Positions 1-34,809 of a stretch of DNA of 34,809 nt are shown one piece after another (the first letter of the stretch is position 1; every line of letters starts with the position of its first letter). This DNA comes from Candidatus Moraniibacteriota bacterium (GTDB taxonomy: Bacteria; Patescibacteriota; Minisyncoccia; Moranbacterales; UBA1568), in the NCBI GenBank assembly GCA_018062205.1, contig JAGOSP010000001.1, positions 1-34,809 on the forward strand, read 5' to 3'. The notes below the pieces were generated by a model. It was not told the DNA's origin. It worked only from the letters and a program-made list of their open reading frames with translations, and made no database searches. The position numbers and the translations under genes are program-made.

Positions 1-72
1 CTCAAAAAGTACGGTTCGATTTTCCAAACAAAAGAGGTAATTTATCAGAGAAGAATCTTCAGCCACTAGCAC
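1..72 (-). CDS. Possible start of a response-regulator receiver domain (partial, runs off left edge)
   Basis: An open minus-strand frame of 24 codons reaches base 1 from a GTG at 72-70. Its first residues read VLVAEDSSLI, which resembles the first beta strand and acidic pocket of a CheY-like receiver domain. A TATTAT -10-like box with a TTAAGT box 18 bases upstream lies just before it on the minus strand. The following residues (NYLFCLEN) fit helix 1 only moderately. The fragment is too short to be sure and could be chance. Confidence 0.25.
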   Translation of the reverse strand, partial: MLVAEDSSLINYLFCLENRTVLFE

Positions 73-139
73 TACCGGAATAATAGTGTAAATTTATGAA
101 ACTACTTAACATCATTCTGTTGAGAGATAGTGAAAGTAT

Positions 140-145
140 TATAAT
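140..145 (+). promoter_or_regulatory. -10 box of the tspO promoter
   Basis: A perfect TATAAT ends only 6 bases before the ATG of the TspO gene, so transcription would begin at or next to the start codon. No good -35 lies at 16-18 bases; TTGAGA at 120-125 is only 14 bases away. A leaderless mRNA is the simplest reading. Confidence 0.5.
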
Positions 146-151
146 ACACGC

Positions 152-556
152 ATGAACACCTACAGTTGGTACTCACAACTTATAAAACCGATATGGTCAC
201 CACCCTCGTGGCTTTTTGGTCCGGTGTGGACGGTTTTGTATGCCATTATCGCAGTTTCTTTTGGTGTGGTATTTTACAAGGCATTTACGAAAGAAATCTC
301 GTGGATGGTGGCCCTTCCATTTGCTCTCAATCTTGTTTTCAATTTCGCTTTCACGCCGATTCAATTTGGACTAAAAAATAATCTCCTTGCCTCGCTTGAT
401 ATTTTGCTGGTTGTCGGTACGCTCGTCTGGGCGCTGTATGCTTTGTGGCATGCGTCGCCCGACCTCCGTTGGGTGGTCTATGCCAATATGCCCTATCTCC
501 TCTGGGGTACCTTTGCTACCAGTCTTCAACTAACCATAACGTATTTGAATCGATAA
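152..556 (+). CDS. tspO: TspO/MBR family tryptophan-rich sensory protein
   Basis: 134-residue integral membrane protein of the TspO/MBR (translocator protein) family, which binds tetrapyrroles and lipophilic ligands. The family signature is near the N terminus: PIWSPPSWLFGPVWT (about residues 13-27). It is followed by about four more hydrophobic helices and the C-terminal PYLLWGTFATSLQLTI, where the family has PYLLWVSFAT-like residues. It is slightly shorter than typical bacterial TspO (about 150-160). The ATG at 152 is preceded by a TATAAT 6 bases upstream and has no Shine-Dalgarno, so the mRNA is probably leaderless. It ends 9 bases before the ABC ATPase gene and is probably co-transcribed with it. 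The physiological ligand cannot be read from sequence. Confidence 0.92.
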   Translation: MNTYSWYSQLIKPIWSPPSWLFGPVWTVLYAIIAVSFGVVFYKAFTKEISWMVALPFALNLVFNFAFTPIQFGLKNNLLASLDILLVVGTLVWALYALWHASPDLRWVVYANMPYLLWGTFATSLQLTITYLNR

Positions 557-565
557 TGACACCAT

Positions 566-1249
566 ATGGCACACGCTGAAATAATTTTGAAACTGGAGAA
601 TGTCGGCAAAACTTTTGATACCGTTAACGGGAAATTACCTATTTTACGAGAAGTCTCTTTCACGGTACGGAAAGGAGAAAAGGTGGCAATAATCGGTCCA
701 TCGGGATCAGGAAAGTCAACGTTGCTTTCACTTATTGGACTGCTGGATACCCCCACCGTAGGGTCGATTGAAGTAGCCGGAGTAAACATCGATCGATTGA
801 GCGAATCCGAGCAGGCTTTATTTCGGAACAGAGAGATTGGTTTCATTTTTCAATCATTCGAATTGATTTCGCCATTTACTGTAGCAGAAAATATTATTGC
901 ACCACTTGAAATCGGTCAAAAAGCTGTCTCCGCTGATGCGGCCTCTTTTTTAATGGAAAAACTTGCTTTAAGTGAACGGCGAGATGCTCTTCCGCAAACA
1001 CTCTCAGGAGGAGAAAAACAGAGGGTCGCGATTGGGCGAGCGCTGATAAATTCACCAGCACTTATTCTGGCCGATGAACCAACCGGAAGTCTGGACCGCG
1101 CTACTGGCGAAAGAGTATTATCACTCCTTCTCGACGCCGTAGACAACGCAGGAGGGACACTCATTATTATTACTCATGATGAGTCGATAGCAAATAGAAT
1201 GCAGAGAGTCTTTGAAGTAAAAGAAGGCGCATTATATGAACGCTCATAA
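566..1249 (+). CDS. ABC transporter ATP-binding protein (LolD/YbbA/MacB-type)
   Basis: 227-residue nucleotide-binding subunit of an ABC3-type exporter. Walker A GPSGSGKS is at 44-51, the Q-loop glutamine at 96 (FIFQSF), the signature LSGGEKQR at 146-153, Walker B LILADEP at 166-172 and the switch histidine at 204 (ITHDE). The LolD/MacB/YbbA subfamily is indicated by LSESE in the variable region and by pairing with a FtsX-like permease. The stop overlaps the permease start by 14 bases, so the two are translationally coupled. With the permease and the SGNH hydrolase that follow, it matches the E. coli ybbA-ybbP/tesA neighbourhood. It probably uses ATP to drive extraction or export of a lipophilic substrate from the membrane; the substrate is unknown. 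Confidence 0.95.
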
Positions 1250-3716
1250 GTTGATCTTATTGTATAGCTTCAGGATAGTTAGGCGCGAATGGCGCCGTTT
1301 TGTTCTTCCTTTCTTGTCTCTCTCTATCACCAGCGTTGTTTTGCTCCTGATGCTCCTCCTTACAGGTGCAAGTCGACAGTTACTCTCTGACCAGGCACGC
1401 GAATTACAGGGCGGTGATATTGTTCTCGAGAGTACATCGCCGATTCCTGGGGCGACATTTTTTGCTGATGCTGACATCAAGCCGGATATGGTTTCAGAGC
1501 AGCTGTCCTTTTCAGGCACATTGCAAAGTGATACCCAGACGGCACCTTTTACAATAGAAGTTGTTGACGCATCATACCCCTTGTACGGTGAGCTTCGATT
1601 GAAATCGGGAGTATTTACAGGGATGAATCCGGGAGAAGTATTGCTCGATGAAGCGGGGATGAAAAGTCTCGGCGTTACAATCGGTGACAGCGTAACTCTT
1701 GGCGGAGTATCATTACGCGTTATGGACGAAGTTATCACGGAACCGACCTCGCTTTTTGGTGGCTTCCGTTTTCTGCCGAAGGTATTCATGAGTCAAGCGA
1801 GTTTTAGAGATGCTCAAATTGATACACAATTATTGCGTGCGGAATATACGTATGCCGCGAAAATCCCGTCTCTCACGAAGAACATGATTGAGTCGTTGCG
1901 TGGGATAAAAAACGCATACCCGGACATCAATGTGGATGTCGCTGGAGTAGACCAGCAGGGATTGCAGTTCGGTTTAGAAACTGTTTCTGATTTTCTTGTG
2001 CTTGCAGTATTGGTTACAGCAATACTTGCAGCGACCAATGTATATGCGAGTATCCTTTATTTGATCACTATCGAGCGAAAGAGTCTTGCAGTTCTTTTGG
2101 CGCTTGGACTCACCAAGAAAAAACTTTTGTATGTCCTGGGAGCGGCCCTTCTCTATGTTGTGGTTTTGGCGGGTATAATTGGTGTCGGTATTGGACTCAC
2201 CATTTTCACAGGCGTTAAAATTTTTGTGTTGAATAATTATCTCATTGCACTACCGAACCCATCAGTGCTTCTCTACTGTGGTATTAGTATCTCGCTCATC
2301 TTTCTCATCGCAATTATGGCATTTGTTCCCGCTGTAAAGAAAAGTTTGGAGCTTAATCCAAAACAGATTCTCATTGGTGGGAATATGGAGGTTGCTGAAA
2401 AGTACTCTTATCGTTCCGTGATTACTATTACTCTTTCAACCCTCATTCCTCTCGTTGCATTGTCCTCGTATTTATTGAAAAGCTTTGCGCAAGGATTTCT
2501 GGCTATTGCCGGCATCGCCTTACTCTATATGGGCGTCGCTCTTCTCTATGCATGGGTATTGCACAAAGTGTATCAAGTTCGTATGCGAGCGCCCTTCATG
2601 GTCCGGAGCATTATTAGCCAAAAATACGCCGATGGGTTGTTTGGTATCGTTTCATTTTCCTCTTTATTCGTCGCACTCACCGCCTTATGTACACTGTCTC
2701 TTATACAAGTTTCTCTCGAACGGTTTTTGAAGAATGATTTAAGTGAGACAGTGCCATCAACCTATATATTAGATGTTCAGCCATCACAAAAGGAGTCACT
2801 GATTGAGAAGTATCCTGATATCCGATTGTTTTCAAATATACGAGCACGTATTGTCTCGATTGATGCATTGCGTATTCAAGATGAGCTAAAAGCGGTGGAC
2901 TCAAATGTGTCGCGAGAGCTTGGGAGGGAGTTTAACCTCACCGCGAGGGATTCTTTGTTGACGAGTGAATCTATTACTGCGGGCGAATGGTCCGGAGGAA
3001 AAGCGGGTGAGATATCCGTTGACGAAAATTTTGCGGATCAGGCAAACATCTCCATAGGGTCGAAAATCGTCTTTTTGGTACAAGGATTTGAAGTATCGGG
3101 AATAGTTACGAGTTTTCGGAAAACGGACTCTCGTTCGGGTCTTCCGTTCTTCTATTTCATCTTGGCACCAGAGGACGTTGATGTTTTTCCGAGTGTGTAT
3201 TTCGGCTATGCATATTATGGAGAGGCACAGCAGGCTGATCTCGGGAGGCTCGTCGCGACCGAGATGCCCAATGTGTCCATTATCAAAACTCAATCGATCG
3301 GACCGCTTCTGATGAAGCTCATCGCCACGCTGATGACACTCGTGCTCATCGTGACAATCCCACCACTTCTCATCGCAACGCTTCTCATCGCAACATTGGT
3401 TTTATCTTCCTACGCGATGCGTCGGCGCGAAGGTGCCCGATTTCGCGCAATTGGATTGAGCCAACGAGAAAGTTTTTGGCAGTATTTATTTGAGTCGCTT
3501 TCCCTCACAGTTATTGCCGCTGTTTTTTCTTATGGCGTGAGCGTTCTTATTTCCGGGCTGATTAGTTCCTACTTTCTGAAACTTGATACAGTGGTTCTCT
3601 TTGATCAAGAGCTGTTGTTAGGATTGTCGTTGATCATATTCTTCATTATGGGTATCGCTTTTTTCCTTTACAAAAGCGATACGATACAATTGCGAGAATT
3701 ACTATCCTATGAATAA
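1236..3716 (+). CDS. Large FtsX-family ABC permease (YbbP-like)
   Basis: 826-residue membrane permease partnering the preceding ATPase. The first membrane segment is at about residues 23-44, followed by a large extracytoplasmic MacB-like domain, then FtsX-type helices at about 248-275, 295-325 and 345-365. Two extra helices at about 395-440 precede a second repeat with helix about 465-490, another extracytoplasmic domain and three C-terminal helices. This duplicated ten-helix layout matches YbbP-type permeases rather than the four-helix LolC/MacB type. The ATG lies inside the ATPase gene and the stop overlaps the next gene by 8 bases, giving a tight three-gene operon. Function is inferred from family and context. 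Confidence 0.9.
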   Translation: MNAHKLILLYSFRIVRREWRRFVLPFLSLSITSVVLLLMLLLTGASRQLLSDQARELQGGDIVLESTSPIPGATFFADADIKPDMVSEQLSFSGTLQSDTQTAPFTIEVVDASYPLYGELRLKSGVFTGMNPGEVLLDEAGMKSLGVTIGDSVTLGGVSLRVMDEVITEPTSLFGGFRFLPKVFMSQASFRDAQIDTQLLRAEYTYAAKIPSLTKNMIESLRGIKNAYPDINVDVAGVDQQGLQFGLETVSDFLVLAVLVTAILAATNVYASILYLITIERKSLAVLLALGLTKKKLLYVLGAALLYVVVLAGIIGVGIGLTIFTGVKIFVLNNYLIALPNPSVLLYCGISISLIFLIAIMAFVPAVKKSLELNPKQILIGGNMEVAEKYSYRSVITITLSTLIPLVALSSYLLKSFAQGFLAIAGIALLYMGVALLYAWVLHKVYQVRMRAPFMVRSIISQKYADGLFGIVSFSSLFVALTALCTLSLIQVSLERFLKNDLSETVPSTYILDVQPSQKESLIEKYPDIRLFSNIRARIVSIDALRIQDELKAVDSNVSRELGREFNLTARDSLLTSESITAGEWSGGKAGEISVDENFADQANISIGSKIVFLVQGFEVSGIVTSFRKTDSRSGLPFFYFILAPEDVDVFPSVYFGYAYYGEAQQADLGRLVATEMPNVSIIKTQSIGPLLMKLIATLMTLVLIVTIPPLLIATLLIATLVLSSYAMRRREGARFRAIGLSQRESFWQYLFESLSLTVIAAVFSYGVSVLISGLISSYFLKLDTVVLFDQELLLGLSLIIFFIMGIAFFLYKSDTIQLRELLSYE

Positions 3717-4431
3717 GAAGATGCTGTTCGGTATTTTGTCTGTATCCACGCTTGCTCTTGCTGTGCTCGGGTGGGTTTTTTTCTCTGAACAAAGTGATAC
3801 GGACATGAGTAACAGGGAGCCACGCGAGAGCGAAGAATCTCTAGTGGAGATTATTGCTTTTGGAGACAGTCTTACTGCGGGTTATGACTTACCACAAGAT
3901 GAAGCCTATCCAGCACAGCTCGAAAAAATACTCCGCGAGAAGAGTTACGCGGTGACCGTGATCAACTCTGGAGTAAGCGGAGAAACCACTCGGGGAAGCC
4001 TGGAGCGTGCAAATTTTATCCGATCACAAAACCCGGATGTCGTCATTTTGGGTATAGGGGGTAATGATGCGTTGCGATTTTTACCCATTGGTGATACTCG
4101 CGAAAATATGACTTCAACTATTAACATCTTGAAGAGTGGCATCAATCCTCCAAGGGTCGTTTTATTACAGATGGCAGCACCAATCAACGCTGGGCAGAAG
4201 TATAAACAAGAATTTGATTCTTTGTATGGAGATCTCGCGAGAACAAACGACCTTATATTGGTACCGTTTATTACGAATGCGATTTTTCTTGACCCGAAGA
4301 ACAAATTAAGTGATGGTATCCACTATAATCAGCAAGGATATCAGAAGGTGATTGAGAAGTATCTTTTTCCTGAAATTGAGGTTTTAGTGCGGGATATATA
4401 TCGTACTTCTGACCGGAACGATGGTAGTTAA
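3709..4431 (+). CDS. Membrane-anchored SGNH/GDSL hydrolase (TesA-like esterase)
   Basis: 240-residue extracytoplasmic lysophospholipase/arylesterase-like enzyme. An N-terminal hydrophobic segment (residues 5-25) ending in GWVFFSEQ is a signal anchor; no lipobox is seen. All SGNH blocks are present: block I AFGDSLTAGY with nucleophile Ser54, block II Gly (NSGVSGETT, about 87-94), block III GIGGND with Asn119, and block V DGIHYN with Asp202 and His205. The layout is that of TesA. It overlaps the permease stop by 8 bases, so hydrolase and ABC exporter are made together; in E. coli tesA sits divergently beside ybbA-ybbP. It probably acts on acyl esters at the cell surface. Confidence 0.9.
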   Translation: MNKKMLFGILSVSTLALAVLGWVFFSEQSDTDMSNREPRESEESLVEIIAFGDSLTAGYDLPQDEAYPAQLEKILREKSYAVTVINSGVSGETTRGSLERANFIRSQNPDVVILGIGGNDALRFLPIGDTRENMTSTINILKSGINPPRVVLLQMAAPINAGQKYKQEFDSLYGDLARTNDLILVPFITNAIFLDPKNKLSDGIHYNQQGYQKVIEKYLFPEIEVLVRDIYRTSDRNDGS

Positions 4432-4525
4432 TTACACTCCCTAGAGAGGAGGCTCTCGAGAATGAGATACTTCTCTCTTGAAGTTTCTGATAAGATTTAT
4501 TTTTCAGCATGGAACATAATTGTTC

Positions 4526-4915
4526 TCATCCCAATGGGCTGCCGGTATCGCTTCTGTATTTTTTGGAAAGAGTTATTTGATAGAATCCAAATACTGCAGT
4601 AGCAATTGTCAGATAAAATTTATAGGCTACCCAGACATCTCTTCCGTACATTTGGTAAAAAAATTCATTCAGAATTGCGAGGAGGAGAAAAAATACTCCC
4701 CATCGGAAAGAAAGAATGAGCCATCTATAATCAGAAATATCAAAGAGAGCGATAAAGAGTGGTTCGAGCAGACCTTTTCCATAAAAGGCTCCTATCAATA
4801 AAATATTCCGAAGAATCCACTGTAGAGAGTATCTTTGACGATGGAAAAGACGGGATTTTTAAAGAGAACTGGCAGGGCGCTGAATGCGCGTATCGCGTGA
4901 AATTTTAAGAACGGT
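4526..4915 (-). pseudogene. ispZ: Remnant of inner-membrane septation protein A (IspZ/YciB), frameshifted and N-terminally truncated
   Basis: On the minus strand a 90-residue open frame below 4798 carries the C-terminal half of a YciB/IspZ protein: FYGKGLLEPLF, then LSFRWGVFFLLLAILNE, then DVWVAYKFY, matching the family's G-KPL, LAWALFFLFCGALN and WVNFKVFG regions. The preceding part continues in another frame (LFKNPVFSIVKDTLYS, then GFFGIFY) and stops at about 4800. One extra T in the TTTT run near 4804-4807 would join the frames. The N-terminal about 70 residues expected of IspZ are not found, and the plus-strand PsiE-like gene occupies that place. This is either a genuine pseudogene or a sequencing indel plus a strongly shortened gene. 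Confidence 0.65.
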
Positions 4916-4929
4916 CGCGGGATGGCGTT

Positions 4930-5286
4930 TTGAAAATAACTGAGATTATCCTCGCCTTATGCGTGTTTCTTGCGGTTATCCATTTTAGTATCGAAACAGC
5001 ACGGGGGTTTTTCTGCGAGGATTGGTCAGAGATATCTGTGATGTATGAATTTATTTCATTTAGCATGCTCATTTTCTTGGGGCTTGAAATAATTCGTCTC
5101 ATTTTGATACAGAGTATTAACGTCGTGATGGAGTTGATTCTTTTGATCATTGCTCGAAAGATGTTATATTCGGATATTACTCCCTTTGATCTCCTCCTTT
5201 GTGTAGTCGCTTTCTGTCTTACGGTTGGAGTATACTATCTGCATGGGATTAAACCCATTAAATCACTAGAGGATCTAACGTGTTAA
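4930..5286 (+). CDS. Small four-helix membrane protein, PsiE-like
   Basis: 118-residue hydrophobic protein with about four membrane segments: about residues 4-24, 40-62, 65-82 and 86-105. The layout and several residues recall the phosphate-starvation-inducible PsiE family (FLGLEIIRLIL, then ARKMLYSDITPFDLL, where PsiE has FEFIALIVKY and IIVDHKSPLDVL). Similarity is modest and judged by eye. The start is a TTG; an ATG at 4922 is out of frame and closes at once. No strong ribosome binding site is visible. It begins where the ispZ remnant loses its N terminus and is followed 4 bases later by DUF2177. Role unknown. Confidence 0.6.
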   Translation: MKITEIILALCVFLAVIHFSIETARGFFCEDWSEISVMYEFISFSMLIFLGLEIIRLILIQSINVVMELILLIIARKMLYSDITPFDLLLCVVAFCLTVGVYYLHGIKPIKSLEDLTC

Positions 5287-5290
5287 CATT

Positions 5291-5689
5291 ATGTTTATCA
5301 AGCTTTACGCTATTGCTCTCCCAGTATTCTTTGCCATTGATATGCTGTGGCTCGGGATTATTGCGCAGAATTTCTATCGTGGCCAAATCGGTTTTCTGAT
5401 GAAAACGGATATCAATTGGACGGCGGCGATTACTTTTTATCTCCTCTTTATTGTTGGACTCGTGGTGTTTGTTATCACGCCAGCGGTTGAGAAGGGGTCA
5501 TGGTCGTACGCACTTCTTTTTGGCGCGCTGTTTGGCCTCATCGCCTATGCGACCTATGACCTCACCAATCTTGCAACGCTTCGGGACTGGCCGCTTACTG
5601 TAACTCTGGTAGATATGGCATGGGGTGCGGTGCTTGCAACTTCTGTTTCTGTCACAACATATTTCATTGCAAGTAAAATCGGTCTATGA
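5291..5689 (+). CDS. DUF2177 family membrane protein
   Basis: 132-residue protein with four predicted membrane helices. Family features visible are the N-terminal DMLWLGIIAQNFYRGQIG and the central FGLIAYATYDLTNLATLRDWP, both hallmark DUF2177 stretches, followed by a last helix. Its TGA stop overlaps the ATG of the DUF1295 gene (ATGA), so the two are coupled. DUF2177 and DUF1295 genes often travel together, sometimes with lipid-modifying enzymes, but the biochemical role of DUF2177 is not established. Confidence 0.9.
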   Translation: MFIKLYAIALPVFFAIDMLWLGIIAQNFYRGQIGFLMKTDINWTAAITFYLLFIVGLVVFVITPAVEKGSWSYALLFGALFGLIAYATYDLTNLATLRDWPLTVTLVDMAWGAVLATSVSVTTYFIASKIGL

Positions 5690-6456
5690 GTGATTTTACT
5701 GCATTGGCTCTGGTATTATTTGTCTATGTGACTTTCTGGTTTATCATTTCCATCCTAAAAAAGAGAAATGATGTGGCGGATGTAGCATGGGGACTCGGGT
5801 TTGTCCTTCTCTCATGGGTCTCCCTGTTGATTGCTGATAGTGTGAGTTTTCGCGGACTCCTGGTGTGTGTCCTCGTGAGTATGTGGGGTTTACGGTTAGC
5901 GTGGCATATTTACACGCGTAACAAAGGAAAGGGCGAGGATTATCGTTATCTTGCATGGCGTCAGGAATGGGGAGTGTGGTTTTATTTCCGTTCCTATGCG
6001 CAGGTCTATCTTCTACAGGGAGCGCTATTGTTTCTTGTTGTTTCACCCATTTTGTTAATTAATAGGGGGGCAGGAGAGATACCGTTTGACACACGAGATC
6101 TGCTGGGTGTTGCGATATGGATTATCGGCTTTACTTTTGAGGTGGTGGGAGATGCGCAATTGGCACGGTTTATCAAGAATCCTGCCAACAAAGGCAAGTT
6201 GATGCAGAGTGGGCTCTGGGCCTATACGCGTCACCCGAATTATTTTGGTGAAGTGACGCAGTGGTGGGGTTTGTGGCTCGTGGCACTTTCTGTTCCCTAT
6301 GGCTTTTGGGGTATCATCGGACCGATAACCATAACGATTTTACTTTTGAAAGTATCTGGCATCCCTTTACTTGAGAAGAAAATGGTGGAGCATCCAGAAT
6401 TTGTTGATTACAAAAAAAGAGTGAGTATTTTTTTTCCGATGTTTCCCAAAAAATGA
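5686..6456 (+). CDS. DUF1295 family, steroid 5-alpha-reductase-like membrane protein
   Basis: 256-residue polytopic protein with about six to seven membrane segments. The DUF1295 core is clear: DVADVAWGLGFV near residue 30, then GLWAYTRHPNYFGE at 176-189, then the C-terminal GIPLLEKKM and YKKRVS. The RHPNYFGE motif is shared with membrane methyltransferases and NADPH-dependent sterol/steroid reductases, where it contributes to cofactor binding. The substrate is probably a membrane lipid or isoprenoid, but none can be named. It is coupled to the preceding DUF2177 gene by an ATGA overlap. Confidence 0.9.
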   Translation: MSDFTALALVLFVYVTFWFIISILKKRNDVADVAWGLGFVLLSWVSLLIADSVSFRGLLVCVLVSMWGLRLAWHIYTRNKGKGEDYRYLAWRQEWGVWFYFRSYAQVYLLQGALLFLVVSPILLINRGAGEIPFDTRDLLGVAIWIIGFTFEVVGDAQLARFIKNPANKGKLMQSGLWAYTRHPNYFGEVTQWWGLWLVALSVPYGFWGIIGPITITILLLKVSGIPLLEKKMVEHPEFVDYKKRVSIFFPMFPKK

Positions 6457-6480
6457 TACTCTGTGTATGAGAGCTTGTAT

Positions 6481-6486
6481 TAAAAT
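6481..6486 (+). promoter_or_regulatory. -10-like box upstream of the DM13 gene
   Basis: TAAAAT lies 12 bases before the ATG at 6499 with no convincing -35. It repeats the pattern seen at several genes here of a -10 box almost next to the start codon. Position and sequence are suggestive only. Confidence 0.3.
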
Positions 6487-6498
6487 ACACTCAAGTAT

Positions 6499-6981
6499 AT
6501 GTCTTCAAAGAAAATCATTATAGCTCTTCTCTCTATAGCCGGGGCAGGTATTGCTTACTATGCTCTTTCGCCTCTCTTTCGAAATATCAAAAGAGATGAT
6601 CCATTGCCGGTCAACGTAAACGTAAAGGAAGAACAAGACCGAATGCCCGGTGAAGAGAGTGTGCTCCCGGATACTTTATTGGCAGCAAATATTCAGGGAA
6701 CACCAGCGCATCCTGCTTCAGGAACAGTTCGCGTAGTGGAAGCTGATGGGAAGCGGTATCTTCGTTATGAGAATTTTAAGACTATCAACGGACCAGACCT
6801 TTTCGTTTATCTTTCGGGGGATCTTGAAGCAAAAACATATGTTAATCTTGGAGAATTGAGAGCTACTGAGGGGAATGTGAATTATGAAATTCCAAAGGAT
6901 ATTGATCTTGATGTCTATCCATATGCCCTTGTGTGGTGCCAGCAGTTTAGCGTGCTTTTTAACTCGGCGAAGATACGCTAA
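6499..6981 (+). CDS. Secreted or membrane-anchored DM13-domain protein
   Basis: 160-residue protein with an N-terminal membrane anchor (residues 5-25) and a charged, Pro-containing linker. A DM13 domain covers about 68-160: GTVRVVEADGKRYLRYENF, then TINGPDLFVYLSG, then the conserved cysteine in VWCQQFSVLF (Cys147). DM13 domains are proposed from comparative genomics to take part in redox or electron-transfer steps through that cysteine. The protein would face the outside. It is preceded by lipid/membrane DUF genes and followed by a receptor-like gene, with no clear operon link. The 6982-7106 gap after it shows only a weak GTCAC/GTGAC inverted pair. Confidence 0.88.
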   Translation: MSSKKIIIALLSIAGAGIAYYALSPLFRNIKRDDPLPVNVNVKEEQDRMPGEESVLPDTLLAANIQGTPAHPASGTVRVVEADGKRYLRYENFKTINGPDLFVYLSGDLEAKTYVNLGELRATEGNVNYEIPKDIDLDVYPYALVWCQQFSVLFNSAKIR

Positions 6982-7106
6982 GTTTGAGTATACGCACGTC
7001 ACATGAATTTGCTGGTGACAAAAAAAAGAGGGAGGCGTTTCTTCTGATATTTCCAACATTTTGAGCTGGGAAAGGTGAGAGGGGAGGATGAGAGAGTGTA
7101 ATGCTG

Positions 7107-7115
7107 TGTTACAAT
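7107..7115 (+). promoter_or_regulatory. Extended -10 promoter of the HAMP-protein gene
   Basis: TGT followed directly by TACAAT forms an extended -10 element. Transcription would start near 7122, which rules out the upstream in-frame ATG at 7088 and supports translation from 7166. No good -35 is present at 17 bases, as is common with extended -10 promoters. Confidence 0.45.
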
Positions 7116-7129
7116 TAGTAGAGAGTAAG

Positions 7130-7163
7130 TGCCTCAAAATTAAGAGGCGCTCTTTGAAAAGAG
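7130..7163 (+). promoter_or_regulatory. Leader hairpins covering the ribosome binding site of the HAMP-protein gene
   Basis: Two stem-loops lie in the leader. GTGCCTC pairs with GAGGCGC across an 8-base A-rich loop, then CTCTT pairs with AAGAG across a TGAA loop. The second stem holds the only Shine-Dalgarno-like AAGAG, placed just before ATG 7166, so folding could hide it. Whether this regulates translation is inference. Confidence 0.4.
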
Positions 7164-7165
7164 AT

Positions 7166-8107
7166 ATGAAAATTACACACAAACTCACCCTGGTGATCGT
7201 TATCGGTCTTGTTGCTATTATTGGCTTGGGCGAGGTGGCATATTATAGCGTCAAGAGTATGGAGGAGAGATTCTCTGAGCTTGTAGAGCTGCCAATAGCA
7301 AGTATTTTAAGGCTGGGTCATATGACTGAGGCCTTCGCACTTAGCGTAGACGAAGCTCGTCTGTATCGCCAATATGGGACGGAAGAAGCGCGGGAAGCTT
7401 ATTTTCAAAAAAGAGACGACTTCGATATGTTGCTCGCTGAGCTTAAACGAGAACTCGGATATGGAACGCCAACTATTCCTCAGCAAGACACAGTATTTAT
7501 TGATGCTATTTCTGTAAAAACTGAGATCCTTTCTTCTCTGATTGCTGCTGATTTTCATCAGTACGAACAGGGGCAGAAAACAAGCCCATCGGCTGATGAT
7601 CCTTTTCGAGAGCAAGAGGGCGAGATTATGACTTTGATTGGACAGTATCGCGATATGGAAAAAGAGGAAATTCGCCTTGCCCACGAAGCAGCGAAACACA
7701 AAACAGCTCAGACAAATACATTTTTATTCGTTTTTATCTTGAGTTTTATTGTGGTAAGCATCGTGATTAATGGATTTCTGGCAAGAAGCATTATCAGGCC
7801 TCTTGCTTTGCTTACGGAGATGGCGAAGGGATTTGGTGGCGGTGATATGGGCAAGAGAGTACATTCGCCAGGGAATGACGAGCTTGGAATTGTTGCGAAT
7901 GCCTTTAATGAGATGGCTGACAATATTCAACAATCCCATGGGAATCTCGAATTGCAAATTCAGGAACGTACGTCGGAACTGAAAAAGCAACTGAGCGATC
8001 TCGAAAAAATGAATATGTTGATGATTGATCGGGAGTTAAAAATGGTTGAGCTCAAAAAGCGAAACAAGGAACTTCAAAGCTCTCAAGGACAAGGAACGTC
8101 TACGTAA
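7166..8107 (+). CDS. Transmembrane HAMP-domain receptor without an output domain
   Basis: 313-residue protein with membrane helix 1 at about residues 8-28 and an extracytoplasmic, mostly helical sensory domain at 30-180 (four-helix-bundle style as in chemoreceptors). Membrane helix 2 is at about 185-207 and a HAMP domain at about 207-260 (RPLALLTEMAKG, then NDELGIVANAFNEMADNI). A coiled coil follows at 258-306 (LELQIQERTSELKKQLSDL, then RELKMVELKKRN). This is where a PAS/histidine-kinase or methyl-accepting module would normally follow, but the gene stops. Start 7166 is chosen over 7088 because of the promoter and the AAGAG site. It may signal through partner proteins or act as an adaptor to a separate kinase; no kinase is in the window. 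Confidence 0.85.
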   Translation: MKITHKLTLVIVIGLVAIIGLGEVAYYSVKSMEERFSELVELPIASILRLGHMTEAFALSVDEARLYRQYGTEEAREAYFQKRDDFDMLLAELKRELGYGTPTIPQQDTVFIDAISVKTEILSSLIAADFHQYEQGQKTSPSADDPFREQEGEIMTLIGQYRDMEKEEIRLAHEAAKHKTAQTNTFLFVFILSFIVVSIVINGFLARSIIRPLALLTEMAKGFGGGDMGKRVHSPGNDELGIVANAFNEMADNIQQSHGNLELQIQERTSELKKQLSDLEKMNMLMIDRELKMVELKKRNKELQSSQGQGTST

Positions 8108-8134
8108 AAAAGCATTTTAGAGGAATAAATGAAA

Positions 8135-8170
8135 GGCTTCCGGATTTTAATCTGGGAGCCGTTTTCTTTT
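8135..8170 (+). terminator. Rho-independent terminator after the HAMP gene
   Basis: An 11-bp stem (GGCTTCCGGAT with ATCTGGGAGCC, two G-U pairs, TTTA loop) is followed by GTTTTCTTTT. It lies 28 bases after the HAMP gene stop and separates it from the SurA-N gene. Confidence 0.8.
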
Positions 8171-8252
8171 CTCGTTTTTCTTGCGCCACAAAATACGATA
8201 CCTACAGAGAAAGATATGCTAAAATAGTCAAGCAATTATTAATGATATTCGT

Positions 8253-8939
8253 ATGGAAGAAGAGTCAAAGCAGGAGCATGGAGCTGGGAAGGCGATGAGA
8301 AAGATAAAAAAGATGACGCTGAAGAGGATCCTATTGATGATGTCCAAAATGAAGAAAGGAACGTTCGTGGGGGCCATCTTGTTGTTGGTTCTCATTGGTT
8401 CAGTTGCTTTTGTCTATTTCATGAAAAAGTCATGGTTCATAGCAGCGACTGTTAATGGCACTCTGGTGAGTCGTGTAAGTGTTATACAGGAACTTGAGAA
8501 ACAAGGAGGAAAAAGTGTCCTTGATGATATGATTATGAAGATGCTTATCCGCGATGAGGTCCATAGATTGAAGATAGTTATTAAGAGATCTGATATTGAT
8601 GCAGAAATAAAAACAACAGAGAGTCAGGTAACCTCACAAGGGGGAACGCTTGATGAGGTATTGGAACAGCAGGGTATGACGAGAGATGATTTGACCGAAC
8701 AAGTTTTGATGAAAAAACAACTTGAGCAAATTCTTGCCGATAAGATACAGGTAAGTGATGAAGAAATCAATCAATATCTGAAAGAGCATAAAATAAATCC
8801 TACGAAAGATATGAGTCTTCCTGAGTTGAAGAATAAAATTCAAGAGCAACTCCAGTCAACCAAGTTTAGTACAGAGGTACAGAAGCTCATTGTTGATTTA
8901 CGCGAATCAGCAAATATTGTACATTACGTTGAATATTAG
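8253..8939 (+). CDS. Membrane-tethered SurA N-terminal-domain protein (chaperone-like, no PPIase domain)
   Basis: 228 residues: a Lys/Met-rich basic N terminus (1-36), one membrane helix at about 39-57, then an extracytoplasmic helical domain of the SurA_N / trigger-factor-like type. The typical opening ATVNGTLVSRVSVIQELEKQGG is followed by LDDMIMKMLIRDEVHR and QVLMKKQLEQILADKIQVSDEEINQYL. The parvulin prolyl isomerase domain usually inserted next is absent, and only a short helical closing segment follows. It probably acts as a holdase for exported proteins. A TAAAAT box about 28 bases upstream of ATG 8253 is a weak promoter candidate. The gene stands alone between a terminator and a 300-base gap. 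Confidence 0.85.
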   Translation: MEEESKQEHGAGKAMRKIKKMTLKRILLMMSKMKKGTFVGAILLLVLIGSVAFVYFMKKSWFIAATVNGTLVSRVSVIQELEKQGGKSVLDDMIMKMLIRDEVHRLKIVIKRSDIDAEIKTTESQVTSQGGTLDEVLEQQGMTRDDLTEQVLMKKQLEQILADKIQVSDEEINQYLKEHKINPTKDMSLPELKNKIQEQLQSTKFSTEVQKLIVDLRESANIVHYVEY

Positions 8940-9243
8940 ACTAAAAAAAGCGTTACCAGTGAGAGGTGTATTTCCTTGAGCGTTTTTAGAAATGGGTATG
9001 ATTATAAATTTTATTCCTCATCACGCGGGGCATTTTTGAGGCATGTATATCCGAGGGATATCGCTATGGAAATTTCCAGGACTGCTTGATATTTTTGTGA
9101 AGTAGTTTTTGGACATGAGTTCGAAATTTCTGTTGTGTATCTGGATGAGATGTTAACCGGAAGTATCAATCATGCAGACATTGTTCATGGTATAGTAAGT
9201 AAAGAGAGGTGTTCAAAAAAAGAGTGTTGATAATTTTACCAAC
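8940..9243. other. 304-base intergenic region before the NRAMP-family gene
   Basis: No coding frame with family features is visible on either strand. It holds an extended -10 box at 9188-9196 and otherwise AT-rich sequence. No RNA gene or terminator hairpin with a T-run was recognised, so transcription from the SurA-N gene may read through. Confidence 0.5.
9188..9196 (+). promoter_or_regulatory. Extended -10 promoter upstream of the NRAMP-family gene
   Basis: TGG followed by TATAGT, 47 bases before the GTG start. A GAGAGG purine stretch lies downstream at about 9203-9208 but is far from the start. No clear -35 is present. Confidence 0.4.
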
Positions 9244-10620
9244 GTGAATCATTTTTTCGCAATAGAAAAAAAAATTCAGCGAAGGCTGAAAAAAACAGAA
9301 CGACAGGCATTTCATTTTGGAAAAAGTGTTCTGAATTACAAGCGATATAATCGCTTCTTGCGTATTTTGGGCCCCGGACTGGTGACTGGTGCAGCGGACG
9401 ATGATCCATCGGGTATTGCAACATATTCACAAGCAGGCGCAGCACAGGGCTTTGGTTTATTGTGGGTTTTCCCGTTTGTATATCCCCTCTTGCTTGCAGT
9501 ACAGGAAAGCTGTTCTCGTATTGGGGCTATCACGGGCATGGGATTGGCAGCCGTAATCAAAGAGCATTACAGTAAGAAATTACTGTATGTATCAGTTGGA
9601 TTGGTTGTTGTTGCCAATACATTGAATATCGGCGCTGATTTGGGTGCCATGGCTGCCACTGCGCAATTGTTTGTCGACATCCCATTTGCTATTTTGGCCA
9701 TTTTCTTTGCTGTTCTTATTATATTTCTGGTTATTTCCGTGAGCTATAAGGCGTATGCCAAGATACTCAAATGGTTAGCGCTGACATTGTTTGTCTATCC
9801 GGTTACCGTGTTTTTGGTAGGGCAGGATTGGTTGGAAATATGGCGTGCAACATTTACGCTGACACCGAAAATCACAGTTGAAACACTGTATATTTTAGTA
9901 GGCGTACTCGGAACAACTATCTCGCCATATTTATTTTTTTGGGATACCTCCGGAGTAGTGGAAGAAGAAATTGCGAAACACAATAAATCAAAAATCGGCG
10001 AAGATCCCAAGGCGACAAAGAGATTCCTTCGTAATTTACGGATAGATAATTTTGTGGGGATGACGCTTGCGAGTGTAACGGCCTGGTTTATTGTTATTGC
10101 GTGTGCGTCAACATTGTTTAAAAATGGAATATTCGAAATCAACTCAGCTGCTGATGCGGCTCGAGCGCTTGAGCCTCTTGTGCAGAATTTTCCGAATGCC
10201 GGACTCATCGCTAAGTTGATTTTCTCTATCGGGGTGATTGGACTTGGTCTTTTGGCAATTCCGGTTCTTGCTGGCTCATCATCGTATGCAATTAGTGAAG
10301 CTCTGGGATGGAAAGAGGGTCTCCACCGTAAATTTCATCAAGCCCGCGGTTTTTATATTATTATTATTGTGGCCACTTTTGTTGGATTGGGGATGAACTT
10401 TATTGGACTCGACCCGATTAAGGCACTGATATTTACCGCTGTTTTCAACGGAATAGCCGCAGTGCCACTCCTCTTTCTCCTTGCTCGTGTTGGGAATAAT
10501 AAGCATATTATGGGGGAATATAAGAATGGCGTATTGTCGAATTTTTTCGTGAGACTTACGTGCGGTGTTATGACCCTTGTTGTTCTGATATTTTTCTTTT
10601 CATTTTTTACCAGAGGGTAA
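9244..10620 (+). CDS. NRAMP (SLC11) superfamily metal transporter, atypical motifs
   Basis: 458-residue polytopic protein with about eleven membrane helices. The first helix has GPGLVTGAADDDPSGIATY (42-60), clearly NRAMP-related, but the metal-site motif DPGN reads DPSG (54-57). The sixth-helix region reads GTTISPYLFFWDTS (223-236), so the Met of the usual MPHN motif is absent and SPYL stands in its place. Such sequences are commonly called NRAMP family or divalent metal cation transporters. Loss of the soft methionine ligand suggests a preference other than Mn/Fe, possibly a harder ion, but that is inference. The GTG start is used with a basic N-terminal tail (1-35). Promoter 9188-9196 lies upstream. 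Confidence 0.9.
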   Translation: MNHFFAIEKKIQRRLKKTERQAFHFGKSVLNYKRYNRFLRILGPGLVTGAADDDPSGIATYSQAGAAQGFGLLWVFPFVYPLLLAVQESCSRIGAITGMGLAAVIKEHYSKKLLYVSVGLVVVANTLNIGADLGAMAATAQLFVDIPFAILAIFFAVLIIFLVISVSYKAYAKILKWLALTLFVYPVTVFLVGQDWLEIWRATFTLTPKITVETLYILVGVLGTTISPYLFFWDTSGVVEEEIAKHNKSKIGEDPKATKRFLRNLRIDNFVGMTLASVTAWFIVIACASTLFKNGIFEINSAADAARALEPLVQNFPNAGLIAKLIFSIGVIGLGLLAIPVLAGSSSYAISEALGWKEGLHRKFHQARGFYIIIIVATFVGLGMNFIGLDPIKALIFTAVFNGIAAVPLLFLLARVGNNKHIMGEYKNGVLSNFFVRLTCGVMTLVVLIFFFSFFTRG

Positions 10621-10652
10621 AGAAAAAAAGATAAGGGATGTTTCCAATGGAG

Positions 10653-10658
10653 TATACT
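10653..10658 (+). promoter_or_regulatory. -10-like box upstream of the first hypothetical gene
   Basis: TATACT lies about 115 bases before ATG 10773, with no recognisable -35. It is the only promoter-like sequence in the 10621-10772 gap. Confidence 0.3.
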
Positions 10659-10772
10659 GTGAATAAGATTCATTTCTCGTTTTGAATTTTTGCATTTTGT
10701 GTGGCATGAATTACCAAAGAGAGAGGATCGTGGTATTTGAAGAAAGAGTTCTTATACAATGAGGAGATACCC

Positions 10773-11366
10773 ATGAGGATGAAAATAACTTCTTGTTTTG
10801 TTCCAGCTCTGAGAGAAAAGAGAGCTCTTTTTACTGTTTTTGAGAGGAATATGAGCAGATTGCTTCCGGTCGTCGGAATCTATGACGGATATGTCTCTCG
10901 GGATTTGAAACCAATTTTTGATATCTGGCTCAATGGTTTGACAGGATTGCTGGGAAGTAAACGGTTTGTTCCTGATGTGGTCCGGAATAATTGGCAGAAG
11001 CAGTTTCTTGTTTTTTTGGAGAAAAATGATGGTCTGCTCGGGTCTGCTCATCAGCACACGCGGCCTTCGGTAGCAGATTTGTCCGATGAGGCTCAGTGGC
11101 TATTGATGTTCAGTAGGGTGTTTTTGTGGAGTTTCTACAAAGAGAGTCTCCTTATACACCCGCAGACAAACGATGCTCTTCAGGAATGTCTTTTGGAAAT
11201 AGCTTTTCTTGCAATCGCAGATCTTTTCTTGGTACAGCGAGCCGTATTTTTGCCCGCGTATAATGAGCCGGAGTTTTGGGCAAGGCGCCATGCATGGGAG
11301 AAGGCCGAGAAACGAGCACAAAGAGCAGAGAGGATATGCAATCATCCTGAGGGGAGTGTGCATTAG
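10773..11366 (+). CDS. Hypothetical helical protein, member 1 of a possible tandem pair
   Basis: About 197 residues, no family recognised. The start at ATG 10773 is chosen because AGGAG sits 7 bases before it; an in-frame TTG at 10737 lacks such a site. The protein is rich in helix-forming and aromatic residues. It has an amphipathic middle (LFMFSR-like, WLLMFSRVFLWSFYKES), a hydrophobic helix near the C terminus (ECLLEIAFLAIADLFLVQRAVFLPA) and a basic tail (EKAEKRAQRAER). No signal peptide or catalytic motif is seen. Its spacing pattern resembles the next gene, 2 bases downstream (F-x-x-F-x-x-N-x-x-x-LL near the start, a W about 40 residues later, FLPA near the end). Confidence 0.7.
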   Translation: MRMKITSCFVPALREKRALFTVFERNMSRLLPVVGIYDGYVSRDLKPIFDIWLNGLTGLLGSKRFVPDVVRNNWQKQFLVFLEKNDGLLGSAHQHTRPSVADLSDEAQWLLMFSRVFLWSFYKESLLIHPQTNDALQECLLEIAFLAIADLFLVQRAVFLPAYNEPEFWARRHAWEKAEKRAQRAERICNHPEGSVH

Positions 11367-11368
11367 GT

Positions 11369-12004
11369 TTGAGACCCATTTTTGTTGTGGGAAGAAAATG
11401 TCTACTATTGACAGGATTAGGTATCTATGCTAGTATGTCCGTTCTAGTTCCTTCTCAGGAGAAGACCGTGAAAAAAAACGCAGCATCTGCATGTCAAGAA
11501 AAATCAGGTGCTGCTTTCGCGGCCTTCCAAGCGAATCTCAAGCTCCTGCTTGAAAGAAATGGTATGTCCATTGTCACAACAGCAGGTCTTTCAGAAGAGG
11601 GGGTTTACCAAGACCTGTTTCTCCTTTGGGAGTCTGCCTTGCAGACGTATTTCAAAAACCTGCCGAGAGCGGGAATCCTGCTTTCATCGAGCACTTCCGC
11701 GCTCTGGTTGTCAAAGGCGCTCAGTATCGAATTTGACATAGCCTTTTTGCCTGGCTTCTGTTCAGGAGGGCTCTCTGAAGTAGGCCGACCGTTTTTGGAC
11801 TACGCTCAGCAATTTTTCCCAGCCTTCTTTGCGGCGGCGTATGCCCAGCCGAGCGAGGCCGGTGAGAACCTGCTCCCCCAAATCTTATCAGGGCTTTCGC
11901 TCTCGGTTTTGGTGGCGTTGTTCATACGGGAAGCCGCTTCCTTTCTGCCGGCTGCTACCGACCACAGGGTACACCCCTTGGGTAGGGGGGTATTGTACTC
12001 CTAA
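11369..12004 (+). CDS. Hypothetical protein, member 2 of a possible tandem pair
   Basis: 211 residues from a TTG at 11369, or 189 from ATG 11435. The longer form adds a hydrophobic segment (IFVVGRKCLLLTGLGIYAS) that could be a signal peptide or anchor. The body is helical and Ala/Leu-rich: FAAFQANLKLLLERNG, then QDLFLLWESALQTYF, then LSVLVALFIREAASFLPAA. The gene follows its neighbour by 2 bases and shares a loose residue pattern with it. Local G+C is higher than in surrounding genes, and the last codons lie in a GC-rich palindrome, so the C terminus may be derived from a repeat. No function can be proposed. Confidence 0.65.
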   Translation: MRPIFVVGRKCLLLTGLGIYASMSVLVPSQEKTVKKNAASACQEKSGAAFAAFQANLKLLLERNGMSIVTTAGLSEEGVYQDLFLLWESALQTYFKNLPRAGILLSSSTSALWLSKALSIEFDIAFLPGFCSGGLSEVGRPFLDYAQQFFPAFFAAAYAQPSEAGENLLPQILSGLSLSVLVALFIREAASFLPAATDHRVHPLGRGVLYS

Positions 12005-12027
12005 CCACTGTCCGCCCGCCATGCGGA
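11970..12027. repeat. GC-rich REP-like palindromes at the 3' end of the hypothetical gene
   Basis: Two small hairpins sit in tandem: TAC-A-CCCC paired with GGGG-G-GTA (11970-11992), and TCCGC with GCGGA around CCGCCAT (12011-12027). Both are much more GC-rich than their surroundings. The first overlaps the last codons of the gene. A similar GC-rich element occurs at 26600-26637. Identity as a dispersed repeat needs the rest of the genome. Confidence 0.3.
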
Positions 12028-12039
12028 TGAATCGATTTT

Positions 12040-12077
12040 AGCGCTAGCTGTTTTTTTCAGCTGGCGCCTCTTTTTTT
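12040..12077 (+). terminator. Rho-independent terminator after the hypothetical pair
   Basis: AGCGCTAGCTG pairs with CAGCTGGCGCC (one G-U and one end mismatch) around a T7 loop, followed by CTC and T7. It isolates the upstream pair from typA. Confidence 0.85.
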
Positions 12078-12091
12078 AGAGACCAGAAGAG

Positions 12092-12120
12092 TTGACTAGA
12101 AGGAGGAAAATCGGTATACT
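12092..12120 (+). promoter_or_regulatory. Sigma-70 promoter of typA
   Basis: TTGACT, a spacer of exactly 17 bases, then TATACT. This is one of the two best promoter matches in the window. The transcript would start near 12127 and carry a leader of about 65 bases. Confidence 0.85.
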
Positions 12121-12130
12121 CATTTTGATG

Positions 12131-12154
12131 GAGAGCGGTGACGCCTCTTTTTTT
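12131..12154 (+). terminator. Terminator-like hairpin in the typA leader (possible attenuator)
   Basis: GAG(A)GCG pairs with CGCCTC across a GTGA tetraloop with one bulged A, followed directly by seven T. It lies just after the predicted transcription start and before the typA ATG, where a full terminator would cut the leader short. It may attenuate typA; strength is uncertain because the stem is only 6 bp. Confidence 0.5.
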
Positions 12155-12191
12155 GACCTTTATGTTTTTATTTTTCTGATGGAAAATACTT

Positions 12192-13988
12192 ATGGAAATA
12201 CGTAATATCGCTATTATCGCCCATGTTGATCACGGTAAGACCACCTTGACCGATGCTCTTATGCGCGAAACAGGCATGGTAGCTGCAGATGGGGGCTCAA
12301 TGGATTCCAACGCACTCGAGAGAGAGCGAGGGATTACTATTTATGCAAAGAATGGGTCTATTTTTTATAAAGACACCAAGATTAATATTGTTGATACACC
12401 AGGACACGCTGACTTTGGATCAGAAGTGGAACGAGTGCTGCGTTCTATCGATGCTGTTGTTTTGGTAGTAGACGCTCAGGAGGGCCCAATGCCTCAAACG
12501 CGTTTTGTTTTGAAAAAGTCACTTGAACTTGGTCTCCATCCGATTGTAGTTTTGAATAAAATTGATAAGCCAGCCGCTCGACCAGAAGAAGTTTCCGAAA
12601 TGGTGTACGAATTATTCCTTGATCTTGGGGCAACAGACGAGCAGCTTGATTTTCCGGTTGTATATGCGGTTGGACGGGATGGAGTGGCAATGTATCAGCT
12701 TGGCGATGAGCGAAAAAATCTTGAGCCATTACTTGATACGATTCTGAAGAATGTCCCACCAGCCTGTAATGGAGAGAGAAGCGTTGAAGGGAAATTTCTT
12801 GCTCAGCCGTTTAATCTTGGGTATGACAATTTTGTCGGTCGTTTGGCTATTGCTCGTATGTACACCGGTGTGCTTCGGATGAATGATTCGATTTACGTAA
12901 AAAATGACGAAGGAAAATGTGTCCAGGGACGCGTGGCAAAGCTCTTTACTTTCCGCGGCATGGAACGTGTTGAGGCAACAGAGGTAGAAGCGGGTGATAT
13001 CGTTATGATTGCTGGGTTGCCGACAGTTGAAATTGGGGACACATTAGCTCTTTCTTCGGATCAGGAAAACTTGCCAGCTATTGCAATTGATGAGCCGACC
13101 ATTTCTTTGAATTTCATCGTGAATGATTCGCCGTTTGCTGGCCGAGAGGGAAAATTTGTGACGAATAAACAAATTCGTGAGCGACTTGAAAAGGAGCTTG
13201 AAATTAACGTTGGATTAAAAATTGATTTTGGTGATGGTACATACAAAGTGTATGGTCGTGGAGAATTGCATGTGGCCATTTTGCTTGAAAATATGCGTCG
13301 CGAAGGCTTTGAGATGCAAGTTTCTCAGCCGCAGGTCATTATTAAGGATATTGATGGGGTGAAATCTGAGCCGTATGAAGAAGTGACGGTAGAGTGTCCT
13401 TTGAATGTGACGGGCGTGGTGATTGAAAAGATGGGAAAGCGTAAGGGCGTCATGACAGAAATAAAGGCCGGTTCTGGTGGGTATCAACGTCTGATTTTTG
13501 AAGTACCAACACGAGGATTACTCGGGTATCGTAGCGAATTTACCATTGATACGAAGGGAGAGGGGACTATTTATTCTCGCGTTATCGGTTTTCGTTCGCA
13601 TGTGGGTGACATTAAGCGCCGAGATGTTGGCTCGATGATTTCAATGGCGACCGGCAAAGCTCTTGGTTTCTCACTGAATAATCTTCAGACACGCGGTACG
13701 TTGTATATCAGCGCTGGTGCTGAAGTGTATGAGGGAATGGTGCTTGGAAACGCCATCAAGGGAATGGATATGGCGGTGAATCCAATTAAAGGAAAACAAT
13801 TGACCAACATGCGTTCCTCGGGAACAGACGAGGCTATTCGTCTTACACCTCCTTGGGAAATTTCGATTGAGCGTGGTCTCGAAGTGATGAATGAAGATGA
13901 ATACCTTGAGGTTACCCCTCTTTCGGTTCGTCTACGCAAACAGCTTTTGACTGAGACGGAGCGAGTTCGATCAGTGCGGAAAAAATAG
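12192..13988 (+). CDS. typA: Ribosome-associated GTPase TypA/BipA
   Basis: 598-residue translational GTPase, full family length. G1 AHVDHGKTTL (10-19), G2 RGITI (46-50), G3 DTPGH (68-72) and G4 NKID (122-125) are intact. Domains II, III and V follow, with the EF-G-like segment TISLNFIVNDSPFAGREGK and the BipA-type C-terminal region (GFRSHVGDIKRRDVGS, then NPIKGKQLTNMRSSGTDE, then RLTPPWEISIERGLE). TypA assists 50S assembly and translation under stress and low temperature. It is a monocistronic unit with its own promoter, a leader hairpin and a strong terminator. ATG 12192 is fixed by the conserved EIRNIAIIAHVDHGK opening. Confidence 0.98.
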   Translation: MEIRNIAIIAHVDHGKTTLTDALMRETGMVAADGGSMDSNALERERGITIYAKNGSIFYKDTKINIVDTPGHADFGSEVERVLRSIDAVVLVVDAQEGPMPQTRFVLKKSLELGLHPIVVLNKIDKPAARPEEVSEMVYELFLDLGATDEQLDFPVVYAVGRDGVAMYQLGDERKNLEPLLDTILKNVPPACNGERSVEGKFLAQPFNLGYDNFVGRLAIARMYTGVLRMNDSIYVKNDEGKCVQGRVAKLFTFRGMERVEATEVEAGDIVMIAGLPTVEIGDTLALSSDQENLPAIAIDEPTISLNFIVNDSPFAGREGKFVTNKQIRERLEKELEINVGLKIDFGDGTYKVYGRGELHVAILLENMRREGFEMQVSQPQVIIKDIDGVKSEPYEEVTVECPLNVTGVVIEKMGKRKGVMTEIKAGSGGYQRLIFEVPTRGLLGYRSEFTIDTKGEGTIYSRVIGFRSHVGDIKRRDVGSMISMATGKALGFSLNNLQTRGTLYISAGAEVYEGMVLGNAIKGMDMAVNPIKGKQLTNMRSSGTDEAIRLTPPWEISIERGLEVMNEDEYLEVTPLSVRLRKQLLTETERVRSVRKK

Positions 13989-14004
13989 ATAGTATGCAAC
14001 AGCT

Positions 14005-14046
14005 GAAAAGAGCGGTATTCGTTTGAATACTGCTCTTTTCTTTTTT
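14005..14046 (+). terminator. Rho-independent terminator of typA
   Basis: A 16-bp stem (GAAAAGAGCGGTATTC with GAATACTGCTCTTTTC, one G-T pair) with loop GTTT is followed by six T. It is a textbook intrinsic terminator. Confidence 0.93.
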
Positions 14047-14073
14047 GGTCTTTTTTGATTTTCGAAAAACGTG

Positions 14074-14079
14074 TATACT
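14074..14079 (+). promoter_or_regulatory. -10 box upstream of the DsbA-like gene
   Basis: TATACT lies 32 bases before ATG 14112. A TTGATT lies upstream but at a spacing of only 13 bases, so the -35 is unclear. Confidence 0.45.
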
Positions 14080-14111
14080 ATCAGGGTAACCAGTAGAGAT
14101 TATTAAAAAAT

Positions 14112-14960
14112 ATGGAAGAAGAGAAATGGGAAGATGTTGATGATACCGTTAAATCAAAAGCAACAAATAAAGACGCAGTAACCATTGCAGGGGCAGTACT
14201 TTTGGGATGCTTGATCATCTCCGGGACACTGGCTTATGTCTCCGCTCGTGGAGTCAAGATAATGGGGCAGGTTGGCGGAACGGAAGTCGCTGCTAATCAG
14301 GCAGGTAGTCAGCAACCAGATGCAGTGAAAGTGAGTATTGATGAAATCAAAGCACTCTTTACCGACAAAAATATTATGTTTGGGAAGAAGGACAGTAAGA
14401 TACTTTTTGTTGAATTTAGCGATCCAAGTTGCCCATTCTGTCAGGTAGCCTCTGGAAAGAATCCAGAATTAAACAAGCAGGCCGGTGCCCAGTTTACAAT
14501 GGAAAAAGATGGTGGAACCTATTTACCACCAGTTCCAGAAATGAAAAAGTTAGTTGATTCTGGTAAAGCGGCATATGTGTGGCTCTATGCTAATGGACAT
14601 GGGAATGGAGAGCTTGGCACTAAGGCTCTTTATTGTGCTAAGGAAAAAGGAAAATTCTGGGAAGCTCATGACTTGCTGATGTCAGCTGCTGGATATGATC
14701 TTATGAACAATACAGTGAAGAATGATGTGGCGAAGTCTGGAGATATGGCCAACTTCTTGAAAAATGCAGTGAAAGTAGATGATATGAAAAAGTGTCTTGA
14801 GAGTGGTAAATACGATGATCGTATCGCCGGAGACATGGCAATCGCGCAGAAAATTGGTTTTAGAGGAACACCGAGCTTTTTCGTCAATACGACAAATTTT
14901 GCAGGGGCATACAGCTATAAGGATATGATGTCGGTAGTGGAAGAGGCCCTGAAGAAATAG
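14112..14960 (+). CDS. Membrane-anchored DsbA/thioredoxin-like disulfide oxidoreductase
   Basis: 282-residue protein with a cytoplasmic acidic tail, one membrane helix at about residues 23-44 and an extracytoplasmic thioredoxin-fold domain of the DsbA/Thioredoxin_4 type. The active site is CPFC (Cys107-Cys110) in EFSDPSCPFCQ, an inserted helical domain follows, and the cis-proline loop is in GFRGTPSFFVN (about 255-265). It probably forms or repairs disulfides in exported proteins. The Cys-rich surface protein encoded at 25799-28564 is a plausible client, which is inference. A single-gene unit between the typA terminator and its own terminator. Confidence 0.93.
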   Translation: MEEEKWEDVDDTVKSKATNKDAVTIAGAVLLGCLIISGTLAYVSARGVKIMGQVGGTEVAANQAGSQQPDAVKVSIDEIKALFTDKNIMFGKKDSKILFVEFSDPSCPFCQVASGKNPELNKQAGAQFTMEKDGGTYLPPVPEMKKLVDSGKAAYVWLYANGHGNGELGTKALYCAKEKGKFWEAHDLLMSAAGYDLMNNTVKNDVAKSGDMANFLKNAVKVDDMKKCLESGKYDDRIAGDMAIAQKIGFRGTPSFFVNTTNFAGAYSYKDMMSVVEEALKK

Positions 14961-14991
14961 GAATAGCTTTGAGAAAGCAGTCGGCGCAGAT

Positions 14992-15025
14992 AAAAAACCA
15001 CCTTCGAATGAGAGGGTGGTTTTTT
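14992..15025. terminator. Bidirectional terminator between the convergent DsbA-like and recombinase genes
   Basis: AAAAAACCACC pairs perfectly with GGTGGTTTTTT across a 12-base loop. The A-run on one side and T-run on the other let it end transcription from both directions, fitting the converging genes. Confidence 0.9.
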
Positions 15026-15074
15026 ATGGTCTTAGAAAAGTGCCAGAGATTTCTTTGAAGATAAAAAGAGAAGA

Positions 15075-16034
15075 TTATTTTTTCTTTCGTCGTTGGTCGT
15101 GAAATGTTTGATGTATTTCTTTGAGGTGTTCATTGGTCACGTGGGTATATATTTGCGTGGTAGTAATAGAAGCATGCCCAAGCATCGCTTGGACGCTACG
15201 AATATCTGCTCCATTAGCGAGGAGATCAGTAGCGAATGTGTGTCTAATCGTGTGGGGATGAACATCTTTGACAATACCTGCTTTTGTCGCATAGTACTTC
15301 ACAATGCGTTCAATGCTGCGTGGTGTTAGACGCGAACTCTCTCGCTCCTGATGAGAAAAGTCAGAGATTTTTTTTGTTGAAAGGGAGATAAAGAGTGCAG
15401 GATCGATATCTGTCCGTTTGTGAAGGTATCGTTTGAGAGCGCCATTAGCAGAGAGAGAAATGAAAACAATACGAAGTTTATTTCCTTTGCCCCGAACAGA
15501 AAATTCTTCTTTCTCAAGATTGATATGTTGACGATCAAGATTGGTGAGTTCTGATACACGAAGCCCAGCAGAAAAAAGAAGCTCTAATATGGCTCTATCG
15601 CGCAGTGAACGGATCGTAGAACCAGCTGTTGCTAGGATGAGGCGCTCCATCTCATCTGGTTCTAGAAAATCTACTTGACGCGTTGGAATGCGTCCAATTT
15701 CAATTTTTTCTGGAGAAAGAGTGGAAATATCTTGTTTTACTAAGAATTTCAGAAAAGAACGCAGGACAACTGCATGGTGACCTTGAGTATTTTTTTTGAG
15801 GGTGCTTCCTTGCTTTGTCTCCTTCCGATTAAGAGCGAGTCGATATTCACGAACTGTATCGAGAGTGATATCTTCTGGTTTTTTAAGTTGAGTTAGTCGA
15901 ATAAATTGGGTAAGGCTATGGGCATAATTTTCAGTTGTTCTTAAGGATCGACCGAGTTCAATTTCTAGATGGTCAAGAAAACACTTTATTTGTTTTTCGA
16001 GTTGAGTAGTTGGTTTTTGGAAAAATGGAGACAT
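15075..16034 (-). CDS. Tyrosine recombinase, XerC/XerD type
   Basis: 319-residue integrase-family recombinase with an N-terminal SAM-like DNA-binding domain (about 8-105) and a catalytic domain (about 120-310). The catalytic residues are all present: Arg159 in GLRVSEL, Lys183 in GKGNK, His261 and Arg264 in HTIRHTF, His287 in LGHASI and nucleophile Tyr296 in IYTH. Length and layout match Xer recombinases, which resolve chromosome dimers at dif. It is a single gene with no attached excisionase, att-like repeats or phage genes, so a housekeeping Xer role is more likely than a mobile element. It is the only Xer gene in the window. Confidence 0.93.
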   Translation of the reverse strand: MSPFFQKPTTQLEKQIKCFLDHLEIELGRSLRTTENYAHSLTQFIRLTQLKKPEDITLDTVREYRLALNRKETKQGSTLKKNTQGHHAVVLRSFLKFLVKQDISTLSPEKIEIGRIPTRQVDFLEPDEMERLILATAGSTIRSLRDRAILELLFSAGLRVSELTNLDRQHINLEKEEFSVRGKGNKLRIVFISLSANGALKRYLHKRTDIDPALFISLSTKKISDFSHQERESSRLTPRSIERIVKYYATKAGIVKDVHPHTIRHTFATDLLANGADIRSVQAMLGHASITTTQIYTHVTNEHLKEIHQTFHDQRRKKK

Positions 16035-16134
16035 GAAGTTTATTTTTTATGAGTTTGAAGGGGAGTCTTTTTTGATGATGATGACAACCTATTTGTTACG
16101 AATTTTCTTTTCGAGGGCAAGGATATGTTTCATA

Positions 16135-16140
16135 AGTATA
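16135..16140 (-). promoter_or_regulatory. Candidate -10 box of the recombinase gene
   Basis: On the minus strand TATACT lies about 100 bases upstream of the recombinase ATG, with TTCGAA 17 bases further upstream as a weak -35. It is only a candidate. Confidence 0.35.
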
Positions 16141-16183
16141 CCGTGAAAAAGATTCTTTTCGAAAAATTATTTGATCATGATAG

Positions 16184-16192
16184 TTATCCACA
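16184..16192 (+). promoter_or_regulatory. Perfect DnaA-box match
   Basis: TTATCCACA equals the high-affinity DnaA box. Only one is seen in this divergent intergenic region, so it may be regulatory or coincidental; it is not evidence of an origin by itself. Confidence 0.4.
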
Positions 16193-16206
16193 CAATAAAT
16201 GGCTTT

Positions 16207-16239
16207 AAATAAGTAAAAAATAAAGAATCGTACTTATTT
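16207..16239. repeat. Inverted repeat just upstream of the LysM-CHAP promoter
   Basis: AAATAAGTA and TACTTATTT form a perfect 9-bp dyad separated by 15 bases, ending 4 bases before the -35 box of the strong promoter. It may be an operator for an activator or repressor. AT-richness lowers its significance. Confidence 0.4.
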
Positions 16240-16243
16240 CCAG

Positions 16244-16272
16244 TTGACGGTTAGTCGTGGATACGGTAGAAT
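16244..16272 (+). promoter_or_regulatory. Sigma-70 promoter of the LysM-CHAP gene and possibly the whole secretion locus
   Basis: TTGACG, a 17-base spacer, then TAGAAT. The transcript would start near 16279. A small AGGG/CCCT hairpin at 16289-16302 lies in the early leader. Confidence 0.8.
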
Positions 16273-16463
16273 CTCTTGTGTAATTCTTAGGGAAAAAGCC
16301 CTATGCTTGTTTTGATACTCTCGTTATCAGACAGGCTCAGGTTGGTTCCAAAGAAAGGAAAACGAGTATTCGTTTCCCAACATTCTTCAAAAAAAAGATT
16401 GAGAATGATGAATCGGCAAAAAATCTTGATACCGTTGATCATGAATCAGTAAGTGTTTCCGAT

Positions 16464-17645
16464 TTGTTATCTCGTTTTCATACGAAAGTTCATCATGGAC
16501 AATCAAAGATGCTTATCTTTATCAAAGAGGCATCTGGATATCGTGTAGTACACTGGTTTCGAAATTATTCAACATTTTCAGTTGTAGCTTCGAGCGCACT
16601 TCTTGTTTCTGCTACAAATTTTTCCCATGGAAAAGACGCCGATTCACTTCTTTTTGGATACGCGAATAGAGAACAAAAAGTATCTGGGAGTAGCAGTGTT
16701 CCTTTTCGTGTCGCTGCTCAGGTAGGAAAAAAAGAGAATTTATCACTGGTGCCATTGGCACCAGTGAGCTTGAATGCTGATCCGGACCAAAAAGATGAAA
16801 TGACACTTTTTGATATTGATGGAGTTTCTCTGCAAAACCAAATCGTACTTTCTTCTCAGGCCGGTGGTCACTCAGCAATGGCCAAAGATCCAGAGGAAGA
16901 TGGCGGGGTGAAGATTTATACGGTGTCCTCGGGTGACACGGTGAGTGGTATCGCGGCGAAATATGGTATCACAGCAAACACGGTTTTATGGGCAAATGAT
17001 CTTGATAATCCTGATGAAATCAAGCCGGGAGATCAGATTTTTATTTTGCCAGTAGCGGGGCTTTCCTATGTTGTTAAAGAAGGAGATACTCTTGATTCTA
17101 TTGCATTGCAATATAAGGCGGATAAAGAAAAAATTATTTCATTCAATAGCTTACCTGCTAACGGTAAGATCGCATTAGGAGATTCGTTGATTATTCCAGA
17201 TGGACAAAAGAACGATCCTATTTCGCCGAGCACCGCCTCGGGAGCAGGGGATCTTTCTCGAAGGCAGTACGCGACAACTGGCGGTGGTATTGCGACGGAC
17301 ATTTCTGGATCTCGGACTTTAGATGGGCGGGCTGGAGCTGGACATCGGTTTCCATACGGGTGGTGTACGTGGTATGTTTCTCAAAAACGGTATGTTCCTT
17401 GGAGTGGAAATGCTGGCACTTGGCTTTATAAAGCAAAATCACTTGGATACAAAACAGGGAGAAAGCCACAGGTTGGGGCGATTATGGTGACGACTGAGAA
17501 TCGGTACTATGGGCATGTAGCTCTGGTTGAAAAGGTGAGTGGTGATACCATAACGGTAAGCGAGATGAATTATGTTCGATGGGGGAAAACGAGCAGACGA
17601 ACTCTTTCGGCCTCCAGTCGAGCGATTAAGGGTTTCATTTATTAG
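16464..17645 (+). CDS. Secreted peptidoglycan hydrolase with two LysM domains and a C-terminal CHAP domain
   Basis: 393 residues from the TTG at 16464. Features: a membrane segment at about 35-52, LysM 1 at 150-196 (IYTVSSGDTVSGIAAKYG), LysM 2 at 200-245 (SYVVKEGDTLDSIALQY), a Ser/Gly linker, and CHAP at about 292-393 with GWCTWYVSQKR (Cys301) and GHVALVEKV (His351). CHAP enzymes cut peptide or amidase bonds of peptidoglycan and LysM binds the glycan. The frame stays open upstream to 16284 and the upstream translation (RFPTFFKKKIENDESAK) looks coding, but has no ATG/GTG/TTG. An ATT at 16368, 9 bases after AAAGGA, could be the true start. It heads the secretion-like locus, probably opening the wall for the machine. 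Confidence 0.92.
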   Translation: MLSRFHTKVHHGQSKMLIFIKEASGYRVVHWFRNYSTFSVVASSALLVSATNFSHGKDADSLLFGYANREQKVSGSSSVPFRVAAQVGKKENLSLVPLAPVSLNADPDQKDEMTLFDIDGVSLQNQIVLSSQAGGHSAMAKDPEEDGGVKIYTVSSGDTVSGIAAKYGITANTVLWANDLDNPDEIKPGDQIFILPVAGLSYVVKEGDTLDSIALQYKADKEKIISFNSLPANGKIALGDSLIIPDGQKNDPISPSTASGAGDLSRRQYATTGGGIATDISGSRTLDGRAGAGHRFPYGWCTWYVSQKRYVPWSGNAGTWLYKAKSLGYKTGRKPQVGAIMVTTENRYYGHVALVEKVSGDTITVSEMNYVRWGKTSRRTLSASSRAIKGFIY

Positions 17646-17750
17646 TCCCAAATCCGCAGAGCATTCTGGCAAAGAAATTTTCATTGATATGCAAGGACGG
17701 CTGTGACTGTTTTTCTCAGAGACGTTCTTTTTTTTCTGTTTCTTTTGGGG

Positions 17751-17756
17751 TATACT
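17751..17756 (+). promoter_or_regulatory. -10 box abutting the VirB6-like gene
   Basis: TATACT ends 4 bases before ATG 17761, so transcripts starting here would be leaderless or use the in-frame ATG at 17773. No good -35 is visible in the T-rich upstream. Confidence 0.45.
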
Positions 17757-17760
17757 ATGA

Positions 17761-19878
17761 ATGAAATTGTCTATGGGAAGAAACAAAAAGATATATATTT
17801 TTTTTGGGACGGTGTTTTTTTTCTGCGCCGTTTTTTGGTTGGTACCGAATGTCAGTTTTGCGGCTGAAAAGGGCGGTGGTGCTTTTTTTGGGGCAGTTCT
17901 GAACGGAATTAAGGGTGCTGTAGAATGGATTCTCTACACACTTATTTTTACCCCACTGACTTGGCTCGTCTCTGTAGCGGTAGCACTCTTTAGTTTTGCA
18001 GTGAACGCTGATTTGATTTCTGGTCCGACAGGACTTTTGAATCATCCAGAAATCTATGAACTGTGGAAATTTATTCGTGATTTTTGTAATATCTTTTTTA
18101 TTCTCATGCTTCTAATTGGAGCCTTTGCGATGGTTTTTCAGTTGAGTAGCTATAATGCTAAGAAAACGTTACTGAGCATCATTCTCATGGCACTGTTTGT
18201 GAACTTTAGCTTTCCGCTTTCCAGAGTCCTCATTGATGTCTCGAATGTCCCCACATATTTTTTCGTTCAACAGATTTTAGGATCAAGCGGAGGGAGCTCT
18301 GTTGCCGATGTCGCCAGTAAGTCTTTTTTGAGCGCGTCTAACATGGAGAGGCTTTTACTGCCGAATGGAGAAGCGGGCTCGACTGTTTCGAGTCTTATTG
18401 TGGCCATTGTTTTTATGTTTTTGTTTGGTGTTTCCCTAACAATCTTAGCTGTTTTGTTTGTGATTCGAGTGGTTTCGCTAGTGGTGCTGGTGATTTTTTC
18501 ACCCATTGGGTTCATGAAATTCATGCCCGGCTTGAGTGGATATGCTGATGAGTGGTGGAAAAAATTAATCGGGAATCTTATTTTTGCGCCAGCAGCCATG
18601 CTGATGCTTTTGGTGTCGATTCGTTTTGCGAATGTCATGCAGTCATACAATACTACTCTATCGAGCGAAGCATCCGCTGTGTCTGGTGATGCGGGGCTAA
18701 CAGTGATATTTAGTACCATGTTGAAATCTGCTATTCCGATTATTCTCATTATGATGACTATTTCCGTGGCCTTAAGTTCTAAGGTGGCCGGAGTGGGTAT
18801 AGCCAAAAAAGCGAGTGATAAGCTAATGGGATGGGGAAAGAAGGCGTCACTTTTTGCTGCGGGTGGCATTACTGGTGGAGCCGCAACAGCAGGAATGTTT
18901 CTTGGTGGAAGACGGGCTAAGGGGTATGTGGGGGGTCTTAAAGAGAGATTTGATCGAACACGCTTTTCTACCAAATCAAGAGAGGTAAAAAGAAAAGACA
19001 TAGAAGAAGCATGGAGAGGACTTGGGAGCCGAGGGCTTGATGGAAGGTCTGCTGCTTTGCAAACTATTCAAAATCGGAAGATTGCTGAAGCGGCCAAAGA
19101 GAATAAAGACAAAAACGTGAGCAATTCAGAATTATTGAAGAATCTAAACGGTGGAGATAAGGTGAGCGCAGCAGCAGCAGCAATGACGTTGTCTGAAAAT
19201 AAAGCCATTTCGAATGCAGAAGATTTCCAGAAGGCAGCAAAATCTCTCGAAGCACTCGGAAAAGATGCACCGCGTGAAATGGGAAAATTGTTGGATGGCG
19301 TTCGCTCGGGGGCATTTAAGATGGATGCATATGGAATTAAAGAGCTTTTGAATACAGGGTCTTTTGCGCAGCGAGATGCTAACAATCAGCCAATGAAGAA
19401 CGCTGATGGCAGTTATGTCGTTGATGAGAATTCAAATCTCTACAAAGATTTTTCATCGAAAATGCGCAGCGAAGGTCAAATTAAGTCTTTTGCAGATTAT
19501 CGTATTCAGACAGAAATTGCTCGCGGGGAAGCAACGGGCGCTACGCCAGATGAGGCAAAAATTCGAAGTGAGGTATATCACAATACAATCGGAAGACTTT
19601 CGTCAATTGATCTTGCTAAGCAAAGCAGTATTCATGAGTCCTTAGAGTCAGACGCAGAATTACGTAGTTATCTGCAACAATACGCAGACAAGTATAAGAC
19701 GAATTATGAGAAGACCATGGAAAGAATGTCAACTGCTGATCAAGACAAATGGACGAAGGCGAAGGTTGTCCCAACTCCGAAGGCCCCTCCCTCTGATACG
19801 AATACTACTGCAGGAGTAGCACAGAGTCAGAGAGAGAAATTACGTGAGGTTGGTCAACGAAATAATCGTCGAGCTTAA
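17761..19878 (+). CDS. VirB6/TrbL-like type IV secretion membrane protein
   Basis: 705 residues. A signal peptide ends near residue 34 (VSFAA). About six to seven membrane helices follow between 45 and 340: FTPLTWLVSVAVALFSF, then FFILMLLIGAFAMVF, two helices near 205-245 and 260-290, then a last near 315-335. This is the layout of VirB6/TrbL channel proteins, including the conserved region KKTLLSIILMALFVNFS. From about 350 the protein is a long hydrophilic, charged helical region (RGLG, then a GCA-repeat-coded Ala run near 470) that probably lies in the cytoplasm. A second in-frame ATG at 17773 is possible. It would form the inner-membrane channel of the secretion machine. Confidence 0.85.
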   Translation: MKLSMGRNKKIYIFFGTVFFFCAVFWLVPNVSFAAEKGGGAFFGAVLNGIKGAVEWILYTLIFTPLTWLVSVAVALFSFAVNADLISGPTGLLNHPEIYELWKFIRDFCNIFFILMLLIGAFAMVFQLSSYNAKKTLLSIILMALFVNFSFPLSRVLIDVSNVPTYFFVQQILGSSGGSSVADVASKSFLSASNMERLLLPNGEAGSTVSSLIVAIVFMFLFGVSLTILAVLFVIRVVSLVVLVIFSPIGFMKFMPGLSGYADEWWKKLIGNLIFAPAAMLMLLVSIRFANVMQSYNTTLSSEASAVSGDAGLTVIFSTMLKSAIPIILIMMTISVALSSKVAGVGIAKKASDKLMGWGKKASLFAAGGITGGAATAGMFLGGRRAKGYVGGLKERFDRTRFSTKSREVKRKDIEEAWRGLGSRGLDGRSAALQTIQNRKIAEAAKENKDKNVSNSELLKNLNGGDKVSAAAAAMTLSENKAISNAEDFQKAAKSLEALGKDAPREMGKLLDGVRSGAFKMDAYGIKELLNTGSFAQRDANNQPMKNADGSYVVDENSNLYKDFSSKMRSEGQIKSFADYRIQTEIARGEATGATPDEAKIRSEVYHNTIGRLSSIDLAKQSSIHESLESDAELRSYLQQYADKYKTNYEKTMERMSTADQDKWTKAKVVPTPKAPPSDTNTTAGVAQSQREKLREVGQRNNRRA

Positions 19879-19893
19879 TTCTTTGTGAGTAGT

Positions 19894-21147
19894 ATGCAAA
19901 CCGAACTTTCTAATGAATTTTATCCCTTACTGGCAGGCTATTATGATGAGTCTGATTTCGAGGCGTACAGGGCTATGTGGATTGCTTTTCGTGAGCTCCC
20001 GATATTTTCTCGTAATTTATTGACATCAAGCGAGCTACCGATTGCACTTCAGGCTCTCTCGGAGCGATTTCATCTTGATCAGTCAACAACAGCATTTGTC
20101 TCGGTTATGACGAGAAAAATTATTTTTCAAGAATGGAATGAGGAACAATCTAGAGCGGAGCTTACTGCCTGGTGTCAGGAGTTTGATTCGAAGAATATAT
20201 CTCGTCTTGAAGAAATATTTACAGCAGTCAAGAATGATATTTTGACTATTACTCCGAAAGAAGAAGCCGAGGAGGAAAAGAAGCACCTAATAGCACGCAT
20301 GACCCTTTTAGAAGCATTGGCACAATATCCACAACTTGGGCAGCAGACCATTACAGAGACGCGTATTAAATTAAAAGCAAGTGTCGAGTTGGTTCGCGGA
20401 TCTTTGATAAATTGGCTGAAGTGTTATCGCGAAGAACTTGGTGTTGGTTATCATGACGCGATGTTGCGAGGACAATTCCTCTTTCGCTCACAAAATGGAA
20501 TTAAACTAACAGATGAAGAGCATGGGCGTATAGAAATTCTTCTCCGTTCTCTCGAAGATCGAGAAACAGTAGAAATTGATACAGAACATCAAGTGCTTAT
20601 TTTTCCGCCATATATTGGTCCAAAAAATTCACAACCAGAACAGCAAAAACAAGCGGAAACCTTTATTACTGGGGCTCCTCTTGCTTCTAATGTCCCTCCT
20701 GTATCTCTGCCAGCAAATGAAGAAAGTAAATCGGTATCGCCTCATGAGATACCGGGAAAAGAATCATCAAATCAGGTGCCAAATGAGACTGGCTCTTTGC
20801 ATGTATTGAATAAGGGTGCTCAGTTTTCACCGGTACATCAAACAATTGGGACCCTCCATTTTTCTTCTAAGCATGTGCTTCCTGTAGAGAAAAAAATTCA
20901 ATCCGAAAGAAAGGTGCAGAGCTCATCAGAAGAACCAAATACGCAGAATGTGTCGTTATCAACGCTTTCTAGATCGAGCGATGACGTACCTGTGGTTTCC
21001 CAGAACAGCAAGGTAAACATGGTTACGCCCAGCATGAGTGATATTCCTCATCCAGCACCAGCACCGAAACGAATTTTCAACTTAAGCTATATTCCAAAGC
21101 CATATCGGATTGATCCTATCAAGCGCGAGCAACCAGAAAAAGAATAA
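19894..21147 (+). CDS. Unrecognised soluble protein of the secretion locus, helical domain plus disordered tail
   Basis: 417 residues from ATG 19894 (a GTG at 19885 is also in frame). No signal peptide or membrane helix. Residues 1-235 are predicted helical and conserved-looking (NEFYPLLAGYYDESDFEAY, then EEAEEEKKHL, then YHDAMLRGQFLF). From about 245 to 395 the sequence is rich in Ser, Pro, Gln and Glu, probably disordered. It ends with a short motif FNLSYIPKPYRIDP that looks like a docking peptide. It is flanked by VirB6-like and PrgI genes, so it is probably a cytoplasmic accessory factor. Family not recognised. Confidence 0.8.
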   Translation: MQTELSNEFYPLLAGYYDESDFEAYRAMWIAFRELPIFSRNLLTSSELPIALQALSERFHLDQSTTAFVSVMTRKIIFQEWNEEQSRAELTAWCQEFDSKNISRLEEIFTAVKNDILTITPKEEAEEEKKHLIARMTLLEALAQYPQLGQQTITETRIKLKASVELVRGSLINWLKCYREELGVGYHDAMLRGQFLFRSQNGIKLTDEEHGRIEILLRSLEDRETVEIDTEHQVLIFPPYIGPKNSQPEQQKQAETFITGAPLASNVPPVSLPANEESKSVSPHEIPGKESSNQVPNETGSLHVLNKGAQFSPVHQTIGTLHFSSKHVLPVEKKIQSERKVQSSSEEPNTQNVSLSTLSRSSDDVPVVSQNSKVNMVTPSMSDIPHPAPAPKRIFNLSYIPKPYRIDPIKREQPEKE

Positions 21148-21158
21148 TAAGAGTTCCG

Positions 21159-21167
21159 TGGTATACT
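21159..21167 (+). promoter_or_regulatory. Extended -10 promoter just before the PrgI gene
   Basis: TGG followed by TATACT lies 14 bases before ATG 21182, giving a predicted leader of only about 7 bases. It may be an internal promoter for the PrgI-VirB4 part of the locus. Confidence 0.5.
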
Positions 21168-21181
21168 TTTCTTGAGTCCAT

Positions 21182-21601
21182 ATGATGCAATCATCAGTTC
21201 CGCAATATATTGACGTTGAAGACAAAATTGTCGGCCCATTTACCTGGAAGCATATTGGTTGGCTTCTTGGGATGTGCGCGGTGCTTTTGGTTATGTATAC
21301 GGCTTTTGACTTCCAGCTTTTTTTGATTGCTGGAGGGCCAACAGCATTAACATTTCTTGCTTTTGCGTTTTATCGCCCATCTGGCATGCCCATGTCAAAG
21401 TTTGTTTTCCACGGTATTTTTTTTCTCTTTCGTCCAAAGGTATCTGTATGGGAAAGACCAGTACATGTGTCAAGTGCACCAATGGTAGTTATGAAGCGTC
21501 CCGGATCAGCTGTTGTTGAATCAACACACGAATCACAGGGAATAACCGAGGAAAAATTGAAAGCCTTGGCTGCTATACTCGATCAAAAATCTGAAAAATG
21601 A
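21182..21601 (+). CDS. PrgI family type IV secretion membrane protein
   Basis: 139 residues. Opens with the PrgI signature QYIDVEDKIVGPFTWKHIG, then two membrane helices (about 25-42 and 45-65), then FYRPSGMPMSKFVFHG and FLFRPKVSVWER. PrgI proteins are small VirB3-like subunits that pair with VirB4 ATPases in Gram-positive type IV secretion systems, exactly the neighbourhood here. A second ATG at 21185 is equally possible. The stop is followed by the TraC-like gene. Confidence 0.93.
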   Translation: MMQSSVPQYIDVEDKIVGPFTWKHIGWLLGMCAVLLVMYTAFDFQLFLIAGGPTALTFLAFAFYRPSGMPMSKFVFHGIFFLFRPKVSVWERPVHVSSAPMVVMKRPGSAVVESTHESQGITEEKLKALAAILDQKSEK

Positions 21602-21654
21602 TTCCCTGAGTGAGAGAGTGGCTTTATGGAGAAACGAAATTAATAAAGAGAAAC

Positions 21655-22344
21655 ATGGAATTTTTGAATCCAAAAAATCAAAACCCCGGAACGGCATCAA
21701 AAAGTAGCACACAACAGTATGTTGATGTTGATGAAATTCGTGATGGAGTGGTCATCTTAAAAAATGGTTCACTTCGTGCGATACTTCTTGTTTCCTCTCT
21801 GAACTTTGACTTGAAGTCATCGGATGAACAAGAGGGGATTATTTTGCAATATCAAAATTTTCTCAATTCATTGGATTTTCCAGTGCAAATGGTCGTGAGC
21901 TCTCGGAGATTGAATATCGAACCATATTTAGGACTCCTTTCTGCGCGCGAAAAAGAACAAGAAAATGATTTGTTGCGATTTCAGATTGCGGAGTATAAGA
22001 AATTTGTCAAAGAGTTGACTGAGGGTTCGAGTATCATGTCAAAATTTTTCTATGTAGTGGTTCCATTCTCGGCAGTAGAAGATAACCGAGGAGATTTGAA
22101 AGACAAGATGTTTGGACTATTTAAATCAAAAGAAGCAGTTGAAACTCGCCCGGAACTTTTCCAGACGTATCGGAGTCAACTTTTACAACGAGTAGGACAT
22201 GTAACTGCGGCGCTGTCAGCCACCGGTGTCCATGTCACAATGCTTGAGACGGAGGAGGTGATAGAATTGCTTTATAATAGTTATAATCCATCGGTTTTCA
22301 GTTCGGCTATTTTGAAGAATATCGATCAAGTAGAATTGAAATAG
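21655..22344 (+). CDS. TraC-like / VirB4 N-terminal-like secretion protein without ATPase motifs
   Basis: 229 residues from ATG 21655, chosen for AAAGAG 4 bases upstream; an in-frame start at 21610 lacks one. It begins STQQYVDVDEIRDGVVILKNGSL, typical of TraC-like proteins found beside VirB4 in this bacterial group. It continues as a mixed alpha/beta protein (ILLVSSLNFDLKS, then DFPVQMVVSSRRLN, then SKFFYVVVPFS). No Walker motifs. It resembles the N-terminal domain that precedes the motor domain in VirB4/TraC ATPases, so it is probably a separate structural partner of the VirB4 encoded next. Confidence 0.85.
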   Translation: MEFLNPKNQNPGTASKSSTQQYVDVDEIRDGVVILKNGSLRAILLVSSLNFDLKSSDEQEGIILQYQNFLNSLDFPVQMVVSSRRLNIEPYLGLLSAREKEQENDLLRFQIAEYKKFVKELTEGSSIMSKFFYVVVPFSAVEDNRGDLKDKMFGLFKSKEAVETRPELFQTYRSQLLQRVGHVTAALSATGVHVTMLETEEVIELLYNSYNPSVFSSAILKNIDQVELK

Positions 22345-22377
22345 AAGGAACGTAACCGGATGATGATGTAAAAGAGC

Positions 22378-24228
22378 ATGAATTTATTCAGGCGAGACAA
22401 ACAAAAAACAGGAGCAAATACTTCAGACACAGACTTTTCTCTGGGTTCTATGACAACGCGCGATACGGAGGCACTTTATCAAAAAGGCATTGCCACTGTT
22501 CGCGATCTTATTGCACCGCCAGCAATACGTTTGAGTCCAAATATGATGCAGGTTGGTGATGTGTTTGTTCGTACATATTTTGTGATTGCTTATCCGCGTT
22601 ATCTTTCGACGAATTGGTTTTCTCCAATTATCAACCTTGATTTTTCTATGGATACAGCACTATTCGTGCACCCAATTGATACCGCGAATATTCTGAAGCA
22701 ACTCCGAAGGTCATCCACTCAGGTGCAGTCACAAATATCCATTGAAGCCGATGGGGGAAAAGTTCGTGATCCAATGCTCGAAACAGCTTTCCAGGATATT
22801 GAAGCGCTTCGTGATAAATTGCAGCAGGGAACAGAAAAGTTTTTCCGTTTCGGACTCTACATAACTGTTTATGGAAAAGATCAAGATGATTTAAGTGAAA
22901 AATCGAGCGCAGTAGAATCGCTTCTTGAGGCGCAGTTGGTATATGTAAAGCCCGCTATCCTGCGCATGGATCAGGGCTTTGCCTCCACTCGACCTTTGGG
23001 TACCGATACGTTGGATGTCGCAAATAATCTTAATACAGAACCTCTTTCAACGACATTCCCTTTCGTTTCATCGGATTTATCATCTGGTGATGGTATTTTG
23101 TATGGTATTAATCGGCATAATAATTCGCTGATTCTCTTTGACCGTTTCAAGTTGGAGAATGCCAACATGGTTGTTTTCGCAAAATCTGGTGCCGGAAAAA
23201 GTTATACCGTCAAACTTGAGGTGTTGCGTTCGATGATGTTTGGGGCAAGCGTGATTATTCTTGACCCAGAGAATGAGTATAAGCATCTCTGCGAAACAGT
23301 CGGGGGAAGTTTTATGAAGATCGCTCTCAATTCGACTGTACACCTGAACCCGTTTGATTTACCACGAAAGAATGATGAAGATGATGCGGAGAGTGTGCTT
23401 CGGAGCAATATCGCGAATTTGGTTGGATTGCTCCATTTGATGCTGGGAATGGTAACACCAGAAGAGGATTCGATTCTTGACCGGGCTATTCGTGAGACGT
23501 ATGCTATTCGGGATATCACGGCACAGTCTGATTTTTCAAAATTAACTTCTTCTTCTTATCCGACGATGTCGGATCTCTATGCCGTTTTGCAAAATATGGA
23601 TGGAGCGGAATCCTTAGCAATTCGGCTGGAACGATACACGGAGGGTATTTTCGGTGGTTTCTTGAATAAACAATCTAATGTTGTGTTGAGTAGTCAGCTG
23701 GTGGTTTTTAATATTCGTGATCTTGAAGAAGAACTCCGTCCAATTGCAATGTACATTATCTTGCAGTTTATCTGGAATGAGATTCGCACAGAGATGAAAA
23801 AACGCGTAGTGGTGGTGGATGAGGCATGGGTGATGATGCAGCATGAGGACGCTGCCGCCTTTCTCTTTGGTATCGCAAAGCGGTGTCGAAAATATTATAC
23901 CGGACTGACAACAATTACTCAGGATATAAGTGATTTCATGAATTCACGCCACGGGAAATCAATCGTAACAAATTCTTCGTTGCAGCTTTTGCTTCGTCAG
24001 TCCCCTGCTTCTATTGAGACCGTGGCCGAGACGTTTTATCTGACAGATCACGAGAAATTCCTTTTGCTTGAATCATCGGTTGGAGAAGGAATATTTTTTG
24101 CTGGAACAAAGCATGCGGCTATTAAGGTTATGGCTTCATTTAGTGAAGACCAAATTATCACCTCTGATCCGAGACAGCTGTTGGAGATAGAACAGGCGAA
24201 GAAAGATTTTGATTCAGATCTGAAATAA
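22378..24228 (+). CDS. virB4: VirB4-family type IV secretion ATPase
   Basis: 616 residues. An N-terminal CagE/TrbE/VirB-type domain covers about 40-240. The motor domain has Walker A AKSGAGKS (268-275), an IILDPENEY strand (about 293-301), Walker B VVVVDEAW (477-484) and the RCRKYYTGLTTITQD arginine/sensor segment. HerA/FtsK-type hexameric ATPases of this family power assembly and substrate transfer in type IV secretion. It lies after PrgI and the TraC-like gene, the usual order. No VirD4 coupling ATPase is found in the window. Confidence 0.95.
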   Translation: MNLFRRDKQKTGANTSDTDFSLGSMTTRDTEALYQKGIATVRDLIAPPAIRLSPNMMQVGDVFVRTYFVIAYPRYLSTNWFSPIINLDFSMDTALFVHPIDTANILKQLRRSSTQVQSQISIEADGGKVRDPMLETAFQDIEALRDKLQQGTEKFFRFGLYITVYGKDQDDLSEKSSAVESLLEAQLVYVKPAILRMDQGFASTRPLGTDTLDVANNLNTEPLSTTFPFVSSDLSSGDGILYGINRHNNSLILFDRFKLENANMVVFAKSGAGKSYTVKLEVLRSMMFGASVIILDPENEYKHLCETVGGSFMKIALNSTVHLNPFDLPRKNDEDDAESVLRSNIANLVGLLHLMLGMVTPEEDSILDRAIRETYAIRDITAQSDFSKLTSSSYPTMSDLYAVLQNMDGAESLAIRLERYTEGIFGGFLNKQSNVVLSSQLVVFNIRDLEEELRPIAMYIILQFIWNEIRTEMKKRVVVVDEAWVMMQHEDAAAFLFGIAKRCRKYYTGLTTITQDISDFMNSRHGKSIVTNSSLQLLLRQSPASIETVAETFYLTDHEKFLLLESSVGEGIFFAGTKHAAIKVMASFSEDQIITSDPRQLLEIEQAKKDFDSDLK

Positions 24229-24234
24229 AGCATT

Positions 24235-25032
24235 ATGACGAGTATCGGACAGATGCGCGTGGAGATTGATTCTCAAATACGTGATGAAAATCAGGCTACC
24301 AATGAGGTGAATGATGAAATAAGAAAAGAACACAATGCGATAACTGAACTTCAAGGAAGTATCGAAGAAATACGCGGTCAGCTGCAAACACTTCTTGATC
24401 AACAAGATCAGATTCGTATGAGTGGACAAAATGTTTCTCATGAGGAGAATCTTGATGAACAAGCAAAAATCGTTCAATTGCAAGATGAGGAAAAGCGCGC
24501 AGAAAAAATGATACAAATGTCCCAGAATCGATTACAGGTTTTAACAAAAAAAGGAGAGATTCATCAGGAAAAATTGGAGAAATTAAATCAAGCAAAAGCT
24601 CAGTTGGAACATGCTTCGTTTAAGAACGCTTTACAAATCTGGCAAGCATTGGACACAAAGGACGGCGATGGGCAACAGGCACAATCTTCAGAAAAACAAA
24701 AGCGAGACGTTCATCTTTGGGCGTATACCGGACCACTGATGGTCGCTGGATTTAAAGATTTTCTTGATTTAGCGCTGATTGGCTCTTTTCCTGGTATTGG
24801 AACAGTCATAACGATTTGCTGTAATCTCCTGATCTTTTTTTTATTTTTAATAGGGAGTGGTTTGACAGTGCGGTCAAAAATAGCATTTCTTTTTCGGGCT
24901 GGTGGAGCACTTATTTTTGCAACGGGTGTAGAAGGATTTTTGTTCGGATTAAATGTACTTCCTGTGGGATTAGGTATTATTATGGGGATATATTTTCGAG
25001 AAAAAAAACATGCTTCATCTATTGGTGCCTGA
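24235..25032 (+). CDS. Coiled-coil membrane protein of the secretion locus
   Basis: 265 residues, family not recognised. Residues 8-135 form a long coiled coil rich in Glu, Gln and Lys with no signal peptide. A short linker (KDGDGQQAQ) follows, then three to four membrane helices at about 165-183, 186-210 and 218-255. The coiled coil should lie in the cytoplasm as a stalk. The gene follows virB4 by 6 bases with its own ATG, so it is probably part of the same operon and could link the ATPase to the membrane. Its DNA has no unusual features. Confidence 0.8.
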   Translation: MTSIGQMRVEIDSQIRDENQATNEVNDEIRKEHNAITELQGSIEEIRGQLQTLLDQQDQIRMSGQNVSHEENLDEQAKIVQLQDEEKRAEKMIQMSQNRLQVLTKKGEIHQEKLEKLNQAKAQLEHASFKNALQIWQALDTKDGDGQQAQSSEKQKRDVHLWAYTGPLMVAGFKDFLDLALIGSFPGIGTVITICCNLLIFFLFLIGSGLTVRSKIAFLFRAGGALIFATGVEGFLFGLNVLPVGLGIIMGIYFREKKHASSIGA

Positions 25033-25125
25033 GGGAAATTTTTTATAAAATGAGGTATGAGTACGCACAATAGCTGAAATGTCCGGAGCGTGGAGATGGA
25101 AGCAAAATTTGACTAAAAAGTGAGT

Positions 25126-25782
25126 ATGAAAAAAAGCCTGCCTACAAAAAAAGAGAAAATGATTCTCACTACATTGTTCATTTTCATTTCGCTTGGCATC
25201 CTCTATCGTTTGCCCGAAAGCCAATCGTTGGATTTAATCACGCAGGAGATTATTGCGAGTAGCATTTTCTTCTTGGTACTCCCGATGATTTACTGTAAAA
25301 TGATATTAAAGGAACCTCTCTCGGCTCTTGGCATACAAGAGGCTCGATGGCTGCCAGCTTTCTTTTGGGGAGGCATTATGGTAGCAGTAGGAGGAGTTCT
25401 TTTGTTCTTTCTTTTGCCGATAGAGGGTTTTCGATTAGCGTACGAGCTCCCCTCTTTTATCGAAAAAAGTTTTTGGTGGTTTGTGCTATACGAAGTTGCC
25501 GTTGTAGGGGGAATGGCTCTTTTGTACGAAGTGTTTTTTCGTGGGTTAGTAATGAAATTGTGGCTTGGCTCAATCGGGCCTCTCGCAATTGTCTTGCAGT
25601 CAGTACTTTTTGTTGGTTTTATTGGAATTTCAAGTGGTTTTTCTTGGCAGTATGCGGTTCTCTGTTACGCAAGTCTTTTTTCGGGAGCAGTAGCTTATTT
25701 TTCTCGGTCGATATATGCATCGTGGCTGGCGAACTGGATCCTTTTTTTCTTGGTGGATATCGTCTTTCTCGTATTACATTAG
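25126..25782 (+). CDS. CPBP (CAAX protease/bacteriocin-processing) -like membrane protein with degenerate active site
   Basis: 218 residues (GTG 25120 is an alternative start) with about seven to eight hydrophobic helices. The stretch LLYEVFFRGLVM sits where CPBP/Abi proteases have EExxxR. Only one Glu and the Arg remain (YEVFFR), and the later FxxxH and HxxxN motifs are not found (VGFIGIS instead). It is probably a non-catalytic relative or a diverged scaffold. It ends 16 bases before the surface-protein gene and follows the coiled-coil gene, so it belongs to the same transcription unit. Confidence 0.65.
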   Translation: MKKSLPTKKEKMILTTLFIFISLGILYRLPESQSLDLITQEIIASSIFFLVLPMIYCKMILKEPLSALGIQEARWLPAFFWGGIMVAVGGVLLFFLLPIEGFRLAYELPSFIEKSFWWFVLYEVAVVGGMALLYEVFFRGLVMKLWLGSIGPLAIVLQSVLFVGFIGISSGFSWQYAVLCYASLFSGAVAYFSRSIYASWLANWILFFLVDIVFLVLH

Positions 25783-25798
25783 GCGTAAAAAATTCAAT

Positions 25799-28564
25799 AT
25801 GAGGAAAAATTTTTTGCAAAGAAAATTACAGCAATGCGTGGCTTTTATGAGTTTGGTTGGTATTTTCTTTGCGCCATTTTCATCGATATTAGCAGCAAGT
25901 ATTCCCTCGGTAGGAAAGGTAGCCAATAAACTTGAGGCACGCTATAACGTTAATGGAGATAGTATTCGAGACACAATGCAGAGTTTCAATGTGAATAATA
26001 GAAAGAAAACTGTCCCGGAAGTTTCGATTTTCTTTTCCCCTTCTGATCCAAAAAGTGGAGAGAAAATAACTGCGCGTGCGATGCCAATCTACTTTAGTAA
26101 CCCATCGGAGTCGATGTACTATACCTGGTATTTAAAACGAAAGGATTGTAATGCTTCTACTTGTGATTACAATGGCGATGGTGCTTACAACTCAAAAGAT
26201 TGGAGAATTGAAGCAGCGGGTATTTTGGTTCAAAATGGATATGATAATGCGGATCCCGGAACGAGTTATGCGGTAGATGATGATAATGATGGGTACAAAG
26301 CTCGTTTTGGTGGGGATGATAAAGAAGGAAAGGCTGATTACTGCGCTGTGTACGATCCAAGATCAGGAGACGTATATGAGTTAGCAAATACAGGCTCATC
26401 CATTTCTTTTTCTTGTCCAGGCGGAACATCGCCAACTTGCCTTGAAGGGGAAACACAAATTAATCCCGAAACAAGCACTATTACATTTGGCGGTGGCGGA
26501 GTGGATATTTTCGGAGAACCAGTTGCTAATTCGGGTGGCGGAACAATTACCCCTTTTTCTGAAATATCACCAAACTGTAATGTGGGGGGATGTTCATCGG
26601 TAGGCACGCCTGTCTGTGCAGGCGGGCATACCCCTACTTGCACATCAGGGATTCCTTGCTGTGTGGCTGATCCAGCCACAGCGACTGTTTGTTCAGCATC
26701 CCTTCTCTCGTGTAGAGCCACCACAGGAGGATCTATTACAAATCTTTGTAAACACGTATTTGCTCATCCCGGTGGTCTTACTTCTGGAGATGGATCATTT
26801 GGCGCCGGAGAAGAACGATTTTGGAAAACGAATCCTCGTGATCCAAGTACGGCAAATAATGGGCAGAAAGATGAGGCGACGGTAGTCGGTCTCGGTAGAG
26901 ACACTTTTTCTTGGACGTATTTCAGTGGTGACGAGGTCGGAGTTGCGGTTGAGGGAACATCTATGATTCCAACCAAACACGATGATTCTTCGTCATATGT
27001 TATGTGGGCATTTTCAAAAAATAAGTGTAACCCTTCTTTGGTTGGAGGGTCAACGAGTCAGTATGTACAGTCAGTGAAGAATTATCCAGTTGCATTCCCG
27101 ACTGCAGATATGGACCCAAATGATTGTATCTCACACAATCTTGTGAATCCGACTGAGGGGGGTCAATCCTCAAACCTTGCCATACAACTGAATGTGAATT
27201 CTGGAAGTTTGACGAATGATGAGACATCGGATAAAAGCGGGGACTTTGTAACCGTACAGACATCTATTGAGAACGCTTTGCAAGAAAGCAGCAATATGCA
27301 TTATGACTGGATTATTGACATTAGTGCTAATCCGCGCTTTACGAGTTCGACAAATATTACTGCAGCAGCAATAAGTTCTGAACTAACAACCAGGACAAAA
27401 GGGAATGATTTGAGCACGCTGCATTTCAAAATGAATATGCCAGCCGCATTACTTGGGGGAATGTCTGGTGGCACGGGATATATTCGTTTTCGTTTGCGAG
27501 CCGAAGAAAATATTTCTGGTGGCGGCATCAGAAAAGGCAATTCTGAGGTAATTGCAAAATTTACTTCGACAGGGAAACGTATTCAGGCGTATTTGGTTGA
27601 TCCTGTTGCTACTGGTTCAAGAACGCACGTAAAGTTAAATACTGGTGCAATGATATGCAATGGTTCTGCGCTCGAACGTACGGCTTGTCAGGTAATTAAG
27701 AATGAGGTTATTGGATTGAGGGTGGATAGTACCGGCCTTCGTGATTTTTCATGGCAGATTAATCAGAAGCCACTGATGTGTAATCAATCTGGTGTTTCTC
27801 CGGATTGTTCGGATACCGCTCAGGGGAATACCGTATTTTTTCCGGTGACAGGTAAAACTGGCGATAGTTATGATGTAACGGTAACAGCTACCAACACAGC
27901 AACGGGTCAGGAAGTAACTCTGTCAAGGCTATTTTATGTTATTGATCCTTATGTACAAATCGTATCTTCAGATACGGCCGTTGCTTGGAAAAAATTACTC
28001 GGATTTTATCGCGATGTTCTTGGTACAGCAACGACAAATTGTCCGTCGGGTCTTTGCCCAAATTATTCAGACGAAGCATTACAAACTTTTTCTGGTTCAG
28101 TTGTCGTGCTGAAAGCAGAATATGTACCGAGATTTATTACATCACATCCGGGATTGCATACTGAATGGCGGGTAGACGGAGAATCTATAGAGGAATCAGT
28201 GACTGATACGATTTCATTTCCGATTAAAAAATTTGGAGGAACCTCTTATGATATTTCTTTCCAGGCAATTATTTTGCAAACTGATCTGATGCGGCGAGCC
28301 TTGTATGATATCTGGAATATTTCACCTCTCGACTCTACAGAATCAAATTTTTCTGGGAAAATGCAAGTTGAGGTTCAAGATGGGGCGCTCGCTTCAGGAA
28401 ACGAGAAGGGAATCAAAAAGTATTACGCTCTTCTCTCTAGTTATGTTCCAGAGACATTCCTATTTACCTTTCGCGTTTTACTTCTCGGTTTTCTCACGTT
28501 GTTTGGGGTGAATTTCTTCGGGTCATTGATTATCACTCGGCGTTTTTCACGAAAAACAAAATAA
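25799..28564 (+). CDS. Large secreted Cys-rich surface protein with EF-hand-like loops and C-terminal membrane anchor
   Basis: 921 residues from ATG 25799, which starts a clear signal peptide (basic MRKNFLQRK, hydrophobic core, ILAAS cleavage region); an upstream in-frame ATG lies inside the previous gene. It has an EF-hand/dockerin-type loop DYNGDGAYNSKD, a second acidic loop DDDNDGYK, a Cys-rich region at about 190-310 with many CxxG pairs, then beta-rich Ig-like segments (TATNTATGQEVTLSRLFYV). A membrane helix near the end (FRVLLLGFLTLFGVNF) with basic tail SRKTK anchors it. Probably calcium-bound and disulfide-stabilised. It closes the secretion locus and could be its surface adhesin or cargo. 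Family not recognised. Confidence 0.85.
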   Translation: MRKNFLQRKLQQCVAFMSLVGIFFAPFSSILAASIPSVGKVANKLEARYNVNGDSIRDTMQSFNVNNRKKTVPEVSIFFSPSDPKSGEKITARAMPIYFSNPSESMYYTWYLKRKDCNASTCDYNGDGAYNSKDWRIEAAGILVQNGYDNADPGTSYAVDDDNDGYKARFGGDDKEGKADYCAVYDPRSGDVYELANTGSSISFSCPGGTSPTCLEGETQINPETSTITFGGGGVDIFGEPVANSGGGTITPFSEISPNCNVGGCSSVGTPVCAGGHTPTCTSGIPCCVADPATATVCSASLLSCRATTGGSITNLCKHVFAHPGGLTSGDGSFGAGEERFWKTNPRDPSTANNGQKDEATVVGLGRDTFSWTYFSGDEVGVAVEGTSMIPTKHDDSSSYVMWAFSKNKCNPSLVGGSTSQYVQSVKNYPVAFPTADMDPNDCISHNLVNPTEGGQSSNLAIQLNVNSGSLTNDETSDKSGDFVTVQTSIENALQESSNMHYDWIIDISANPRFTSSTNITAAAISSELTTRTKGNDLSTLHFKMNMPAALLGGMSGGTGYIRFRLRAEENISGGGIRKGNSEVIAKFTSTGKRIQAYLVDPVATGSRTHVKLNTGAMICNGSALERTACQVIKNEVIGLRVDSTGLRDFSWQINQKPLMCNQSGVSPDCSDTAQGNTVFFPVTGKTGDSYDVTVTATNTATGQEVTLSRLFYVIDPYVQIVSSDTAVAWKKLLGFYRDVLGTATTNCPSGLCPNYSDEALQTFSGSVVVLKAEYVPRFITSHPGLHTEWRVDGESIEESVTDTISFPIKKFGGTSYDISFQAIILQTDLMRRALYDIWNISPLDSTESNFSGKMQVEVQDGALASGNEKGIKKYYALLSSYVPETFLFTFRVLLLGFLTLFGVNFFGSLIITRRFSRKTK
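26600..26637. repeat. GC-rich nested palindrome inside the surface-protein gene
   Basis: GTAGG and CCTAC enclose an inner GCCTG/CAGGC hairpin with loop TCTGTG. It is translated in frame as part of the Cys-rich region. The element resembles short REP-like palindromes scattered in such genomes, and a GC-rich relative lies at 11970-12027. Insertion of a repeat into a coding region is possible but not proven. Confidence 0.35.
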
Positions 28565-28574
28565 AACAAAAGAA

Positions 28575-28615
28575 AGACAAAAAACCACCGGATTCTGTCT
28601 GGTGGTTTTTTGTCT
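28575..28615. terminator. Bidirectional terminator between the surface-protein gene and tRNA-Leu
   Basis: AGACAAAAAACCACC pairs perfectly over 15 bp with GGTGGTTTTTTGTCT across an 11-base loop. Both strands end in a T-run, so it can stop the secretion operon and the tRNA transcript. Confidence 0.93.
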
Positions 28616-28620
28616 GTGGG

Positions 28621-28703
28621 TGCCGAGGAGAGGACTTGAACCTCCATAGGATTGCTCCCGCTAGCGCCTAAAGCTAGTGTGTCTACCATTTCACCACCTC
28701 GGC
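28621..28703 (-). tRNA. tRNA-Leu (anticodon UAG)
   Basis: 83-base tRNA on the minus strand. Acceptor stem GCCGAGG/CCTCGGC with discriminator A; D-arm; anticodon stem CTAGC/GCTAG with loop TTTAGGC giving anticodon UAG; a long variable arm typical of leucine tRNAs; T-arm with GGTTCAAGTCC. The 3' CCA is not encoded (CCC follows A73) and must be added by the CCA enzyme, whose gene lies about 450 bases upstream on the same strand. It follows the small gene 28735-29064 by 31 bases and is probably co-transcribed with it. Confidence 0.95.
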
Positions 28704-28734
28704 CGAATGCTTCTTCTCGACTCCTCTCTTCACA

Positions 28735-29064
28735 CTACACTATGTGTGCGTTTGGTCCAAATAAGCGGAGCAAGTGAACCGATTCTTCTTTGAGGGCGCC
28801 TTCATTCCCGTATTCGCCGTGGTGGCGAGTATCCTCACCGTAGGTTTCGCGTTTTTGGTCAAGATGCATATTAAGAAGGAGATCACCGTTCTCTATTTTT
28901 ACATACGCATGAAAACGCGGATAACCAGAACGAGCCAATGGACGAATAAAACTTTGCTCACCGTTTGCTGCTCGTTGAAATATATATCCTGCTCGTCGCA
29001 TGATCGATACGGAGTTTTCGCTTGGATGGGGGATGATAATTTTCATAGAATAATACGGATACAT
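28735..29064 (-). CDS. Small conserved-looking hypothetical protein
   Basis: 109 residues from ATG 29064, or 103 from ATG 29046 (MKIIIPHPSEN). A compact, charged protein without signal peptide or membrane helix: RRAGYIFQRAANGEQSFIRPL, then YPRFHAYVKIENGDLLLNMHLDQKR, ending with the acidic-histidine-rich EDTRHHGEYGNEG and a short helix. The HLDQK and His-rich stretch could bind metal or nucleotide but no enzyme family is identified. Codon use and regular structure favour a real gene. A TATAGT box at 29125-29130 on the minus strand may be its promoter. It lies between cca and tRNA-Leu. Confidence 0.75.
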   Translation of the reverse strand: MYPYYSMKIIIPHPSENSVSIMRRAGYIFQRAANGEQSFIRPLARSGYPRFHAYVKIENGDLLLNMHLDQKRETYGEDTRHHGEYGNEGALKEESVHLLRLFGPNAHIV

Positions 29065-29156
29065 CACCGTCGGAACATTAGGAATTGCGCCAAAACCTTA
29101 CGCACCCGAAGCATGCATGCTGCCACTATACCCTGTTCCACGAATAACGAGAAATG

Positions 29157-30689
29157 CTATTGGACAAAATGTTGTTGCTTGATATCTTGATCATCAATCG
29201 TACGCTTCTCCTCAATTTTTTCTTGAGCAAGAGTCCGCAGATCATCCAAATTATGTTCGAGAAGTATTTTTGCTCTGATAAGAAGTGTTTCTCGGGTATT
29301 GATGTTCGGATCCTCAATTGTTTCTGCTAATAAGACATCAAGAATTGCTCCGATTTTTGGTCCGGGAGAGAGCGCAAGCTCCCGTATGAGATCCTGGCCA
29401 TTTATCTTCAGCATTTTGACTGAAAGTGGATCGTGAGAGACCTTATCAATCATATATTCTAGGTGACGAAGTTTGTATGGTTTTGCCTTTGGAACACCAG
29501 AGCCTAAACGATCACTAATTCGGACATCCATGAGATCATGCATGTTTTCGAGTCCAACTTTTTTAATGAGTCTTCGGACTGAAGCTTCGGTCACTTCTCC
29601 TACATTATAGTAAAACAGGTGATTGTCAACCAAAAGAGTGGTCTTATCAATGATATCTCTTGGGTATCTGAGTCGCGTCAGGATACTTTTCGTCATACGG
29701 GCACCGACGTGATCATGGTTGTAAAAAGTTGAGCGATACCCATCTCCTTTTTTAGTGCGAGGTTTTCCAACATCATGCAGGAGAGCGGCGAGACGAACGT
29801 GGAGTTTTGGAGAAGGACAGGTTTCGAGCGCACGAAGATTATGTTCCCAGACCGTATAGATGTGGTGGAGGTTTTGTCCTACACCAACACCTTCCTCAAG
29901 TTCAGGAATGATATATTTGAGCAACCCAGTTGTTTGGATGAGTTCGATGCCAAAAGCAGGATTTTGAGAAAGAATAACACGAGAAAGTTCATCCCGAATT
30001 CGCTCAAGAGAAATGACGTGAAGAGTAGATGCCTGCTTTTTAATAGCGTCCAGAGTCGCTTCGTCTATATGCCAGTTCACAGTAGATTCTGATGTTGTTG
30101 GGAGCCGAAGTTCACTTGCAAAACGAATCGCGCGCATGATTCTCAGAGCATCTTCTTCGAAGCGTTGTTCTGGATTACCGACTGCTCGGATAATCTTTTT
30201 TTGTATATCACCAAAACCATCAAATGGATCAACAAGAGAGAGCGTGCAAAGGGTTGTGAGTGATGTATTTTGGGAGGGTAGCCATTGATCAATGGAAGCT
30301 GCAAGGGCGTTGATGGTAAAGTCTCGTCGAGCAAGATCTTCCGGAAGGGTTGTGACAAAAGTCACTTGGTCTGGTCGGCGATGGTCACTGTACCCAGTTT
30401 CTGTTCGGTAGGTGGTTACTTCGATAATGTCATGCTCGTACTGAGGAGGTGTCAGCGGATGAAAACGATCGACTTTGACACCAATAGTTCCAAATGTATT
30501 CTCGTAGACATGATCAGGGAAGATTTCTTGTATTTGTTCGGGTTTGGCGTTCGTTGTAATATCCCAGTCCTTGGGTACTCGTTTGAGTAGCATGTCTCGA
30601 ACGCATCCACCGACTATGTATGCTTCAAATCCAGCCTTTTTGAGGCTTTCGATTGTTTGAGCAACAGGAAGAGGAAGGAAATGTTTCAT
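29157..30689 (-). CDS. cca: CCA-adding tRNA nucleotidyltransferase with HD domain
   Basis: 510 residues from ATG 30689 (MKHFLPLP); a GTG at 30725 is in frame but gives an unusual tail. The polymerase-beta-fold head has VGGCVRD (26-32) and DWDITT (41-46) with the metal-binding Asp pair. It is followed by the RRDFTINALA and RFEEDALRIMRAIRFA nucleotide-specificity motifs. An HD phosphohydrolase domain (LAALLHDVGKP, then FYNHDHVGARM) and a C-terminal helical region follow. It completes or repairs tRNA 3' ends. The HD domain may remove 2',3'-cyclic phosphates. The tRNA-Leu gene nearby lacks CCA, so this enzyme is needed. Confidence 0.95.
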   Translation of the reverse strand: MKHFLPLPVAQTIESLKKAGFEAYIVGGCVRDMLLKRVPKDWDITTNAKPEQIQEIFPDHVYENTFGTIGVKVDRFHPLTPPQYEHDIIEVTTYRTETGYSDHRRPDQVTFVTTLPEDLARRDFTINALAASIDQWLPSQNTSLTTLCTLSLVDPFDGFGDIQKKIIRAVGNPEQRFEEDALRIMRAIRFASELRLPTTSESTVNWHIDEATLDAIKKQASTLHVISLERIRDELSRVILSQNPAFGIELIQTTGLLKYIIPELEEGVGVGQNLHHIYTVWEHNLRALETCPSPKLHVRLAALLHDVGKPRTKKGDGYRSTFYNHDHVGARMTKSILTRLRYPRDIIDKTTLLVDNHLFYYNVGEVTEASVRRLIKKVGLENMHDLMDVRISDRLGSGVPKAKPYKLRHLEYMIDKVSHDPLSVKMLKINGQDLIRELALSPGPKIGAILDVLLAETIEDPNINTRETLLIRAKILLEHNLDDLRTLAQEKIEEKRTIDDQDIKQQHFVQ

Positions 30690-30786
30690 ACGAACACGGG
30701 TCGTGTTTAGGGTACGAATAAACACGTGCGAAAAACAAAACGAGGAATATCTATACCGGAGTCCAAAGAGAGGGGATAGCCTATTG

Positions 30787-32544
30787 TTACAGACTACGAC
30801 GCTTTTCTTCTTCTTTGTAGCAAATCAACGTGTCGCCCACCTGAATTTTGAGAGAACCATCAAAGACGACGCCACATTCATTTCCTTGTCCAACTTCATC
30901 GGCATTCTCTTTGTTGCGCTGAAGATTACTCATGGTACCACTTCCAAGAATTTCATCATCACGCTTTATTTCTAAGAGAGAACCACGAAGCATTTTTCCT
31001 TCGGAGACTCGACCGCCGACAATCATATCTCGTTTCCCGGTTTTGAATATTGCAAGCACAGAAAGACGACCGGAATCAGTACGAATGGTTTCTGGCGGGA
31101 GGAGTGCTGACATATGGTTTTTGACTGCTTCAACAAGCTTGTAAATGATATTGAAGGTTTCAATTTTGACATGCGCATTTTCGGCCATACGTTTGGCAAC
31201 AGCTGTTGGCTCAACATTAAATCCGAGTATCATCGCGCTTGCGCTTTCGGCAAGTTTGACATCACTTTCAGTAATCGCGCCAACGCCAGAATTGATTTCT
31301 TCGAGGATGATTTCCTCATTCCCGATACCGGAAAGAATTTGCTGGAGCGCTTCGACTGATCCTTGCACATCGGCTTTGATGATGATTCGGAATTGTTTGA
31401 CGTTCTCATTTTCTTCGGAACGTATTTTTTTGAGTGAGCTGTGTTCGCCCTGTTCTTGTGATTTCAGACGGGCAAGAGCCTTGCTACTCACCACCTGGAC
31501 GATATCATTCACAGCTGGAGGCTCATTGAAACCAAAAAGAGTGGCAGGAACTGACGGGAGAGCGGCAGTAAGATTGCGTCCAGCAAAATCTTCGATGCGA
31601 CGAATACGTCCAAATGTACCTCCGGCGATAATATCCTGGCCGACCTTGAGTGTTCCCGTTCGAATCAGAACAGTTGCCACTGGACCTTTTTGTGGATCAA
31701 GATTTGATTCAAGGACAACCGCTAGGCCATCACGCTTTTGGTTGGCACGAAAATCTTCTACTTCCGCTACCAATAAGATACTGTCGAGAAGTTTGTCGAT
31801 ATTGATATTGTTCTTTGCACTGATGTAGTTGCAAATAACATCACCACCCCAGTCCTCGAAAAGAATTCCGTATTCGGCTAATTCTTGTTTTACTCGGTCG
31901 GGCTTGGCTTCGGGCTTATCGATTTTGTTGATAGCGACAATGACCGGTATTTTCTTTTCTTTAATAAACTCAATCACCTCCTTGGTCTGCGGGCGGACAC
32001 CGTCTTCGGCCGAGACAACGAGAATCGCAATGTCTGCAATCGACATTCCGCGTTTGCGCATGCCGGAAAACGCTTCGTGACCAGGTGTATCAATGAAGGT
32101 AATCATTTTCCCATGCTTTTTTACCTGATAGGCGCTGATGCATTGAGTAATACCACCTGCTTCTCCGGTAGCCACACTTGTTTTGCGAATAGTGTCGAGC
32201 AATGTCGTTTTTCCGTGATCAACATGACCGAGAATAGTGACGACAGGCGCGCGAGGAGCGAGTGGCTCATCCCCAGATTGTTCGGAAGCCAGAATTTCTG
32301 GGAGGTTTTCGAGAGTAATTTTTCCTTCGAGTTCCTCCTCTTCGGGCTTTGTTTCAAATCCAAGATCAGAGGCAATGACGCTTGCGGTATCAAAATCAAT
32401 TTCTTCATTGATAGTAGCAATGATGCCATTTTTCATGAGTTCGGTAATGACAGCTGATACTGGAACATGAAGCAAGTCTGACAGTTTTTTTACACTGACC
32501 GTTTCGGTGATGGCGACTACTTTTTTTGGTTCCGTTTCGTTCAT
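30787..32544 (-). CDS. infB: Translation initiation factor IF-2, compact form
   Basis: 585 residues from ATG 32544; a GTG 12 bases upstream is an alternative. A short IF2_N-like domain (about 10-65) precedes the GTPase domain: G1 GHVDHGKT (106-113), then DTPGHEAF, then INKIDKP. Beta-barrel domain II, domain III and the C-terminal initiator-tRNA-binding domain IV follow (FKTGKRDMIVGGRVSEG). The long variable N-terminal region of E. coli IF-2 (890 residues) is absent, as usual for reduced genomes. It delivers fMet-tRNA to the 30S subunit. The following DUF4446 gene overlaps in direction, 24 bases upstream. Confidence 0.97.
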   Translation of the reverse strand: MNETEPKKVVAITETVSVKKLSDLLHVPVSAVITELMKNGIIATINEEIDFDTASVIASDLGFETKPEEEELEGKITLENLPEILASEQSGDEPLAPRAPVVTILGHVDHGKTTLLDTIRKTSVATGEAGGITQCISAYQVKKHGKMITFIDTPGHEAFSGMRKRGMSIADIAILVVSAEDGVRPQTKEVIEFIKEKKIPVIVAINKIDKPEAKPDRVKQELAEYGILFEDWGGDVICNYISAKNNINIDKLLDSILLVAEVEDFRANQKRDGLAVVLESNLDPQKGPVATVLIRTGTLKVGQDIIAGGTFGRIRRIEDFAGRNLTAALPSVPATLFGFNEPPAVNDIVQVVSSKALARLKSQEQGEHSSLKKIRSEENENVKQFRIIIKADVQGSVEALQQILSGIGNEEIILEEINSGVGAITESDVKLAESASAMILGFNVEPTAVAKRMAENAHVKIETFNIIYKLVEAVKNHMSALLPPETIRTDSGRLSVLAIFKTGKRDMIVGGRVSEGKMLRGSLLEIKRDDEILGSGTMSNLQRNKENADEVGQGNECGVVFDGSLKIQVGDTLICYKEEEKRRSL

Positions 32545-32568
32545 ACGATGTGACACAGAGAATAAAAT

Positions 32569-33072
32569 TTATGAGGAGAGAGTTTTGAGAGAGGCTGCCT
32601 TGAGAATGACATTTTTTTCTTCTTCGGTAAAAGGGAATCCAGAATCTTTGCCCTTGAGAATGGGTTTCGCATAGACCCGAGTTCCTTCGCGGGTATGAAG
32701 AGAAGACACGACAACTCCCGAGTCATCACCGTCCAGAAAAGCGACGCTGAAACTTTGATTGCTGCCGACTTCTTTAAATGGATTAAAGCGGAGAACAGCA
32801 TATTTATGTAAACTTTTAAAACTGAGGGTGCGGAGTTTCTCCATGGCATCAAAGAGCTCCTGAATTTCACGATCGAGTTCTCGGGTTTGTTTGAGCTGTT
32901 CCGTGAGGATTGTTTCGAGTGTTTTGGCATTTTTTCCTGAAAAAAAGAGGAAGAGCTTTTGTTCCAGGGTGCGTTGTTTGAAGAACATTAGGAGTGTCAG
33001 GCCAAAGGCAATGCTCGCGAAGGCGAACCCTCCAATCGTGAGTATCCCAGAGAGTGAATCGATTTGAAACAT
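32569..33072 (-). CDS. DUF4446 family membrane protein
   Basis: 167 residues with one N-terminal membrane helix (about 9-30), a coiled-coil stretch (about 55-85) and the conserved DUF4446 core: LHKYAVLRFNPFKEVGSNQSFSVAFLDG, then GVVVSSLHTREGTRVYAKPI, then FPFTEEEKNVI. The family is widespread in Firmicutes and candidate phyla, often near chromosome-partition genes, but its role is unknown. The start ATG is at 33072-33070. The gene is upstream of infB by 24 bases and divergent from the HRDC-XseA gene. Confidence 0.9.
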   Translation of the reverse strand: MFQIDSLSGILTIGGFAFASIAFGLTLLMFFKQRTLEQKLFLFFSGKNAKTLETILTEQLKQTRELDREIQELFDAMEKLRTLSFKSLHKYAVLRFNPFKEVGSNQSFSVAFLDGDDSGVVVSSLHTREGTRVYAKPILKGKDSGFPFTEEEKNVILKAASLKTLSS

Positions 33073-33114
33073 GACAAAATATGCTTAACTAACTTGTTTG
33101 AAATGGTATCATGA

Positions 33115-33139
33115 TTTTTCCCTTCTGTAAAGGGAAAAA
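33115..33139. repeat. Perfect palindrome between divergent DUF4446 and xseA genes
   Basis: TTTTTCCCTT and AAGGGAAAAA form a 10-bp stem with loop CTGTA. It has no T-run in the right place for a terminator on either strand. Position between divergent genes fits a shared operator. Confidence 0.4.
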
Positions 33140-33142
33140 GGG

Positions 33143-33171
33143 TTGGAAAGTTCGGCCGGAACCGTTATGAT
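33143..33171 (+). promoter_or_regulatory. Candidate sigma-70 promoter overlapping the annotated xseA start
   Basis: TTGGAA, a 17-base spacer, then TATGAT. The -10 box overlaps ATG 33167, so if active the transcript would begin near 33178 and translation would have to use the in-frame TTG 33185 or ATG 33200. Confidence 0.4.
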
Positions 33172-34771
33172 ACGAGAGTACCTTTTGAAAGACCTGTCTA
33201 TGGATGTGCGTGGGATATTGTGGCAATGGCGAAGAAAACAAGCAGAACAAGAGGGTGTGGAAGTATTCCGCGTTCTGCCGAATGCGGTTTTGGAAGCATT
33301 ATTACTTGCTATACCTCAGACAAAGGAAGAGCTATTGGCTATTAAGGGTATTAAGGAGGCGAAGTATCGGAAATACGGGAAAGCGATACTTGGGATATTG
33401 GCAGGTTTGTCCAAGCCAGAAATAACCAGCGATAAGGGGGGATTGCAGGATTTTTTCTCCAGCATTACCGATGAATCACTTTCTTCAACGGTGACAGAGC
33501 AGGCGGCCGAAGAAAAACCACTTTCTATTAGCCAATTTCTTGATGGACTCAATATTGAGTTATCAGGTATGGCAGCCCGAGTACAAGGAGAGATATCTAG
33601 CGTGGATGAACGAGAACGAGTAGTCTATTTCACACTCAAGGATAGTACGGATGGGAGTACATTAAATTGTCTCATGTTTCGTTCGGCCTATCAGATGGCA
33701 GGTGTTCGGCTGGTGATTGGAGGTGAAGTCATCGCGGAGGGATCACCAGATATCTATAAACCAAGTGGGAGATTGTCTTTTAAGGTGGGGTTTCTCGTGC
33801 TTGCTGGTGAGGGGGCGATTAAGAAAGCCTACGATGCGCTTTTGGAAAAATTTTCTCAAGAAGGGCTTTTGGCTCCCGAACGCAAACGTGTGTTACCGCC
33901 GTTTCCTTCGAGGGTGGCGCTCATTACCTCCGAGCAGGGAGCGGCTCTGGGGGATTTCACCATGAATCTTGGTCGGTTGGGGATCCGGGTGGATTTTTAT
34001 CCAGCGAGTGTTGAAGGAAATCGATCAGTTCCGGATATACTGGAGGCTCTGCGGTTTTTTTCTCAGCAAGCTTCGAAATATGATCTCCTGGTAATGATTC
34101 GTGGTGGAGGGAGCCTGGAAAGCTTACAGGCCTTTAATAATGAGATGCTGGTGCGAGCGATAGCGGAGTGCCCGATTCCGACGCTCCTCGGTATTGGGCA
34201 TGAAAAGGATGTGACGCTCGCTGCACTGGTGGCTGATGTCATGGTTTCTACTCCAACCGCAACAGCAAGGACGCTTCGAGAGCCGTTTGAACGGGCGCGG
34301 CAGACGGTTTTGTATGCGGAAAAGTGGCTTCCAGAAAGATTTGAGCGTGTTTTATCACAGCAGAAGACTCTTCTGGAAGGAGGGGAGCGGGTATTGACGT
34401 CGGTATTTCCTCGTCTGAGAGAGCGTTTTGTTCGGGCTGAACAAGAGCTTGTTCGTATGTCTGAACAGATAGTGTATGCGCTCCGTTTGGCGAATAAACA
34501 GCTTGAGGAAGCAGAGGTATTCTGCCTCTCTGGGTATCAGCGTCTGCGAGAGACTTTTTCTCAGAAACTGCTTTCTCTTGAGGAAAAACTTCGAGAATAT
34601 GATCCAGAGCGTGCGTTGTCACTTGGGTATAGTCTCATTCGTTCCCAAGGCAAAATAGTCCGCAATGTAGAAGAAGTGAAAATAGGGAGCTTGATACTGG
34701 CACAGATACAAAATGGTATGGTAGAGGCAGAAGTGAAACATATTTTATCCAATAAGCACACAAAAGTATGA
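33167..34771 (+). CDS. xseA: Exodeoxyribonuclease VII large subunit with N-terminal HRDC domain
   Basis: 534 residues from ATG 33167 (a later ATG at 33200 is possible). Residues 12-80 form an HRDC domain (ILWQWRRKQAEQEG, then LPQTKEELLAIKGIKEAKYRKYG-like pattern, ending ILGIL). An acidic linker (85-118) and the OB-fold N-terminal XseA domain (about 120-215) follow. The catalytic domain has ALITSEQGAALGDF (251-264), MIRGGGSLESL (310-320), GIGHEKDVT (342-350) and DVMVSTPTATA (357-367), then a C-terminal coiled coil. The added HRDC (a helicase/RNase D nucleic-acid-binding module) is unusual for XseA. The stop overlaps the next ATG (ATGA), the typical xseA-xseB link. Confidence 0.93.
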   Translation: MIREYLLKDLSMDVRGILWQWRRKQAEQEGVEVFRVLPNAVLEALLLAIPQTKEELLAIKGIKEAKYRKYGKAILGILAGLSKPEITSDKGGLQDFFSSITDESLSSTVTEQAAEEKPLSISQFLDGLNIELSGMAARVQGEISSVDERERVVYFTLKDSTDGSTLNCLMFRSAYQMAGVRLVIGGEVIAEGSPDIYKPSGRLSFKVGFLVLAGEGAIKKAYDALLEKFSQEGLLAPERKRVLPPFPSRVALITSEQGAALGDFTMNLGRLGIRVDFYPASVEGNRSVPDILEALRFFSQQASKYDLLVMIRGGGSLESLQAFNNEMLVRAIAECPIPTLLGIGHEKDVTLAALVADVMVSTPTATARTLREPFERARQTVLYAEKWLPERFERVLSQQKTLLEGGERVLTSVFPRLRERFVRAEQELVRMSEQIVYALRLANKQLEEAEVFCLSGYQRLRETFSQKLLSLEEKLREYDPERALSLGYSLIRSQGKIVRNVEEVKIGSLILAQIQNGMVEAEVKHILSNKHTKV

Positions 34772-34809
34772 GCCCAAGAAAAGAATCACTCGGAGAATCA
34801 CTCAAGAGG
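34768..34809 (+). CDS. xseB: Start of exodeoxyribonuclease VII small subunit (partial)
   Basis: An ATG overlapping the xseA stop by 4 bases opens a frame to the window end with 14 codons, MSPRKESLGESLKR. The N-terminal sequence alone is not diagnostic, and the call rests on position and overlap with xseA. Confidence 0.6.
   Translation, partial: MSPRKESLGESLKR

Follow-up and report, generated by a model that had tools for sequence, protein, structure and literature searches.

In the window analysed here, a stretch of 34,809 nucleotides from Candidatus Moraniibacteriota bacterium (contig JAGOSP010000001.1), a member of a lineage of tiny uncultured bacteria, the large subunit of exonuclease VII (XseA) carries at its N-terminus an HRDC domain, a positively charged extra module usually seen on RecQ helicases. 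Sequence comparison indicates that this fusion is real, old, maintained by selection and vertically inherited, with a few losses. The product is probably the large subunit of an ordinary, vertically inherited exonuclease VII (ExoVII, composed of XseA and XseB) whose tethered, basic HRDC arms would add contacts with DNA. In the open-access literature searched, no report joining HRDC and XseA in one protein was found. The HRDC-XseA architecture is well supported as a fact and new for this known enzyme, although domain databases may list it.

All domains of the protein are held by a single open reading frame on the forward strand (33143-34771), without any internal stop. When the protein is read from the ATG at 33167, Pfam places HRDC (PF00570) at residues 16-78 (E 1.1e-17, 64.2 bits against a cut-off of 23.8), the tRNA_anti_2 OB-fold at residues 136-207 (E 1.3e-14) and Exonuc_VII_L (PF02601) at residues 234-521 (E 2.4e-60), and the NCBIfam model TIGR00237 (xseA) scores 290.1 bits over the whole protein against a cut-off of 180. 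The earlier note had proposed an HRDC domain fused to XseA, to be confirmed by a profile search, and this proposal stands, since both domains lie in one frame far over their cut-offs and in the same order in relatives. Its start codon, at 33167, most likely lies 33 bases too far upstream. The first methionine of the relatives aligns with the ATG at 33200, and a sigma-70-like promoter (TTGGAA-N17-TATGAT, 33143-33171, forward strand), with hexamers and spacing kept in two same-genus genomes and in the Moranbacteria locus L033 (63% identical), spans the upstream ATG, which falls within the -10 box. The most likely start is therefore 33200, as judged from homology and promoter position, giving a protein of 523 amino acids encoded at 33200-34771, stop codon included; residues are numbered from this start below, the Pfam ranges above being numbered from 33167. 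The intergenic stretch located 5’ of the fusion gene (33085-33165), in which CCCTTCTGTAAAGGG-like letters precede the promoter, is strongly conserved with the genomes G001 and G002 and with L033 and is perhaps a regulatory site.

In the AlphaFold model of the full protein (41 aligned sequences, mean pLDDT 87), a compact five-helix domain (residues 1-71, 33200-33412) is followed by a mostly disordered stretch (73-104), the OB-fold, the catalytic domain, a long helix (352-466) and a C-terminal segment. Modelled alone, the N-terminal domain reaches a pLDDT of 92.7 and shows the five-helix HRDC fold; structure prediction was a check that the earlier note had suggested. It superposes on the HRDC of Escherichia coli RecQ (1wud) with a TM-score of 0.90 and an rmsd of 0.8 Å in Foldseek, and on that of E. 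coli RecQ with a Z-score of 14.3 over 73 aligned residues in VIA (rmsd 1.5). Fold searches also superpose it on the HRDC domains of BLM, WRN, RNase D and Rrp6, and the same HRDC families are recovered by sequence profile. Another helix-hairpin fold, named by the earlier note as the finding that would speak against its reading, is excluded by the fold searches. The HRDC domain is joined to the nuclease by an acidic and poorly conserved linker (residues 72-104, 33413-33511), mostly disordered in the model.

The nuclease part comprises the OB-fold (residues 105-203, 33512-33808), the catalytic domain (residues 204-350, 33809-34249), a long helical region (residues 351-466, 34250-34597) and the C-terminal segment (residues 467-523, 34598-34768), all encoded on the forward strand, so that the description of the XseA as complete holds. 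Its identity rests on the sequence match to E. coli ExoVII (8txr, E 2e-43, beginning in the OB-fold) and not on global superposition: in the fold search with the whole model 8txr ranked first with a poor TM-score of 0.29, a low value probably due to the flexible linker and the long helix. Across 41 sequences, no variation is seen at D252, H334 or D337, and conservation at R301 is at least 90%. In the alignment with 8txr, D252, R301, H334 and D337 correspond to the catalytic positions D155, R205, H238 and D241 of E. coli XseA, of which the title of 8txr confirms H238. The xseB gene overlaps the end of the fusion gene by 4 bases (ATGA), begins within the window (34768-34809, forward strand) and runs on to contig position 34977; its product of 69 amino acids matches PF02609 over the cut-off.

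The distribution of the fusion was surveyed in Patescibacteria genomes, a survey that the earlier note had suggested for candidate phyla. In the same family, of the Moranbacteria type, an XseA match is present in 27 of the 28 genomes searched and HRDC is found on that gene in 26 of these 27, including three seen in part owing to contig ends (G001, G002 and G026). The exception, G005, encodes an XseA of 424 residues and has no HRDC in its whole genome. Eight of ten XseA proteins from other families of the same order are also fused, and the fusion is scattered among other Patescibacteria: in a sample of 380 genomes of the phylum, XseA occurs in about 116 and is fused to HRDC in at least 11, as counted from the listing. 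Named relatives come from Moranbacteria (L033, L034 and L037), Yonathbacteria (L035) and Portnoybacteria (L036). For XseA proteins of other phyla on plasmid records, the HRDC part is unmatched among the 15 matches listed. In a tree of the XseA core, from which the HRDC columns were left out, one supported clade encloses all fused proteins plus some unfused ones, and four changes of the fusion label are needed, against 26 in shuffles. The simplest reading of this tree would be one gain followed by three losses, separate gains of HRDC on XseA being an admissible alternative. The idea that XseA recently received its HRDC by transfer from RecQ or PIF1 genes of Patescibacteria was also rejected, as the HRDC tree, although built on just 68 columns, keeps the three groups apart.

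Some variation in the N-terminal region of XseA was observed in the same survey. One HRDC-XseA, L023 (G009:C49), is encoded by an open reading frame of 669 amino acids with HRDC at 11-77 and the core from 253, and thus has about 140 more residues between HRDC and the OB-fold than its relatives. The XseA proteins L082 (G353:C38) and L078 (G086:C66) are extended at the N-terminus in another way, by about 100-145 residues that match HEAT_2 weakly and under the curated cut-off (E 5e-5 and 0.017, respectively), and XseA may have acquired unlike N-terminal modules in Patescibacteria.

The two parts of the N-terminal extension evolve differently. Comparing the window with same-genus relatives and L033, dN/dS is 0.04-0.10 for HRDC and 0.4 to 1.7 for the linker, values that are rough, dS being close to saturation in some pairs; they indicate purifying selection on the HRDC of XseA and an unconstrained linker, which varies among relatives in both sequence and length. 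In the HRDC tree (68 columns), the domains borne by XseA cluster together (SH-aLRT 94), apart from the RecQ and PIF1-type HRDC domains of the phylum, and they are more basic, with a median pI of 9.6 against 6.8 for RecQ HRDC domains. Within the XseA type, a basic residue is found at R24 in 43, at K49 in 44 and at K52 in 34 of 46 domains, and at these positions in none of 13 helicase HRDC domains. K49 and K52 are part of a hairpin loop, KGIK, which in helicases is mostly S/P-G-x-G. An aromatic residue at position 23 and a lysine at position 55 are common to the XseA and RecQ types. In ungapped ranges of the fold alignment, F23 corresponds to residue 555 of E. coli RecQ, a DNA-binding tyrosine, and K55 to K1270 of BLM. 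The latter residue is important in double Holliday junction dissolution (PMC4446433).

Mechanistically, the fused XseA and XseB would most likely form a nuclease complex of the usual ExoVII kind. Each XseA subunit in it would bear a single HRDC arm, mobile and positively charged, tethered through a flexible, acidic linker some 33 residues long. As the E. coli structure 8txr contains four XseA chains, four such arms would be expected. Judging from its charge, its position and what is known of the family, the arm would most likely contact DNA at single strands, flaps or branched ends, and the extra contacts would raise the affinity of ExoVII or steer it to its substrates. The suggestion of the earlier note, that HRDC may change DNA recognition or tie the nuclease to repair, is plausible and finds indirect support in the conservation of the domain and in its basic signature. 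DNA binding has been reported for the HRDC domains of several proteins, but in the crystal structure of BLM the domain is packed against the helicase core and not on DNA (PMC4446433), so that DNA binding by the HRDC of XseA should not be assumed. Moreover, the domain is not indispensable everywhere, since some members of the fused clade, including G005 of the same family, have lost it.

Other explanations of the domain were weighed against these DNA-binding arms. HRDC might instead be a protein-docking module that takes ExoVII to a partner such as a helicase, SSB or a recombination protein, a reading that we hold to be unlikely: HRDC domains differ in their surfaces from one protein to another and have been suggested to act in protein complexes (PMC4446433), and a recruiting arm would suit the flexible linker, but the conserved differences from helicase HRDC domains are basic hairpin-loop residues, more typical of a nucleic-acid surface. 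Gating of the active site by an HRDC that packs onto the catalytic domain or the OB-fold, in the manner of the BLM HRDC on its helicase core, is quite unlikely. Intramolecular packing is established in BLM (PMC4446433), but a linker of about 33 residues that is disordered in the model and drifts in sequence and length fits fixed packing poorly, although packing inside the full complex would be compatible with the monomer prediction. DNA contact, docking and gating are not firmly separated, the basic loop favouring DNA and the drifting, disordered linker making a fixed gate less likely.

That HRDC merely persists as a neutral remnant of an accidental fusion, which its several losses in the clade might suggest, is highly improbable and strongly disfavoured by the low dN/dS and by the basic signature kept across distant members. 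The chance that the fusion is an artefact, in which a wrong start, a frameshift or a sequencing error has brought separate genes together, is negligible. A wrong start had been named by the earlier note as a possible source of error, and its own start codon was indeed misplaced, but the frame is single and free of stops, the domain order is the same in relatives, and one-frame fusions are conserved in dozens of independent assemblies, which refutes the artefact.

HRDC-XseA contains no helicase domain, and no RecQ scores over the cut-off in the genome (966 kb, 96.65% complete), in which the HRDC of XseA is the sole one. The same domain is the only HRDC in 37 of 40 fused genomes. In a clade mostly devoid of RecQ, an HRDC-armed ExoVII might target branched or tailed DNA and take over the substrate recognition of the RecQ HRDC, a possibility that we consider very unlikely. 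RecQ is found over the cut-off in three of 40 fused and six of 30 unfused genomes examined, and a replacement of RecQ by HRDC-XseA was rejected as these counts show no clear anti-correlation.

In model ExoVII, the OB-fold is the only N-terminal nucleic-acid-binding domain of the large subunit, and an XseA armed with HRDC offers a natural test of the role of this domain on a nuclease rather than a helicase. The fusion also illustrates that in streamlined bacteria repair enzymes can gain domains, and that genes are not just lost. Annotation as plain XseA conceals the extra domain, a practical consequence that is modest. Elsewhere in the window, conjugation or type IV secretion-like genes are located at 17761-24228 on the forward strand; named by eye from their translations, they include a VirB6-like membrane protein, a PrgI-like protein and a VirB4-like ATPase.

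An HRDC at the C-terminus was also observed in L088, L089 and L090, which are some 520-540 residues long; Pfam classes L088 as a PIF1-like helicase, to which L090 is similar by sequence, and HRDC on PIF1 is another unusual pairing. Compared with known systems, the window protein shares with E. coli XseA (8txr; TIGR00237, PF02601) the OB-fold, the catalytic domain with its D/R/H/D residues, the long helix, the C-terminal segment and an adjoining xseB, and differs from it in having a linker and, at the N-terminus, an HRDC (residues 1-71) to which nothing in the E. coli protein corresponds. With the HRDC domains of RecQ (1wud, 2rhf; BLM 4cgz) it has in common the five-helix fold over the whole domain, the aromatic residue 23 and Lys 55, but in those proteins HRDC is C-terminal on a helicase, whereas in XseA it is N-terminal on a nuclease, belongs to a separate sequence group and bears the basic R24, K49 and K52. 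RNase D and Rrp6 (1yt3, 3saf) are likewise exonucleases bearing a domain of matching HRDC fold, but there it is C-terminal to the nuclease, which is a DEDD ribonuclease with a fold unrelated to XseA. Finally, the PIF1-like helicases L088 and L090 of other Patescibacteria resemble HRDC-XseA in joining a basic HRDC to a DNA enzyme in the same phylum, and differ in being helicases whose C-terminal HRDC falls in a separate group and lacks the KGIK signature.
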